In this document: positions 1 through 64,000 of the stretch, in pieces
How the letters are laid out: each line of letters begins with the position of its first letter
Position numbering within the stretch: the first letter of the stretch is position 1
Origin: an uncultured Eubacteriales bacterium
GTDB lineage: Bacteria > Bacillota > Clostridia > Peptostreptococcales > Anaerovoracaceae
Assembly: GCA_902779185.1 (NCBI GenBank)
Contig: CACZAM010000003.1
Coordinates: 38,483 to 102,482, forward strand
Length of the DNA: 64,000 nucleotides
Direction of reading: 5' to 3'
Notes under the pieces: generated by a model
Databases searched by the model: none
What the model saw: the letters and a program-made list of their open reading frames with translations, nothing else
Told to the model about the DNA's origin: nothing
Program-made: the position numbers and the translations under genes

Positions 1-761
1 CTACGAGCCAGCTTGCGCCGGATGTCGATCTCTGGTGCGCTCAGTACTACAGCCGCAATCAGTCAGCGGTGGATTACTCCAAGTGGCAGTACAGCAGCAG
101 CGCGAGGATCGATGGATTGCTCTCTTTCACCGGACTTCCGGGGAATATCGATGTCAACTTCTGGTATCTTAACAAGGAAGAAGCAAGCAGCCAGGACGTG
201 ACAAAGATCTGCGGCAAGACTACACTGAGCGTAAGTGATGCAGCGGCGCCTAAGTTCAAATTGTATAATGGAAGCACTCTTCTCAAGGAGGGCGTGGATT
301 ATACTGTCGGAGGAATCAGAAACAACGCTGTCGGAAACGGCTATGCGTATATAAAAGGCATTGGAAGTTACGGCGGATATGCCCTGATACCGCTCAAGAT
401 AGCCAAGAAGACAAAGGGAAAAGCGACAAATGAGATCAAATGCGCTAACTATCTGACAAAAGCTTCCGGAGAAAAATCAGAGTATCTTTCGACTGCTGTA
501 AGCAAGATAACCTATGTAAAAGGAAATACCTACGTCGTTCAGGATTATCTGAACATGAGAAAAGGCGCCGGCACTAAATATAACAAGGTGCTCAGGAGCA
601 AGCTCAGCAAGACCATGAAGAAAAAGACGGCAAGCGGCAACAAGTATGCGATCCTCAAACCGGGCGAAAAGGTGAAATGCCTTAAAGTCAGCGGAGACTG
701 GATGAAGATATCCGGCGGATGGATCTGCTGCAGGATGGAAGACGAAGTCTACGTTAAATAG
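1..761 (+). CDS. GH25 lysozyme (muramidase) with C-terminal SH3-like domain, 5' end outside window
   Basis: The reading frame is open from base 3 and enters the window mid-gene, so the N-terminal part of the catalytic barrel is missing. The first ~55 codons carry the end of a glycoside hydrolase family 25 barrel: an AQYY strand, then DYSKWQYSSSARIDG and a GNIDVNFWY segment, the usual closing strand of clostridial GH25 muramidases. After a ~100-residue linker comes a bacterial SH3-like domain (YLNMRKGAGTKYN, then GDWMKISGGWI), which normally binds cell wall. The family cleaves the beta-1,4 link between MurNAc and GlcNAc in peptidoglycan, outside the cell. A GTG at 69 is in frame but cuts through the conserved fold, so it is not the start. 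The gene ends in TAG at 759-761 and is followed by two hairpin terminators. Confidence 0.8.
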   Translation, partial: TSQLAPDVDLWCAQYYSRNQSAVDYSKWQYSSSARIDGLLSFTGLPGNIDVNFWYLNKEEASSQDVTKICGKTTLSVSDAAAPKFKLYNGSTLLKEGVDYTVGGIRNNAVGNGYAYIKGIGSYGGYALIPLKIAKKTKGKATNEIKCANYLTKASGEKSEYLSTAVSKITYVKGNTYVVQDYLNMRKGAGTKYNKVLRSKLSKTMKKKTASGNKYAILKPGEKVKCLKVSGDWMKISGGWICCRMEDEVYVK

Positions 762-780
762 AGAAAAAAGAAATACATAT

Positions 781-803
781 AGGGAGGCTGAGGCCTCCCT
801 TTA
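781..803 (+). terminator. Hairpin terminator after the lysozyme gene
   Basis: A perfect 8-bp stem (AGGGAGGC at 781-788 with GCCTCCCT at 793-800, loop TGAG) is followed by a short T run. It lies 20 bases after the lysozyme stop codon. Confidence 0.65.
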
Positions 804-894
804 ACATGCAATGAAAAAACGACTCTGAACAAGTTGAACCCCATCAACCTGCGCATAGCCGTTTCTTCAAAGCACTATCTCATATCGATTTTCT

Positions 895-931
895 AAAAAG
901 GACTCTCCCCGTAGACCGGAGAGCCTTTTTA
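895..931. terminator. Second hairpin terminator in the 762-1074 gap
   Basis: AAAAAGG (895-901) pairs with CCTTTTT (924-930) and CTCTCC (903-908) with GGAGAG (918-923), separated by one bulged A. With T runs on both strands it could work in both directions. Apart from these hairpins and the promoter before 1075, I see nothing in the 313-base gap 762-1074. Confidence 0.7.
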
Positions 932-1023
932 ATGTTGTCCGCAAACATACTCTTGCGAGTTGAACTGACAGCCTGCAAAACAACATTATTGTTATCTACA
1001 TTGTATTGAATGAAAACGGCTTA

Positions 1024-1032
1024 TGCTATAAT
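1024..1032 (+). promoter_or_regulatory. Extended -10 promoter of the AraC-family gene
   Basis: TGCTATAAT at 1024-1032 is an extended -10 with a perfect TATAAT at 1027-1032. The -35 candidates (TTGTAT at 1001, TTGAAT at 1006) are badly spaced, which fits reliance on the TGn extension. It lies 43 bases before the start codon at 1075. Confidence 0.55.
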
Positions 1033-1074
1033 ATTGTTGCGAATAATATAACATAATTACGAACAGGGCAAAAC

Positions 1075-1806
1075 ATGACAGAAAAGAAAACAGCAAACCT
1101 GATACTCAGCCGCACGAGGAGAAACCAGATATATCTCCCGTACACGCGTAAAAAACCATACTTCGAGGCGATAGCATCAGGTGATGACAACAGGATATCA
1201 GAGCTTTCGGAGGAGAATTACGAATATCCTACCGCTCTGTACAACAGGTGCGGCTCATACAGCGAGGCAATGAATAAAATGTACTATGAGTCGGTCGGTG
1301 CGGCCAACGAAATGTGTCTGGTCGCGATACAGTCCGGTCTTCTCGACATGGTGGCATACGATATACGTGATGAGTTCATCAAGGAATTCGACAACGCTGT
1401 CTCGCTGCCGGATCTTTACGACCTGGTGCACGGCATGGCGCACAATTACGCCATAAAGATGAAGTATGTTCTGAGGGAGAAGAGACGTTCACCAAGGCTC
1501 GTACGCATGATGACATACATCGAGGAGCACCTTACCGAGAAGATAGAGCTCGCCGACATCGCCGAGCATGTAGGCATAAGCCGCACATATGCTTCCGCGG
1601 TTTTCAGGGAGGAGCTGGGCATAACGATCAGTGAGTTCATACTGAAGGAACGCCTGCTCGAGGCCAAGCGCATGCTGAGAGATACAGATCTGACAGTAGC
1701 GAACATCGCCGACAGGCTCGCTTTCTGCTCGCAGAGCTATTTTACAAAGAACTTCACGGAAGCCGAGGGAATGACACCTGTGGAATACCGCAGGCAATTC
1801 GGATAG
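1075..1806 (+). CDS. AraC-family transcriptional regulator
   Basis: This 243-residue protein has a C-terminal AraC/XylS DNA-binding domain at about residues 143-243. It contains two helix-turn-helix units: the first around LADIAEHVGISRTYASAVFREELG, and the second around VANIADRLAFCSQSYFTKNFTEAEGMTPVEYRR, which is the family signature. The first ~140 residues are mostly helical and do not look like the usual cupin sensor, so the signal cannot be read from sequence. The start at 1075 has only a weak upstream ribosome site. The gene ends 22 bases before the Y-family polymerase, so the two may be co-transcribed, but nothing here shows that it controls the polymerase. Confidence 0.85.
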   Translation: MTEKKTANLILSRTRRNQIYLPYTRKKPYFEAIASGDDNRISELSEENYEYPTALYNRCGSYSEAMNKMYYESVGAANEMCLVAIQSGLLDMVAYDIRDEFIKEFDNAVSLPDLYDLVHGMAHNYAIKMKYVLREKRRSPRLVRMMTYIEEHLTEKIELADIAEHVGISRTYASAVFREELGITISEFILKERLLEAKRMLRDTDLTVANIADRLAFCSQSYFTKNFTEAEGMTPVEYRRQFG

Positions 1807-1828
1807 TAAGGCGCAGGCTGATATTTTT

Positions 1829-3193
1829 ATGGACTATAATAATTGGGAAAAAGCATATGTCTGCATAGACCTGAAGTCTTTTTATGCTTCGGTGGAGTGC
1901 GTTGAGAGGGGTCTCGATCCGATGACGACCGACCTTGTCGTGGCTGATCCGACCCGCAGTGACAGAACGATCTGCCTCGCGGTCTCACCGTCGCTCAAGG
2001 CCAGGGGCGTAAGCGGCAGAGCCAGAGTGTTTGAGATCCCGAAGAGCTTTGAATACATCATGGCGCCTCCGAGGATGCATCTCTACATGGAATACGCCGC
2101 GGAAATATACAAGGTATACCTCGATTACATCGCTGCCGAAGACATGCATGTTTACTCGATAGACGAGGTCTTTTTCGATGTAACAGCTTATCTGAAGAGA
2201 TATGGCATGGATCCGAAGCAGATGGCGGAGTTCCTTATGCGCGAGGTCTATGAGAGGATAGGCGTCAGGGCGACGGCAGGTGTCGGCCCTAACCTCTATC
2301 TGGCGAAGATAGCCATGGACATAATCGCCAAGCACGCGGAGGATTTCATAGGAGTGCTTGATGAGGACGCATACAAGCTGCAGCTCTGGGATCACAGGCC
2401 TCTCACTGATTTCTGGATGATAGGGCGGCAGACTGCAAAGAAGTTCGAACGCATAGGCATCACTACCATGGGCGGAATAGCTGAGCTTGCCGCACGCGAT
2501 GAGGACCTGCTTTACAAAATGTTCGGCATAAACGCCGAGCTCATGATCGATCACGCCTACGGCATCGAGACGACGGAGATGTCAGACATCAAGGGCTACA
2601 AAACGAAGAGCAATTCGCTGTCGCACGGGCAGGTGCTGATGCGCGATTACACAAATGAAGAGGGCCGTCTCATAGTAAAGGAGATGACGGAACAGCTCTG
2701 CCATGAGATGACGGAGAAGGGCAAGGTAACGCAGAACGTGTCGATCGCGGTCGGCTACAGCAATGCCATGCGTGTTCCGATGTCTCACGGCTCGGTGTCG
2801 TTCGGATACATGACAGACGCGGCTTCGGTCATAATGCCGGCGGTCGCTGAACTTTACGACAATATAACCGATCATGAGTATCCGGTAAGAAGGATATTCG
2901 TGAACTTCAACGACATAAAGGCGAAGGAAGCCGACAGGCAGATGACTCTGTTCGATCTTGCCGACGCAGAAGCTGAGGAAGAGGGCAGGACCAAAGGACA
3001 GATGCGCCGGGACGGGATGTCGGACCCTGTATCGGAGACCAGCGCCCGGCTCAAACGCGACGCTGCCCTGCAGGAGGCAGTCAATTCCATAAGGAAAAAG
3101 TACGGAAAGGACGCGATGTTCAGGGGCATGGATCTCGAGGAAGCCGCTACCACCATAGAGAGAAATCATCAGATCGGCGGTCACAAAGAATGA
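1829..3193 (+). CDS. Y-family (UmuC/DinB, UvrX-like) translesion DNA polymerase
   Basis: The 454-residue protein has the features of an error-prone Y-family polymerase. An N-terminal metal site sits in CIDLKSFYASVECV. The palm motif YSIDEVFFD supplies the second catalytic acidic pair, followed by TAGVGPNLYLAKIAMD. The little-finger region includes KSNSLSHGQVL. Near residue ~371 QMTLFDL is a good beta-clamp-binding motif. The protein is longer than DinB and ends in a tail typical of the UvrX/YqjW branch in Bacillota. Such enzymes copy damaged templates and are usually SOS-induced; I see no clear LexA box upstream. A YolD-like gene follows immediately, the usual partner arrangement. Confidence 0.9.
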   Translation: MDYNNWEKAYVCIDLKSFYASVECVERGLDPMTTDLVVADPTRSDRTICLAVSPSLKARGVSGRARVFEIPKSFEYIMAPPRMHLYMEYAAEIYKVYLDYIAAEDMHVYSIDEVFFDVTAYLKRYGMDPKQMAEFLMREVYERIGVRATAGVGPNLYLAKIAMDIIAKHAEDFIGVLDEDAYKLQLWDHRPLTDFWMIGRQTAKKFERIGITTMGGIAELAARDEDLLYKMFGINAELMIDHAYGIETTEMSDIKGYKTKSNSLSHGQVLMRDYTNEEGRLIVKEMTEQLCHEMTEKGKVTQNVSIAVGYSNAMRVPMSHGSVSFGYMTDAASVIMPAVAELYDNITDHEYPVRRIFVNFNDIKAKEADRQMTLFDLADAEAEEEGRTKGQMRRDGMSDPVSETSARLKRDAALQEAVNSIRKKYGKDAMFRGMDLEEAATTIERNHQIGGHKE

Positions 3194-3209
3194 TGAGAAG
3201 TATGTGAAG

Positions 3210-3401
3210 ATGATGAAAGAAAAAGATAAAAAAGGTATAATAAACAGCGATAGGCCATGGGAACGACCGGTATCAGCGAGGCCTAAAATGCCGCGTTCGC
3301 AGAGGGCAAAGCAATTTGCTCCGTTTGACGCGCTGAGCGGTCTGTCGGAAAGGCTTAAACTGGCTGAAGAGGAGCACGAGAGGGATCTTCGGCGCAAATA
3401 A
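3210..3401 (+). CDS. YolD-like small protein
   Basis: This basic protein of about 63 residues has the core RAKQFAPFDALSGLSERL, which I recognise from the short YolD-like proteins encoded beside UvrX-type polymerases in Bacillota. The start is uncertain: GTG at 3204, ATG at 3210 and ATG at 3213 are all in frame, and I chose the first ATG. It lies within 20 bases of the polymerase stop codon, so the two are probably translated from one message. Its molecular role is not established; a partner or regulator of the polymerase is inferred from the constant pairing. Confidence 0.7.
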   Translation: MMKEKDKKGIINSDRPWERPVSARPKMPRSQRAKQFAPFDALSGLSERLKLAEEEHERDLRRK

Positions 3402-3419
3402 CATACAGGAGGGTATTAA

Positions 3420-4415
3420 ATGGCAGTAAATCTTAAGGGAAGAAGTTTTCTGACACTGATGGACTTCACGCCTGCGGAGATCCGGTATCTTCTCGATCTC
3501 GCGCACGATCTGAAGGCTAAAAAAAGACTGGGAATCAAGGGAAACTCGCTTGAGGGCAAGAATATAGTACTGCTTTTTGAGAAAACATCAACAAGGACGA
3601 GATGCTCGTTTGAAGTCGCTGCAATGGATGAGGGAGCAGGCGTAACATTCCTTGACAGCAAGAGCTCACAGATGGGCAAGAAGGAAAGCATTGCAGACAC
3701 CGCAAAGGTGCTCGGACGCATTTTTGACGGCATAGAATACAGAGGGTATGAGCAGGCCGTCGTCGAGGAGCTGGCCTCCGAATCCGGAGTTCCGGTATGG
3801 AACGGGCTCACAGATATCGACCATCCTACTCAGATACTCGCGGATCTTCTCACGATCGAGGAGCATGTGGCGAAACCGCTCAATAAAGTAAAGGTAGTGT
3901 TCGTGGGCGATGTCAGAAACAACATGTCATACGCGTGGATGTACGGCTGCGCCAAGATGGGCATGGATTTCGTAGCCTACGGACCGCAGGAGCTCTGCGA
4001 CGGGGTAGATCCTGACGTACTTGAGCGTGCCGGTGCAGTGGCAGCTGAAACAGGAGCTTCCATCACAGTCACCAGCGACGACGCGTATCTCAAGGGCGCG
4101 GACGTGATCTACACGGACATCTGGGCTTCGATGGGCGAGGAGGATCAGATCCCTGAAAGAGTCAGGCTGCTTACTCCTTTCAAGGTCACAGAAGAGCTGG
4201 TCGCAAAAACAGAGAATCCTGAATACATATTCATGCACTGCCTGCCTTCGTTCCACGACTTCAAGACGACGATGGCCGCAGAGCAGATGAAGCTCGGCTA
4301 TGACATCAGAGAGGTCACGGATGAAGTCTTCTCCGGCAAAAATTCTGTCGTGTTCGATGAAGCCGAGAACAGGCTCCACACTATAAAAGCTGTTGTTGTT
4401 GCGACTATCGCATAA
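3420..4415 (+). CDS. argF: Ornithine carbamoyltransferase
   Basis: The 331-residue enzyme joins carbamoyl phosphate and ornithine to make citrulline, or runs the reverse phosphorolysis in arginine catabolism. The carbamoyl-phosphate site STRTR is at 57-61, HPTQ at 135-138, the ornithine-side SMGEE loop at 237-241 and HCLP at 273-276. Length and the C-terminal run (VTDEVFSGKNSVVFDEAENRLHTIKA) resemble catabolic ArcB-type enzymes as much as ArgF, so direction cannot be settled. No carbamate kinase, arginine deiminase or other arginine-synthesis gene is nearby. It is followed after 34 bases by a LOR/SDH protein that probably acts on ornithine, which favours a degradative route. A good ribosome site (CAGGAGGG) precedes it. 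Confidence 0.92.
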   Translation: MAVNLKGRSFLTLMDFTPAEIRYLLDLAHDLKAKKRLGIKGNSLEGKNIVLLFEKTSTRTRCSFEVAAMDEGAGVTFLDSKSSQMGKKESIADTAKVLGRIFDGIEYRGYEQAVVEELASESGVPVWNGLTDIDHPTQILADLLTIEEHVAKPLNKVKVVFVGDVRNNMSYAWMYGCAKMGMDFVAYGPQELCDGVDPDVLERAGAVAAETGASITVTSDDAYLKGADVIYTDIWASMGEEDQIPERVRLLTPFKVTEELVAKTENPEYIFMHCLPSFHDFKTTMAAEQMKLGYDIREVTDEVFSGKNSVVFDEAENRLHTIKAVVVATIA

Positions 4416-4449
4416 ATATATATCAAGAGACAGGAGAGAAAAGAAAAAC

Positions 4450-5562
4450 ATGAACTTCAGAATTCCTGAATACAGGACGCCTGATTTCACCACACCAGAG
4501 CTCGTGAATGCTCCTGACTGCAGCTTCAAAGCCGCGGACAGAGACGGCGTTGCTCCTGAGTACTTCCACAGCACATCGATGTTTCCCGAGTATTTCAAGG
4601 TGAACGGAGAGTGGAAACTCGCCGAAGAGAGCAGGATGGACTCCAGTGTAGTACTGAGACCTGACGGCAGACTCGACGTAGTAGAGAACCGCAACATCCG
4701 CAAGGGAGATCTGGTGGCACTTGGAAGAAGTGAGAACGGACGTGAAGGCATATTCGTTCATACGAAGGGTTTTGAGGACGAAGAGACAGAAATAGATGAC
4801 CAGTTTGTTTTCAGGCAGGGCAGGAGCAGGGAAACTTCATATGCCCGCGATTACGACAGGCTTTTCGAACTGCTGAATTATGAAAAAGAGCACGGAAATA
4901 TCGTATGGGTAATGGGTCCGGCATTTGCCTTCGACCATGACGCGAGAGCATGCATGCAGTCGCTTGTAGAGAACGGATACGTTGATGCGCTGCTCGCCGG
5001 CAACGCGCTCGCCACCCACGATCTCGAAGGAGCCCTGCTGAATACGGCTCTCGGCCAGGACATATACACACAGAAGTCGCATCCGAACGGTCACTACAAT
5101 CATCTCGATGTGGACAACAAAGTGCGCAGAAGCGGATCCATTCCTCAGTTCATCGAGGATTACGGCATCGACAACGGTATCATTTACAGCTGTGTAAAGA
5201 ACGATGTGCCGATCGTACTGACCGGTTCCATCAGAGATGACGGCCCTATCCCTGAAGTCATCGCTGACGTATATGAGGGGCAGAACGTAATGAGGCAGAC
5301 AGTGAAGAAGGCTACCACTGTCATCTGTCTTGCGACGATGCTCCACACCATCGCGACAGGCAACATGACTCCATCGTTCAGAGTGCTTGAGGATGGCACC
5401 ATCAGACCGGTATTCCTCTACACGGTCGACGCCGATGAGTTCGTCGTAAACAAGCTCCTCGACAGAGGAAGCCTCGCTGCGACAACCATCGTAACAAACG
5501 TACAGGATTTCATCACGATCGTGGCCAACGGCCTCGGTCTTGACTGGAAGAGATATTCATAA
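4450..5562 (+). CDS. LOR/SDH-family protein, probable archaeal-type ornithine cyclodeaminase
   Basis: About 370 residues. The N-terminal ~100 residues match the small LOR/SDH conserved region. The rest matches the domain shared by archaeal ornithine cyclodeaminases and the C-terminal half of cyanobacterial AgrE/ArgZ: GPAFAFDHDAR, ALLAGNALATHDLEG, HPNGHYNHLDV and ATMLHTIATGNMTPS. Enzymes of this group deaminate and cyclise ornithine to proline. This family is unrelated in sequence to the usual bacterial ornithine cyclodeaminase. I chose ATG 4450 because AGGAGAG lies just upstream; the frame is open further 5' but begins inside the previous gene. It sits between ornithine carbamoyltransferase and pyrB, suggesting a citrulline-ornithine-proline link. 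The substrate is inferred. Confidence 0.7.
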   Translation: MNFRIPEYRTPDFTTPELVNAPDCSFKAADRDGVAPEYFHSTSMFPEYFKVNGEWKLAEESRMDSSVVLRPDGRLDVVENRNIRKGDLVALGRSENGREGIFVHTKGFEDEETEIDDQFVFRQGRSRETSYARDYDRLFELLNYEKEHGNIVWVMGPAFAFDHDARACMQSLVENGYVDALLAGNALATHDLEGALLNTALGQDIYTQKSHPNGHYNHLDVDNKVRRSGSIPQFIEDYGIDNGIIYSCVKNDVPIVLTGSIRDDGPIPEVIADVYEGQNVMRQTVKKATTVICLATMLHTIATGNMTPSFRVLEDGTIRPVFLYTVDADEFVVNKLLDRGSLAATTIVTNVQDFITIVANGLGLDWKRYS

Positions 5563-5579
5563 AACAGAAAGGGGACCAC

Positions 5580-6500
5580 ATGGGAGAAATAAAGCATCTT
5601 ATCAATATCACTGATCTGAGCGTAGAAGACATCAGCCATCTGATGGAGACCGCGGATGATATCATCGCGCATCCTGAAGATTACTGGAATGCCTGCGCTC
5701 ACAAGAAGCTTGCCACTCTGTTCTTTGAACCAAGCACCAGAACAAGGCTGTCCTTCACGGCGGCCATGATGGAGCTGGGCGGCAACGTGCTGGGATTCGA
5801 CCAGGCGCAGTCGAGCTCCTCGGCGAAGGGCGAGACCGTGGCAGACACCATCGTAATGGCGGGATGCTATGCCGATATCATAGCGATGAGACACCCTAAG
5901 GAAGGCGCTCCGGTAGTCGGATCCGCCAAATCCTCGGTCCCTATCATCAACGCGGGAGACGGCGGGCATTTCCACCCTACGCAGACGCTGACCGACCTCA
6001 TGACAATTCACCGCAAAAAGGGCGAGATAGGAAACTTCACTGTAGGACTTTGCGGAGACCTCAAGTATGGCAGAACGGTGCACTCGCTCATCGACGCGCT
6101 GCTCAGATATGAGGGCGTCAAGTACATCATGATCGCTCCTGAGGAGCTGAGGATCCCGGGATACATCAGGGACAGGCTCAACAACGCCGGTGTAGAATGG
6201 CGCGAGGTGGAAAGCCTTGAGGACGCGATCCCTGAACTCGACATACTGTATATGACCAGAATACAGCAGGAGAGATTCCCAAGCTGGGAAGAGTATGAAA
6301 AACTCAAGGACAGCTTCATACTTACAAGGGCCATGCTGAAGCCGGCTAAGGAAGACATGATAATCATGCATCCGCTTCCTCGCGTAAACGAGATAGACGT
6401 GGATGTAGACGACGATCCGAGAGCATGCTATTTCTATCAGGCGCTTATGGGCAAGTACATACGCATGGCGCTCATACTGTATCTGCTGGGCATCAAATAG
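5580..6500 (+). CDS. pyrB: Aspartate carbamoyltransferase, catalytic chain
   Basis: The 306-residue catalytic chain makes N-carbamoyl-aspartate, the committed step of pyrimidine synthesis. The carbamoyl-phosphate motif PSTRTR is at 51-56. SSSAKGET supplies the lysine that reaches across the trimer. HPTQTLTDL and MHPLPR complete the active site. It begins 17 bases after the LOR/SDH gene with an AAAGGGG ribosome site, and the regulatory chain follows 13 bases later. The two carbamoyltransferases in this cluster share a fold and would compete for carbamoyl phosphate. Confidence 0.96.
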   Translation: MGEIKHLINITDLSVEDISHLMETADDIIAHPEDYWNACAHKKLATLFFEPSTRTRLSFTAAMMELGGNVLGFDQAQSSSSAKGETVADTIVMAGCYADIIAMRHPKEGAPVVGSAKSSVPIINAGDGGHFHPTQTLTDLMTIHRKKGEIGNFTVGLCGDLKYGRTVHSLIDALLRYEGVKYIMIAPEELRIPGYIRDRLNNAGVEWREVESLEDAIPELDILYMTRIQQERFPSWEEYEKLKDSFILTRAMLKPAKEDMIIMHPLPRVNEIDVDVDDDPRACYFYQALMGKYIRMALILYLLGIK

Positions 6501-6513
6501 AGAGGAGGACCAC

Positions 6514-6933
6514 ATGAACATAGACGGAATCAATACGGGATATGTACTCGACCATATCAAGGCCGGCAAGGGTTTTGAACTTTATCACCTCCTCGGTCTC
6601 GACAAGGCGGACTGCACGGTAGCCATCATCCAGAGGGCATCCAGCGAGAAGTACGGAGCCAAGGATATAATCAAGATCGATGCGGATATTCCTATCGACT
6701 ATGATCTTATCGGATACATCAGCTCGGATATCACTGTAAACATAGTAAAGGACCGCGAGCTCGTGAAGAAGTTCAAGCCGGGTCCTCCGACAGAGCTCAG
6801 GAATGTGATCCAGTGCCGCAATCCGAGATGCATCACGTCGGTAGAGAGAGGCATACCGCAGAGGTTCAGGCTCGTAGATAAAGAATCGAGAGATTACCGC
6901 TGCGTATACTGTGACACTTTGTACAGAGAATAA
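6514..6933 (+). CDS. pyrI: Aspartate carbamoyltransferase, regulatory chain
   Basis: 139 residues. The N-terminal allosteric domain binds nucleotides in characterised homologues. The C-terminal zinc domain has C101, C106, C130 and C133 in the normal Cx4C...CxxC pattern; it docks the regulatory dimer onto PyrB trimers. This predicts a dodecameric, feedback-regulated enzyme. AGAGGAGG precedes the start, only 13 bases after pyrB. No UMP-sensing attenuator or PyrR site is visible in front of the cluster, so regulation may be mainly at enzyme level. Confidence 0.95.
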   Translation: MNIDGINTGYVLDHIKAGKGFELYHLLGLDKADCTVAIIQRASSEKYGAKDIIKIDADIPIDYDLIGYISSDITVNIVKDRELVKKFKPGPPTELRNVIQCRNPRCITSVERGIPQRFRLVDKESRDYRCVYCDTLYRE

Positions 6934-6943
6934 GTAAACGTGT

Positions 6944-6973
6944 GGACTCCATGGCCGGGCCATGGAGTCCTTT
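6944..6973 (+). terminator. Strong hairpin terminator after pyrI
   Basis: A 12-bp stem GGACTCCATGGC (6944-6955) pairs with GCCATGGAGTCC (6959-6970), followed by TTT. It ends the argF-pyrI operon. Confidence 0.75.
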
Positions 6974-6989
6974 CGATAAAGGAGTCTTT

Positions 6990-7736
6990 ATGAAAAAAAA
7001 CAGTTTTATGATGATACTGCTTGCGGCATTGATGGTATTTGTGCTTGTGATGACAGGCTGCGGCAAGCAGACCGAAAGCGGAGAACCTGCTGATGCATCA
7101 GCTGAAACAGAGGCTGAGACAGAATCAGCAGCAGAAGAAGGGTCGGTGATCGATTATATGGTAATAGTAAATAAGAGCAACCCATTGCCGGACGGATGGG
7201 AAGAGGCTCTGGATCTCAAGATGACTACCAATTCAGTAGGCGATGATGTGTATGTTGAAAGAAAAGCATACGAAGCATACCTCGCGCTCAAGGAAGCAGT
7301 CGAAAAAGACCTGGAAGGATACGATAAAGGAGAAGTCAGACTGCAACTGGACTCCGCATTCAGAAGCATTGCCGCACAGCAGAAGATAGTCGATGATTTT
7401 ACCGAAAAATACGGTGAAGATTATGTTAAGCGCTATGTGGCGGTTCCCGGCTTTTCCGAGCACCATACCGGGCTTGCTCTCGATCTCTACTTCACAATAG
7501 ACGGTAAGGACATTTATGAGAACGAAGACCTCGTACAGTATCCGGATATATGGGAAGTGATACACGCGAGACTCCCTGAATTCGGATTCATACTCCGCTA
7601 CACTGAGGCCGGCGAGGCTGCTACGGGCTATGCGTATGAGCCATGGCATATACGCTATCTGGACAGCCCTGAGACCGCGGAAGAGATCACGGACAAAGGC
7701 ATCACGCTTGAAGAATATCTTGAAAATGCAAAATAG
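6990..7736 (+). CDS. VanY/DacB-type D-alanyl-D-alanine carboxypeptidase lipoprotein (M15 family)
   Basis: About 248 residues. The N-terminus is a lipoprotein signal: a hydrophobic stretch ending VMTGCGKQ, with the lipidated cysteine in the lipobox, then an acidic spacer. The catalytic domain is peptidase family M15B: the zinc-binding SEHHTGLALDL motif and the C-terminal YEPWHIRY motif are both intact. The enzyme trims the terminal D-alanine from peptidoglycan stems at the outer face of the membrane. I start it at ATG 6990 after a GGAG site; the frame runs further 5' but only through the preceding terminator. No vancomycin-resistance genes lie nearby, so a wall-remodelling role is more likely than resistance. 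Confidence 0.88.
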   Translation: MKKNSFMMILLAALMVFVLVMTGCGKQTESGEPADASAETEAETESAAEEGSVIDYMVIVNKSNPLPDGWEEALDLKMTTNSVGDDVYVERKAYEAYLALKEAVEKDLEGYDKGEVRLQLDSAFRSIAAQQKIVDDFTEKYGEDYVKRYVAVPGFSEHHTGLALDLYFTIDGKDIYENEDLVQYPDIWEVIHARLPEFGFILRYTEAGEAATGYAYEPWHIRYLDSPETAEEITDKGITLEEYLENAK

Positions 7737-7763
7737 CGGAACGGCTTAGAGCAGGAGGAGATA

Positions 7764-9149
7764 ATGGGTATAATTGCAGGATTCATGGTGCCGCACCCGC
7801 CTATGATCGTGCCTGAGATAGGAAGGGGAAGCGAGGCACAGGTGGCAGAAACCACTGCCGCCTATGAGAGAGTCGCGGACGAGATAGCCGCGCTCGCGCC
7901 CGAAACCATTATAATTACCAGTCCGCACTCCATAATGTACGCGGACTACTTTCACATCTCACCCGGCAGAAGCGCGAGCGGCAGTTTCGCCGGATTCAGG
8001 GCGCCGGGCGTCAGATTTAACGAAGAGTACGACACTGATCTGGTAAGAGAGATCTGCAGGCTGGCGGATGAAGAAGACTTCCCTGCGGGCACTCTGGGAG
8101 AGCGCGACAGTAAGCTCGATCACGGCACTATGGTGCCGCTCTGGTTCATAAGAAATAAGTATAAAGGCGGAAAGATCGTACGCATAGGCCTTTCCGGGCT
8201 TCCGCTGATCGATCATTACCGGCTTGGCATGATGATACGCGAGGCCGCAGAAAATACCGGGCGCCGGGTCGTGTTGGTCGCAAGCGGAGATCTCTCGCAC
8301 AAGCTGCAGGATTACGGGCCTTATGGATATACGCCTGAAGGACCTGAATACGACGAGAGGATAATGGGCGTGATGGGGCGCGCCGCCTTCGGCGAACTCC
8401 TCGATTTTGACAGCACTTTCTGCGACAAGGCTGCCGAGTGCGGGCACAGGTCGTTCGTAATCATGGGCGGCGCGTTCGACGGCACAGCCGTCAGGGCGGA
8501 AAGGCTGTGCCACCAGGACGTAACAGGCGTCGGCTACGGCATCTGCACATTCTATCCTGAAGGTCCGGATGAAAGCAGGCACTTCCTTGAGCGGAAGATG
8601 AGCGACATCGAGGAGGATCTGAGGGCGAAGCGAGATCAGTCTGACGAATATGTGAGGCTTGCACGCGAGGCGGTCGAGGCGTATGTGCTCAGACGTGAAG
8701 TGCTTGATGTGCCTGCAGGTCTGCCTGATGAAATGCTTACTGCACAGGCCGGCGCGTTCGTTTCGATACACGAGCACGGAGAACTCAGGGGATGCATAGG
8801 CACGATCGCTCCTACAAGGAGCAATTTGGCAGAGGAGATCATCGGCAATGCGATCAGCGCTTCGACCAGAGATCCGAGATTCCCGGCCATAAAGCCGGAT
8901 GAGCTCCCATGGCTCGAGATAAATGTTGACGTGCTCGGCGAGCCTGAAGATATCGATTCGGAAGACGAACTCGATGTAAAAAGATACGGGGTCATTGTCA
9001 GCTGCGGGCACAGGAGAGGTCTTCTTCTGCCTGACCTCGACGGCATAGATACGCCGCGGCAGCAGGTGGAGATCGCCATGAAGAAGGGCGGCATACACAA
9101 ATTTGAAAAGTATAAACTTCAGAGATTCGAGGTAATCAGGCATTACTGA
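7764..9149 (+). CDS. AmmeMemoRadiSam system fusion: class III dioxygenase-like (Memo/LigB) plus AMMECR1
   Basis: 461 residues in two parts. Residues ~1-275 form a class III extradiol dioxygenase-like domain (start GIIAGFMVPHPPMIVPEIG, with TSPHSIMY and a later SGDLSHK motif), the fold also used by human Memo. Residues ~285-461 form an AMMECR1 domain, with the signature ELRGCIGTI and later DVLGEPEDI. Separate or fused Memo-like, AMMECR1 and radical SAM proteins form the conserved AmmeMemoRadiSam trio of bacteria and archaea, whose reaction I do not know to be established. The radical SAM member follows 17 bases downstream. A recent study of such genes may assign a role, but the sequence alone does not. 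Confidence 0.88.
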   Translation: MGIIAGFMVPHPPMIVPEIGRGSEAQVAETTAAYERVADEIAALAPETIIITSPHSIMYADYFHISPGRSASGSFAGFRAPGVRFNEEYDTDLVREICRLADEEDFPAGTLGERDSKLDHGTMVPLWFIRNKYKGGKIVRIGLSGLPLIDHYRLGMMIREAAENTGRRVVLVASGDLSHKLQDYGPYGYTPEGPEYDERIMGVMGRAAFGELLDFDSTFCDKAAECGHRSFVIMGGAFDGTAVRAERLCHQDVTGVGYGICTFYPEGPDESRHFLERKMSDIEEDLRAKRDQSDEYVRLAREAVEAYVLRREVLDVPAGLPDEMLTAQAGAFVSIHEHGELRGCIGTIAPTRSNLAEEIIGNAISASTRDPRFPAIKPDELPWLEINVDVLGEPEDIDSEDELDVKRYGVIVSCGHRRGLLLPDLDGIDTPRQQVEIAMKKGGIHKFEKYKLQRFEVIRHY

Positions 9150-9166
9150 AAAAAGGAAGGCGCAAA

Positions 9167-10027
9167 TTGGCTGTTTGTAAAGTTTGTTTCAGACACTGCA
9201 ATATTCCTGAAGGCGGGCTGGGCTTCTGCGGAGCCCGCACCTGCATTGACGGGGCGGTAACTGCCGCGAATTACGGCAGGGTCACTTCACTTGCCCTGGA
9301 CCCGATAGAAAAGAAACCTCTGGCGAGGTTCCATCCGGGCTCGATGATAGTTTCGGCCGGAAGCTACGGCTGCAACCTCAGATGCCCTTTCTGTCAGAAC
9401 TACCAGATATCCTGGTCTGAAGAGGCATACAGGTTTGCGGACAGGGCGGAGTTCATTCCTCCTGAGGAGCTTGCGCAGATAGCTTTCTCGGTCAGGGACC
9501 GCGGCAACATTGGCGTTGCTTTTACCTACAACGAGCCTCTGATAGGATACGAATACATCCGGGATACCGCAAAGCTCGTTCATGAGCAGGGGATGGTCAA
9601 TGTGCTGGTCACGAACGGTACGGCTGACCTGCAGGTGCTCGGTGAGCTCGCGCCTTACATCGACGCGATGAACATAGACTTAAAGGGCTTCACTGATCAC
9701 TACTATAATGAAGTGCTCGGCGGCAGCCGCGCCATGACGATGGCTTTCATCGAAGAAGCCGTGAAGCACTGCCACGTAGAGCTGACCACGCTGATCGTTC
9801 CCGGAGAAAACGACAGCGAAGAGGAGATCCGTGAGATGACATCATGGATCGCGGGCCTGACGGACGCTGAAGGCAAACTGATCGGTGCGGAGATCCCGCT
9901 TCACATCTCGAGATTTTTCCCGAGATTCCACATGACTGACCGGGACGCAACGAATGTGAGGCTCGTTTACAGGCTCGCGGATGTGGCCCGCGAAAAACTG
10001 AAACATGTATACACGGGCAACTGCTGA
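9167..10027 (+). CDS. AmmeMemoRadiSam system radical SAM enzyme
   Basis: 286 residues starting at TTG 9167 behind AAAGGAAGG. The radical SAM cluster motif CNLRCPFC places cysteines at 69, 73 and 76 (CxxxCxxC), with QNYQIS after it, as in PflA-like activases. A second cysteine group near the N-terminus (C4, C7, C11, C21, C26) could hold another metal centre. FTYNEPLIGYEY and MNIDLKGF are core barrel motifs. It should cleave S-adenosylmethionine to a radical; the target is unknown and may be the AMMECR1/Memo partner or a shared substrate. It is coupled to the preceding fusion gene. Confidence 0.9.
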   Translation: MAVCKVCFRHCNIPEGGLGFCGARTCIDGAVTAANYGRVTSLALDPIEKKPLARFHPGSMIVSAGSYGCNLRCPFCQNYQISWSEEAYRFADRAEFIPPEELAQIAFSVRDRGNIGVAFTYNEPLIGYEYIRDTAKLVHEQGMVNVLVTNGTADLQVLGELAPYIDAMNIDLKGFTDHYYNEVLGGSRAMTMAFIEEAVKHCHVELTTLIVPGENDSEEEIREMTSWIAGLTDAEGKLIGAEIPLHISRFFPRFHMTDRDATNVRLVYRLADVAREKLKHVYTGNC

Positions 10028-10085
10028 TGAAAGCCGCGCAAATGAAGCGCCGGCAGACTTATATAACACTTACCGGGGGACGGAC

Positions 10086-10847
10086 TTGAGAAAAATCACT
10101 TCTAAGGACATAGGGGCAGCGCTCCGCACATCATCGCCTATCATCGTGACCTTTATTGTACTGGGGATCGGATACGGCATACTGATGCAGAAACACGGTT
10201 ATAGTCCCGTGTGGTCGCTGCTCTCCGGAATAATCATATTCAGCGGCACCGCGCAGTTCGTCAGTGTGACGATGCTGAGCAGCGGGTCTGTGCTGATGGC
10301 AGGAATCACCGCGCTGATGATATCCGCCAGACACGTATTCTTCAGCATCTCCATGATCGGCCGCTACAACAGCGAAGGCAGGCGCAAGGGCTACCTCTAT
10401 TACGCACTCTGCGACGAGACCTACGCCATGCTCAGCAAGGATGACGGACCTGAAGGAGTCAATGTCAGCAATTACAGGCTGCTGGTTACGCTGTTTGACC
10501 AAAGCGCCTGGGTAATAGGTTCTTTCCTGGGAGGATGGATAGGCACCCTGCTCACCTTCGACTCAACGGGCATCGATTTCGCGATGACCGCTCTTTTCAC
10601 GACCGTATTCATTCAGCAATGGCTGGATAACAGGAACCATCTGCCTGCCGTGCTGGGAGTCGCCGCAACACTCGCGTGCCGTCTCATCTTCGGACGTGAC
10701 ATTTTCCTCATCCCGGCGATGGTCATAATCATAGGAGTGCTGATCGCCGCCCGCGGCAGAATAGAGCCCGAAGGAACAGATATCCGGACGGAGAACGGAA
10801 TCCCTGCCGGAAACGATGATCTTGCGGGAGGTGAGAGCCATGACTGA
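10086..10847 (+). CDS. azlC: AzlC-family branched-chain amino acid exporter, large subunit
   Basis: About 253 residues with several hydrophobic segments and the AzlC pattern: TFIVLGIGYG, FSGTAQFVSV, SARHVFFSISM, then YALCDETYA. AzlC and AzlD together export branched-chain amino acids and their analogues at the inner membrane. I chose TTG 10086, with GGGGA seven bases ahead, because the upstream ATG 10005 overlaps the radical SAM gene and adds a non-conserved hydrophilic tail. The last codons overlap the start of azlD. Confidence 0.88.
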   Translation: MRKITSKDIGAALRTSSPIIVTFIVLGIGYGILMQKHGYSPVWSLLSGIIIFSGTAQFVSVTMLSSGSVLMAGITALMISARHVFFSISMIGRYNSEGRRKGYLYYALCDETYAMLSKDDGPEGVNVSNYRLLVTLFDQSAWVIGSFLGGWIGTLLTFDSTGIDFAMTALFTTVFIQQWLDNRNHLPAVLGVAATLACRLIFGRDIFLIPAMVIIIGVLIAARGRIEPEGTDIRTENGIPAGNDDLAGGESHD

Positions 10848-11169
10848 GAACGGACACGCCATTATAGTGATCATTGTCATGGGTATGGCCGTCCTGGCAA
10901 CAAGGATCGTTCCGGTACTCGTCTTCGGAAGAGGCGAAAAAGTGCCGGAGCTCATACTCTACCTTGGCCGGGTGGTTCCTTACACAGCGATGGGTCTTCT
11001 GATAGTATATTGTCTGAGGGATATGCCGGTGCTCGAAGCGCCGCACGGTCTGCCTGAGATCATCGCTCTGGCGGCAGTTACCGTTACATACCTGTGGAAA
11101 CGCAACACGATATTCAGCGTCGTGATCGGAACAGCACTGTACATGTTTCTTGTACAGTCGGTATTCTAG
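10840..11169 (+). CDS. azlD: AzlD-family small subunit of branched-chain amino acid exporter
   Basis: 109 residues, four predicted membrane segments, with the AzlD-like core MAVLATRIVPVLVFG and VPYTAMGLLIVYCL. The start ATG 10840 overlaps the azlC stop by 8 bases and has GGGAGGTGAG before it, so translation is probably coupled. The subunit works only with AzlC. A longer start at 10816 is possible but would lie inside azlC. Confidence 0.85.
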   Translation: MTENGHAIIVIIVMGMAVLATRIVPVLVFGRGEKVPELILYLGRVVPYTAMGLLIVYCLRDMPVLEAPHGLPEIIALAAVTVTYLWKRNTIFSVVIGTALYMFLVQSVF

Positions 11170-11225
11170 GCAGCGCATATATATCATCGCTCCTTAAACC
11201 CTGAATGCTTTCGTCTCAGCAGAAA

Positions 11226-11245
11226 CGGGTCATTAAACTGACCCG
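11226..11245. repeat. 7-bp inverted repeat before hflX
   Basis: CGGGTCA (11226-11232) and TGACCCG (11239-11245) flank TTAAAC, immediately before the AAAGGA ribosome site of hflX. There is no T run, so an operator or a 5'-leader hairpin is as likely as a terminator for azlD. Confidence 0.4.
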
Positions 11246-11265
11246 AAAAGGAACCGGATAACAGA

Positions 11266-12525
11266 TTGAACGACCTTCTTACGGAAAACACAGACCATAT
11301 TGAAAAGTACATACTTGTCGCAGTCGCTTCGGGAAACGAGGAAGCCGCCTGGGACTCACTTGACGAGCTCGCGGATCTGCTGGATACCGCCGGCGGAGAG
11401 ACTGTGATGCAGGCAGTGCAGAATCTGGCTCATCCCGACAAGTCGACATACATCGGCAAGGGTAAGGCGGCGGAGCTCCGCGAGTCGATTGAGATCCACG
11501 AAGCTGACGGCATAATATGCGACGATGAGCTGACTGCCTCACAGATGCGCAACCTGTCAGAACTGACAGGTGCGAAGGTCATCGACAGAACAACACTCAT
11601 ACTGGATATCTTTGCCGCCCACGCCCGCACAAGGGAGGGCAAGCTTCAGGTGGAGATAGCTCAGCAGAAATACAGATACGCAAGGCTCCGCGGCATGGGT
11701 GAGGCCCTTTCAAGACTTGGCGCCGGTATCGGTACAAGAGGACCGGGCGAGACAAAGCTCGAGACGGACAGGCGTGTTATACAGAAGCGCATTAAAATAC
11801 TGTCGGACGATATCGAGGCCATGAAGAGGGCGCGCGACACGGCACGGAAGAAACGTTCGGTCAACGCTGTGCCGACCGCGGCCATCGTCGGCTACACAAA
11901 CGCGGGCAAGTCGACGCTGCTCAACAGGCTCACAGGTTCAGAGGTGCTTTCTGAAGACAAGCTTTTCGCGACGCTCGATCCGACTACAAGGGCGGCGCTT
12001 CTGCCCGACGGCCAGCAGGTGCTCTTCACCGATACTGTCGGATTCATTAACAAACTGCCGCATAACCTGGTCGATGCCTTCCGCAGCACGCTTGAAGAAG
12101 CCGGCTACGCGGACATTATAGTACATGTGATAGATGCCTCCGACCCGCAGGCGGAGATGCACAGAAGAGTGGTTTATGATACACTCATAGACCTCGGAAT
12201 AAGCGACAAGCCGGTCATCACGCTGTGGAACAAGTCAGACCTTGTCGACGAGGACGCGCTCTTCAGGGATTTCGGAGCCAACGCATCGGTGAAGATCTCC
12301 GCGAAGACAGGCGCCGGCCTCGATGAGTTCTACAGCGTGCTCGCGAGGCTGCTCCGGGAGAGCCGAATCTTCATAGATACGGTCATCCCTTACAAAAATA
12401 CGGCAGTGGTGGCTGAGATAAGAAAGGCGGGCCAGCTCCTTTCCGAAGAGTACGAGGAGGAGGGCATACATATAAAGGCATATGTGCCGCGCGCCCTGGC
12501 CGGCAGATATAAATGGTCAAAATGA
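11266..12525 (+). CDS. hflX: HflX ribosome-associated GTPase
   Basis: 419 residues starting at TTG 11266. The N-terminal half has the HflX signature with IGKGKAAEL and the glycine-rich RLGAGIGTRGPGETKLETDRR linker. The G domain follows: P-loop GYTNAGKST from about residue 209, DTVGF as G3 and NKSD as G4. HflX binds ribosomes and splits stalled 70S particles under stress in characterised bacteria. The C-terminal ~50 residues (HIKAYVP) are the usual end of the family. It stands between azlCD and a SanA-like gene with no obvious functional tie. Confidence 0.95.
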   Translation: MNDLLTENTDHIEKYILVAVASGNEEAAWDSLDELADLLDTAGGETVMQAVQNLAHPDKSTYIGKGKAAELRESIEIHEADGIICDDELTASQMRNLSELTGAKVIDRTTLILDIFAAHARTREGKLQVEIAQQKYRYARLRGMGEALSRLGAGIGTRGPGETKLETDRRVIQKRIKILSDDIEAMKRARDTARKKRSVNAVPTAAIVGYTNAGKSTLLNRLTGSEVLSEDKLFATLDPTTRAALLPDGQQVLFTDTVGFINKLPHNLVDAFRSTLEEAGYADIIVHVIDASDPQAEMHRRVVYDTLIDLGISDKPVITLWNKSDLVDEDALFRDFGANASVKISAKTGAGLDEFYSVLARLLRESRIFIDTVIPYKNTAVVAEIRKAGQLLSEEYEEEGIHIKAYVPRALAGRYKWSK

Positions 12526-12552
12526 CAACATAAGCAATATACAAACTTATTA

Positions 12553-13245
12553 ATGAAGAAAGCTTTAAAAATCATAGTTACAATTATTATAGCTGCAGCG
12601 GTGCTCGCGCTCGGGATCAGCGCCTATGTTACCCGGTCGGTCTCAGATGACATTGCAGGAGTCGATACCGGCAACGGAATAAGCGCGGATGAGGCTGAAG
12701 CATGCAGGAGCATCGACCCGCAGTGCATACTGGTACTGGGCTGCGCGGTCTGGGAGGATAACGAGCCGTCGCCGATGCTCAAAGACAGGCTCGACACAGC
12801 CATTGCTCTTTACAAGGCAGGCATCGCGCCGAAGCTTCTGCTCAGCGGTGACAACAGCATAGTGGAGTACAGCGAACCGGACTGCATGCTGCAGTATACG
12901 CTTGCGCAGGGGGTCCCGCCGGGGGACATATTCCTTGATTACGCGGGATTCTCCACATATGAATCTGTATACAGGTCGCATGCAGTGTTCAAAGCGGACC
13001 GCATGATAGTGGTCACACAGAAATATCACTTGTTCAGGGCGCTCAAGGCATGTGAGGCACTCGGAATTGAGGCAAGTGGTGTGGCGTCCAGCCAGCGGAA
13101 ATATGGCGGAAGATATTACAGGGAAGCGCGTGAGGTGCTGGCGCGAAATAAGGATCTTTTCAAGGGGATAGTCAAGGCGAAGCCTACATACCTCGGCGAC
13201 GAGATCCCGATAGACGGCGACGGAACCGTGACGCATCTGAACTGA
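12553..13245 (+). CDS. SanA/YdcF-like (DUF218) membrane-anchored protein
   Basis: 230 residues. A single hydrophobic segment at ~5-25 should anchor it in the membrane. The DUF218 domain follows: CILVLGCAVWEDNEPSPMLKDRLDTA, then KLLLSGDN, a central FSTYESV and VTQKYHLFRAL. This is the arrangement of SanA (vancomycin exclusion protein) and YdcF-like proteins, linked in other bacteria to envelope barrier function. The biochemical activity of the family is poorly defined. Ribosome binding looks weak at its ATG. Confidence 0.85.
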   Translation: MKKALKIIVTIIIAAAVLALGISAYVTRSVSDDIAGVDTGNGISADEAEACRSIDPQCILVLGCAVWEDNEPSPMLKDRLDTAIALYKAGIAPKLLLSGDNSIVEYSEPDCMLQYTLAQGVPPGDIFLDYAGFSTYESVYRSHAVFKADRMIVVTQKYHLFRALKACEALGIEASGVASSQRKYGGRYYREAREVLARNKDLFKGIVKAKPTYLGDEIPIDGDGTVTHLN

Positions 13246-13266
13246 ATGGTTTTCAGGAGGAAGAAT

Positions 13267-13764
13267 ATGAGCAGGATAGTGAATGAAGCGAAAGTGAAGA
13301 ACCCGCTTATAGTCGGTATCAGAGAACAGCTCGAGCACAGGGCTCTCTGGATGTACCTGCTTTGCGATGAGGCCGAAAAGCACGGACTCAAGGCTGAGGA
13401 CTTTGCGCCGGATGCCATAAAGCGCTGCGGATTGTATCAGGGCAGGAAACTGGTAGAGAAAGGCGGAAAGGGACAATCGCTCAAAGGCCTTAAAAAAGCG
13501 CTGTTCGGGTTCTTCGCGCAGAAAGTCTTTGAGATGAAGATACTCCGCTGCGATGATGACCATCTGGACATTGATTTCCACTACTGTCCGCTCGTCAAGG
13601 CGTGGCAGAAGCAGGGATGCAGTGATGAGCAGATCGCTCTCATGTGCGACCACGCGATGTGCGGCGACAGGGGCATAGGCGAGTGCTTCGGGGTGGAGCT
13701 CGATCTGCCGGGCACGATCGCGAAGGGCGATCCGACATGCCAGCTGAGATATGTCAGAAGATAA
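13267..13764 (+). CDS. L-2-amino-thiazoline-4-carboxylic acid hydrolase-like protein
   Basis: About 165 residues, starting at ATG 13267 after an AGGAGG site. The C-terminal half carries the ATC hydrolase family pattern: FHYCPLVKAWQKQGCSDEQIALMCDHAMCGDRGIGE followed by a C-terminal GDPTCQLR. In pseudomonads the family opens a thiazoline ring on the way to L-cysteine, but in anaerobic Bacillota these proteins are common and mostly untested. Conserved cysteines and histidines suggest a metal or redox site. YbaK follows after 20 bases. Confidence 0.75.
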   Translation: MSRIVNEAKVKNPLIVGIREQLEHRALWMYLLCDEAEKHGLKAEDFAPDAIKRCGLYQGRKLVEKGGKGQSLKGLKKALFGFFAQKVFEMKILRCDDDHLDIDFHYCPLVKAWQKQGCSDEQIALMCDHAMCGDRGIGECFGVELDLPGTIAKGDPTCQLRYVRR

Positions 13765-13784
13765 GCATAAAAGAGAAGAACAAT

Positions 13785-14261
13785 ATGAATGAAGCTGAAG
13801 TAAGAGGCCGCGAGTTCCTGAAAAGCAAGGGGATGAGCGACCGCATAATAGATTTCAAGAACACAGACATCACCGCGGAGAGCACGGCTCTGGCGCTCGA
13901 TGTTGATGTGGACAGGATTTGCAAAGGCCTTGCATTCAAGGGTAAGGGAGGCACGGCGATCGTGGTGATCGCGTCGGGAAAGTCCCGCGTAAATAACGGG
14001 ATGTTCAGGAACGTATTCGGATTCAGGCCTACCATGCTTCCGGCGGAGCAGACGGAGGAGCTGGTAGGGCACATTGCGGGGACCATCAATCCGTTCTGCC
14101 TGAAGGACACGGCGAAGCTCTACCTCGATCTTTCGATCAGAAAGCATATGGGAGAGACCGTGTTCCCGGGCATAGGCGGCGAGGACTCAGTAGTGGAGCT
14201 TACGGTCGATGAGCTGGAAAAACTTGCGGATCCGGTCTGCTGGGTCAAGGTGACGATCTAA
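13785..14261 (+). CDS. YbaK/EbsC-family aminoacyl-tRNA deacylase
   Basis: 158 residues starting at ATG 13785. It shows the YbaK/ProX fold pattern: AESTALALDVDVDRICKGLAFKG, VVIASGKSRVN, and the glycine-rich end VFPGIGGEDSVVELTVDELEKL. Family members hydrolyse mischarged tRNAs such as Cys-tRNA(Pro). The lysine in CKGLAF is the usual catalytic position. It may also act on other small aminoacyl substrates; the exact tRNA cannot be read from sequence. Confidence 0.82.
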   Translation: MNEAEVRGREFLKSKGMSDRIIDFKNTDITAESTALALDVDVDRICKGLAFKGKGGTAIVVIASGKSRVNNGMFRNVFGFRPTMLPAEQTEELVGHIAGTINPFCLKDTAKLYLDLSIRKHMGETVFPGIGGEDSVVELTVDELEKLADPVCWVKVTI

Positions 14262-14314
14262 AGCTGACGGTCAAAGAAACGGGCTAACAAGACGGGTAAA
14301 GAGGCGGTTTAAAT

Positions 14315-15130
14315 ATGAAGAACTATTACGGAAAAAACGTGTTTGTGACCGGAGCATCGTCCGGTATCGGAAGGGCCTGCGCTCTGATGTTCGCGAAGAA
14401 CGGCTGCGATGTCACAGGCGTATCGAGAAACACTGAAGAGAAGACAGAGAACTTTGCCGGAGGAGGCAGTCTCACCCTCAGAAAACTCGATGTTACTGAC
14501 GAAACGGCGTCCAGGGAATTCATAGAGAAGCTGCCGCAGGTGGATATAGCGATCTTATGCGCCGGCATGGGTGTTGCCGGACCGGCCGAGACAGCTCCTT
14601 CAGAGTTGACAAGAAAGCAGATGGAGGTCAATTACTTCGGCACTCTTAACGCGGCTCAGCCGTGCCTCAGCAAAATGCGCGCGTGCGGGAAGGGACTGCT
14701 GATCATAATCGGTTCGATCGCCGGAAGGGTATCGATCCCGATGCAGAGCCAGTACTCCGCAAGCAAGTATGCCCTCGAGGCTTTTACCGATGCCGTGCGC
14801 ATGGAGATGAAGCAGTACGGCGTAAAGGCGTGCATCATTGAGCCGGGCGATACGAAGACCGGGTTCACGGCGGCAAGAGAGACGCAGAGCGAAAGTGACG
14901 CCGGTTACGGCGATGTCCTTGAAAAGAGCGTCGCGAAGATGGCTTCAGACGAGCAGAACGGCAGATCGCCTGACAGCGTCGCCAGGGTGGCTCTCGCTCT
15001 GGCCGCAAGAAAAAACCCACCGGCAAGAGTGCCGGTAGGGCTTGATTACAAAGCTCTTATGATACTGCTCCGCGTGATGCCTGACCGCGCAAAGGAGCTC
15101 ATACTGAGCAAACTTTATCTGCCGAAGTGA
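14315..15130 (+). CDS. Short-chain dehydrogenase/reductase
   Basis: 271 residues with a complete classical SDR set: the cofactor motif TGASSGIGRA near residue 12, CAGMG for the central strand, an IIGSIAG serine, and YSASK for the catalytic tyrosine and lysine. The specificity loop continues with IEPGDTKTGF, as in enzymes that resemble sphingoid or ketone reductases. Cofactor is likely NADP(H), inferred from the basic residues after the first strand. The substrate is unknown. proC lies on the opposite strand immediately downstream, so the two converge. Confidence 0.9.
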   Translation: MKNYYGKNVFVTGASSGIGRACALMFAKNGCDVTGVSRNTEEKTENFAGGGSLTLRKLDVTDETASREFIEKLPQVDIAILCAGMGVAGPAETAPSELTRKQMEVNYFGTLNAAQPCLSKMRACGKGLLIIIGSIAGRVSIPMQSQYSASKYALEAFTDAVRMEMKQYGVKACIIEPGDTKTGFTAARETQSESDAGYGDVLEKSVAKMASDEQNGRSPDSVARVALALAARKNPPARVPVGLDYKALMILLRVMPDRAKELILSKLYLPK

Positions 15131-15158
15131 CTGCGCCGGAGTGACCGCACGTTATCGG

Positions 15159-15977
15159 TCACATCGAGTGTTTCTTTTCCATTATTTTATCGATGGCGTG
15201 GATCAGCGAATACCTGAAACCGGTCTCTTCAAGAGCGCTGATGCCAACGATGGTAGTCCCGCCCGGGGTGCAGATCGCGTCCTTGAGTTCGCCGGGGTGC
15301 TTACCGCTTTCCATCATGTATTTAGCAGTGCCGCTGATCATCTGCGGCACTATTTTATATGCCTGAGCTCGGGTCATGCCGTTCTTCACAAGCCCGTCAG
15401 CTATCGCTTCGATGAACACATCAACGAAAGCAGGCGCGCATCCGGCTCCCGTTCCGCCGAGAGACAGCAGTTCTGAGCTGAAGTATTCGATATTCGCGAT
15501 CTGTCCGAAAACGCCCTCAAAAAGCGCGAGCTGCTCAGGCGTGAGTGAATGCGTGGCTTCCGCAACAATGATGCCTTCGCCAATGGCGATCGGCGTGTTA
15601 GGGATGGTGCTTATATGATTGAAGCCTTCGCCGAGGTAGCTGACATAGCGCGCGTAGTCGATTCCTGCCGCTATAGAGAAGATCGGCTTGCCCTTTAACG
15701 CGCCGGCCGCGGCCTTCACCACGCCCTCAACCTGCTGAGGCAATACCGCGACTACGACTATATCGCTCGCCGCCGCGACTTCTTCAGCGCTCGCGCACGC
15801 GTTGATGCCGCGTTCCTCACATCTTGCCCGAAGCCTGTCCATGTCCCTTGCGCAGGCGAAGACCGCCGAAGGATCCACCACTTTCTTCAGAAGCAGACCG
15901 TCGCAAATGGCTCCTGCCATGCTCCCGAATCCGATAAAACCGATTTTTGCGTCCCTGATATCCATATCTGCCACCAT
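15159..15977 (-). CDS. proC: Pyrroline-5-carboxylate reductase
   Basis: 272 residues. It reduces pyrroline-5-carboxylate to proline with NAD(P)H. The N-terminal dinucleotide site is IGFIGFGSMAGAI. The C-terminal dimer domain contains SLGGTGAGCAPAFV and the proline-enzyme signature CTPGGTTIVGI. The start at 15977 has GGAGGAAAGG directly upstream. With the putative ornithine cyclodeaminase at 4450 it would give a second route to proline, so this window may encode two. Confidence 0.95.
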   Translation of the reverse strand: MVADMDIRDAKIGFIGFGSMAGAICDGLLLKKVVDPSAVFACARDMDRLRARCEERGINACASAEEVAAASDIVVVAVLPQQVEGVVKAAAGALKGKPIFSIAAGIDYARYVSYLGEGFNHISTIPNTPIAIGEGIIVAEATHSLTPEQLALFEGVFGQIANIEYFSSELLSLGGTGAGCAPAFVDVFIEAIADGLVKNGMTRAQAYKIVPQMISGTAKYMMESGKHPGELKDAICTPGGTTIVGISALEETGFRYSLIHAIDKIMEKKHSM

Positions 15978-16046
15978 CCTTTCCTCCGGTATCGATATTC
16001 TATCACGAAAGACACAGTGTTTATATCCTTATCGGGGGGCTTCGCG

Positions 16047-16055
16047 TGCTATAAT
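16047..16055 (+). promoter_or_regulatory. Extended -10 promoter before the glyoxalase gene
   Basis: TGCTATAAT at 16047-16055 repeats exactly the extended -10 found before the AraC gene at 1024. It leaves an untranslated leader of about 100 bases before ATG 16167. Confidence 0.5.
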
Positions 16056-16166
16056 GGTTTCATAGATTGCAGCGGCTTTGCCGTAAGGATGAAACCATTG
16101 ATCTCCGGAGGCAGAGCTCCTCCGATAGAATCAGGAAGCGAAATGAAACCGGGCAAGAGGTGCAGT

Positions 16167-16529
16167 ATGAGATTCAGGAACTTTCTCATAGTCGTGAAGG
16201 ATATAGAAAAGGCGAAGCAGTTCTATCATGATCTGTTCGGCTTTGAGGTGCTCGTCGACTTTGACGGCAACATGATCCTCACGGACGGACTGGTACTCCA
16301 GGAGGAGAAGTACTGGAAGGAGTTTCTGCAGAAGGACGTGATCCCTGAGAACAACTCGTGTGAGCTCTACTTTGAGGAGAGCGACATAGAGGCTTTCGTT
16401 GAGAAGCTGGAGCGGCTGTACCCGGATACGAAGTTTGTCAACAGGCTGATGACGCACTCCTGGGGACAGAAAGTCGTCAGGTTCTATGATCCGGACGGTA
16501 ATCTCATTGAAGTCGGAACACCGGTCTAG
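16167..16529 (+). CDS. Glyoxalase/bleomycin-resistance (VOC) family protein
   Basis: 120 residues forming one vicinal-oxygen-chelate domain: FRNFLIVVKDIEKAKQFYHDLFGFEV at the start and VRFYDPDGNLIEVG at the end, the two usual half-domains. Such proteins bind a divalent metal and act on glyoxals, fosfomycin or aromatic substrates, or simply bind ligands. Specificity cannot be assigned. ATG 16167 has GAGGTG upstream; the frame is open to 16017 and ATG 16143 is an alternative, but the conserved domain starts at 16167. Confidence 0.82.
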   Translation: MRFRNFLIVVKDIEKAKQFYHDLFGFEVLVDFDGNMILTDGLVLQEEKYWKEFLQKDVIPENNSCELYFEESDIEAFVEKLERLYPDTKFVNRLMTHSWGQKVVRFYDPDGNLIEVGTPV

Positions 16530-16543
16530 GGGGAACTCAGGAA

Positions 16544-16837
16544 ATGGCTGACGGCAAATGGGTGATGACAGAGGAAGATTCGAAGAGAGTCGATCTGACA
16601 TACGGCGGCTCAGGCCTGCAGAACCTGCATGACCTGCCGAACTACGGACAGCATAGAGCTGTTGACGACCGTGGCGGGAAGGCTGCCGCGAAGTGTGCTT
16701 TCTGCGGCTCGGATGATCTTCAGTCAGGCTTCGGCGGATTCGGCGAGGGCTTCGGATACAGATCCTGCAAGTGCAGAGCTTGCGGAGGATCGACCGACTT
16801 CGTGTATAAGGATGAAATAGGAAAATACTTCAAATAG
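16544..16837 (+). CDS. Small zinc-ribbon-like protein, unknown function
   Basis: 97 residues. I do not recognise the family. The centre contains CAFC and, after a glycine/phenylalanine-rich loop (GFGGFGEGFGYRS), CKCRAC, a pattern of four or more cysteines that should bind zinc. It lies 14 bases after the glyoxalase gene and 7 bases before trmL, so it is probably co-transcribed with both. Confidence 0.65.
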   Translation: MADGKWVMTEEDSKRVDLTYGGSGLQNLHDLPNYGQHRAVDDRGGKAAAKCAFCGSDDLQSGFGGFGEGFGYRSCKCRACGGSTDFVYKDEIGKYFK

Positions 16838-16844
16838 GAGATCG

Positions 16845-17315
16845 ATGGCAATACACATAGTTCTTGTAGAACCTGAAATACCGCCTAACACCGGCAACAT
16901 CGCCAGAACGGCCGCCGCTACAGACAGCGTTCTGCATCTGGTGAAGCCTCTCGGCTTCAGCCTTGACGAAAAGAGCCTCAGGCGCGCCGGCCTCGACTAC
17001 TGGCCATATGTAAAACTCGAGGTACATGAAAGCCTTGAGGAATTCCTTGAGAAATACAAGGGACGCAGGATGTGGCTCTCAACCACAAAGGGCGGCAGAT
17101 TCCACACCGAAGCGGATTTCAGGGATGAGGACATGATACTCTTCGGCCGCGAGACAGCAGGCCTGCCAAGAGATTTCATTGAAGCAAATAAGGAATGGGC
17201 GATACGCATTCCGATGAGCAGCGATACACGCCTCAGATCGTTCAACCTGTCGAACGCGGCAAACATAGTACTGTTTGAAGCGCTCAGGCAGCTGGGGTTT
17301 CCGGGGCTGGAATAG
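16845..17315 (+). CDS. trmL: tRNA (cytidine/uridine-34 2'-O)-methyltransferase
   Basis: 156 residues, a minimal SPOUT methyltransferase. Family motifs are VLVEPEIPPNTGNIARTAAATD at the N-terminus, LFGRETAGLPRDFIE, and the knot-forming IPMSSDTRLRSFNLSNAANIVLFEALRQ. TrmL methylates the ribose at wobble position 34 of tRNA(Leu) isoacceptors. AGGAG precedes the start. The length and the knot residues are intact. Confidence 0.94.
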   Translation: MAIHIVLVEPEIPPNTGNIARTAAATDSVLHLVKPLGFSLDEKSLRRAGLDYWPYVKLEVHESLEEFLEKYKGRRMWLSTTKGGRFHTEADFRDEDMILFGRETAGLPRDFIEANKEWAIRIPMSSDTRLRSFNLSNAANIVLFEALRQLGFPGLE

Positions 17316-17340
17316 AAAAAAAGAAACGGGAGGAAAAGCC

Positions 17341-17487
17341 ATGAAGTTTTTACAAGCAGACTATTACAAAGACTGGGATTATAAAAAGCATGCAAGATTC
17401 TGCACTGGGCTTTATCTTGCGCTGTATGCCTTTGACATGACCTTTTCGTATTTCATCATTAAAAAAGTTATGAAGAAGGCGCTGTAA
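17341..17487 (+). CDS. Small hydrophobic protein of 48 residues
   Basis: A strong GGGAGGAAAAG site precedes ATG 17341. The peptide starts MKFLQADYYKDWDYKKHAR and continues with one likely membrane helix (GLYLALYAFDMTFSYFII), ending in a basic KKVMKKAL. I do not recognise it. Its stop codon overlaps the start of the next gene (TAATG), which supports real, coupled translation. Confidence 0.6.
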   Translation: MKFLQADYYKDWDYKKHARFCTGLYLALYAFDMTFSYFIIKKVMKKAL

Positions 17488-17927
17488 TGGACAGAGCGGA
17501 CAGAGCGGAAGAACTTTTCAGAAAAGGATATAATTGCAGTCAGTCGGTATTCGCAGCTTTTGCGGATGTGCTTGGCATGTCTGTTGAGGAAGCGGCAAAG
17601 ATCGCCAGCCCTTTCGGCGCCGGATTCGGAAAGCTGAGAGAAGTATGCGGCGCTGTGAGCGGCATGACTCTCGCTGCAGGGTATCTGAAGGGATATGATG
17701 ATCCTGCAGATTATGAGAGCAAAAAGGACCTGTACCGGCTCATACAGAAGATGTGCGCGGAGTTTGAGGAAAGAAAGGGCACTATCATATGCAGAGAACT
17801 GCTCGGTCTTAAAAAGGGGGAGGACCAGGCAGAGCCTTCGGTACGCACTGAAGAGTACTATCAGAGCAGACCGTGCATCGGCGCATGCAGGACAGCAGCT
17901 GAAATTGCTGAAAAATATCTTCTGTAG
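17487..17927 (+). CDS. C_GCAxxG_C_C family probable redox protein
   Basis: 146 residues. It has the family pattern GYNCSQSVFAAF, then FGAGFGKLREVCGAVSGM, with further cysteines (IICRELL, RPCIGACR) towards the end. The family is named for its conserved cysteine/glycine spacing and is thought to bind an iron-sulfur or other redox centre. It is common in anaerobes and often found beside oxidoreductases. Its start overlaps the preceding small membrane protein, so the pair may act together at the membrane. Confidence 0.85.
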   Translation: MDRADRAEELFRKGYNCSQSVFAAFADVLGMSVEEAAKIASPFGAGFGKLREVCGAVSGMTLAAGYLKGYDDPADYESKKDLYRLIQKMCAEFEERKGTIICRELLGLKKGEDQAEPSVRTEEYYQSRPCIGACRTAAEIAEKYLL

Positions 17928-17982
17928 CGACTGAAAGGTGCAGATGGGATAATGGGTTTGGATAACAGAAGAGGATAATCTA

Positions 17983-18561
17983 ATGGCAACTGAAGAAAAG
18001 ACAAAGACATTGGAATATGTAGACGGCTATACTGACGAAATAACAGATGAGCTGACTGAAGACGGAGGAACCGCGGAAGCAATAGCGCCGGAATCGGAGG
18101 TCAAGTACGATGTCGATCTTGAGAACAACATCGAATTCGAGGTCGAAACTGAGCCTGCTCCTCAGCCGGAGCCTCAGCCTTACGAGGAGACAGTCACCGA
18201 GACTGTCACCGAAGAGGTCACATATGGCCCGGACTATAACAGGGGCTATGGTTACGACCGCGGCTATGGCTATAACCGGGGATATGATTATAACCGTGGC
18301 TACAACAGGCGCAGGACTGCCTACAGACGCTGCAACAAGCACATCTTCACATGGGTGTTCTCGTTTGTGCTGGGCATGTACGGCGTGGACAGATTTGCCC
18401 GCGGCCAGATAGGGCTTGGCCTGCTCAAGATGATGACATTCGGAGGATTCGGTTTCTGGTACATTGCTGACGTGGCCGTAGCAATACTGGAGGCGTACAT
18501 CGGACCATACCGCAATCAGGAGGATCTGGAGTTTGACCAGTTCGGAAGATACACCTATTAG
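17983..18561 (+). CDS. TM2-domain membrane protein with tyrosine/glycine/arginine-rich repeats
   Basis: 192 residues in three regions. The first ~80 are very acidic with many Thr, Glu and Pro residues. Next comes a tandem repeat of about 8 residues (YNRGYGYD units) encoded at ~18235-18310, ending in a basic RRRTAYRR patch. The C-terminal half is a TM2 domain with two membrane helices (FTWVFSFVLGMYGVDRFARGQIGLGLLK, then GFGFWYIADV). TM2 proteins are small membrane proteins of mostly unknown role. The repeat region resembles low-complexity sequences that bind RNA or other proteins, which is only an inference. Confidence 0.82.
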   Translation: MATEEKTKTLEYVDGYTDEITDELTEDGGTAEAIAPESEVKYDVDLENNIEFEVETEPAPQPEPQPYEETVTETVTEEVTYGPDYNRGYGYDRGYGYNRGYDYNRGYNRRRTAYRRCNKHIFTWVFSFVLGMYGVDRFARGQIGLGLLKMMTFGGFGFWYIADVAVAILEAYIGPYRNQEDLEFDQFGRYTY

Positions 18562-18577
18562 AAAGGGGACGGAGATA

Positions 18578-19150
18578 ATGCTTACACTTGAAAGAGCAAA
18601 GGAACTCAATGACGCTGTGGTAACTGAGGAGCATCTCAGGATTCACGCACTTAATGTAATGGCTGCCATGGGCGCTATGGCTGAGCACTTCGGCGAAGAC
18701 AAGGAGCACTGGATGGCGGTCGGATATCTGCATGACTACGACTATGAGCAGTATCCGGAAGAGCACCTGCTTCACACTGAGCAGCCGCTGCTCGACGCGG
18801 GAGTAGACCCTGAGGATGTGCGCGCGATACTCGCGCATGGCTATGGTCTGATCAACGATGTAGAGCCGCTCACAAACATGGAAAAGTCGCTATACACTGT
18901 TGATGAGCTGACAGGAATAATCCAGGCATACGCCATACTCAGAGGAGAAGGCATCATCGGCATGCAGCCTAAGGGCTTCATGAAGAGGTTCAAGGATAAG
19001 AGGTTCGCCGCCAAATGCGACCGCGAGCTGATAAAAGACGGCTGTGCGCGCCTCGGAATGGAGCTCCGCGATGTGGCAGAGATCTGCATCAGAGGAATGG
19101 AGGAGCACGCGGAAGAGCTCGGACTGCTGGGAAAAGAAGCCGAGCAATAA
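18578..19150 (+). CDS. HD-domain (HDIG) phosphohydrolase
   Basis: 190 residues. The metal-binding HD pattern is visible: HALNVMAAMGAMAEH supplies the first histidine and GYLHDYDYEQ the HD pair, followed by HGYG and DELTGII. Members hydrolyse phosphomonoesters or nucleotides, usually with divalent metal. I chose ATG 18578 after GGGACGGAG; an in-frame start at 18533 would overlap the TM2 gene. The substrate is unknown. Confidence 0.82.
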   Translation: MLTLERAKELNDAVVTEEHLRIHALNVMAAMGAMAEHFGEDKEHWMAVGYLHDYDYEQYPEEHLLHTEQPLLDAGVDPEDVRAILAHGYGLINDVEPLTNMEKSLYTVDELTGIIQAYAILRGEGIIGMQPKGFMKRFKDKRFAAKCDRELIKDGCARLGMELRDVAEICIRGMEEHAEELGLLGKEAEQ

Positions 19151-19162
19151 CGGGGCAGGAGA

Positions 19163-20053
19163 ATGGATAATAACAGAAAGGGCGCGCTGCTGATAATCCT
19201 GGCAGGTACCTGCTGGGGTGTGATCAGCATATTCATAAATTACCTTTCTGCAGCAGGTCTCGGCGAGATGCAGATATCGTTTCTGAGGCAGTTTTTCGCC
19301 GTGCTGGTATTCGCCCTGGTCATGCTGACCCGTGACCGTACGAAGTTCAGGATCCCCGTGAAAGACCTCGGCCTTATCATGCTGGTCGGTTTTATCAACG
19401 GTGTGCTGTTCAACTTCCTGTATTTTTACACGATAGTTCACAGCCGGGCATCCATTGCCGTGGTGCTGCTGTACACTTCGCCGGTGTTCGTCATAATCCT
19501 CGCGAGGATATTCTTTAAAGAGAAGATAACGAGGAACAAATTCATCGCGCTGGTGCTGACGGTCGTCGGCTGCGTATTCGTGACCGGAGTGCTGGGAGAG
19601 GGATACACACCGCCGGCGGCAGCTATACTGACGGGGGTGCTGACAGGCCTTGCCTACGCGCTCAACAACATACTGACCAGTGCGGCCGTGAAGAAAAACG
19701 ATCCGCTGACAGTTACGATGTATACACTGCTTTTCAGTTTTATGTTCCTGATACCGTTCAGCGGACTGAACAGCCTGACAGCGATGTGCAGGGCAAATCC
19801 GATGATACTGGCCGTTGCCTTTCTGATGTGCCTGGTGACCGCGGTGCTCGCACAGTACTTTTTCTCGGTCGGACTCAAGCTTATCGAGAGCGGCAAGGCG
19901 GCCATATACGGAGCAACTGAACCGATAGTAGGCTCCCTGGTCGGCATATTCATATTCCACGAGGAATCTAATCTGATGAAGATCATCGGAATAATAATGG
20001 TGATCGCGGCGATACTGATTATCGGCAAAAGCGATGCAGAGAAAGGGGAATAA
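19163..20053 (+). CDS. EamA/DMT-family transporter
   Basis: 296 residues with about ten hydrophobic helices in two repeated halves, each an EamA domain. The first opens with ILAGTCWGVISIFI and the second closes with GATEPIVGSLVGIFIFHE, both typical. These permeases move amino acids, nucleotides or metabolites. The CAGGAGA site lies close to the ATG. The substrate cannot be given. Confidence 0.88.
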   Translation: MDNNRKGALLIILAGTCWGVISIFINYLSAAGLGEMQISFLRQFFAVLVFALVMLTRDRTKFRIPVKDLGLIMLVGFINGVLFNFLYFYTIVHSRASIAVVLLYTSPVFVIILARIFFKEKITRNKFIALVLTVVGCVFVTGVLGEGYTPPAAAILTGVLTGLAYALNNILTSAAVKKNDPLTVTMYTLLFSFMFLIPFSGLNSLTAMCRANPMILAVAFLMCLVTAVLAQYFFSVGLKLIESGKAAIYGATEPIVGSLVGIFIFHEESNLMKIIGIIMVIAAILIIGKSDAEKGE

Positions 20054-20059
20054 AACCAG

Positions 20060-21106
20060 ATGAAATATCTATACATACTTCTGGTATTCATACCGGTGAC
20101 AATATACGGAGCAATAGCGGGTTTCTCTGATCCGCTGCTCTTTGTATTCAGTTCGCTGGCGATAATCCCGCTGGCGGGAGTGATGGGCAAGGCTACAGAT
20201 GACATTGCCTGCTTCGCCGGGCAAAAGATAGGCGGTCTTCTGAATGCCACATTCGGGAACGCGACCGAGCTCATCATCGCTTTTGTCGCAATGAAGGAAG
20301 GCATGTTCGATGTCGTGAAAGCATCGCTTGCGGGCTCCGTGATCGGAAACATCCTGCTGGTGCTCGGAATGTCGATGCTTCTCGGCGGAATAAAGCATAA
20401 AATACAGAAATTCAACATTCATTCGATAAATATCACCTCGAGCATGCTCCTGTTTTCAGTGCTGGGGCTGGGCATACCGGCGATCTTCACGCACGCGCTG
20501 CCTGAGTCAAGCCTTACAACAGAGTACGAGGGATTCAGCGTCGTCGTAGCGCTGCTGATGCTGCTGATATATGCGATGCAGTTCGTGTTCACGTTTGTGA
20601 CTCACCGCACTCTCTACGAAGAATCCGTGCCTGATGAAGAGGAGCACAAAGCGGCGAGCCTGCCGCGCGCGATCATACTGCTGCTCGCGTCGACAGTCTG
20701 CATCGCAGTGATCTCAGAGATCTTCGTAGGGACTGTGGAGCCTATGGCGGAGAGCGCCGGCCTTCACACGGCCTTTGTAGGAATCATACTGGTGCCGATA
20801 ATCGGCAACGCCGCAGAGCATTCATCCGCGATAATCATGGCCATGAAGGACAAGATGAACGCCGCGATCGAGATCGCGCTGGGCTCCAGCCTGCAGATCA
20901 TCCTGTTCGTTATACCTGTGCTGACTCTGCTCAGCCTGTTCTTCACGCCGATGAGCATAATTTTCACTCCGTTCGAGCTGGTCGCAGTCACAGGCTCCGT
21001 GCTGATCGCGAACCGCGTGGCGTCGGACGGAGAGTCGAACTGGCTGGAGGGGCTTCAGCTGGTGACCGTATACCTCATGATAGGTACCGCGTTCTTCTTT
21101 GTCTAG
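20060..21106 (+). CDS. cax: Calcium/proton antiporter, CaxA type
   Basis: 348 residues, about eleven membrane segments in two inverted halves. Each half has the cation-exchanger motif: GLLNATFGNATELIIA in the first and VPIIGNAAEHSSAI in the second, with the conserved glutamates. The protein exchanges cytosolic calcium for protons. It starts 7 bases after the EamA gene, so the two form one unit ending in the terminator at 21141. Confidence 0.93.
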   Translation: MKYLYILLVFIPVTIYGAIAGFSDPLLFVFSSLAIIPLAGVMGKATDDIACFAGQKIGGLLNATFGNATELIIAFVAMKEGMFDVVKASLAGSVIGNILLVLGMSMLLGGIKHKIQKFNIHSINITSSMLLFSVLGLGIPAIFTHALPESSLTTEYEGFSVVVALLMLLIYAMQFVFTFVTHRTLYEESVPDEEEHKAASLPRAIILLLASTVCIAVISEIFVGTVEPMAESAGLHTAFVGIILVPIIGNAAEHSSAIIMAMKDKMNAAIEIALGSSLQIILFVIPVLTLLSLFFTPMSIIFTPFELVAVTGSVLIANRVASDGESNWLEGLQLVTVYLMIGTAFFFV

Positions 21107-21140
21107 TTATTGAGCAAAGGTTTATTGACAAGATGCGAAG

Positions 21141-21176
21141 CGGGGCAGCATCTCAGATGCCGCCCCGTATTGTTTT
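21141..21176. terminator. Bidirectional terminator between cax and the HTH/coiled-coil gene
   Basis: CGGGGC (21141-21146) pairs with GCCCCG (21162-21167) and GCATC with GATGC inside, loop TCA. Two genes converge here, and the T-rich sequence follows on the + side. Confidence 0.7.
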
Positions 21177-21201
21177 GCCTGTATTCAGTTTTCACAATAT
21201 A

Positions 21202-21741
21202 TTAGTTGCCTGCCTTGATGGATTCAGCCTCAGCCTCGACCTCTTTGCGGAGCTCATTCACTTCTTTTCTGTGATCGATCTCCGCCGCGATCTTCTCCCT
21301 GCGGATCTCTTTCTCCATCCTGTGAGCGCTGATAGTCTCTTCGGTTTTATCCTTAACGGCCTCCTTGACCTCGCGGGCCTCGGTCTTTACCTGCTTTCTA
21401 AGCTCCTTAAGCTCTTCCTTTTCAGCTTTGGCTGCCTTCTTCAGTTCTTTTCTGAGTTCATCCATGTCATCATACCTCTCTTTCACTCTTCTGTAAAAAG
21501 TATTAGGTTTAAGGTCCAGCTCCTGCATTGCTGCACGGGCAGTTATTTCTCCACTCTGCCAGCGCCGCACCACACGGTCAAACAGATCATCATCGAGAGC
21601 GATCGGCTTACGTCCCTTACCTTTCTTCCTGATGGTCTCTGCAAGCTCCCGGAGCTGTCTTCCTGTGAGCGTGACACTGTCATCGTCTTTTATCTTTTCA
21701 AGTAGTTCGTCTATCTTATCGGGGTCATAGATGTACATCAT
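21202..21741 (-). CDS. Resolvase-type HTH protein with long charged coiled coil
   Basis: About 179 residues. Residues ~22-75 resemble the helix-turn-helix that ends Hin/resolvase recombinases (GRKPIALDDDLFDRVVRRWQSGEITARAAMQELDLKPNTFYRRVKE), but no recombinase catalytic domain is present. From ~80 to the end it is one long, highly charged, Lys/Glu-rich coiled coil. The start at 21741 follows GGGAGGG; the frame is open further 5' but only through the promoter. A perfect TTGACA-17-TATACT promoter lies upstream, with a palindrome overlapping its -35, suggesting autoregulation. It may act as a DNA-bound scaffold or organiser. I do not know a characterised homologue. Confidence 0.7.
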   Translation of the reverse strand: MMYIYDPDKIDELLEKIKDDDSVTLTGRQLRELAETIRKKGKGRKPIALDDDLFDRVVRRWQSGEITARAAMQELDLKPNTFYRRVKERYDDMDELRKELKKAAKAEKEELKELRKQVKTEAREVKEAVKDKTEETISAHRMEKEIRREKIAAEIDHRKEVNELRKEVEAEAESIKAGN

Positions 21742-21768
21742 TTTTTGCCCTCCCTTGCGACAGTTGGG

Positions 21769-21797
21769 AGTATAAATCTTTTGCAACAGTGTGTCAA
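21769..21797 (-). promoter_or_regulatory. Promoter of the HTH/coiled-coil gene
   Basis: Read on the minus strand: TTGACA (bases 21797-21792), a 17-base spacer, then TATACT (21774-21769). This is close to the sigma-A consensus and lies 28 bases before the start codon. Confidence 0.75.
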
Positions 21798-21839
21798 TAT
21801 ATATTTGACACATTTCACAAATATTACATATTTGACACA
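21791..21839. promoter_or_regulatory. Operator-like palindrome plus extra half site
   Basis: GTGTCAA (21791-21797), seven bases, then TTGACAC (21805-21811) form a perfect inverted repeat over the -35 box. A third half site TTGACAC lies at 21832-21838, inside a 12-base direct repeat (ATATTTGACACA at 21801 and 21828, 27 bases apart). The arrangement looks like a repressor operator with a weaker auxiliary site, between two divergent genes. Confidence 0.6.
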
Positions 21840-21916
21840 CTTTTGCCATTTTTAGCTATGAAAGGTGAAAAAAACGCTCGTACGTGTATAATACTAATAG
21901 AAGAGGTGAGAAACAG

Positions 21917-22855
21917 ATGAGCAGATACGACATAGTTTTCATAGGAACAGCCATACTGGATTCAGTCATAAAGGGCTTTGATCCCGAACCTGTTTCAGTG
22001 GCAGGGTTCAGGGCAGAGAGCGGATCCATAAATGCAGGAGGAGAAGGTGTGAACGGTTCGATAGCTTCTTCCAAGCTCGGCATGAAGAGCGCTCTGCTTT
22101 GCTTCCTGGGAAAGGATCAGGCAGGGGACCTTATCGAGGCCGAACTGGTGAAGCATGGTGTGGATACAGGCTGCATAGTACGGACTTCAGAGAATCCTAC
22201 TCCGGTAACGACAATATTCGTGGCTGAAGACGGGAACCGCAAATCCATAACAAACAACGCTCACAGCTATAACTTCCACCCGGAGAGGTATCCGGAAGTA
22301 TTTACCGACACCAAGGCTGTAGTTATAGGTTCGCTGTTCAGGGCGCCCTTCAACGATCCGGACGTTATTAAAGCGGTTGTTTCGGAGGCTCATTCAAAAG
22401 GAATACCGGTATTTGCAGATACAAAGATACCGAACTTCCGGAAACTCACTCTCGATGAAATCGGGGATTCGCTTCCGATGATCGATTACATCACTCCGAA
22501 CGAAGATGAAGCCAGGTTCTTCACCGGGGAAACTGAGCCGTTGAAGATGGCGGAAGCTTTCCTCGCGAAGGGAGTGAAGAATGTGATCATCAAACTCGGG
22601 GGCAGAGGATGCCTGCTCAGGAACAGCAATAAATCGATATTCCTGCCTGCTCATAAGATCAACGTGGTCGATGCGACCGGCTCAGGAGACAATTTCATGG
22701 CAGGATTCGTATCCGAAATCATACGCGGCAGCGATGTGCGGGACGCGCTGGCTTTCGCAAACGCCTGCGGAGCTATCTGTGCCACGGCTGTCGGGACAGG
22801 AACGGCGCTGCGCGACAGAGAACAGGTGCTGAGAATGCTCAAAGCTAAATATTAA
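21917..22855 (+). CDS. PfkB-family carbohydrate kinase
   Basis: 312 residues starting at ATG 21917 after AGAGGTGAG. The N-terminal substrate region has GSINAGGEGVNGSIASSKLG. The C-terminal signature VVDATGSGDNFMAGFV carries the catalytic aspartate and anion hole of ribokinase-like enzymes. It phosphorylates a sugar or nucleoside; the sequence does not say which, though ribokinase- or fructokinase-like members are closest. A TATAAT at 21887-21892 probably is its -10. It is divergent from the HTH/coiled-coil gene and may share that operator region. Confidence 0.88.
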   Translation: MSRYDIVFIGTAILDSVIKGFDPEPVSVAGFRAESGSINAGGEGVNGSIASSKLGMKSALLCFLGKDQAGDLIEAELVKHGVDTGCIVRTSENPTPVTTIFVAEDGNRKSITNNAHSYNFHPERYPEVFTDTKAVVIGSLFRAPFNDPDVIKAVVSEAHSKGIPVFADTKIPNFRKLTLDEIGDSLPMIDYITPNEDEARFFTGETEPLKMAEAFLAKGVKNVIIKLGGRGCLLRNSNKSIFLPAHKINVVDATGSGDNFMAGFVSEIIRGSDVRDALAFANACGAICATAVGTGTALRDREQVLRMLKAKY

Positions 22856-22873
22856 CAGGGACGGACATAGGAA

Positions 22874-23644
22874 ATGCTTTTAAAACAGGACTTTTATTTC
22901 AATTCATTAGGCGCAAACAGACCATTACACATACGTATTCCGGACCACGGTGAGCCGCCGTTTCCGGTGTTTTACTTTTTTGACGGCCACAATCTTTTCA
23001 GGGACGAGGATGCTACTTTCGGCAAATCCTGGGGCCTGGATGAGTACTGCAACAGCTGGGACAAGCAGATGATCATCGTCGGCATCGAGTGCGCGCACGG
23101 GCACAACGAGCGCCTTTCGGAGTATCTGCCGTACGGAGTCAACTACGGATGGCTGAAAGGCATCGAACCTCTGGGTGAGGCAACGATGCAGGGCATAATT
23201 TACGAGCTTAAGCCGTACATAGACGCGACATTTCCGACTATCCCTTTCAGGGAATGCACCGCTATCGGCGGATCAAGTATGGGCGGCCTGATGTCTGCAT
23301 ATGCTGTGGTAAGATACAACAACTACATTTCAAAAGCAGCCTGTGTATCACCATCGATCGGAAGCGTGAGCGGCAAGTTCTGGCACGATATGAACAACAC
23401 ATACATGAGCCCGGACACACGTGTCTACCTTTCATGGGGAACACAGGAAGGTTATGGCAAAATAAAGGATCCGAATGTTGAAGACACATCGAGCTGGATA
23501 TATAAGACATGCCGCGGCACAGCCAATAAGGTCATCGCCGCGGGAGGCGCGGCAAAACTGTACTGCCAGATAGGCGGCAGGCACTGCGAAGCTGACTGGG
23601 AGAAACAGCTGGGCATATTCATGCCGTTCCTGTGGCAGGAGTAA
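22874..23644 (+). CDS. Esterase of the alpha/beta-hydrolase (putative esterase D) family
   Basis: 256 residues. It resembles the PF00756-type esterase family: VFYFFDGHNLF near the start, then GGSSMGG with the nucleophile at Ser135. The aspartate and histidine of the triad are likely the WGTQEG region and the GGRHCEADW histidine. No signal peptide is seen, so it acts in the cytoplasm. It follows the PfkB gene by 18 bases and probably shares its message. Confidence 0.8.
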   Translation: MLLKQDFYFNSLGANRPLHIRIPDHGEPPFPVFYFFDGHNLFRDEDATFGKSWGLDEYCNSWDKQMIIVGIECAHGHNERLSEYLPYGVNYGWLKGIEPLGEATMQGIIYELKPYIDATFPTIPFRECTAIGGSSMGGLMSAYAVVRYNNYISKAACVSPSIGSVSGKFWHDMNNTYMSPDTRVYLSWGTQEGYGKIKDPNVEDTSSWIYKTCRGTANKVIAAGGAAKLYCQIGGRHCEADWEKQLGIFMPFLWQE

Positions 23645-23701
23645 AAAACGACAGAAATACGACAAAAGACGACAAGTATACAGCAATAAGGGGACTGGGA
23701 T

Positions 23702-24583
23702 ATGGATTTACGAAATCTGCGATATTTTGTTACAGTAGCTGAAGAACTGAATATAACACGGGCTGCTGAAAAACTGCACATGAGCCAGCCTCCTCTCAGC
23801 GCGCAGATCAAGAGCCTGGAAGAGGAGCTTGATACAGAGCTGTTTGTAAGAGGAAAGAGGCATCTTAAGCTTACTGAATCAGGACAGCTGTTTTACAGGA
23901 GAGCAAAGGAAATACTGAGCCTTGCCGAAAAGACGCGCTCGGAGGTGTACTCGATGGGAGAAGGAATGAGGGGAACCATTTCCATCGGTCTTGTTGAAGG
24001 CATGGCACCGGATATCGCAGCGGAGTGGTTTGCCGGCTTCATAGGAAAGTATCCGAACATACGCTTCAGGATACTCGACGGAAGCACCGATGACCTCCTC
24101 GAAAAAATGCGCACAGGCCTCATAAGTCTGGCTGTCATAACCTCGCCGTGCGATCACTCGCTTCTTCACAGCTTCCACGTGGGAGAGGAAAGGATCGCAG
24201 CCCTGATAAACAAAACCCATCCTCTGGCCATGAAGGATGGCGATGAGATCGACATCGGGGAGCTCGCGGGAGAAAACCTCATCGTGCCGAGCAGGAGAGC
24301 GCTGATCGATACCATATACAAGTGGTTCGAAAAGGCGGGAACTGAGCCGAGAATAGTATGCGAGATGGACAGCTACCTTGACGCGGCAGCGCTCGCGGGA
24401 AGAATGGTCGGAATAAGCATTTATCCGAGGACCGCGTATGTTCCGAACGACTCCCTTATATTCAAGGAGATATCGGGTGATGACAAGAAGATGGAGTATC
24501 TGTTTGTATGGAGGAAAGGCCATCCGCTGCCTACGATAGAAAAGACATTCATTGATTTCGTAAAGGATATGGTTTCGCAGTAG
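23702..24583 (+). CDS. LysR-family transcriptional regulator
   Basis: 293 residues. The N-terminal winged helix is typical: MDLRNLRYFVTVAEELNITRAAEKLHMSQPPLSAQIKSLEEELDTELF. A substrate-binding domain of two lobes follows from ~90. The effector is unknown. It is encoded after the esterase in the same direction and could control its own neighbours. It ends before a hairpin terminator. Confidence 0.92.
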   Translation: MDLRNLRYFVTVAEELNITRAAEKLHMSQPPLSAQIKSLEEELDTELFVRGKRHLKLTESGQLFYRRAKEILSLAEKTRSEVYSMGEGMRGTISIGLVEGMAPDIAAEWFAGFIGKYPNIRFRILDGSTDDLLEKMRTGLISLAVITSPCDHSLLHSFHVGEERIAALINKTHPLAMKDGDEIDIGELAGENLIVPSRRALIDTIYKWFEKAGTEPRIVCEMDSYLDAAALAGRMVGISIYPRTAYVPNDSLIFKEISGDDKKMEYLFVWRKGHPLPTIEKTFIDFVKDMVSQ

Positions 24584-24615
24584 AAACCGCTGAAAACTGT
24601 AATAGAAAAAGCCCG

Positions 24616-24644
24616 GAGAGCTTCATTTCGGAGGCTCTCTTTTC
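24616..24644 (+). terminator. Terminator after the LysR gene
   Basis: GAGAGC (24616-24621) pairs with GCTCTC (24634-24639), followed by TTTTT-like sequence. The 218-base gap to glnN also holds an AT-rich stretch and a CGGCG/CGCCG hairpin at 24748-24764, which lies in the likely glnN leader. Confidence 0.6.
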
Positions 24645-24801
24645 ATATGCAAAAAATATGGTAATGATAAAAATATATGTATTTCATTAATAAAACTACA
24701 AGGTTTATCTTTGAAGCATATTTATTAAATCACCAGGCTTTAAAGCGCGGCGAAGCAAGCGCCGTGAAGTCGTTGAAAGAACTGAAAGGAGGATCGGTGA
24801 G

Positions 24802-26892
24802 ATGAGCAGAGTACTGGACCGTTTCGGATCTATGGTATTCGATGACAAAGTAATGAGAGCAATGCTGTCCGAGGACGCATATCGCTCGATGCGAAATACT
24901 ATCAACAGGGGAGATCCTCTTAATCAGGAGATAGCCAATGCCGTTGCCCAGGCCATGAAAGACTGGGCGGTAGCAAACGGCGCAACACACTTCACGCACT
25001 GGTTCCAGCCGCTGACAGGGATCACTGCTGAGAAGCATGACAGCTTTATCCAGTCTTCGCCTGACGGCAGGGTAATAATGGAGTTCTCCGGCAAGGAGCT
25101 TATAAAAGGAGAGCCTGACGCATCATCATTTCCTTCGGGAGGACTGCGCGCCACCTTTGAGGCCAGAGGATATACAGCCTGGGATCCTACATCGTACGCA
25201 TTCATAAGGGACCGCACACTTTGCATCCCGACCGCCTTTTGCTCATACAGCGGAGAGGCGATGGATGAAAAGACATCACTTCTGAGATCGATGGATGCTC
25301 TGAACGTTCAGGCGCTGAGAGTGCTCCATCTTCTTGGCAATGATTCTGTCAAAAGGGTCCACGCCGTAGCCGGAGCCGAGCAGGAGTATTTCCTGGTGCC
25401 GCAGGAGCTTTACGAGAAAAGACCTGATCTGAGGTTTACCGGCAGGACGCTCTTTGGAGTCATGCCTCCGAAAGGGCAGGAACTCGATGACCACTATTTC
25501 GGAGTGATAAAGCCTGAAATAGCAAGATTCATGGAGGAACTGAATGATGAACTGTGGAAGCTCGGGGTATTCGCCAAGACAGAGCACAATGAGGTAGCGC
25601 CGTCGCAGCACGAGCTCGCATGCATATATACAAAGGTAAATGTCACTGTTGACCAGAACCAGCTGGTAATGGAGATGATCAAAAAGGTGGCAGAGAGGCA
25701 TGGCTTTGTAGCACTGCTCCATGAGAAACCGTATGAAGGCGTCAACGGAAGCGGAAAGCATAACAACTGGTCACTGTCAACGGACAAGGGAGACAATCTG
25801 CTTGCTCCGGGAGATACCCCTCATGATAACGCGCAGTTCCTGCTGTTCCTGTGCGCAGTAATAAAGGCGGTGGATGAGTATCAGGATCTTCTGAGGATAT
25901 CTGTCGCATCTGCCGGAAACGATCACAGACTGGGTGCGAGCGAGGCGCCTCCGGCAGTTATTTCCATATTTCTGGGCGATGAGCTCACGGCGGTCCTTGA
26001 ATCTATCGAAAAAGATATTCCTTATGAGGACAGCGGGGAGGTCCTCATGAAGCTTGGTACTGAGGTGCTTCCGGGGTTCAGAAGAGACAACACCGACAGA
26101 AACCGGACATCGCCGTTCGCTTTCACCGGAAACAAATTTGAGTTCAGGATGCCGGGTTCTTCAAGCAGTCTGGCTTTTCCGAATGTTATTCTCAACAGCG
26201 CTGTGGCAGATGCCTTAGGGTACTATGCCGACAGACTTGAGGGCGCCGCGGACCTCAGTGAGACTGTATATACACTTATCAGAGAGACCGTGCGTGATCA
26301 TAAGCGAATAATATTCAACGGCAACGGTTATGAAGAGGAATGGCTGTCAGAGGCGGCCGCCAGGGGTCTTTCAAACTACAGGACCACTCCGGACTGTGTA
26401 CCGCACCTGCTGGACGATAAGAATGTAAAGATGCTGACGGAGCAGAGAGTATTCAGCAGATCGGAGCTCGAATCCAGATGCGAGATCATTCTTGAGAATT
26501 ACTGCAAGACCATCTGCATTGAGGCAAGGACCATGAGATCCATGGCAATCAAGAGGATAGCGCCGGCAGTCGAGGAATATACAGCTGAACTTTCAGCCAA
26601 TATGAATGAGAAAAAGCGCGCTCTCCCTGATCTTGAATGCAGATTCGAGAAAGAGATAATCTTTAAGCTTTCCGAAAAAACTGACCTTATATACAGCGAT
26701 GTACAGGATGTGATCTGCGTTCTCAACACTCTGAGCGGTGATGATTATTTCAGTGACGCGCAGATCATCCGCGATGAACTGCTCCCGGCCATGAGAAAGC
26801 TGAGAGAGGACGGCGATGCCGCAGAGATGCTGACATCCAAGAAATACTGGCCTCTCCCGAATTACGGATTGCTTATGTTCGGGGAGAAGTAA
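24802..26892 (+). CDS. glnN: Type III glutamine synthetase
   Basis: 696 residues, the long GS III form found in Bacteroidetes, cyanobacteria and some Clostridia. It makes glutamine from glutamate, ammonia and ATP. Recognisable blocks are FPSGGLRATFEARGYTAWD, GAEQEYFLV, KTEHNEVAPSQHELA, the NGSGKHNNWS loop and RLGASEAPPAV. AAAGGAGG precedes the start. It is the first gene of an operon whose next three products all consume glutamine. The leader contains a GC-rich hairpin but no glutamine riboswitch I can recognise. Confidence 0.95.
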   Translation: MSRVLDRFGSMVFDDKVMRAMLSEDAYRSMRNTINRGDPLNQEIANAVAQAMKDWAVANGATHFTHWFQPLTGITAEKHDSFIQSSPDGRVIMEFSGKELIKGEPDASSFPSGGLRATFEARGYTAWDPTSYAFIRDRTLCIPTAFCSYSGEAMDEKTSLLRSMDALNVQALRVLHLLGNDSVKRVHAVAGAEQEYFLVPQELYEKRPDLRFTGRTLFGVMPPKGQELDDHYFGVIKPEIARFMEELNDELWKLGVFAKTEHNEVAPSQHELACIYTKVNVTVDQNQLVMEMIKKVAERHGFVALLHEKPYEGVNGSGKHNNWSLSTDKGDNLLAPGDTPHDNAQFLLFLCAVIKAVDEYQDLLRISVASAGNDHRLGASEAPPAVISIFLGDELTAVLESIEKDIPYEDSGEVLMKLGTEVLPGFRRDNTDRNRTSPFAFTGNKFEFRMPGSSSSLAFPNVILNSAVADALGYYADRLEGAADLSETVYTLIRETVRDHKRIIFNGNGYEEEWLSEAAARGLSNYRTTPDCVPHLLDDKNVKMLTEQRVFSRSELESRCEIILENYCKTICIEARTMRSMAIKRIAPAVEEYTAELSANMNEKKRALPDLECRFEKEIIFKLSEKTDLIYSDVQDVICVLNTLSGDDYFSDAQIIRDELLPAMRKLREDGDAAEMLTSKKYWPLPNYGLLMFGEK

Positions 26893-26924
26893 GGAATAAG
26901 GAGTTCATCTGAAGGGAGGAAGAT

Positions 26925-30130
<3,206 letters not shown>

Positions 30131-30133
30131 AAC

Positions 30134-32002
30134 ATGTGTGGAATAGTAGGTTTTACCGGGAACCAGCAGGCAGCGCCTGTACTGCTCAATGGTCTGTCAA
30201 AACTGGAGTACAGAGGATATGATTCCGCGGGACTTGCCGTACGCGACGGTGAGTCGCTTGCCGAGGTCGTAAAGGCGACAGGCAAGCTGAAGAATCTGGC
30301 GGATAAGATAGACAACGGAAAAGCGCTTCCGGGGACCTGCGGTATAGGACATACCAGATGGGCGACCCACGGCGAGCCTTCACAGAAGAACGCGCATCCG
30401 CACGTCAGCGGAAACGCGGCAGGTTCCGCCTCGGGACCGGTCGAATCCGATGTCGTAGGAGTCCATAACGGCATCATAGAGAACTATGAGGAGCTCAGGG
30501 ACAAGCTCCTGAGCAACGGCTACAGCTTCTACAGCACTACCGATACCGAGGTAGCAATAAAGCTGGTCGATTACTACTACAAAAAATACAAGATCGGACC
30601 TGTCGATGCCATCAACAGAATGATGGTGCGTGTAAGAGGTTCATACGCTCTCGCCCTGATGTTCAAGGATTATCCGGGTGAGATATATGCTGCCCGCAAA
30701 GACAGCCCGATGGTGATCGGCGTAGCGGACGGGGAGTCATTCATCGCTTCCGATGTACCCGCGCTTCTGAACTACACCCGTGACATTTATTATGTAGAAG
30801 ACATGCAGACGGTCAGGGTGCTTCCGGGAGAGATCCATTTCTTTGACCTCAACGGAGATGAGGTTGAGATGGAAAAGACCCATATCACATGGGATGCGGG
30901 CGCGGCAGAAAAAGGCGGCTATGAACATTTCATGATCAAGGAGATCCATGAGCAGCCGAAGGCCATACGCGATACTCTTAACAGCGTCATACACGATGGA
31001 AAGATCGATCTGTCTGCCTCAGGACTCACGAAAGATGTTCTTGAGGGGATCAGTGAGATATATGTCGTAGCATGCGGCTCTGCGTGGCACGCGGGAATGG
31101 CGGCAAAATATGTCATTGAGGATCTCGCCGAAGTTCCTGTCACTGCAGAGATCGCTTCGGAGTTCAGATATAAAAAGATGCTGATCGACAAGGATGCGCT
31201 TGTAGTCATCATCTCACAGTCAGGAGAGACAGCCGATACGCTGGCAGCACTGAGAGCAGCAAAGGAAAAAGGCATCCGCACTCTGGGATTAGTCAATGTC
31301 GTAGGATCCACCATAGCTAGAGAGGCGGACAATGTGCTGTATACACTTGCGGGACCTGAGATCGCGGTAGCTACTACAAAGGCTTACAGTTCTCAGCTTG
31401 CGGCACTGTACACGATAGCTGTCGCCATGGCAGAAGCAAAGGGAAGGATCAGCGAAGCGGACTATAAATACTATATTGAGGAACTGCAGGCTCTTCCGGA
31501 CAAGATAGAAAAAGCGCTTGAATCAAAAGAAAGAATACAGTGGTTCGCGGCAAAATACGCCAATGCCCGCGATGTGTTCTTCATCGGAAGGGGGCTTGAT
31601 TACGCGATCAGTCTCGAGGGAAGCCTCAAGATGAAAGAGATCAGTTACATACACAGTGAGGCTTACGCAGCAGGAGAGCTCAAGCACGGTACCATCAGCC
31701 TTGTAGAAAAAGGCATACTTGTGATAGGACTGCTGACACAGGATGAACTGCTCGAGAAGACCGTAAGCAATATGGCCGAATGCAAGGCGCGCGGGGCATA
31801 CCTGCTGGGCGTGACCACTGAGGGCAGATACAACGTTGAGGATTCCGTCAACTTCACCATCTATGTTCCGAGAGCGGACGAGCACTTCGTTGGAAGCCTG
31901 GCGGTCATTCCGCTGCAGCTGCTCGGATACTATATAAGCGTTGCGAAGGGTCTTGATGTAGATAAGCCGCGCAACCTCGCAAAGTCAGTAACGGTAGAAT
32001 AA
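30134..32002 (+). CDS. glmS: Glutamine-fructose-6-phosphate aminotransferase (isomerising)
   Basis: 622 residues. Cys2 is the glutaminase nucleophile (MCGIVGFTGNQ), with HTRWATHG after it. Two SIS domains form the sugar-isomerase half (SQSGETADTLAAL and a C-terminal KPRNLAKSVTVE). It makes glucosamine-6-phosphate, the entry to peptidoglycan sugars. The start is three bases after pyrG, and the ribosome site lies inside pyrG, so translation is coupled. No glmS ribozyme is present: the gene sits inside an operon with no leader. A strong terminator follows. Confidence 0.97.
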   Translation: MCGIVGFTGNQQAAPVLLNGLSKLEYRGYDSAGLAVRDGESLAEVVKATGKLKNLADKIDNGKALPGTCGIGHTRWATHGEPSQKNAHPHVSGNAAGSASGPVESDVVGVHNGIIENYEELRDKLLSNGYSFYSTTDTEVAIKLVDYYYKKYKIGPVDAINRMMVRVRGSYALALMFKDYPGEIYAARKDSPMVIGVADGESFIASDVPALLNYTRDIYYVEDMQTVRVLPGEIHFFDLNGDEVEMEKTHITWDAGAAEKGGYEHFMIKEIHEQPKAIRDTLNSVIHDGKIDLSASGLTKDVLEGISEIYVVACGSAWHAGMAAKYVIEDLAEVPVTAEIASEFRYKKMLIDKDALVVIISQSGETADTLAALRAAKEKGIRTLGLVNVVGSTIAREADNVLYTLAGPEIAVATTKAYSSQLAALYTIAVAMAEAKGRISEADYKYYIEELQALPDKIEKALESKERIQWFAAKYANARDVFFIGRGLDYAISLEGSLKMKEISYIHSEAYAAGELKHGTISLVEKGILVIGLLTQDELLEKTVSNMAECKARGAYLLGVTTEGRYNVEDSVNFTIYVPRADEHFVGSLAVIPLQLLGYYISVAKGLDVDKPRNLAKSVTVE

Positions 32003-32012
32003 AAAAGAAAAT

Positions 32013-32040
32013 GGGCAGTTCACTGAACTGCTCTTTTTTT
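32013..32040 (+). terminator. Strong terminator ending the glutamine operon
   Basis: GCAGTTC (32015-32021), loop ACT, GAACTGC (32025-32031), then TCTTTTTTT. It is a textbook intrinsic terminator 13 bases after glmS. Confidence 0.9.
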
Positions 32041-32199
32041 ATGTGGTCCCTTCAAATCCGAAATGTTAACAGATTTTCACAAAGTCTGCGGTACATGGGT
32101 GTTATTATTAAAGTGGATGAATCTCTTATGAGAAGAGAAAGATTCAGTGGGGTTTAACTGAAAGAAGTGCCGAACCTTAAAATAGAAGAGGTGATTGAT

Positions 32200-33384
32200 G
32201 TGAACAGAAAACGATTGATCACATTACTATTATTAATATGTATTACTGTCTGTATGACCGTATCGCTGACAGCCTGCGGATCAAAAGAAAAACCTGCGGA
32301 GCCGGAGGAGCCTGTCGTTACAGACGAGGAGACTGAAGCTGCTGAGGAAGCGGAGAGCGAATTCCCGAAAACAATGTATGTTACCGCGGAAGAAGGTCTG
32401 CTCCTGCGCAAAGGACCAGGCAAGAAAAATGATGTTGTAAGCGCTCTCAGCTACGGCCAGGAAATACAGGTTGAAAAGACGGAGGACGGATGGGCCTATA
32501 CGACAGCAGACGGCAATAAGGGCTGGTGCTCGATGGAATACCTGACGGAAAACAAGGGTGACATCAAAGACGCCGATAAAATCGCGTCTGCAAATGCCGA
32601 TCCGAACAAGCTTGTGGAGCCTACAAATACTTCTGTAGAGGGCTATCATGGCTATGTGGATTCCCCGGAAGGCCTCAATATGCGTTTCGGCCCGGGAGAG
32701 AAGTACAATATCATTGATGTTGTTCCGGACAAAACGGAACTGACCGAGCTGGGATGGGAAGAAGGATGGGTATACGTCAAATATAAAGACAATTACGGAT
32801 GGATCAACGCCCATTACTTCACACTTGAAGGCGGTAAGGAAAAGCCGGTGATCTATCTGTATCCGGAAGAGACAGCAGATGTCACGGTCAGGATCAGCCT
32901 GACTGACGGAAGTTTTACTAAGTGCATACCTGAGGGCGACGGAGAGTGGAATGTGACTGCTTCACCTGACGGCACGCTGACCGACAAGGCGACCGGGAAA
33001 ACCTACGACTATATCTTCTGGGAGTCGACCGACAATACCGAATATGACTGGTCAGAGGGTTATGTCGTAAAGGGAAGTGAAGCGGAAGTATTCCTGCGAG
33101 GCATTCTCCGGAAGATGGGGCTGAATGAAAAGGAATATACTGAATTCATCGACTACTGGCAGCCTCGTCTGGAGAAGAATGAGTATAACCTGATAAGTTT
33201 CCAGACGGATCGCTACACTGAATCAGCCAGGCTGGACGTAAGTCCTCAGCCTGACAGTGTGCTGCGGGTATTCATGGCGTTCAAAAGTATAGACGGTCCT
33301 GTCTTTGTAGCCAGACCTGATATAGAGCCTTTCGAAAGAGAAGGATTCACCGTTGTGGAATGGGGCGGAGCGGAAGTTCGCTAG
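32200..33384 (+). CDS. Lipoprotein with two SH3-like domains
   Basis: About 394 residues. A hydrophobic signal ends in SLTACGSK, a lipobox. After an acidic linker come two bacterial SH3 domains (GLLLRKGPGKKND...GWAYTTADGNKGWC and GLNMRFGPGEKYN...GWVYVKYKDNYGWI). The C-terminal ~180 residues begin KPVIYLYPEE, a domain common in clostridial lipoproteins but without known activity. GTG 32200 has AGAGGTG upstream and gives a proper signal start. It probably binds the cell wall from the outer membrane leaflet. Confidence 0.8.
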   Translation: MNRKRLITLLLLICITVCMTVSLTACGSKEKPAEPEEPVVTDEETEAAEEAESEFPKTMYVTAEEGLLLRKGPGKKNDVVSALSYGQEIQVEKTEDGWAYTTADGNKGWCSMEYLTENKGDIKDADKIASANADPNKLVEPTNTSVEGYHGYVDSPEGLNMRFGPGEKYNIIDVVPDKTELTELGWEEGWVYVKYKDNYGWINAHYFTLEGGKEKPVIYLYPEETADVTVRISLTDGSFTKCIPEGDGEWNVTASPDGTLTDKATGKTYDYIFWESTDNTEYDWSEGYVVKGSEAEVFLRGILRKMGLNEKEYTEFIDYWQPRLEKNEYNLISFQTDRYTESARLDVSPQPDSVLRVFMAFKSIDGPVFVARPDIEPFEREGFTVVEWGGAEVR

Positions 33385-33425
33385 CGGATGGCACTTTATC
33401 CGGCGACCTCTTCCAGGATGGTTAT

Positions 33426-34013
33426 TCACCTGACATTCTCTTTCAGATATGTTATTACGGAGCGGGCTAACGGGCCTGCTTCTTTTATTGATTTGATGCC
33501 TATGCCAAGAGTTCTGTATGACTCCGGATCGAGCATGCGGGAATCGTAGTCACCAGGGTGTTTTTCTATGATCAGCTCAGGAAGAACCGCTATGCCAAGC
33601 CCGTGCTGAACCATTGACAGCACGGCGAAGTCGTCCCTGAAATAGTACTTTACTTCAGGGTCAAAACCGGCCTGTTCAAAGACCTTCCGCACATCGCGGT
33701 CGTATGACTGATATGTCATGATGAAGGGATAGTCCCTGAGGATATCGACCGGCACGTAGTCGTAGCCGCTGAGATCGTGCTTTTCAGAGAAGACCACAAG
33801 CATTGGATCGTCAAGGAGAGGAATGAAGTCGATGGACTTCCGCTCCGGCTCGCTGAGAAGAGCTATATCGAGGGAGCCATCCGCGACTCCGCTTTCCATC
33901 TCGTCCTGCCCGCTTTCCACTATCTCAAAAATCACCTCCGGATAGTTTTCCTGAAAATAATCCAGCAGCTGAGGCAGCCAGGATGTGGAGGTATTGACTG
34001 CGGTATATTGTGA
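33426..34013 (-). pseudogene. LysR-family regulator lacking its DNA-binding domain
   Basis: The readable part is a LysR effector-binding domain. It is clearly paralogous to the intact LysR at 44153: both share DYPFIMTY, RDDFAVLSMVQ, GLGIAVLPE-like, GDYD.RMLDPE.YRTLGIGIKS. Homology continues upstream of the first usable start (GTG 33935) to base 34013 (residues NTSTSWLPQLLDYFQENYPE), where a stop codon cuts the frame. The N-terminal ~95 residues with the helix-turn-helix are missing. A truncated protein could be made, but it could not bind DNA. Deletion or recombination at ~34014 is the simplest explanation. Confidence 0.75.
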
Positions 34014-34072
34014 TCAGAAAGAAAGACCGCAATGGTCATGGAGATAAAAAACCAACAGAAGGAGGTAGCAAA

Positions 34073-34162
34073 ATGGATATTCTCATCACAATGGCTTACA
34101 CAGCACTCATGACACTGATTTGCGTAAAGGTTGTAGAGCACACACCAAACGAGCACAAATAA
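34073..34162 (+). CDS. Small membrane peptide of 29 residues
   Basis: ATG 34073 follows a strong AGAAGGAGG site. The peptide is MDILITMAYTALMTLICVKV plus a polar tail VEHTPNEHK: one likely membrane helix. I do not recognise it. A comparable peptide lies at 43976, beside the intact LysR paralogue. A terminator separates it from brnQ, so it is not a simple brnQ leader. Confidence 0.5.
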   Translation: MDILITMAYTALMTLICVKVVEHTPNEHK

Positions 34163-34192
34163 AAACTTTACAGATAAGAATGGTCGGCAAAA

Positions 34193-34224
34193 CGGAGGCT
34201 GCGGTATGACAGCCCTCCGCTTTT
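34193..34224 (+). terminator. Terminator between the small peptide and brnQ
   Basis: CGGAGGCTG (34193-34201) pairs with CAGCCCTCCG (34210-34219, one bulged C), then CTTTT. A TATAAT at 34228-34233 starts the brnQ promoter straight afterwards. Confidence 0.65.
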
Positions 34225-34227
34225 GCG

Positions 34228-34233
34228 TATAAT
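34228..34233 (+). promoter_or_regulatory. -10 box of brnQ
   Basis: Perfect TATAAT four bases after the T run of the preceding terminator. No good -35 is seen at the right distance. Confidence 0.45.
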
Positions 34234-34269
34234 AGATGTTGAATACGATATGATACGAGAGGTTGAGAG

Positions 34270-35595
34270 ATGAAAAAGGATCTCAGCATAAAAGAACTGG
34301 CAATAATGGGCGGAGCGCTTTTCTCGATGCACTTCGGCGCGGCATGCATGCTCTTTCCGGTGCAGTGGGGAAAGGACGCGGGCACAGCACTCTGGCCGGT
34401 ATTCGCAGGGGTAGTGCTTTCGGGAGTGCTCCTCCCGTATTTCGGATATCTGGCGCTTGTAAAAGGTGATGGCACATTTCTGGAAATAACGAGAAGGATC
34501 TCTCCTAAGTTCGGGACCGTATTCGCGGCGCTGACAATATTCGTCATAGGTCCTTTGTACATGGTGCCGAGAATGAGCGCCGCGGCCTGGGCGGCCATAG
34601 TGCAGATCACGGGGCTTGATACGGAGAGCATGCTTCCGGTAATACTGTTCTCGATCGTTTATTATCTGATCACCTACTGGTTCGTCGTCAACCCGGGAGA
34701 GGTGATGGATAAGATAGGAAAAATCCTGTTTCCGGTACTCGTGGTGGTTGTGACGGCAGTCATCGTAAAAAGCCTGGTAAGCCCGATTTCGAAGGAGTGG
34801 GCAGCTCCATCCTTTGATCAGAATCCTGTTGTTTACGGCTTCCTCCAGGGATATGCAACGGCCGACCTTCAGTGCGCACTGCTCTTCGGAGTGGTTGTGG
34901 TGCAGGGTATCAGGAATGCCGGCATAGCCGAGAAGGCTACGAACAGGAATCTGGTAAAGATCGGCATCATAGGACTCGGGCTCCTGCTGATAACAATTCT
35001 GGGCCACATGATCGCGGGCGCCAACACCGGCGGCACGATCGACCTTACACTCTCGGCGCTCTATACAGAAATGGTGCTGGTGCTCTGGGGAAAGGCCGGT
35101 GGAATTCTGTTCAACATAGCGCTTGTTGCGGCGGCGCTCACCACAGCTGTTGGCGCAGTCTCATCCACCTCCGAAATATGGGAAGAGATCATGCATGAGA
35201 AAAACAGCAGACTTTACACTTACAGGAACTTCTGCATAGCCTCCTGTGTGCTTTCGTGCATCGTTTCATTCGCGGACCTTGATACGATAGTCAAGGTGGT
35301 TGGGCCGGTGCTCGATGCCTGCTACCCGGCAGCTATAGTGATTGCCATGTATTACTGCCTCTGCAGAAACAATGCCTCGGCTGCAAACCTCAGGGCGGCA
35401 AAGTGGGCATTCATAGTCACTTTTGCCATAAGTGTGGTTGAGCTGGCATCCAGATACAGCGGAATGTTCAGCCTTGGCTGGAAATGGGCTGAAAACCTTT
35501 ACAGCAGCCTGCCGCTTTCCGCGTACAGCCTGGCGTGGCTCCCGGTTTGCATAATCGTATACGCAGCCGTCCGCCTCCTGCCGATAAAAGCCTGA
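34270..35595 (+). CDS. brnQ: Branched-chain amino acid carrier (LIVCS family)
   Basis: 441 residues with about twelve membrane helices. The N-terminal segment MHFGAACMLFPVQWGKDAG corresponds to the glycine-rich FGAGN motif of LIVCS carriers, and the overall pattern (GPLYMVPRMSAAAW, GYATADLQCALLFG) matches BrnQ. It imports leucine, isoleucine and valine with sodium or protons. A truncated LysR gene lies divergently upstream. azlCD, an exporter of the same amino acids, is at 10086. Confidence 0.88.
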   Translation: MKKDLSIKELAIMGGALFSMHFGAACMLFPVQWGKDAGTALWPVFAGVVLSGVLLPYFGYLALVKGDGTFLEITRRISPKFGTVFAALTIFVIGPLYMVPRMSAAAWAAIVQITGLDTESMLPVILFSIVYYLITYWFVVNPGEVMDKIGKILFPVLVVVVTAVIVKSLVSPISKEWAAPSFDQNPVVYGFLQGYATADLQCALLFGVVVVQGIRNAGIAEKATNRNLVKIGIIGLGLLLITILGHMIAGANTGGTIDLTLSALYTEMVLVLWGKAGGILFNIALVAAALTTAVGAVSSTSEIWEEIMHEKNSRLYTYRNFCIASCVLSCIVSFADLDTIVKVVGPVLDACYPAAIVIAMYYCLCRNNASAANLRAAKWAFIVTFAISVVELASRYSGMFSLGWKWAENLYSSLPLSAYSLAWLPVCIIVYAAVRLLPIKA

Positions 35596-35648
35596 CAGAG
35601 GCCGGGCCGCGTAAATCGTGCTGCCCGGGGCAGGCTGAGCAAAATTTC

Positions 35649-35687
35649 GGGATCCGGCAGAGGCCATCCTCTGCCGGATCCCTTTTT
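35649..35687 (+). terminator. Very strong terminator after brnQ
   Basis: A 15-bp perfect stem (35649-35663 with 35668-35682, loop CCAT) followed by TTTTT. Its T run merges into the promoter of tex. Confidence 0.9.
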
Positions 35688-35688
35688 G

Positions 35689-35697
35689 TGCTATAAT
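35689..35697 (+). promoter_or_regulatory. Extended -10 promoter of tex
   Basis: TGCTATAAT at 35689-35697, directly after the terminator T run, and identical to the elements at 1024 and 16047. The likely transcript start is near 35704, about 40 bases before TTG 35745. Confidence 0.6.
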
Positions 35698-35744
35698 AAT
35701 TGGGTTGCTGCAACAAGAGTGACTATACAAGAGAGGTTATATAT

Positions 35745-37916
35745 TTGGAAAAACTACTGAAGAAAATCGCTGAGGAAATCGGTATAAAACTCTGGCAGGC
35801 TGAGGCTGCCGCGGAGCTTATTGACAGTGGCTGCACCATACCGTTCATCGCCCGTTACCGCAAGGAGGCGACCGGCGCCATGGATGATGAAGTGCTGCGG
35901 AGCTTTGACGAGCGCCTGAGGTATCTGCGTAATCTTGAGGACCGCAAGCAGACTGTGCTGGCGGCCATAGATGAGCAGGGAAAACTTACCGATGAGCTCA
36001 GGGCTAAGATAGAAGCCGCCGAAACCGCTGCTGTCCTCGAAGACCTTTACAGACCGTATAAACCGAAGAGAAAAACCCGCGCTGGGATCGCCCGGGAGAA
36101 GGGAATGCAGGGGCTTGCGGATTACCTGATGTCAAAAGACTCTTCCGGCGACCCGGTAAAAGAAGCAGAGCAGTATGTTTCTGAAGAGAAGGAGATACCT
36201 GATGCCCAGACTGCCCTGAAGATGGCTCAGGATATAATCGCTGACGATATGTCCGACGATGCTGATATAAGGGCATGGATAAGACAGAAGACTCTCGACA
36301 AAGGAGCCATTTCGTGCAGCCTTGGCGCGGAAGGGAAAAAGCTGGCTGAATCCGGTGAGCGTTCGGTATATGAGAATTATTACGAGTACAGCGAGGCAGT
36401 TTCAAAGATCCCGGGGCACAGAGTGCTGGCGGTGAACCGCGGAGAAAAGGAGAAGATCCTTTCCGTATCAGTGGAAGCTCCTGAGGAGGACATTGACAGA
36501 TATCTCAAGCGCAAGATGCTGCGCAGAGTGACAGAAGCATGCAGGCCGTTTGTCGAGGCTGCGGTCGAAGACGGTTACAAGAGGCTTATCGCGCCGTCCA
36601 TTGAAACTGAGATAAGAGGCAGCCTGACGGAGGCGGCGGAGGAAGGCGCAATAAAGGTGTTCGGCTCGAATCTGGAGCAGCTACTAATGCAGCCGCCGCT
36701 GAAAGGCAAGACGGTGCTGGGCTGGGATCCGGCATTCCGCACGGGGTGCAAGCTCGCTGTCTGCGATCCTACGGGAAAGATAATGAAGACGGCTGTGATC
36801 TATCCGACCGCGCCGCAGAACAGAGTGGCAGAGTCTGTGAAAGTCCTTGAAGATCTGTGTGACAGGTACAATATAGATGTTATTTCTGTAGGCAACGGTA
36901 CCGCGTCGAGGGAGTCGGAAAAGATCATAGCGGATTTCATCCGTGATTACGAAAAGAAACAGCGCGGCAGAAAACTGCGCTATGCGATAGTCAATGAAGC
37001 GGGCGCGTCGGTTTACTCCGCGAGCAAGCTGGCAACCGAAGAGCATCCTGACCTGAATGTAGGAGAAAGGAGCTCGGCTTCGATCGCGCGCAGACTGCAG
37101 GATCCGCTGTCTGAGCTGGTAAAGATCGACCCTAAGGCGATAGGCGTGGGGCAGTACCAGCACGATATGAACCAGAAGCGTCTGGGGGAAGTGCTGGCTG
37201 CAGTTGTTGAGAAATGCGTAAACATGGTTGGCGTCGACCTGAACACTGCGTCACCGTCTCTTCTCGCGTATGTTTCGGGTATCAGCAGGCAGATCGCGGC
37301 AAACATCGTCGCATACAGAGATGAGCATGGCAGATTCAGTGAGCGTAAGGAACTGCTGAAAGTTCCTAAGCTGGGGCCGAAGGCCTTTGAGCAGTGCGCG
37401 GGATTCCTCAGGATCACTGACGGAAAGGAGCCTCTCGATGCTACTTCCGTGCATCCGGAAAGCTATGATGCCGCAAGGGCTATACTTAAGGAATGCGGTT
37501 ACGGAGCTGAAGACATAAAAGCCGGAAGAGTAAAAGGCCTGGCTGCACGAAAGGATATCGCGGACAGGCTCGGCATCGGGAAATACACTTTTGCGGATAT
37601 TGCCGCGGAGCTCGAAAAGCCGGGAAGGGATCCGAGAGAGGACGTACAGGCGCCAGTGCTCAGAAGCGATGTGCTGGAGATGTCAGACCTCAAACCGGGA
37701 ATGGAACTGAAAGGCACGGTGCGCAACATCGTGGATTTCGGAGCCTTTGTGGATATAGGAGTGCATCAGGATGGCCTTGTGCATATATCCGAACTAGCTG
37801 ACAGATATGTAAAGCATCCTCTCGATGTCGTCAAAGTCGGAGACATAGTAAACGTGAAGGTGCTGTCAATAGATGAGAAACGCGGTAAGATAGCGCTGTC
37901 AATGAGAGGGAGATGA
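35745..37916 (+). CDS. tex: Tex-like RNA-binding protein with S1 domain
   Basis: About 723 residues. The N-terminus matches Tex (IPFIARYRKEATGAMDDEVLR, LYRPYKPKRKTRAGIAREKG). The central YqgF-like RNase fold contains VLGWDPAFRTGCKLAVCDPTG, followed by helix-hairpin-helix units (NTASPSLLAYVSGI, LLKVPKLGPKAFEQCAGF). The S1 domain closes the protein (GTVRNIVDFGAFVDIGVHQDGLVH). Tex is a conserved transcription-associated protein. I take TTG 35745, eight bases after GAGAGG; the frame is open to 35700. Confidence 0.93.
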   Translation: MEKLLKKIAEEIGIKLWQAEAAAELIDSGCTIPFIARYRKEATGAMDDEVLRSFDERLRYLRNLEDRKQTVLAAIDEQGKLTDELRAKIEAAETAAVLEDLYRPYKPKRKTRAGIAREKGMQGLADYLMSKDSSGDPVKEAEQYVSEEKEIPDAQTALKMAQDIIADDMSDDADIRAWIRQKTLDKGAISCSLGAEGKKLAESGERSVYENYYEYSEAVSKIPGHRVLAVNRGEKEKILSVSVEAPEEDIDRYLKRKMLRRVTEACRPFVEAAVEDGYKRLIAPSIETEIRGSLTEAAEEGAIKVFGSNLEQLLMQPPLKGKTVLGWDPAFRTGCKLAVCDPTGKIMKTAVIYPTAPQNRVAESVKVLEDLCDRYNIDVISVGNGTASRESEKIIADFIRDYEKKQRGRKLRYAIVNEAGASVYSASKLATEEHPDLNVGERSSASIARRLQDPLSELVKIDPKAIGVGQYQHDMNQKRLGEVLAAVVEKCVNMVGVDLNTASPSLLAYVSGISRQIAANIVAYRDEHGRFSERKELLKVPKLGPKAFEQCAGFLRITDGKEPLDATSVHPESYDAARAILKECGYGAEDIKAGRVKGLAARKDIADRLGIGKYTFADIAAELEKPGRDPREDVQAPVLRSDVLEMSDLKPGMELKGTVRNIVDFGAFVDIGVHQDGLVHISELADRYVKHPLDVVKVGDIVNVKVLSIDEKRGKIALSMRGR

Positions 37917-37925
37917 TCATAACAT

Positions 37926-38639
37926 ATGAGATTGATAAAAAAAGACAGACTGGCCGCCAGCAGCTGCGGGGCAGATGTAAAGCTGTCCGTTGAAGGAGCC
38001 TTCCGTATAGTGGAGGACATGGTCACCGAACTGATGGGTGACCAGCATATCGACGGTGTCACATGCATGAGCGAATACGGCGGCATGTGGGTCTTCGTCA
38101 GAAACAGGATCGAGATGCCACAGCAGCTCGCATGGATGGACGAGTACACGGCTACGAGCTACATCAGCTCCTTCTCAAAGATCAGACTTTACATAGATAC
38201 CGTGCTTCAGAAGGCAGACGGCAGTATAGCTCTTAAATCCAGACTCGAGCTCTGCGCGGTGGATCTTGAAACAGGCAAGATCAGAAAGTCTGAGACTGTA
38301 GGCGTTGGTGAGAAGACTCCCGCCGAGGAGCCGTTTTTCGAGATCGCTTACTCAAAGGCAAAACCTGTACGCGGCGAACTTATCGATGAGATAACAGTGC
38401 GCTCCGCGGACATAGATTACTGCCACCACACAAACAACGTGGCTTATGTGCGTTACTTCGTGAATCAGATAGATGCCGATGATCTGATAGAGCGTCCGGT
38501 CAGGGCAATCGAGGTGCAGTATGCAGCTCAGACATATGAGGGTGACAAGCTCAGCGTCTATCGCTGCGGTTCTGAAGACGAAGCGTATGTAATTGAGAAG
38601 GACGGCAGTAAAGTCGTCAGCTGCATCATAGCGAGATAA
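37926..38639 (+). CDS. Acyl-ACP thioesterase
   Basis: 237 residues with a double hotdog fold. The N-terminal domain has EMPQQLAWMDEYTATSYISSFSK; the second has DIDYCHHTNNVAYVRYF, the typical catalytic Asp/Asn/His region of bacterial acyl-ACP thioesterases. It releases free fatty acids from acyl carrier protein in the cytoplasm. It begins 9 bases after tex; ftsH begins 15 bases after it. The three genes form an operon without an obvious common theme. Confidence 0.88.
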   Translation: MRLIKKDRLAASSCGADVKLSVEGAFRIVEDMVTELMGDQHIDGVTCMSEYGGMWVFVRNRIEMPQQLAWMDEYTATSYISSFSKIRLYIDTVLQKADGSIALKSRLELCAVDLETGKIRKSETVGVGEKTPAEEPFFEIAYSKAKPVRGELIDEITVRSADIDYCHHTNNVAYVRYFVNQIDADDLIERPVRAIEVQYAAQTYEGDKLSVYRCGSEDEAYVIEKDGSKVVSCIIAR

Positions 38640-38654
38640 AGACAGGAGAAAACA

Positions 38655-40472
38655 ATGAATGAAGTAAAAAGACCAAGGAAACCGCTGATTATTTTCTACA
38701 TAATCATGCTTCTGGTAATGTTTGCGTTCAATTCCCTGATAGCTCCGATGCTGGCCGAGGAGCAGAAGATCAAGGAAGTGGACTACGGCACTTTCATGAC
38801 CATGACTGAAGAGGGGAATGTAGGGTCTGTACAGATCGAAGAAAACCAGATCCTTTTTACGAGCAAGGACGGGAAAGAAACATACCGTACCGGTGTTATG
38901 AACGACCCGGATCTGGTCAACCGCCTGCACGCGTCAGGCGCGGAGTTCACCAGCAAGATAATCAAGGAGATGTCTCCGCTTGCGGCCTTCTTCCTGAGCT
39001 GGATACTGCCGATCTTCATATTCGTCGCGCTGGGACAGTTCCTGAGCAAAAGAATGATGGATAAGGCCGGCGGCCCGGGTTCTATGATGTTCAATATGGG
39101 CAAGAGCAATGCCAGAGTCTATGTAAAGTCCTCAGACGGGATCAAGTTTGATGATGTTGAGGGTGTTGACGAGGCAGAGGAGAATCTGCAGGAGATAGTG
39201 GATTATCTGCACGATCCTGCAAAGTACAGGGAGATCGGAGCGTCGATGCCGAAAGGTGTCCTGCTGGTCGGCCCTCCGGGAACAGGAAAGACAATGCTTG
39301 CCAAGGCTGTTGCCGGTGAAGCTGAAGTGCCGTTCTTCTCGATGTCGGGCTCCGAATTCGTTGAGATGTTTGTAGGCATGGGAGCATCGAAGGTCCGTGA
39401 CCTGTTCAGACAGGCCAAGGAGAAAGCTCCGTGCATCGTGTTTATCGATGAGATAGATGCTATCGGGCAGAAGAGAAACAGCGGTAATTTCGGCGGCAAT
39501 GACGAAAGAGAGCAGACGCTCAATCAGCTGCTGACAGAGATGGACGGATTTGAAGGCAACAGCGGAGTCATAATTCTCGCAGCGACCAACAGACCGGAAT
39601 CGCTCGATCCTGCTCTCACAAGACCTGGCCGCTTTGACCGCAGAGTACCGGTAGAGCTGCCGGATCTTAAGGGCAGGGAAGCGATTCTCAAAGTACATGC
39701 CTCAAAGATAAAGACCGAAGATAATATAGATTATATGGCAGTAGCCCGCATGGCATCCGGAGCGTCCGGCGCTGAGCTTGCCAATATAGTAAATGAAGCG
39801 GCGCTCCGAGCGGTAAGGGACGGACGCAGCGCGGCGTCACAGGCCGACTTTGAGGAAAGCATAGAGGTGGTCATCGCGGGATACGAGAAGAAGAACTCGA
39901 TCCTTACCGACCAGGAGAAGAAAGTTGTGGCGTATCACGAGATAGGCCATGCGCTTGTGGCGGCCATGCAACAGCATTCGGCCCCTGTACAGAAGATCAC
40001 CATCGTACCGCGCACATCAGGCGCCCTCGGATACACACTTCAGGTAGATGAAGGTGATCACTATCTGATGACAAAGGAGGAGCTTGAGAACAAGATAGCC
40101 ACCCTGACAGGAGGCCGTGCGGCTGAGGAGATCGTCTTCGGGTCTGTCACAACCGGAGCTTCCAATGACATCGAGCAGGCCACAAGGATAGCCCGCGCCA
40201 TGATCACGCGTTTCGGCATGACCGATGACTTTGACATGGTGGCAATGGAGGCTGTGCAGAACCAGTATCTCGGAGGAGATACGACGCTTTCGTGCTCTGC
40301 CGAGACGCAGTCAAAGATAGATGAGAAAGTCGTTGAGCTTGTCAGGAAGCAGCACGAAAAAGCAAAAAAGATACTCACGGATAACCGCGGCAAGCTGGAT
40401 GAACTCGCGGAGCACCTGTATGAAAAGGAGACCATAACAGGAGAGGAATTCATGAGCATTCTGGAAGCTTAA
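38655..40472 (+). CDS. ftsH: ATP-dependent zinc metalloprotease FtsH
   Basis: 605 residues. Two membrane helices (about residues 13-32 and 110-130) flank an extracytoplasmic part. The AAA module has Walker A GPPGTGKT at ~206 and Walker B in [11 protein letters not shown], plus the arginine finger region [10 protein letters not shown]. The protease has HEIGH at ~428-432, with the third zinc ligand further on. It degrades misassembled membrane proteins and some regulators. GGAGAAAAC precedes the start. It has normal length for the family. Confidence 0.97.
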
Positions 40473-40570
40473 ATGGAATAAACGGTTTAATTGGCAACCT
40501 CCATATTGTTCTTAAAAAGAACTGTTAACCGCCGCTGAAATCTGTTATTTATTTATCATGTTGTTTTAGT

Positions 40571-40600
40571 AAGGAAGATGTTTTCCGTCTTCCTTTTTTA
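40571..40600 (+). terminator. Terminator after ftsH
   Basis: AAGGAAGA (40571-40578), a 9-base loop, TCTTCCTT (40588-40595), then TTTTA. The preceding ~95 bases hold no gene. Confidence 0.8.
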
Positions 40601-40667
40601 TTTGGATAAAGCAAGCTGTTAAGGTATCATACAGATAGGATTGGGAACAGACGACAGGAAGTGCGCA

Positions 40668-42266
40668 ATGGAAAAAATGGATCAACCAGAGGTTATGAAC
40701 CGTTTGCGGGAACTCAGCAATCAGGGGAAGCAGAACTTAAAGTACCTAAAGGAGCTTAACATGCAGGCGATGAAGCAGAGGCAGCTGAAAAAGCTGACGA
40801 TACTTCATTCAAATGACCTGCACGGGGACTTTCTGGCGGAAAAGGTCGACTCAGGACTGGTCGGCGGAGTTTCCATGCTTTCCGGCTATATCAACAAAGT
40901 CAGAAATGAAGAGAAAAATGTCATCTACGCGATCGCGGGCGACATGTTCCGGGGATCCGTGATCGACAGTGAGTACAAAGGAATCTCAACGATCGAGATC
41001 ATGAATCTTCTGACGCCTGATGTTGCGACAGTAGGAAACCATGAAGTCGACTACGGTCTGGCGCATCTCCTGTTTATTGAAAAATGCGCAAACTTCCCGA
41101 TCATCAACGCCAATATGTATCTGACAGTAAATGGCACACGGCTCTTCACTCCGCATTTCATTACCAAAATCGACGGTATAAAGATCCTGTTTATAGGAGT
41201 CCTCACGGAAGAGGTCCTTGCAGCTACAAAACAGGAGGAGCTGATCGGAACGCTGGTCGAGGTCCGGGATGAAGCGGAGGAGATACGCAAGGTAACTGAC
41301 GCGTATAAGACGCATGATATTGACCTGACCATTCTTCTGACGCATATAGGATTTGAAAGGGATAAAAAGCTGGCCGCGGAGCTCGCGCCTGACAAAACCA
41401 TAGATATGATCATCGGCGGCCATAGTCACACGTATCTTGAGGAGCCTTGCGTAGTGGAGGGGATCCCTATAGTCCAGGCCGCGGTCGGGACTGCTCAAAT
41501 CGGACGCTTTGACATTCTGTTCGACGGGTTACATCACCGTATCGACTCTTATACATGGGAAGCGATCCCGGTCACTGAAGAGCGGTGCCCGCGTGATAAA
41601 GCGCTTGAGGAGATCATTGACAAATACAAGAATCAGACAGATGCCAAGTACGGACGGATCCTGACACGTTTTCCGCATGCGTACAAACAGACGCGCCGCA
41701 ACAGGGAGTCCGATCTCGGCGACCTGCTGGCAGAGGGAATGAGAGAACAGCTGGGCGTCGATCTGTATCTTTTAGGCTCAGGCAGCATCCGGGGAGACTC
41801 ACTTGGTCCGATAGTTACTCTTCAGGATCTCATGGAAGTGTTCCCTTACAAAAATCCTGTGATCGGTTTCCGAATGACCGGCAAACAGTTAAGGCAGGCT
41901 GTAACCTATCTGATGCGCGATGAAGCGATCCTTGCTGAAGGGGATCACTGCGAGAATTTTCAGTTCTCAAAAGGTTTTTTATGTGAATATGACTGCGTCA
42001 GCCACAGCATACTTCAGCTTAAAATGAATGGCAGGGAGGTGCAGGATGAAGATGTGTTTATGGCTGCCGCGGAAAATTTTTTTTACAGCACCATGGAAGA
42101 AACAATGAGTATCCCGCTGGAAGAAATCCAAAAGAACGGTGATCCGGTTCGGGTGGCCGTGTCGGCGATGAATGTCCTTGAGGAATACCTGATGAGCCAT
42201 GATTTCATAAAGCTTGACGGAGTACCGCGCCTCATAATCCACACCGGTGAGGAGCAGTCAGTATAG
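40668..42266 (+). CDS. Bifunctional metallophosphatase/5'-nucleotidase without signal peptide
   Basis: About 532 residues. The metallophosphoesterase motifs are complete: LHSNDLHGDF, GDMFRGS, VGNHEVDYG and GGHSHTYLEE. The C-terminal 5'-nucleotidase domain contains the GSGSIRGDS loop. Related enzymes such as UshA are usually secreted, but here the N-terminus is a charged helix (QPEVMNRLRELSNQGKQNLKYL) with no hydrophobic signal, so the protein should be cytoplasmic. I chose ATG 40668 after CAGGAAG. A substrate other than extracellular nucleotides is likely. Confidence 0.85.
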   Translation: MEKMDQPEVMNRLRELSNQGKQNLKYLKELNMQAMKQRQLKKLTILHSNDLHGDFLAEKVDSGLVGGVSMLSGYINKVRNEEKNVIYAIAGDMFRGSVIDSEYKGISTIEIMNLLTPDVATVGNHEVDYGLAHLLFIEKCANFPIINANMYLTVNGTRLFTPHFITKIDGIKILFIGVLTEEVLAATKQEELIGTLVEVRDEAEEIRKVTDAYKTHDIDLTILLTHIGFERDKKLAAELAPDKTIDMIIGGHSHTYLEEPCVVEGIPIVQAAVGTAQIGRFDILFDGLHHRIDSYTWEAIPVTEERCPRDKALEEIIDKYKNQTDAKYGRILTRFPHAYKQTRRNRESDLGDLLAEGMREQLGVDLYLLGSGSIRGDSLGPIVTLQDLMEVFPYKNPVIGFRMTGKQLRQAVTYLMRDEAILAEGDHCENFQFSKGFLCEYDCVSHSILQLKMNGREVQDEDVFMAAAENFFYSTMEETMSIPLEEIQKNGDPVRVAVSAMNVLEEYLMSHDFIKLDGVPRLIIHTGEEQSV

Positions 42267-42297
42267 AAGAACACAATAAAAAACTATAAAAAGGGAG

Positions 42298-42326
42298 TTG
42301 ACATTTCCTCCTGACAGCAGTAACAT
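42298..42326 (+). promoter_or_regulatory. Promoter of the 67-residue protein gene
   Basis: TTGACA (42298-42303), a 17-base spacer and TAACAT (42321-42326). It is 37 bases before the start codon at 42363. Confidence 0.6.
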
Positions 42327-42362
42327 ACCACTTGTATTTTTTCGGAAGGAGGAAATCAGGAA

Positions 42363-42566
42363 ATGGTTATTATTAAATGGACAAACAAATTCAGCAATGA
42401 GACAGGATATATCGCTTCGCTCTCTACAAAGAACGAGTGCTTCGTAAACACATTCGAAAAGGAGGAAGCTAAGAGATATTCTGAAAAGTCAGTTGCAGGA
42501 ATAATGAAAAAGCTTGAAGCTTATCACGAGACTGACAATAACGATTTCGAAATCATCGAAGCGTAG
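42363..42566 (+). CDS. Small protein of 67 residues, unknown
   Basis: A strong GGAAGGAGGAAA ribosome site and its own promoter and terminator make this a convincing single-gene unit. The sequence begins MVIIKWTNKFSNETGYIASL and ends in an acidic tail; there is no membrane segment and no known motif. It may be an abundant small cytoplasmic protein. Confidence 0.65.
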   Translation: MVIIKWTNKFSNETGYIASLSTKNECFVNTFEKEEAKRYSEKSVAGIMKKLEAYHETDNNDFEIIEA

Positions 42567-42570
42567 TATC

Positions 42571-42610
42571 AAACGCCCGATCATGGCATTTCCGTCAGGG
42601 CGTTTTTTAT
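42571..42610 (+). terminator. Terminator after the 67-residue gene
   Basis: AAACGCCC (42571-42578) pairs with GGGCGTTT (42598-42605), followed by TTTTAT. Confidence 0.8.
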
Positions 42611-42664
42611 TGCTGTATCATTCATTGACAAGAGTTCCTGTATGAGACTAAAATCAAGTTAACA

Positions 42665-42689
42665 ATTAATCGGTCGCAGACCGATTAAT
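42665..42689. promoter_or_regulatory. 11-bp perfect inverted repeat, probable operator
   Basis: ATTAATCGGTC (42665-42675), spacer GCA, GACCGATTAAT (42679-42689). It has no following T run and lies 20 bases before the start codon of the next gene. It could be the operator of a TetR/MarR-type repressor, or a leader hairpin next to the ribosome site (GAGAGGAG). Confidence 0.6.
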
Positions 42690-42709
42690 AATACAGAGAG
42701 GAGAATAAT

Positions 42710-43312
42710 ATGGAAAAGAATGTAATCGTAACTGTTTTCAAAGTTGAAAGCGAGGGTTTTCAGGCGCTTACAGAACTTAAGCAGGCAGCAGGCAGTGAAT
42801 CATATTTTGTAACAGCTGCAGCGCTTGTAAAGAAGGAAGGCAAAACATGCGTCGTTCTTGATGGATTCGACACCGGAGCGAAAACAGTGGATGATGAATT
42901 AAAGGGCGGACTCCTTGGAATGCTGGTAGGTGTTCTTGGCGGCCCGGTCGGAATGCTTCTCGGAGGTGCTTACGGAGCGATTGTAGGGATGAACCTTGAT
43001 GCGGCTGACGCTCTTTACGGAGCATCCATGCTTGAACAGATCGCTGACAAACTCGATGACGGAATGGTTGCGCTGGTTGCGCTTGCCGATGAGGAAGATC
43101 CTGCTGTTCTTGATGAGAAGTTCTCGAAGTTTGATGCTGTCATAGCTCGTTTTGACGCAAATGCTGTAGCTGACGAAGTTGATGAAGCCTGTGAGATGCA
43201 GGTCGAGATGGCAAGACAGGCGAGAATGAAACTGCGCAAGGAAAAGAAGGACGCTGTACGTGAGGAACTTAAGGAAAACAGTGATATCCTCAGCGCAAAC
43301 TTTACTAAATAA
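42710..43312 (+). CDS. DUF1269-like glycine-zipper membrane protein
   Basis: 200 residues. The N-terminal ~50 residues resemble the small alpha/beta domain of DUF1269-type proteins (VIVTVFKVESEGFQALTEL). A glycine-rich hydrophobic hairpin follows at ~64-93 (GGLLGMLVGVLGGPVGMLLGG), able to insert in membrane. The C-terminal part is charged and helical. Function is unknown; such proteins often appear in stress regulons. It is followed 18 bases later by a coiled-coil protein, probably its partner. Confidence 0.75.
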   Translation: MEKNVIVTVFKVESEGFQALTELKQAAGSESYFVTAAALVKKEGKTCVVLDGFDTGAKTVDDELKGGLLGMLVGVLGGPVGMLLGGAYGAIVGMNLDAADALYGASMLEQIADKLDDGMVALVALADEEDPAVLDEKFSKFDAVIARFDANAVADEVDEACEMQVEMARQARMKLRKEKKDAVREELKENSDILSANFTK

Positions 43313-43330
43313 AGTAACAGGAGAAAAATC

Positions 43331-43807
43331 ATGAGTACGGAAGAAAGATTCGAGACAGCATCAGTGAAGATGGATGAACTCAAGGCTAAGATCGAAGAAG
43401 TCAATAAGGCCTTAAAAGAATCTATCAAAGATGGGGCTGCCAATTTCAAATCTGATATGAAATTCACTCAGGAAAGCATCGATGAGATCTTTGACGACGC
43501 TGAAAAGAGGCATGATCAGAAAGTCGAAGAGAGAATTGATGAGATCATCGCTCTTGATGAGAAGCTCGACGAAAAGAAAGAAGAGAGACGTGATGCCCTG
43601 AGGGCAAGGATCGGGAATCTGCAGGATAAGATCAACGACCTGAGCCAGGCATATGCAAAGGCGGATCAGGAAGAGCTTATTATTGACCTCCTCGATTATG
43701 CGAATGACTGCCGCGAAACTGCAATTGAGATGGCAGAGGAGGCTATCCTCGCATACAAGGCTGCGGCAGAGCAGATCGCGCTTTATAACGAGAAGTACGG
43801 CAGATAA
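43331..43807 (+). CDS. Coiled-coil protein, unknown
   Basis: 158 residues, almost entirely charged helix (VKMDELKAKIEEVNKALKE..., HDQKVEERIDEIIALDEKLDEKKEERRD). No domain is recognised. It follows the DUF1269-like gene with a good ACAGGAG site and is surely co-transcribed. It might bind the C-terminal helical region of that protein. Confidence 0.7.
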   Translation: MSTEERFETASVKMDELKAKIEEVNKALKESIKDGAANFKSDMKFTQESIDEIFDDAEKRHDQKVEERIDEIIALDEKLDEKKEERRDALRARIGNLQDKINDLSQAYAKADQEELIIDLLDYANDCRETAIEMAEEAILAYKAAAEQIALYNEKYGR

Positions 43808-43819
43808 TATGAGACGCGG

Positions 43820-43844
43820 CCGGTATTAGCTTTTGTAATACCGG
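43820..43844. repeat. 9-bp inverted repeat after the coiled-coil gene
   Basis: CCGGTATTA (43820-43828), seven bases, TAATACCGG (43836-43844). It lies 13 bases after the stop codon; without a T run it is only a weak terminator candidate. Confidence 0.4.
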
Positions 43845-43873
43845 ATATGCAAAATAACCATTTTACTACTGAC

Positions 43874-43933
43874 TATAATAATGTTATTTTTTTATCAGAC
43901 AAAGAGAGCCGCACATCAGAAAGCTGATGCGGC
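43874..43933 (+). promoter_or_regulatory. Promoter and leader hairpin of the 31-residue peptide
   Basis: A TATAAT at 43874-43879 precedes a leader with a hairpin: GCCG...CATCAG (43908-43919) with CTGATGCGGC (43924-43933), two bases bulged. The peptide start is 43 bases further. The hairpin sits in the 5' leader and may affect stability. Confidence 0.4.
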
Positions 43934-43975
43934 CAGCAAATAGATAAAAAAGTAATTTATACAGGAGGAAATAAA

Positions 43976-44071
43976 ATGGTAGGAATCATCGCAGTAGCAG
44001 GAATCATCGCTGTATCCGGAGCTCTCACATATGAGTTCGAAGAGAAGATCGCTCCAAAGGAAAACAGATAA
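43976..44071 (+). CDS. Small membrane peptide of 31 residues
   Basis: ATG 43976 follows a strong ACAGGAGGAAA site. The peptide MVGIIAVAGIIAVSGALTYE has one membrane helix and ends in a charged tail (FEEKIAPKENR). No family is recognised. Its size and layout resemble the peptide at 34073; both lie next to copies of the same LysR type. Confidence 0.5.
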   Translation: MVGIIAVAGIIAVSGALTYEFEEKIAPKENR

Positions 44072-44152
44072 GACAACGAATAAGCTATAAAATAATTCCA
44101 TATTTTTCAGAAAGGAAACGATCCGGAAGCAATACCGGACCGTTCTTTTCTT

Positions 44153-45022
44153 TTATCGGATGTTTTTCATGATGTATCTGATCACGAACCTTGTCAGGGG
44201 ACCTGCATATTCGTGAGATTTGATGCCTATGCCGAGCGTGCGGTAAGCTTCGGGATCGAGCATGCGGGTGTCGTAATCACCAGGGAATTCATTTATGGTC
44301 ATCTCCGGCAGTATCGCAAGCCCCAGCCCGCGCTGCACCATGGACAGAACGGCAAAATCATCCCTTGAATAATATCTGACCTGAGGAAAGAACCCGGCAT
44401 CCTCGAAAACCCTGTGAGGATCATTGTCATAGCTCTTATAGGTCATGATGAAAGGATAATCCTTCAGCTTTTCGACCGGCACATAATCATATTTGCTCAG
44501 CTCGTGCTCCGGAGGGAAGGCGAGCAGCATAGGATCCTCAAGGATAGGGATGAAATCTATGGGAGCATTGTCACCGGGATAACTCATCAAAGCGATGTCC
44601 AGTGAGCCTTCAGCGAGACCGCTTATCATCTCGTCATGACCGAGCTCTTCGATCTGAAAGACGACCTGAGGATAATTGTTCTGAAAGTATTCTATGATCT
44701 GCGGCACCCAGTACACTGAAGTGCTTACGAAGGTCCCTATCCTGATGGTGCCCTTGCGCAGTCCCTGGATCTCTGCTACTTCCTGATCGAACTGCTCCTC
44801 GCTTTCGACGAGTCTCCTCATCGCAGGCAAAAGGGCCCTGGTTTCCTGAGTCGGCTCAACGCCGCGGTTGGTCTTGACGAGGAGAGGAAAACCGACCTCA
44901 TCCTCAAAAGCTTTCATTATCTGTGTAAGGTAGGACTGTGTGTACCCCAGAGCCTGACCGGCCTTAGTAAGGCTGCCCTTATCTATGGCAGCAAGCAGTA
45001 TCTTGATTTTCTGTGTGTTCAT
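44153..45022 (-). CDS. LysR-family transcriptional regulator
   Basis: 289 residues, complete: winged helix at the N-terminus (KIKILLAAIDKGSLTKAGQALGYTQSYLTQIMKAFEDEVG) and an effector domain. It is the intact paralogue of the truncated gene at 33426. It starts one base after the stop codon of the lytic transglycosylase-like gene read in the same direction, so the two are one unit. The effector is unknown. Confidence 0.92.
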   Translation of the reverse strand: MNTQKIKILLAAIDKGSLTKAGQALGYTQSYLTQIMKAFEDEVGFPLLVKTNRGVEPTQETRALLPAMRRLVESEEQFDQEVAEIQGLRKGTIRIGTFVSTSVYWVPQIIEYFQNNYPQVVFQIEELGHDEMISGLAEGSLDIALMSYPGDNAPIDFIPILEDPMLLAFPPEHELSKYDYVPVEKLKDYPFIMTYKSYDNDPHRVFEDAGFFPQVRYYSRDDFAVLSMVQRGLGLAILPEMTINEFPGDYDTRMLDPEAYRTLGIGIKSHEYAGPLTRFVIRYIMKNIR

Positions 45023-45023
45023 T

Positions 45024-45926
45024 CTAGTACCATCCGTGGGAACGGAAGTGCGCCCATGCCGAGGACGGAGAACCGTACCTGCCGGCTATGTATTTGAGTC
45101 CCCATCTTATCTGCGGCTCAGGATTGGTGTAATAGTCGCTTCCCTCGGAAGCCATTTTCGATCCCGGCAGGGCCTGAGGGATCCCGTGAGCTCCGCTGCG
45201 CCTGTTGTGTGAATTCGGATTCCAGCCGGATTCTCTGTTCCAGAGGTATATAAGAGGCTCCAGCTCCGCGGTGTCCCATCCGAAATCCGGCAGAAGCGAA
45301 AGGGCGTATTTCTGATATTCTCCCTTTATGCCGGCGTCTATCGGAAGCCACTCAGGAATATCGGTCGATACCGTTCCCTCCGGAATGTAATAATCTTTTT
45401 CGTCTACGCTGACGCGGCTCCAGCCGTTGCGGGTCAGGCCTGTGCGCCTGACCATCTCGTCTTTCTCCAGCGTTCCCGCGCTTTTATATGACATGTCAGC
45501 GCCAGTCCGGTAATCAGTATTTTCAGAAATCCAGACGTATTCATATACTTCCTCTACTATGCTTTCCGCGTATGTTTTCAGAGCCTTTTTTACAGTATCT
45601 TCTGCCTGATCATTCATTCGATCGGATGTATTGACAAGGGCAACCGAATAGAGCTGCCTGAAGACATGCACTTCGGTATTGTGACACCAGAGGCTGTATA
45701 CGTAACCGCAGGCCAGTATCACTGATATCAGCTCGGCCGCAATTATAGTCTTAAGTATTTTCGGCTTTGAGCTTTTTGCCCTGGCGTGCTTTGGCTGCAG
45801 GCTTTCCGTCCTGACGTGCTTAGGATTTGAGATGTCCGCCTTGAAATGTTTAGGCCTGATTATTTCCTGTTCGTATTCTATGGCGCTTACCTCTCTGAAA
45901 CCTTCATTAATTAGAGCAATATTCAA
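45024..45926 (-). CDS. Membrane-anchored SH3/lytic-transglycosylase-like wall enzyme
   Basis: 300 residues. A basic cytoplasmic head contains three degenerate 10-residue repeats ending in PK (HFKADISNPK, HVRTESLQPK, HARAKSSKPK). One membrane helix follows (~60-80). The middle part carries an SH3-like region (GLTRNGWSRVSVDEKDYYIPEG). The last ~80 residues are a compact lysozyme-like transglycosylase domain, with the probable catalytic glutamate in WNRESGWNP and AHGIPQALPGSKM. The start is TTG at 45926 without a clear ribosome site, so it may start elsewhere. The enzyme should cut peptidoglycan outside the membrane. Confidence 0.75.
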   Translation of the reverse strand: MNIALINEGFREVSAIEYEQEIIRPKHFKADISNPKHVRTESLQPKHARAKSSKPKILKTIIAAELISVILACGYVYSLWCHNTEVHVFRQLYSVALVNTSDRMNDQAEDTVKKALKTYAESIVEEVYEYVWISENTDYRTGADMSYKSAGTLEKDEMVRRTGLTRNGWSRVSVDEKDYYIPEGTVSTDIPEWLPIDAGIKGEYQKYALSLLPDFGWDTAELEPLIYLWNRESGWNPNSHNRRSGAHGIPQALPGSKMASEGSDYYTNPEPQIRWGLKYIAGRYGSPSSAWAHFRSHGWY

Positions 45927-46041
45927 ATTATCATAAGAAGTGCTGAAATATCAACTATCAGGGAGCAATAAGCACAATAAAAAACTCTGCATGCAGATAA
46001 GATGCTGAATTTGCGGCCGGCCGGAGACACTTAATAAGTGA

Positions 46042-46551
46042 TTACACAGAGCGGTTTTTAGGGGATGGTATATGGCTTAGCAGCGGCTGCGCTGCCAGTG
46101 CCACGGCGATACCCACGGCGAACTGCCCGACGTTCCACGGAATACCGACTGCCGCAAGCGCCCAGCTGCCGTACATGACGCGCTCAGCTACCAGGTAACA
46201 TGCGCACATTACGAGTCCGCCGGCTGTCATGGAAACTATTTTTGAGGTTTTCTCAATCAGGGAACCGGCAATATAAGCCATTGCAAATTTAATAATGAAG
46301 GTCCATGGTGCCCAGAAGGCAAAACCGCCAAGGATGTCACCGAGCGAAGAACCCAGGGCAGCAGCTGCTGCGCCCTGTTTTTTTCCGAGCAGAAGCACGG
46401 CAATGTAGATCATCGCGTCTCCGAGGTGCACATAACCCTGAGTCATCGGGATGGGTATCCTGAACAGGATAGTGCCAAGAAGAACAAGACATGCCATGAG
46501 TGAGGCGAATACGAGTCTGTTTGTCCGGATATCTGAAGAATTGGAACTCAT
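46042..46551 (-). CDS. ECF transporter S component
   Basis: 169 residues, about six membrane helices. The pattern VFASLMACLVLLGTILFRIPIPMTQGYVHLGDAMIYIAVLLLGKKQG is typical of substrate-binding S components of energy-coupling factor vitamin transporters, with GSSLGDILGG after it. ATG 46551 has AAGGAGG five bases upstream. No EcfA/EcfT genes are near, as expected for group II systems. It is divergent from the MocR fusion, so a pyridoxine-type substrate is a reasonable guess, not shown. Confidence 0.8.
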   Translation of the reverse strand: MSSNSSDIRTNRLVFASLMACLVLLGTILFRIPIPMTQGYVHLGDAMIYIAVLLLGKKQGAAAAALGSSLGDILGGFAFWAPWTFIIKFAMAYIAGSLIEKTSKIVSMTAGGLVMCACYLVAERVMYGSWALAAVGIPWNVGQFAVGIAVALAAQPLLSHIPSPKNRSV

Positions 46552-46684
46552 AAGGACCTCCTTTTGGCAACTGTTCTTGAAAGGAATAGATATATGAAAT
46601 ATAATAGCAGACAACTGAGACTGCAAAAATGCTCATTTTATGACATTTAAAAATAACAATTCATTCAAATTCAGGAGTTAACAA

Positions 46685-48877
46685 ATGATTTCTGTAGAAA
46701 TTGATTACAATTCAGGTAAAAGTCTTTATGTACAGCTTTATGAACACATCAAAAGGGAGATCACTGAAGGCCGGATCGGAACAGGAGAGAGACTGCCTTC
46801 ACTGAGAACAATGGCTGACGAGGCAGGTTTGAGTGTCACTACTGTCAAAATGGCTTATGAACAGCTGATAGTAGAGGGTTACCTTATAAGCAAGCCGCAG
46901 TCAGGGTATTACGCGGCAAGCGGAGCTGTAATAAAAGACTCACAAAAGAGACCAAAAGAACATGGCGCGGAAGACAGAGAGCGTCCGGGAGAGCAGGGGA
47001 GCAGCGCACAAGAGCAAAAGAACAGTAAGCCGGTCTTCAGCTATGATCCGGAGTCCTTTGATTTTGTCAAATGGAAGAAATGCATGTCGGCGGTCCTCAA
47101 CGAGACACCAGAGCTTCTTCTTTCCGAGGGAGACCGTCAGGGCGAGCCGGCTCTCAGAGAAGAGATAGCGAGGTATCTTTACAAGTCAAGAGGAGTGATA
47201 TGCACGCAGGAGCAGGTGGTCATCAGCGCCGGCACACAGCAGCTTATGAACCATCTGGCAAGGATACTTAAAATGATGGATATAGTCCATGTGTCCGTTG
47301 AAGATCCGGGCTATATGCCTGTAAGGAGCATCCTGCGTGACTGGGGCTTCAGCATGAGCTGCATCCCTGTCGAGGATGATGGCATAGTGATAGAGCGCCT
47401 CCCTGTGAACATAAGGACGGCTGCGTATATCTGCCCGCAGAATCAGTTTCCGACCGGAGCGCTGATGCCGATAAGCCGCAGACGTGAGATACTCGACTGG
47501 GCTGAGGCAAACGACAGCATAATCATAGAAGATGACTACAACAGCGAGCTCAGGTATACAGGAATGCCTGTCCCTGCGCTGCAGGGTATAGATCACGGCA
47601 GCCGGGTCGTATACCTCGGCTCCTTTACGTCCACACTGTTTCCGGCCATAAGGATCAGCTACATGGTGCTGCCGGAAAGAATGGTGAAGCTTTATGAAAA
47701 AATACGCAATAATTACGACCAGACCTGCTCCAAAACTGAGCAGCTGACTCTGGCGGAGTTCATGAAGAGGGGATTCTTTCACACCAACCTGAGGCGTGTG
47801 CGCAAGCTTTACTCGGTCAAGCTGCAGGAGGCGCTTGAAGCGATCAGAGAGTACGGAAGTGAGAGCAATTTCCTGACAGCTGAGAATACCCAGTCGGGAA
47901 TAAACATAATTTTCAGACTGAATACCCATACGAAGGTAATAACCAAGGGTCAGAACGGCGATGCCAGGATCATTGAAATACGCCGTGAAATGGCGGACCG
48001 TCTCGTACAGATAGCTGCCGAAGCCGGCATCAAGGTGAGAGACATCGACCAGCTCGACCATGACGGCCAGATGTATATGGTGTTTTACTATAATCAGATC
48101 CCTCTCGGACAGATCAGAACCGCTGTCAAAGAAATGATCGAAGGTTTCAAATCCGATGTTACAAAAGGCAGCCTGAGCCTTCCTTCGGTGTATGAAGTCA
48201 TAAGGCTGAGCGGAGGCAAACCGCAGTTCCTGAAGGAACACTATGAGAGACTCGAGAGATCTCTCGGAAGCATGGGTATCCCTGTGCCGTTTACGTGTGA
48301 CACACTGGCCGGATGTATAGATCAGCTCGCAGAAGAGAGCGGGATAAAAGACCACAATATAAAAATAGAAGTGGACATCAGCGGTCATTCAATGATGTAT
48401 CTGAATCCGACACACTACCCGTCCGCGGAGCTGTACGAGCTCGGGGTCAGAACGGACATTTTCCGTGGCGAGAGAAAGAACCCTAACATCAAGATGATGG
48501 ACCGCGAGCTCAGGGACGCGACCAACAAAGCGATAAAAGCGGGTGATCTGTATGAAGTGCTTCTGGTAAACAGGGACGGAGTCATAACAGAGGGCAGCCG
48601 CTCCAATGTTTTCTTCATCAAAAACGGAGAGGTATACACCTCTCCGACAGACGCAGTACTGCCCGGCGTCACCAGAACTATAATCATAAAGATCATAGAA
48701 GAAGCCGGCATCCCGCTGCATTACTGTGCGGTAAAGCAGAATGAGCTGGCCGAATTCGACGCGGCATTTATAAGCGGCACCTCGCCTAAGGTGCTTCCGA
48801 TCGCTTATATCGGTGATATCTCATATGATGTCAACGATCCGGTGCTGAGATTGATTATGGCTAAGTATACTGCCTGA
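46685..48877 (+). CDS. GntR-MocR regulator fused to a class IV aminotransferase
   Basis: 730 residues, three modules. Residues ~1-75 are a GntR winged helix (SLYVQLYEHIKREITEGRIGTGERLPSLRTMADEAGLSVTTVK). Residues ~115-480 are a class I aminotransferase-like domain, as in MocR regulators. The segment that normally has the PLP lysine (GSFSKTL) reads GSFTSTLFP, with Ser316 instead. Residues ~490-730 are a class IV (branched-chain/D-amino acid/ADC lyase) aminotransferase fold: NPNIKMMDREL, with Lys603 as the probable PLP lysine, and EGSRSNVFFIKNGEVYTSPTDAVLPGVTR. No frameshift is seen across either junction. It is divergent from an ECF S component. Confidence 0.88.
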   Translation: MISVEIDYNSGKSLYVQLYEHIKREITEGRIGTGERLPSLRTMADEAGLSVTTVKMAYEQLIVEGYLISKPQSGYYAASGAVIKDSQKRPKEHGAEDRERPGEQGSSAQEQKNSKPVFSYDPESFDFVKWKKCMSAVLNETPELLLSEGDRQGEPALREEIARYLYKSRGVICTQEQVVISAGTQQLMNHLARILKMMDIVHVSVEDPGYMPVRSILRDWGFSMSCIPVEDDGIVIERLPVNIRTAAYICPQNQFPTGALMPISRRREILDWAEANDSIIIEDDYNSELRYTGMPVPALQGIDHGSRVVYLGSFTSTLFPAIRISYMVLPERMVKLYEKIRNNYDQTCSKTEQLTLAEFMKRGFFHTNLRRVRKLYSVKLQEALEAIREYGSESNFLTAENTQSGINIIFRLNTHTKVITKGQNGDARIIEIRREMADRLVQIAAEAGIKVRDIDQLDHDGQMYMVFYYNQIPLGQIRTAVKEMIEGFKSDVTKGSLSLPSVYEVIRLSGGKPQFLKEHYERLERSLGSMGIPVPFTCDTLAGCIDQLAEESGIKDHNIKIEVDISGHSMMYLNPTHYPSAELYELGVRTDIFRGERKNPNIKMMDRELRDATNKAIKAGDLYEVLLVNRDGVITEGSRSNVFFIKNGEVYTSPTDAVLPGVTRTIIIKIIEEAGIPLHYCAVKQNELAEFDAAFISGTSPKVLPIAYIGDISYDVNDPVLRLIMAKYTA

Positions 48878-48897
48878 CTTCCTCATTTATAGGCTCG

Positions 48898-49026
48898 ATG
48901 TGCTTCATCGCCGTGACGCTGGCAGTGCTTGATCTGGTCATAATCATCTGGCGGATCATCTTCATCCGCAAGAATAAAGATAACCCGAAATATACTGAGC
49001 CGCTTGTGCAGAAAAATGAAGAATAG
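48898..49026 (+). CDS. Possible 42-residue membrane peptide
   Basis: The open frame ATG 48898 to TAG 49026 encodes MCFIAVTLAVLDLVIIIWRIIF followed by a basic then acidic tail (IRKNKDNPKYTEPLVQKNEE). The hydrophobic segment and positive-inside tail look like real protein, but there is no clear ribosome site and it may be the 3' remnant of a larger gene. It lies 20 bases after the MocR fusion. Confidence 0.4.
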   Translation: MCFIAVTLAVLDLVIIIWRIIFIRKNKDNPKYTEPLVQKNEE

Positions 49027-49156
49027 TGCAGCAGGACAGGAAAACAAAGTATAATATAAAGAATAATTCACCACAGCCCAGAAATGAGTTCACAAATGGG
49101 CGGATTTACTTCAACGAAGCAATTCTGGAGGTCTTAAAGATTAGGGGGAGCTCTTT

Positions 49157-51226
49157 ATGAACCGGATAAATGATGAAAGGGACAGGGTAATAATAGAAGA
49201 ACAGGAGGCTCTGTACGCTGAACTGCAAAAGGAAGCTGCTGCTCTCGACACCATTCATGAAATGCTGGGATCCGGTAAATGGACCATGGATTTTGATGAA
49301 GCAGGAGTTATGACCCGGGTCAACTGGAGTGATGAATTCCGGAGAATGATCGGGTATCAGGGAAAGGATGATTTTCCGGATGTACTGGAATCCTGGTCCG
49401 ATCTGCTGCATCCGGATGACAGGGAAGGCGTACTGAGGGAGTTCAATGAAACGATCTCAGACTATACAGGTCAAAAGACCTATGACGTAGAGTACCGTCT
49501 GCTGACGAAAAACAAAGGATATCGCTGGTACCGGGCTGTCGGCAAGCCTACACGCCGCCCTGATGGCACGCCTATATCCTATATAGGCGTTTTCATAGAC
49601 ATAACCGAACAAAAGGAAATGATGCAGGAACTGGCACAGCAGCGGGAATCGCTTAGTGCTGCTCTGGAAGAAGCTAATCAGGCCAACAAGGCAAAGACGG
49701 CTTTCCTGTCTAATATGAGCCATGAGATCCGCACTCCGATGAATGCGATCATCGGGCTTGACAGGATCGCGCTGAATGATCCCGGTATATCTGAAGCAAC
49801 ACGGGAGCACCTTGAGAAGATCGGACTGTCAGCCCAGCATCTGCTCAGCATTATCAACGACATCCTTGATATGAGCCGCATCGAATCCGGCCGCATGACC
49901 GTAAAGAGCGAAGAATTTTCTTTCGCAAGGGCACTGGCTCAGGTCAATACGATCATAAGCGACCAGTGCAGGGACAAGGGGATCGAGTATGAATGCCGGG
50001 TAAAAGGCCCGGTCGATGATTACTATATCGGCGATGAAATGAAGCTTCGGCAGGTTTTGATCAATATCCTCGGGAACGCGGTCAAGTTTACACCGTCAGG
50101 CGGTATCATCACGTTTGTTGTGGAAGCAGCTGCAAGTTTTAATGGCAGATCCACGCTTCGCTTTATCATCAGCGATACAGGTATCGGGATGAGTAAGGAC
50201 TTTCTTCCTAAGCTGTTTGATGCATTCAGTCAGGAGGATTCATCCAATACCAGCCGCTTCGGAAGCACGGGCCTTGGCATGGCTATAACAAAGAACATCG
50301 TTGAGCTGATGAACGGAACAATTTCAGTAGAGAGTGAAAAGCAAAAGGGAACTACCTTTACTGTCACTGTTACGCTTACCGACAGCGATCACAAAAGCGT
50401 TGGGGAAGAAGAATATGATCTGCAGCCTCATGAGATGTGCGTACTGGTGATCGACGATGATCCGATCGCCTGTGAACATGCCCAGCTTGTACTGGGACAG
50501 GTGGGTGTGAACTGTGAAAAGGCTTTGTCCGGAGCAGAAGGTCTGCAGATGGTGAAACTCCGCTATGCCAGAAGGGAACCGTATAACCTGATCCTGGTTG
50601 ACTGGCGCATGCCTGACATGGACGGTATGGAAACGACCCGGCAGATCCGGGCTGCCGTCGGTACAGAAACACCGGTGATCATACTTACTTCATATAACTG
50701 GGATGAGATCGTGGATGAAGCAAGGGCGGCAGGTGTGGATACATTTGTTGCAAAACCGCTCTTTGCAGGGACGGTGCTTGATGAGTTCAGGGGGGCTTTC
50801 AAAAGGAAAAACCCGAAGCTTGTACGGGAAACCGCGGATCTCAAAAACCGCAGAGTATTGCTGGCGGAAGATGTCACGGTAAACGCCGAAATTATGATCA
50901 TGGTGCTCTCCATGCGTGAGATGCAGGTTGACCATGCAGAAAATGGGCGTATTGCTGTAGAAAAGTTTGAGGAACACGAAGAAGGCTATTATGATGTTAT
51001 TCTGATGGATCTGCGGATGCCTGAAATGGATGGACTGGAGGCGACCCGCAGGATCAGGGCTATGAACAGATCTGATGCAAAGAACATTCCTATCATAGCA
51101 TTAACTGCAAATGCCTTTGACGAAGATGTCCAGCAAAGTATGCAGGCAGGCCTGAATGCTCATCTGAGCAAACCTGTGGAACCGGACATATTGTTTGAAA
51201 CGTTAGAGGAGCTTTTGCACCATTAG
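49157..51226 (+). CDS. Hybrid histidine kinase with PAS domain and two receiver domains
   Basis: 689 residues without membrane helices. Order: short coiled coil; a PAS fold at ~35-150 (LHPDDREGVLREF, ending ISYIGVFIDITEQKEMM); HisKA with His189 in MSHEIRTPMNAI; HATPase with GTGLGM-like STGLGMAITKN; receiver 1 with Asp482 (LVDWRMPD); receiver 2 with Asp618 (LMDLRMPE). Signal input would be cytosolic or through a partner. No separate response regulator with DNA-binding domain lies near. The remnant downstream may be from an amino-acid permease, which could once have been the signal source. Confidence 0.93.
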   Translation: MNRINDERDRVIIEEQEALYAELQKEAAALDTIHEMLGSGKWTMDFDEAGVMTRVNWSDEFRRMIGYQGKDDFPDVLESWSDLLHPDDREGVLREFNETISDYTGQKTYDVEYRLLTKNKGYRWYRAVGKPTRRPDGTPISYIGVFIDITEQKEMMQELAQQRESLSAALEEANQANKAKTAFLSNMSHEIRTPMNAIIGLDRIALNDPGISEATREHLEKIGLSAQHLLSIINDILDMSRIESGRMTVKSEEFSFARALAQVNTIISDQCRDKGIEYECRVKGPVDDYYIGDEMKLRQVLINILGNAVKFTPSGGIITFVVEAAASFNGRSTLRFIISDTGIGMSKDFLPKLFDAFSQEDSSNTSRFGSTGLGMAITKNIVELMNGTISVESEKQKGTTFTVTVTLTDSDHKSVGEEEYDLQPHEMCVLVIDDDPIACEHAQLVLGQVGVNCEKALSGAEGLQMVKLRYARREPYNLILVDWRMPDMDGMETTRQIRAAVGTETPVIILTSYNWDEIVDEARAAGVDTFVAKPLFAGTVLDEFRGAFKRKNPKLVRETADLKNRRVLLAEDVTVNAEIMIMVLSMREMQVDHAENGRIAVEKFEEHEEGYYDVILMDLRMPEMDGLEATRRIRAMNRSDAKNIPIIALTANAFDEDVQQSMQAGLNAHLSKPVEPDILFETLEELLHH

Positions 51227-51241
51227 TCACGGAGATTTTCG

Positions 51242-51427
51242 ATGAATCAATCAGCAACTTCAGAAAATAATGGTAAATTGCAGCCTTATCTTTCCCCGCT
51301 GGCGTTCTGGTTTGTGGCTGCCATGATCGGGCACGGGCATACGGATATGACGATGAAACCGGACTTTGTCCCTGACAGCAGCGCTTTCAGGCAGGTATTG
51401 CGTATTACCAGATTGTCAACGGATTGA
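51242..51427 (+). pseudogene. Probable remnant of an amino-acid permease gene
   Basis: The 61-codon frame begins hydrophilic, then KLQPYLSPLAFWFVAAMIG, which resembles the start of APC-type permeases found beside such kinases. The rest (FVPDSSAFRQVLRITRLS) resembles an internal permease segment, as if most of the gene was deleted. A complete small protein is possible but less likely. The gene follows the kinase by 15 bases. Confidence 0.4.
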
Positions 51428-51494
51428 ATCCGATACAGTAACGCTCATATACTTATTATAAAGTAAGTAAGATGAAGAACGTTAGGAGAACAAT

Positions 51495-52436
51495 ATGAAG
51501 AAGAATCTGTTTGCCATGATTTTAAGTGTGATGATGCTTGTTGTCTTCTGTGTTCCGGCTGCGGTTTTCGCAGAAGAACCCGGGGATACCGATACTCAGG
51601 AGCCGTACGTAGAACTGGACTCCAATACCATTAAAATAAAGCCCAATATGACAAGTTCCCTGTATGTTTACACGGATGAAGAGGACGAGGTGCAATCCTG
51701 GACATCCAGTAACAAAAGCGTCGCTGCGGTAAAACCCATGGATCAGGATGTTAGTACCGCACAGGTGACGGGAAAGAAAAAGGGTACTGCCGTTATTACC
51801 GTGACACTGAAATCCGGCGCAACGGCGACCTGTGAGGTTACCGTTCTGAGCAGACGCACTCCGGTGTATACAGGCTCCGGATGGCATGACGTACTCATTG
51901 ATGAGATGGTAAAAAAAGCCGGCCTTAAACAATCCATGTCGGATCAGCAGATCGCAAAAAAGGCCTATGCATATATCGTAAAGACATTCCAGTATGATGG
52001 AAGGGAAAAGTATAAGGTAAAACGCCGTCACAAGGTGCCTTCCGAAAGCGCACAGAATAAGGTCCTGAAAAAAGCGGAAACTCTGGAAGCGCAAAACAAG
52101 GCCATCTTTAACAGTGAGCATTTGAGTTACTGGAACAACAGCGAGAAATACTGGTGTTATCACATTGGCAATTGCATTATTTTCTCAGAGGTATATGCAG
52201 CCATGTGCGAGAGAATGGGCGTGGAAGCAGGGATCATATACGGTAAAGGACAAAAGGGACAGCATACATGGAACTGGGTCAAGATCAAATCAAACGGCAA
52301 GGTTAAAAAGTATTACGTAGATGCGACACGCGGCATCAATGATTACGCAAATAAGAAAAAAGTAAACTACAAGCACTTCAAGATGACCAGAAAAACGGTA
52401 AAGAAAACCTATAAGAAGATAGCGGGCGAGTACTAA
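51495..52436 (+). CDS. Secreted transglutaminase-like protein with Ig-like (BIG2) domain
   Basis: 313 residues. A signal peptide ends at VFAEEP (cleavage near residue 26). An Ig-like bacterial domain follows (residues ~40-118: SWTSSNKSVAAV, GTAVITVTLKSGATATCEVTV). The C-terminal transglutaminase-like domain has its triad visible: Cys227 in GNCIIF, His257 in QHTWNW and Asp276 in YYVDATRG. In bacteria these often act as proteases or peptidases on the cell surface. It has a good AGGAG site and ends before a terminator. Confidence 0.88.
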   Translation: MKKNLFAMILSVMMLVVFCVPAAVFAEEPGDTDTQEPYVELDSNTIKIKPNMTSSLYVYTDEEDEVQSWTSSNKSVAAVKPMDQDVSTAQVTGKKKGTAVITVTLKSGATATCEVTVLSRRTPVYTGSGWHDVLIDEMVKKAGLKQSMSDQQIAKKAYAYIVKTFQYDGREKYKVKRRHKVPSESAQNKVLKKAETLEAQNKAIFNSEHLSYWNNSEKYWCYHIGNCIIFSEVYAAMCERMGVEAGIIYGKGQKGQHTWNWVKIKSNGKVKKYYVDATRGINDYANKKKVNYKHFKMTRKTVKKTYKKIAGEY

Positions 52437-52487
52437 ATTCAGACTATCCTCATCATATCCTCACAAAGTAAACCATGTGTGAAAACT

Positions 52488-52514
52488 AAAAGGCAGCATA
52501 CAAGGCTGCCTTTT
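52488..52514. terminator. Bidirectional terminator between transglutaminase and AraC genes
   Basis: AAAAGGCAGC (52488-52497), seven bases, GCTGCCTTTT (52505-52514). A-tract and T-tract make it usable by both converging genes. Confidence 0.85.
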
Positions 52515-52561
52515 GCAGTGCCTGAAAAAAGAGAGAGCTGACAGGCCCTTTCTCAGATAGT

Positions 52562-53434
52562 CTACAGGTTTTCGTGGTATTTCTCACGGAAGATCTTTCT
52601 GTATGCAGCAGGCGAGAGTCCCTTTTCTTTCTTGAATAGCCGGCTGAAGTAGAACGCGTTTTCATACCCGACCATGGAGGCTATGTTTGAAATATTGTAA
52701 TCGGTAGTTTCCAGAAGTATCTGCGCGTTGCGGATCCTTATGGAAAGGATATATCTCATAGGTGTTGTTCCGACTATTTTCTTAAAACTCTTGTTGAACC
52801 AGCTTGCGCTTACATGTCTTGAAAGCGCATATTCTTCTATACTGATCTCTTTGTTGTAGTGCTCTGTGAAGTATTCCTTGGCCAGATCGATCTCCTGGCT
52901 GATAAAGCCTGAGAAGCGGGGAAGATTCTCTTCCATTCGCCTGTGCATGGTCATCAGAAGCTCGCGGAACAGATAGGAAAGCATTTCTTCGTAGCCCCAT
53001 CTGCAGGCAACAAGCTCATCTCTCATTTTGCGGAAATAATCTTCATACTCTCTGGAAAGTCCGGTGCAGAGAATGCTGCTGTCCAGAGAGATCTCATAAT
53101 TCTGAAGGATCCTTTTTATTTCGCGTCCTGTAAAGTGCACAAACCATACCTGGGTCCGGTCCTCGCCCAGATAGTAATAGTGCTGCTCCTCTTTAGGCTG
53201 GTACAGAACCATGTTGCCTGCCGGAACAATGACTTCCTTATTATCAAAAATAAAATGACCCTTTCCCGCAGCGATATATATCAGCTGCCAGTCAACACGG
53301 CCTCTAGGGCGCCATGTCGGGAGCTTCTGCAAGCTGTGAAGCTGGTAAGTGCCTGCGCTGAGGATCCTTAGCGGTCTGACCTTTTCTTTGAAAGGCGTTC
53401 TGGAATTGTGAAGATAGCCTGAATTCACATACAT
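52562..53434 (-). CDS. AraC-family regulator of the galactoside operon
   Basis: 290 residues. An N-terminal cupin-type sensor domain (FDNKEVIVPAGNMVLYQPKEEQHYYYLG) is followed by a two-helix-turn-helix AraC domain at the end (YALSRHVSASWFNKSFKKIVGTTPMRYIL, then ISNIASMVGYENAFYFSRLFKKEKGLSPAAYR). It is divergent from the beta-galactosidase gene and most likely activates it when a sugar binds the cupin. Two TTGTGCA boxes 21 bases apart in the intergenic region are a likely binding site. Confidence 0.9.
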   Translation of the reverse strand: MYVNSGYLHNSRTPFKEKVRPLRILSAGTYQLHSLQKLPTWRPRGRVDWQLIYIAAGKGHFIFDNKEVIVPAGNMVLYQPKEEQHYYYLGEDRTQVWFVHFTGREIKRILQNYEISLDSSILCTGLSREYEDYFRKMRDELVACRWGYEEMLSYLFRELLMTMHRRMEENLPRFSGFISQEIDLAKEYFTEHYNKEISIEEYALSRHVSASWFNKSFKKIVGTTPMRYILSIRIRNAQILLETTDYNISNIASMVGYENAFYFSRLFKKEKGLSPAAYRKIFREKYHENL

Positions 53435-53518
53435 TTCTGCAACCTCTCATTTCTTTTGCCGATTATTTTACCTAACAATCCTGAGTACTGGCAATGCCTG
53501 AACCGCTTAATTCCAAGC

Positions 53519-53575
53519 TTGTGCAGGTTTTATACTGTTTTGTGCATATGTTTTAAAAATGCCGGTTTTTATAAT
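53519..53575 (+). promoter_or_regulatory. Tandem direct repeats and -10 box upstream of beta-galactosidase
   Basis: TTGTGCA at 53519-53525 and again at 53540-53546, exactly 21 bases apart, each followed by GTTTTA. TATAAT at 53570-53575 is the likely -10; the -35 position is poor and lies at the second repeat. This is the usual layout of AraC-type activator half sites. Confidence 0.55.
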
Positions 53576-53618
53576 GTTTTTAGGTTGAAATCCTATGAAT
53601 TTAAGCATGTTTCTCTGA

Positions 53619-56720
<3,102 letters not shown>

Positions 56721-56735
56721 CTTTAGGAGGTAGTG

Positions 56736-58106
56736 ATGGAAGAGAAAACATATTTGAAATGGTATAACAAGATCGGCTACGGATCAGGAGATATCGCAGG
56801 TAACGTAGTATACGCGCTGCTTTCTGCGTTTGTAATGATTTTCCTGACCGATACAGTCGGCATGAACGCAGGTGTTGTGGGCACACTGATAGCAGTATCC
56901 AAACTGTTTGACGGTGTCAGCGATGTTTTCTTCGGCTCTCTAATCGACAAGACTCAGACCAAAATGGGTAAGGCAAGACCGTGGATGTTCTACGGATATT
57001 TCGGCTGCGCTTTATGCCTGGTTGCTATATTCTGCATCCCTGCGAATATCAGCGCGACATCACAGTACGCATGGTTTTTCATTGCTTACACAATGCTGAA
57101 TGCAGGCTTCTATACAGCCAATAATATTGCGTATTCAGCTCTTACGGCGCTGATCACAAAGAATAATCACGAGCGCGTACAGATGGGATCGATCCGCTTC
57201 ATGTTCGCCTTCGGTACAAGCATGCTGATCCAGACGATCACAGTCGGACTGGTCGCGCACTTTGGAGGAGGTGCAGCAGCATGGAGGACAGTCGCAATAA
57301 TCTACGCTATCTTCGGCATCATTTCCAACACCATCTCCGTAATGTCGGTAAAGGAGCTCACGCCTGAAGAACTTGCGGAAGGTGAGACGGTGCACGGTCA
57401 TGCGGCGGAGGATCATACCAACGAAAAGTACAGCCTGGCAGACGCGTTCAGGCTGCTCATCAAGAACAAATACTATCTGATGATCTGCGGCTCATATATT
57501 CTCATGCAGATATATACCGCGACACTGAATATGGGCATATATTACATGACCTACGTGCTTAAGAATGCAAATCTGCTGGGAGTATTCTCGTGGGCTATCA
57601 ATATCCCAATGATCATCGGACTCCTGTTCACACCAACGCTTGTTATGAAATTCAAGGGCATGTACAAGCTGAATCTGTACGGCTATACCGCGGGCACACT
57701 GGGCAGACTCGGTGTTGTCATAGCGGGCTACATGGGCAGCATTCCTCTTATGCTGGCGTGCACAGCCATTGCTGCATTTGGCATGAGCCCGCTGCAGGGC
57801 GATATGAACGCTCTGATTGCTACCTGTTCTGAATATACATACCTGACTCATGGAAAACGTGTTGATGGAACAATGTATTCCTGCACATCGCTTGGCACAA
57901 AGCTTGGCGGTGGTATTGGAACAGCCCTTGCAGGATGGCTGCTGAGCTTCAGCGGTTACGTCGGCGGAGCAGCCGAGCAGACGGCATCATGCATCAACAT
58001 GCTGCATGTAATGTATCTCTGGCTGCCGATGATCTTCAATCTTCTGATCACTTTGATACTGACGAGACTGAACGTAGAAAAGGCAGTGGAAGATCTGAAG
58101 AAATAG
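56736..58106 (+). CDS. GPH-family sugar/cation symporter
   Basis: 456 residues, twelve membrane helices. The N-terminal pattern KIGYGSGDIAGNVVYALLSAFVMIFLTD and the loop GSLIDKTQTKMGKARPWM are signatures of the glycoside-pentoside-hexuronide family (MelB, LacS and relatives). It imports the beta-galactoside cleaved by the preceding enzyme. It lacks the IIA-like regulatory domain of LacS. AGGAGGTAG precedes the start at 56736. Confidence 0.92.
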   Translation: MEEKTYLKWYNKIGYGSGDIAGNVVYALLSAFVMIFLTDTVGMNAGVVGTLIAVSKLFDGVSDVFFGSLIDKTQTKMGKARPWMFYGYFGCALCLVAIFCIPANISATSQYAWFFIAYTMLNAGFYTANNIAYSALTALITKNNHERVQMGSIRFMFAFGTSMLIQTITVGLVAHFGGGAAAWRTVAIIYAIFGIISNTISVMSVKELTPEELAEGETVHGHAAEDHTNEKYSLADAFRLLIKNKYYLMICGSYILMQIYTATLNMGIYYMTYVLKNANLLGVFSWAINIPMIIGLLFTPTLVMKFKGMYKLNLYGYTAGTLGRLGVVIAGYMGSIPLMLACTAIAAFGMSPLQGDMNALIATCSEYTYLTHGKRVDGTMYSCTSLGTKLGGGIGTALAGWLLSFSGYVGGAAEQTASCINMLHVMYLWLPMIFNLLITLILTRLNVEKAVEDLKK

Positions 58107-58235
58107 GAGCACCGCGAGGTGTTTCCCGGATAAACAGTTGAGTTGAACGAGTCAGAGCATAGTGATATTATTGTGACAACAGGTGTCATTTATAAACCTG
58201 GTTAAACCAGTTGTATCGCTCAGAAAGGACTCTCT

Positions 58236-59006
58236 ATGAAAAAAGGAAAAAAACTCATCGCTATGATATGCATGCTGTTGATGACAGCAGTGTTCATGAT
58301 TCCGGGATACTCCTACGCAGAATCTGTAAACGTAATATTTGATGCTTCACCTATAGTCAGAGAGGATCCGGGAACTCACTTCTATGCCTGGGTAGAAAAC
58401 CCGGTCAAGGGAGCGACATATTCCGCCACGGTTTCCAACAAAGACGTCGCAAAGCTTGTAAACGGTTTTGCAGATCCGGGCTCATTTGCCGCTTTCGTTT
58501 TCTATGCTAAGAAGAGCGGCAAGGTCACCGTCACGATCAAACAGACATTGAACAAAAAGACAAAGACGATAGCAAGAAAGACTTACACGATCAAGTCCAG
58601 GAAGTTTTCAGATGCGCAAAAGAAAAAAGAAAAGAAATACCAGAAAGTGATCAGCAAAGGCGGCGATGCCAACAACAAAGGCGTTTCCCTGGAGGTGCTC
58701 AAGGTCACAAATTTAAAAAGTACCAGCAGCAAAGTATCTGCGAAGGTCAAGCTTCAGCATAAAGTCACTGCTGAGGAAGCAGCGATGGCAAAAAAAGGTT
58801 TTTCGGTATGCCTCAACACGGGCAACTATAATTACGCCATAGCTCTTACCGGAAAACTGAAAAAAGGCTCCCAGTATGTAAATGTCAGCACCAGCAAAAA
58901 AGATATCTGGGAAGCTAAGAAAGCTACAAAGAAAGGTACCGTATACTATCTGAAGGGAATGAATACCAAAAAAGGCACACCATACTCCCTGAAGGTAAAA
59001 TTCTAA
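58236..59006 (+). CDS. Secreted protein, Ig-like, unknown
   Basis: 256 residues. Signal peptide: basic start MKKGKKLIAM, hydrophobic core, cleavage near YSYAES. The mature part is rich in lysine, threonine and serine, with beta-rich sequence (TYSATVSNKDVAKLVNGFAD, GKVTVTIKQTLNKKTKTI) suggesting one or two Ig-like domains. No catalytic motif is visible. Its message is preceded by small inverted repeats at 58172-58210. It is 7 bases from the O-antigen-ligase-type gene. Confidence 0.65.
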   Translation: MKKGKKLIAMICMLLMTAVFMIPGYSYAESVNVIFDASPIVREDPGTHFYAWVENPVKGATYSATVSNKDVAKLVNGFADPGSFAAFVFYAKKSGKVTVTIKQTLNKKTKTIARKTYTIKSRKFSDAQKKKEKKYQKVISKGGDANNKGVSLEVLKVTNLKSTSSKVSAKVKLQHKVTAEEAAMAKKGFSVCLNTGNYNYAIALTGKLKKGSQYVNVSTSKKDIWEAKKATKKGTVYYLKGMNTKKGTPYSLKVKF

Positions 59007-59013
59007 TTAACTG

Positions 59014-60819
59014 ATGGATTCCGGTAAAGCAAAACCTTTTTATGACGCGGCTCCACTTATGCTGATAATATGTCTGCTGCCTTTCGTGGTATATGGACAT
59101 ATCTATGAATACAGCGGAGACAGCTTCGGCACCTTTATAACCGACACTCCACTCTCCGACTTCTTCAGCTACAGCAAGACTCTGGTGTTCGGAGCCGTCG
59201 GGATATACATGCTGTGCCGTATTGCTTACGATATGACGCAGGGACGCATAAAACGTCCCTGCTTTGTTTTGATACTTTTCTTTTCTGTGCTGGCGATTTC
59301 TCTTCTGATTTCAGGCATCTTTTCGCTGAATCCGCATATTGCGTTCCCCGGTGGCTATCAACGATTTGAGGGAACCATAACCAAGCTGTTTTATCTGGTT
59401 TTGGCTCTTTACACTTACAACGTGATCGATTCCGCGGAAGTCAGGAATATACTGCGGAAAGGCGCTATCGCGGCGACTGCGGCAGAATGTATGGTTGGCC
59501 TCGCTCAGATAACGGGGCATGACCCTTTTGCGTCCCCGATCGTTCAGCACATCATTTTGCCTGCAGAATACAGGGATGCCGAGATATCCAACATTCTGGG
59601 CGACAACAGGGTCTATCTGACACTGGCAAATCCAAACTATGCCGCTATATATCTCGCGTTGATGATCATTCTCATAACATATTCGCTCAGTTCAATACAC
59701 GGCCGAAGCCGGAAAATAAGCCTTGCGGCACTTGACATGCTGTGCTTCATTGAACTGGTAGCGACCAGATCGAGGGTCGGGATCGTTATGCTTGTGGTCG
59801 CAACGCTGCTGTGGCTCATCCTGAGCATAAAGAGCATTACCTCGGACAGAAGAAAATTGTTGTTTGCCTGCGTATTTGCCGCGGTCATGCTTCTGGCCAG
59901 TGTGATCACCGACAGGGTCATGGATCTTGGCGCGTGGGACAGGCTGGGTGAATCCTTCAGTAACCTGGGACATGATCGGTCCGTTTGCCGTATCACCGGC
60001 ATCGAGACCGGGATGAACTCTGTGACAGTCAAGTTAGAGGATGTTACTGTCACAGCTGCTTTCGGCAATGACAGTGATGAGGATCTTCTGAATGTGAGCT
60101 CTGTCAGAAATGGCAGTGATTATGGAAAATATGATCCGGCTGCGGGAATGATAATCGATATCGATCAGAAGGCGATGGCCGGACTCGAAAACCTGATCAT
60201 AACGACCGAAGACTCCGATGATGGCCCCGAGATTCTTATACGCGAAAGCGACGCTGAGTTCCGCTTCTCATATTTTGACGACTATGGCTACCTGATATAT
60301 TCGGGCAACGGTTATTATGAAGAAACAGAGGATATCCCGTTTGTCGACTTGCATGGCCTGGAATCAGCAGCCTCGGGGCGAGGCTATATCTGGTCGAGGA
60401 CACTCCCGCTTATAAAGGGCATGAGAGCCGTTATAGGATATGGCTCGGATAATTTCTATCTGGCTTTTCCGCAGAACGACTTTGTCGGAAAGGCGAAATA
60501 CTGCGAAAGTCCATACGTGGTTGTCGAAAAGCCTCACAACACATTCCTGCTGTATTGCGTGGAAAACGGCATACCTGCCATGCTCGCCATCATAGCGCTA
60601 TTAGCCGTTCTGGTTTACAGGTCCGCGAAAGCCGCGCGGCACGGCAACCCGGAATGTATGCTCATATTCCTGATAACGGCCGCCTTTGCGACCGGACTGT
60701 TTTTCAACGACTCTTCAATAGTAATCAGTCCGATGCTGTGGATCACAATAGGAGCCGGCTACAGATTATCTGCAGGGAAGCAAGGTGAACAGCCGGATTA
60801 CTTTAGTATAGAACGCTAG
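59014..60819 (+). CDS. O-antigen ligase/polymerase (Wzy/WaaL-like) membrane protein with a large soluble insert
   Basis: 601 residues, about twelve membrane helices. The segment NYAAIYLALMIILITYS and the loop with ATRSRVGIVMLV match the O-antigen ligase family (PF04932). Between about residues 310 and 460 there is an unusually large soluble, acidic, beta-rich insert, followed by GYIWSRTLPLIKG and a GSDNFYLAFP segment. The family joins glycan chains to lipid or protein carriers at the outer face. It starts 7 bases after the secreted protein without a clear ribosome site, so it may be translated by coupling. Confidence 0.8.
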   Translation: MDSGKAKPFYDAAPLMLIICLLPFVVYGHIYEYSGDSFGTFITDTPLSDFFSYSKTLVFGAVGIYMLCRIAYDMTQGRIKRPCFVLILFFSVLAISLLISGIFSLNPHIAFPGGYQRFEGTITKLFYLVLALYTYNVIDSAEVRNILRKGAIAATAAECMVGLAQITGHDPFASPIVQHIILPAEYRDAEISNILGDNRVYLTLANPNYAAIYLALMIILITYSLSSIHGRSRKISLAALDMLCFIELVATRSRVGIVMLVVATLLWLILSIKSITSDRRKLLFACVFAAVMLLASVITDRVMDLGAWDRLGESFSNLGHDRSVCRITGIETGMNSVTVKLEDVTVTAAFGNDSDEDLLNVSSVRNGSDYGKYDPAAGMIIDIDQKAMAGLENLIITTEDSDDGPEILIRESDAEFRFSYFDDYGYLIYSGNGYYEETEDIPFVDLHGLESAASGRGYIWSRTLPLIKGMRAVIGYGSDNFYLAFPQNDFVGKAKYCESPYVVVEKPHNTFLLYCVENGIPAMLAIIALLAVLVYRSAKAARHGNPECMLIFLITAAFATGLFFNDSSIVISPMLWITIGAGYRLSAGKQGEQPDYFSIER

Positions 60820-60863
60820 TCTTATTCAGTGTGTTGTACTTGCATACACCAAAGGGGAAGTGA

Positions 60864-61250
60864 GGGGCAGATGAGGTAATTGTCAGCACGGCATCCGGCA
60901 ATGGCTTCACGATCAGCAAAAAGACTGCTTTTGCTGCTCCATCAGGTGACAAGGCGGGGCTGGTAGAGAGTTCGTCAAATCTCGGCATCTTCAGGCTGGC
61001 GAGTGACGGTGTGTCTGCAGTCGGTTCAGTCCGAAGCTCTAACCCTGAAGATGAGCAAAAGATCATAAAAGCACAGAAGAAACTGGGGAAGGAATGCGGA
61101 CTGGAAATCATTTATGTCAAATTTGCTGATGCGTGGAAGTATGATTCGGGCAGCAAGCTGACAGCTCTGACGAAAAAAGTATATAAGGAGCAGAACGGAG
61201 AAGAGATAAAAGAAATAGCTGTAGAGAACGCTGTCCCTGAGCGTATATAA
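60864..61250 (+). pseudogene. Orphan C-terminal protein fragment
   Basis: A frame open from 60864 to the stop at 61248-61250 encodes a continuous, protein-like sequence (EVIVSTASGNGFTISKK, AFAAPSGDKAGLVESSSNLGIFRL), but there is no ATG before 61011 (only a GTG), and an in-frame TGA stands at 60861. The 5' part of the gene seems missing. The rest (GLEIIYVKFADAWKYDSGSKL) is not recognised. The 478-base gap 60820-61297 holds only this. Confidence 0.4.
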
Positions 61251-61297
61251 TAAGTTTTGATGGGAAATAACATTGAAAAGAAAGGAGCTGCTTATTT

Positions 61298-62104
61298 ATG
61301 AAAAAAATATTGGCATTAGTTATGACACTTACACTTGTGTCGGGCTTAGTTTTGACCTTTGGCGCGGTAGAGACGTATGCCGCAAGCGGGTCATATAAGC
61401 TGCCGACAAAAATCACACAGTATGAATACAAGAAAGGCAAATGGAAGAAAACTGACACTTATACTTATAAGTATGACAGCAAAGGAAACATCACTTACTG
61501 GGACGGTGCCAAGCTTAAACCGACTTATAAGAGCGGCAAGCTGAAAAAGGTCGTAGTGACCGGCAATAACGACAGCGGTGATAAATTCATCACCACCAAG
61601 GAATACAACGCAAAGGGAAGAATAGTCTCTTGGGGAAGCACCGACCCTTCCGGCGAAGCATTCTACGGATTGAGGGAGTATTCATATAACAGCAAGGGAT
61701 ATATCAAGAAAATGCAGCCGGTGACATATCCAAGAAACTACGCTTATAAGTATTACAAGAACGGACTTCCTAAGCAGATAACGAGGTCTAACCTGGATGA
61801 CTTCGATGATTACAAGATTAAAGTCGTAGAACAATACAACAAACAGGGGATAGAGACGTCCGGCAAAAGATACGAAAAGGGTAAGCTTAAGAGTTCCTGG
61901 AAGAAAAAGATCACCAAGAAGAACGGCAATATCACTCAGATCATAACGACGAACAATAACGGTAAAAAGTACAAATGTGTCTATACTTATGGCAGTGCCA
62001 AGACCAAGAGCAAGAAGACATACGCAGCAGTCATGGGTATGACTCAGGGTTCACTGATGTTTGAGGCGATAGGTGACAACAGCGCAGTAGGTTGGTGCTA
62101 TTGA
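61298..62104 (+). CDS. Secreted protein with YD-repeat-like units
   Basis: 268 residues. A clear signal peptide (KKILALVMTLTLVSGLVLTFGAVETYAAS) precedes a lysine/tyrosine-rich body. Several segments resemble the YD repeats of RHS-type proteins (YTYKYDSKGNITYWDG, EYNAKGRIVSWGS, EYSYNSKGYIKKMQ), spaced about 45 residues. It is too short for a toxin-delivery RHS protein; it could be a wall-associated surface protein. GAAAGGAGC precedes the start. Confidence 0.75.
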   Translation: MKKILALVMTLTLVSGLVLTFGAVETYAASGSYKLPTKITQYEYKKGKWKKTDTYTYKYDSKGNITYWDGAKLKPTYKSGKLKKVVVTGNNDSGDKFITTKEYNAKGRIVSWGSTDPSGEAFYGLREYSYNSKGYIKKMQPVTYPRNYAYKYYKNGLPKQITRSNLDDFDDYKIKVVEQYNKQGIETSGKRYEKGKLKSSWKKKITKKNGNITQIITTNNNGKKYKCVYTYGSAKTKSKKTYAAVMGMTQGSLMFEAIGDNSAVGWCY

Positions 62105-62156
62105 CACAAAGTCGATCAAGGATCATATGATCCGGAAGATATAGTAGACGAATAAA

Positions 62157-62184
62157 GAGGCCACGGGCAATGTCCCGTGGTCTC
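62157..62184 (+). terminator. Terminator after the YD-repeat protein
   Basis: GAGGCCACGGG pairs with CCCGTGGTCTC around a 6-base loop (CAATGT). The T run is weak. Confidence 0.5.
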
Positions 62185-62237
62185 CTGCTTTATGGTGCTT
62201 TTGGCAAAAGAAAAACCTCCGAAAATCGTCTTTCTTT

Positions 62238-62924
62238 TTATTGCGACGCATAATTAGGCATAGAAAAATGTGGTAAGAGTATGAAATGTTTCTTCTTTGC
62301 TGTGATCAATCCGTCTTTCTGCATCTTTCCAAGCTCCTTGGATAAGGCAGTACGCTCTACATTCAGATAATCTGCCAGCTGTTGCCGGTCAAAAGGAATA
62401 TCGAATTCATCGGAACCGTTCTGCAGCGATACGCTGTTCAGATATGCCATTACTCTGCCCCGGATACTCTTCGGCGAAGTGTGAAAGCTTCTGCCCGCCA
62501 GCATAAGGTTTTTGCGCATGAACACATCCAGTACATTGGCGGTCAGCTTGAGTCTCCAAGGGGATGGATCCTGACTACACGATCCAGGAGATCCTATTCG
62601 GAGCATCAATATTTTGCATTTTTCGTTTGCAACTGCATCAACCAGCATGGGCTCATCTTTGGCCATGGCATATGTCTCTGCAAATACCTGACCTTCCCCT
62701 ACATGACTCAGAATGGTCCTGTTTCCCCACATGTCATTACTCTCTATTCGAACGGTGCCTTCAAGTACCAGCCCCATCATATTTGTTATACTCCCTGCAT
62801 GCAGTATGACCTCATCCTTTGTATATTTTTTTTCAGATGAATTGAGTGCCGACAAAGCCGCATCCAACTCGTCATCATTCATGCTGCGGAATATCACGGT
62901 CTTTTTGAGAAAGTCCTTATTCAT
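62238..62924 (-). CDS. Crp/Fnr-family transcriptional regulator
   Basis: About 228 residues. The N-terminal cyclic-nucleotide-binding-like domain (VILHAGSITNMMGLVLEGTVRIE, and GQVFAETYAM) is followed by a C-terminal winged helix (FDIPFDRQQLADYLNVERTALSKELGKMQKDGLI). No iron-sulfur cysteines as in Fnr are present in the usual place. The family near ferredoxin or hcp genes in Clostridia senses nitrosative or oxidative stress. I start it at ATG 62924, six bases after GGAG. A 16-bp palindrome lies 26 bases upstream. Confidence 0.9.
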   Translation of the reverse strand: MNKDFLKKTVIFRSMNDDELDAALSALNSSEKKYTKDEVILHAGSITNMMGLVLEGTVRIESNDMWGNRTILSHVGEGQVFAETYAMAKDEPMLVDAVANEKCKILMLRIGSPGSCSQDPSPWRLKLTANVLDVFMRKNLMLAGRSFHTSPKSIRGRVMAYLNSVSLQNGSDEFDIPFDRQQLADYLNVERTALSKELGKMQKDGLITAKKKHFILLPHFSMPNYASQ

Positions 62925-62949
62925 AAAATTCTCCGGCAATCTCTCAAAA

Positions 62950-62992
62950 TGTGGTTATAACCACATACTTACATTACATACTTTACTATACT
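62950..62992 (+). promoter_or_regulatory. Crp/Fnr-type operator and -10 box of the ferredoxin gene
   Basis: TGTGGTTATAACCACA (62950-62965) is a perfect 16-bp palindrome. TATACT at 62987-62992 is the -10. Its first base is 29.5 bases from the palindrome centre, placing the centre near -41.5. It also lies close to the start of the divergent regulator gene, so autoregulation is possible. Confidence 0.65.
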
Positions 62993-63035
62993 GACATTGG
63001 ATAAACAAGAGACAAGTAATACGGAGGTTATTGTG

Positions 63036-63752
63036 ATGATCAGGAAGATAATCCACATTGATGAAGAGAGATGCAACGGCTGCGGACTGTGCGCAGAGGC
63101 CTGTCATGAAGGCGCCATAGATATAGTTGACGGCAAGGCGAAGCTTGTGAGAGAAAACTTCTGCGATGGCTTCGGTGACTGCCTTCCGAACTGCCCGACA
63201 GGAGCGATCTCTTTTGAGGAGAGAGAGGCCCCAACATATGATGAGGCAGCAGTCAAGGCAGCACAAGCGAAGAAAAAGGAGGAGAAGATGGAACCTGTAC
63301 GTGAGAGCGGCTGTCCGGGATCAAAAATGATGCAGTTCATTGCAAAGCAGGATAATTGTGAGGAACAGCCGGCGAATGTGAGTCGCGTTTCGAGACTCGG
63401 TCAGTGGCCTTGCCAGATCAAGCTCCTGCCGGCAGAGGCAACGTTTTATGACGGAGCCAAACTCCTGATTGCGGCCGACTGCACAGCCTATGCTTACGCA
63501 AACATGCATGAGGACTTCATGAAAGGAAAGATCACTGTCATAGGTTGCCCTAAGCTTGATGCGATAGATTACAGCGAGAAGCTTACAGACATTATCAGGA
63601 ACAACGACATAAAGAGCGTGACTATTGTACGCATGGAGGTGCCTTGCTGTGGCGGACTTCAGAGAGCGGCAGAGAACGCACTCAGAAACAGCAGCAAATT
63701 CATACCGTGGCAGGTAGTCACTATTTCAAGAGACGGAAGGATACTGGATTAG
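63036..63752 (+). CDS. 4Fe-4S ferredoxin-type protein
   Basis: 238 residues. Two ferredoxin cluster motifs lie near the start: C13xxC16xxC19xxxC23, then C43, C49 and C53 with the ending CPTGAI. The remaining ~150 residues carry further conserved cysteines (GCPGSKM, WPCQIKLL, ADCTAYA, GCPKLD, PCCGG) and may bind another metal or partner. It transfers electrons in the cytoplasm. The start ATG 63036 follows ACGGAGG. Similar proteins are found beside Crp/Fnr regulators and hcp genes in anaerobes. Confidence 0.85.
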   Translation: MIRKIIHIDEERCNGCGLCAEACHEGAIDIVDGKAKLVRENFCDGFGDCLPNCPTGAISFEEREAPTYDEAAVKAAQAKKKEEKMEPVRESGCPGSKMMQFIAKQDNCEEQPANVSRVSRLGQWPCQIKLLPAEATFYDGAKLLIAADCTAYAYANMHEDFMKGKITVIGCPKLDAIDYSEKLTDIIRNNDIKSVTIVRMEVPCCGGLQRAAENALRNSSKFIPWQVVTISRDGRILD

Positions 63753-63805
63753 CTTTCCGTCGAAACAGATGCAGTAGTATGGTTTTTTTATATACAAATC
63801 CAATG

Positions 63806-63848
63806 CGTAACCATGGTTACGGAAATCAAAAAATAATGCATATATAAT
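63806..63848 (+). promoter_or_regulatory. Second Crp/Fnr-type palindrome and -10 box
   Basis: CGTAACCATGGTTACG (63806-63821) is a perfect 16-bp palindrome and TATAAT lies at 63843-63848. The centre-to--10 distance is again 29.5 bases. Both sites fit YGTRR-N6-YYACR. The leader then has GGGTACG (63855-63861) and CGTGCCC (63881-63887), which can form a hairpin. Confidence 0.6.
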
Positions 63849-63945
63849 CGAATTGGGTACGGACATTGCTCAAAAAATGACGTGCCCTAATTTTATATAT
63901 TTCGATGTAATAATGTGTAGATTAATGCAGAAACGGAGGGATACG

Positions 63946-64000
63946 ATGGGTTTTGTTTACAAGACTGAAGAGTTCAACAAAGTCCTCGAAGCTCTTGAAA
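63946..64000 (+). CDS. Start of a further gene, cut by the window end
   Basis: ATG 63946 follows ACGGAGGG and opens MGFVYKTEEFNKVLEALE before the window stops. The few residues resemble the start of iron-sulfur proteins such as AsrA-type subunits, but eighteen residues are not enough to assign it. It appears to be controlled by the palindrome at 63806. Confidence 0.55.
   Translation, partial: MGFVYKTEEFNKVLEALE

Follow-up and report, generated by a model that had tools for sequence, protein, structure and literature searches.

A MocR-like regulator without the PLP-binding lysine is fused to a class IV aminotransferase domain beside an ECF transporter gene

Introduction

MocR regulators have been described as PLP Schiff-base proteins, and the excerpted text of PMC6677901 gives Asp279 and Lys312 as conserved in all MocR clusters. 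One gene of the window (the whole stretch of 64,000 nucleotides analysed here) encodes a GntR-type regulator that has a serine in place of this lysine and continues in the same chain into a class IV aminotransferase domain. What can such a regulator sense, and what is the role of the enzyme domain at its C-terminus? The first-pass annotation had suggested that PLP or an amino acid may be sensed through the class IV domain, or that the protein may be an enzyme controlling its own gene. With modest confidence, we consider the protein a PdxR-type regulator of a vitamin-uptake divergon, which would read a B6 vitamer non-covalently and to which a working class IV transaminase would have been added C-terminally once.

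Results

The features of the locus are listed in Table 1. The first-pass reading of a single frame joining a GntR helix-turn-helix (HTH), a MocR domain and a class IV domain was borne out: all 730 codons are intact, and Pfam and NCBIfam agree. In Pfam, Aminotran_1_2 (PF00155) matched residues 149-374 with 41.5 bits and Aminotran_4 matched residues 502-707 with 148 bits, and the NCBIfam PdxR model NF052282 gave 435 bits over residues 13-484 (cut-off 320). An HTH-less relative also exceeded this cut-off with 334 bits, so the model says nothing on PdxR function, and for annotation it matters that both a Lys-less regulator and an HTH-less protein score above it. GabR and PdxR were the top Foldseek matches of the class I domain. 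Ser316 had been placed at the PLP lysine, with an alignment to PdxR and GabR as the proposed check; in this alignment it stands opposite the aldimine lysine of Bacillus clausii PdxR (7pq9) and Lys312 of GabR. Lys603, named as the class IV lysine, is indeed part of the class IV lysine motif and aligned to Lys137 of 9j0u. Because a serine replaces the conserved lysine in all 24 fused genes, the predicted protein is MocR-like by architecture and descent only, and not a PLP-aldimine MocR. Lys350 was considered as a relocated PLP lysine and rejected, as 15 of the 18 Lys-containing, ECF-linked relatives have a lysine at this position plus the usual one.

Table 1. Coordinates of the fusion gene, its parts and its upstream region in the window
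Feature	Position	Strand	Remarks
Fusion gene: HTH, Lys-less MocR/PdxR class I domain, class IV aminotransferase	46685..48877	+	730 aa, ATG start, frame without stop
GntR winged helix-turn-helix, residues 14-76	46724..46912	+	PF00392, 49 bits
Class I aminotransferase-like (PdxR effector) domain, residues about 119-485	47039..48139	+	
Ser316 codon, position of PLP-binding lysine (GabR Lys312)	47630..47632	+	
Class IV aminotransferase domain, residues about 498-730	48176..48874	+	Pfam Aminotran_4 and alignment
Lys603 codon, predicted PLP lysine of class IV domain	48491..48493	+	
Sigma-70-like promoter of fusion gene	46577..46605	+	TTGAAA-17-TATAAT, 11/12
Weak opposite promoter-like site facing ECF gene	46598..46627	-	consensus match only, 9/12; overlaps fusion-gene promoter
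Candidate three-box operator	46613..46661	+	TGT (here TGA) / AAATnnnCA / ACA; common to unfused relatives
ECF transporter S component	46042..46551	-	PF07155 (PdxU/HmpT family), 106 bits, cut-off 26.7; TTG frame runs to 46626

A sequencing error that makes two genes appear as one was rejected on the basis of 22 full-length copies at 60-92% identity and a dN/dS of 0.04-0.11 across all three domains (eight genus pairs, which are non-independent and reach a dS of 1.7). In these pairs the HTH part had a dN/dS of 0.07-0.11, and the class I domain was the lowest of the three parts in seven of the eight, a pattern that indicates purifying selection on all three domains. The dN/dS row labelled HTH for L092-L097 was dropped, because the HTH is absent there and the alignment was due to chance. 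In the AlphaFold model the pLDDT is below 50 at residues 575-606 and 620-639, around the class IV active site, and the predicted fold of this site therefore rests on the sequence.

The PLP contact table of GabR, taken from the excerpted text of PMC6917764, was the reference for mapping the class I pocket; the 83 Lys-less rows compared comprise 53 unfused, 22 fused and 8 HTH-less ones. The aspartate facing the pyridine nitrogen (Asp283) is present in 83/83 rows and the stacking tyrosine (Tyr285; GabR Tyr281) in 82/83, and position 210 (GabR Tyr205) is Tyr or Phe in every row. The position of GabR Phe250 is Phe or Tyr in 49/53 unfused and in 30/30 fused and HTH-less rows. The phosphate residue 323 (GabR Arg319) is Arg or Lys throughout the 83, namely Arg in 30/30 fused and HTH-less rows; the 53 unfused ones divide into 39 with Lys and 14 with Arg. 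As for the substrate contacts of GabR, Arg207 is replaced by Pro in 49/53 unfused and 30/30 other rows, and His114 is variable, with Val among the residues seen. This is what a pocket would show if it held a B6-like ring without bonding or transaminating it, and the Lys-less rows mean that the clade departs from the all-cluster Asp279/Lys312 scheme of PMC6677901.

By comparison with L036/L037, the divergent ECF gene most likely starts with the ATG at 46551, and given this start the intergenic region is 46552-46684, as first annotated. Whether the ECF gene accompanies the fusion had been proposed as a check; it does so in 21/24 fused loci, and the remaining three are truncated where their contigs end. 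It also adjoins 17/28 unfused family loci and 6/9 unfused genus loci, and 0/8 HTH-less loci; L011, the Lys-less gene of genome G072 in the family, has no adjoining ECF gene. PF07155 matches in G238, G224 and G219 were not above about 55 bits. Neither PdxS nor PdxJ was found over cut-off in the 47 genus genomes (0/47 each, with one weak PdxS match in G206); the search controls were positive in 10 and 4 of 14, respectively, and 18/47 genomes are at least 90% complete with at most 5% contamination. Because the genus lacks the markers for either route of PLP synthesis, it probably takes up B6 from outside, and the regulator is likely to act on the uptake of B6 or of the analogue HMP. It had been proposed that the uptake of B6 or of an aromatic or branched precursor is controlled; B6 is the best guess given the ECF link, PF07155 and the PdxS/PdxJ counts, and no support was found for the precursor. 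Lys-containing MocR genes lie divergent from pdxST in G491 and from pdxS-pdxT in G072 (pdxT by eye), and in the latter the Lys-less MocR gene is elsewhere in the genome. On the other side of the ECF gene of the window, the adjoining gene (45024-45926) encodes an SLT domain and, C-terminally, an AggPromo domain.

That the ligand is HMP (the thiamin pyrimidine, a pyridoxine analogue) and not B6 seems to us unlikely. It would suit an HmpT-like ECF transporter, the best solved relative of the S component being chain S of 4hzu (E 5e-11), which we take to be the HmpT complex, and a ligand free of an aldehyde would explain the loss of the lysine. PF07155 is, in the excerpted text of PMC9997740, the family of both PdxU and PdxU2/HmpT. 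However, a search of the whole window (1-64000) gave no Rfam family at gathering score, no tRNA and no known riboswitch, TPP included, and the missing PdxS and PdxJ point to a need for B6. The PdxR of Streptococcus pyogenes also argues against HMP, since it activates pdxKU without B6 and represses its own gene according to an excerpt of PMC11619246, where reporter and RT-qPCR results partly disagree, the activation of pdxKU being seen by reporter and modest by RT-qPCR.

The promoter could be anchored in 20/21 fused loci, the 21st being too short, and the spacer is 17 in 20/20. The operator boxes stand at a fixed distance past this promoter in fused and unfused loci alike, the first box being TGA in the window as well as in four close relatives. 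A strict regular expression for the three boxes (0/20 fused, 8/44 unfused, 3/11 Thr, 0/16 Lys-containing ECF-linked, 2/23 Lys-containing unlinked, 0/3 sister and 0/6 HTH-less loci) was replaced because its letters were too strict. The consensus test that took its place had 22 positions, drawn largely from unfused loci, and a threshold of p<=0.01. It was passed by 15/20 fused and 21/31 unfused loci (the latter mostly the source of the consensus), by 4/16 Lys-containing ECF-linked and 4/16 Lys-containing unlinked loci, and by 0/6 HTH-less and 0/3 sister loci. The window copy is a marginal match (15/22 positions, p 0.010), and a repeat search found no repeats in 46552-46690. A multi-box operator in a divergent intergenic region, which is a PdxR trait, is thus present, with a marginal copy in the window. 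The commonest MocR motif in the excerpted text of PMC5320631 consists of two direct boxes and one inverted; the candidate operator resembles this boxed operator and, in our reading, would be of the same type. Lying just downstream of the -10 box of its own gene, it would fit autorepression; the first-pass idea of an enzyme controlling its own gene may apply. The sister loci L055-L057 have an inverted pair of their own around CTGTGATC, after the -10 box.

The 22 full-length fusion copies, the window's own included, come from 21 of the 47 genus genomes, and with two further copies, truncated at a contig end short of the HTH, the total is 24 copies in 23/47 genomes. An unfused Lys-less relative is present in nine more genus genomes and neither form in 15, one of which (G234) has a 52-residue end fragment. 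Genome G206 has two different fusion genes (L292, 494-2767, and L042), each with its own ECF gene, at a stated contamination of 4%. When 393 genomes of the order were queried with the class IV domain, frames above 600 aa among the matches listed belonged to this genus and to genus g69, and one further long frame of the order (G254) joins class IV to a different partner. The fusion profile gave a full-length match only to the window's own protein among 292 genomes of the class. The named carriers include Mogibacterium sp. MAGs (sheep colon and goat small intestine) and the Clostridiales MAGs RUG12063 and SIG258; unfused Lys-less proteins occur in Anaerovorax sp. IOR16 and Bacilliculturomica massiliensis (L190), and the family is taken to be Anaerovoracaceae. 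Seven loci in one set of 80 had no readable frame and were left out. Neither the fusion nor a Lys-less PdxR clade was found in the searches of open PubMed Central texts.

The absence of the lysine extends well beyond the fused genes. The best 28 unfused matches of a longer family list have 26 Ser, 2 Thr and no Lys at this position, the unfused genes of the genus have Ser in 9/9, and three further family loci have Ser (L142, L144) and Ala (L145); the HTH-less proteins have Pro in 8/8 rows. Outside the family, Thr was found in three f9, two f21 and two f16 loci and in L194, L207, L216 and L220 (Mycoplasmatota), and Lys is kept in other ECF-linked MocR genes. A FastTree of 181 MocR rows was built with the lysine column masked and with near copies and weak rows left out. 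It contains 92 rows without and 89 with the lysine and requires five label changes, versus 60 in shuffles; 83 of the 92 Lys-less rows form one group, the base of which is weakly supported (77). Outside this main group there are stray Lys-less MocR genes with Ser, Asn or Arg (L109 2463-3884, L166, L162, L169 and L123). Because the unfused relatives are Lys-less and the fusion is nested within their clade in the tree, the loss is placed before the fusion and occurred at most a few times; a loss caused by the fusion was rejected on the same grounds, the best 28 unfused matches having Ser or Thr. An ECF link is possible without the loss, as 18 of the 181 rows have both this link and the lysine. 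A tie between lysine loss and PdxS loss was also rejected for want of contrast between groups: PdxS was over cut-off in 2/28 unfused Lys-less family genomes, 0/5 HTH-less, 0/7 Thr and 3/13 genomes with Lys-containing relatives (12 of the 13 ECF-linked, and one of the three matches marginal).

These results bear on the first-pass idea that sensing passed to the class IV domain owing to the loss of the lysine, i.e., that this domain is the real PLP sensor through Lys603 and the Lys-less class I domain is a scaffold. The class IV domain does keep its PLP residues in the same chain as the HTH, and the class I lysine is missing in every fused gene. But Lys-less regulators with no class IV domain adjoin the same ECF gene and mostly have the same operator, the loss of the lysine appears older than the fusion, the class I domain is the one with the lowest dN/dS in most pairs, and the class IV domain is kept in HTH-less relatives that have no DNA-binding domain. 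We therefore give this idea little credence.

The class I tree unites the fused with the HTH-less proteins (SH-aLRT 93) in a clade that is joined to three unfused Lys-less genes (99), and the class IV tree likewise groups fused with HTH-less proteins (96). The fusion is thus traced to a single origin within the Lys-less clade, in an ancestor of this genus and g69. The HTH-less proteins (L092-L097, L176 and L178) are one clade (100), lying inside the fused ones with a support of 89 in the class I tree, a placement left open by the 181-row tree and the class IV tree. No GntR domain was found by Pfam in the 3/3 g69 proteins scanned, and as an HTH is present in the closest unfused relatives, the simple reading is that it was lost in g69 and both aminotransferase domains were kept. 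The fusion and its HTH-less kin suggest a regulator that acquired an enzyme domain and whose descendants in one genus later gave up binding to DNA. The HTH-less contexts vary and include, by eye, acyl-CoA transferase, 2-oxoacid oxidoreductase-like, asparaginase-like and BioY/BirA-like genes; two of six g69 loci, near-identical mutually, adjoin amino-acid catabolism-like genes (by eye). The sister genes L055-L057 are Lys-less and have neither a class IV domain nor an ECF neighbour, with SDR- and NUDIX-like genes nearby (by eye).

Class IV aminotransferases use a PLP lysine, a glutamate at the pyridine nitrogen, and a phosphate-binding arginine and threonine. The residues of class IV membership (K603, E636, R522, T663 and T699) are all present in the fusion, and they are invariant together with Y503, S697 and G698 in 31/31 fused and HTH-less rows. 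The nearest structure is 9j0u (E 4e-35, 286 aa), an accession that appears in an excerpt of PMC11673721 on DtolTA, a 286-aa enzyme of Desulfobacula toluolica; it is described there as monomeric and as acting on D-alanine, though in the half-reaction only, with PMP free in solution. Its residues Y34, N89, R144 and R173 are kept in 31/31 rows, and the GSRS turn and the lysine are also kept in the fusion; K91 is Lys or Arg in 31/31, Y106 is Tyr in 21/31 and Q38 is Arg in 31/31. The fused domain lacks the first approximately 30 residues of stand-alone members. No NCBIfam equivalog reached its cut-off for the class IV part (D-amino acid transaminase model TIGR01121, 95 bits versus 277), and the other class IV matches in the fused genomes are frames of 340-389 aa, which we took for the BCAT type. 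From the conserved residues we infer that the class IV domain is a working enzyme.

The same class IV family has also been joined to other proteins. In g69 it forms the C-terminus of a GDT1-type cation/proton antiporter (L104, 6255-7718; Pfam), and in another family of the order one frame contains class IV and then a peptidase T-like part (L291, 1068-3134; by eye). Monomeric action would explain the joining to several partners. It might be supposed from these partners that the domain is a mere passenger, an ordinary D-amino acid transaminase co-translated after a lost stop and with no regulatory influence, but 24 genes from 23 genomes and 8/8 HTH-less rows have retained it, with no re-split seen within the clade, and we hold this to be very improbable.

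Discussion

The PdxR of B. clausii (7pq9, 7zla) shares with the fusion the HTH and class I domain at 33-35% identity, and both it and the streptococcal PdxR-PdxKU system share the position divergent from a B6-type gene. The fusion differs from PdxR in having Ser for the Schiff-base lysine and an added class IV domain, and its neighbour is an ECF S gene and not pdxST or pdxK. The fold and most contacts to the PLP ring are common to the fusion and GabR of Bacillus subtilis (4n0b), whereas the fusion has Ser for Lys312 and Pro for the substrate-carboxylate Arg207, and GabR has no class IV domain. DtolTA, the closest solved class IV protein, is a stand-alone enzyme, whereas the enzyme of the fusion is predicted from sequence. 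Trigger enzymes such as PutA have an enzyme and a DNA-binding part in one chain, and the enzyme domains of PutA are its sensor. The fusion shares the one-chain arrangement; unlike PutA, it has a separate Lys-less pocket.

In the PdxR-type reading that we favour, this pocket would bind a B6 vitamer (PLP, PMP or PNP) or HMP non-covalently, and ligand binding would stop activation of the ECF gene, like PLP for known PdxR. The fusion protein would repress its own gene. Its class IV domain would hold PLP via Lys603 and turn over a D-amino acid or amine, and the level of this enzyme would track the B6 supply. The Lys-less clade spans several families and has retained the operator, the greater part of the pocket and often the ECF gene, so that the need for covalent PLP in PdxR-type regulators becomes directly testable, as does the question of which vitamer is read.

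A vitamer relay, by which the class IV domain would, like DtolTA, convert PLP with a D-amino acid and release PMP, to be read by a class I pocket that needs no aldehyde, is a speculation to which we attach the least weight. If it were true, B6 uptake would depend on how PLP and PMP are balanced and on the supply of D-amino acids, and the sensor would make its own ligand.

Two further loci of the class IV family were noted. L105 (2580-4043) appears to be a GDT1-type fusion like L104, by length and similarity, and L106 (412-1257) is a stand-alone class IV gene amid a putative selenium gene cluster with SelA-, SelB- and SelD-like genes (by eye).
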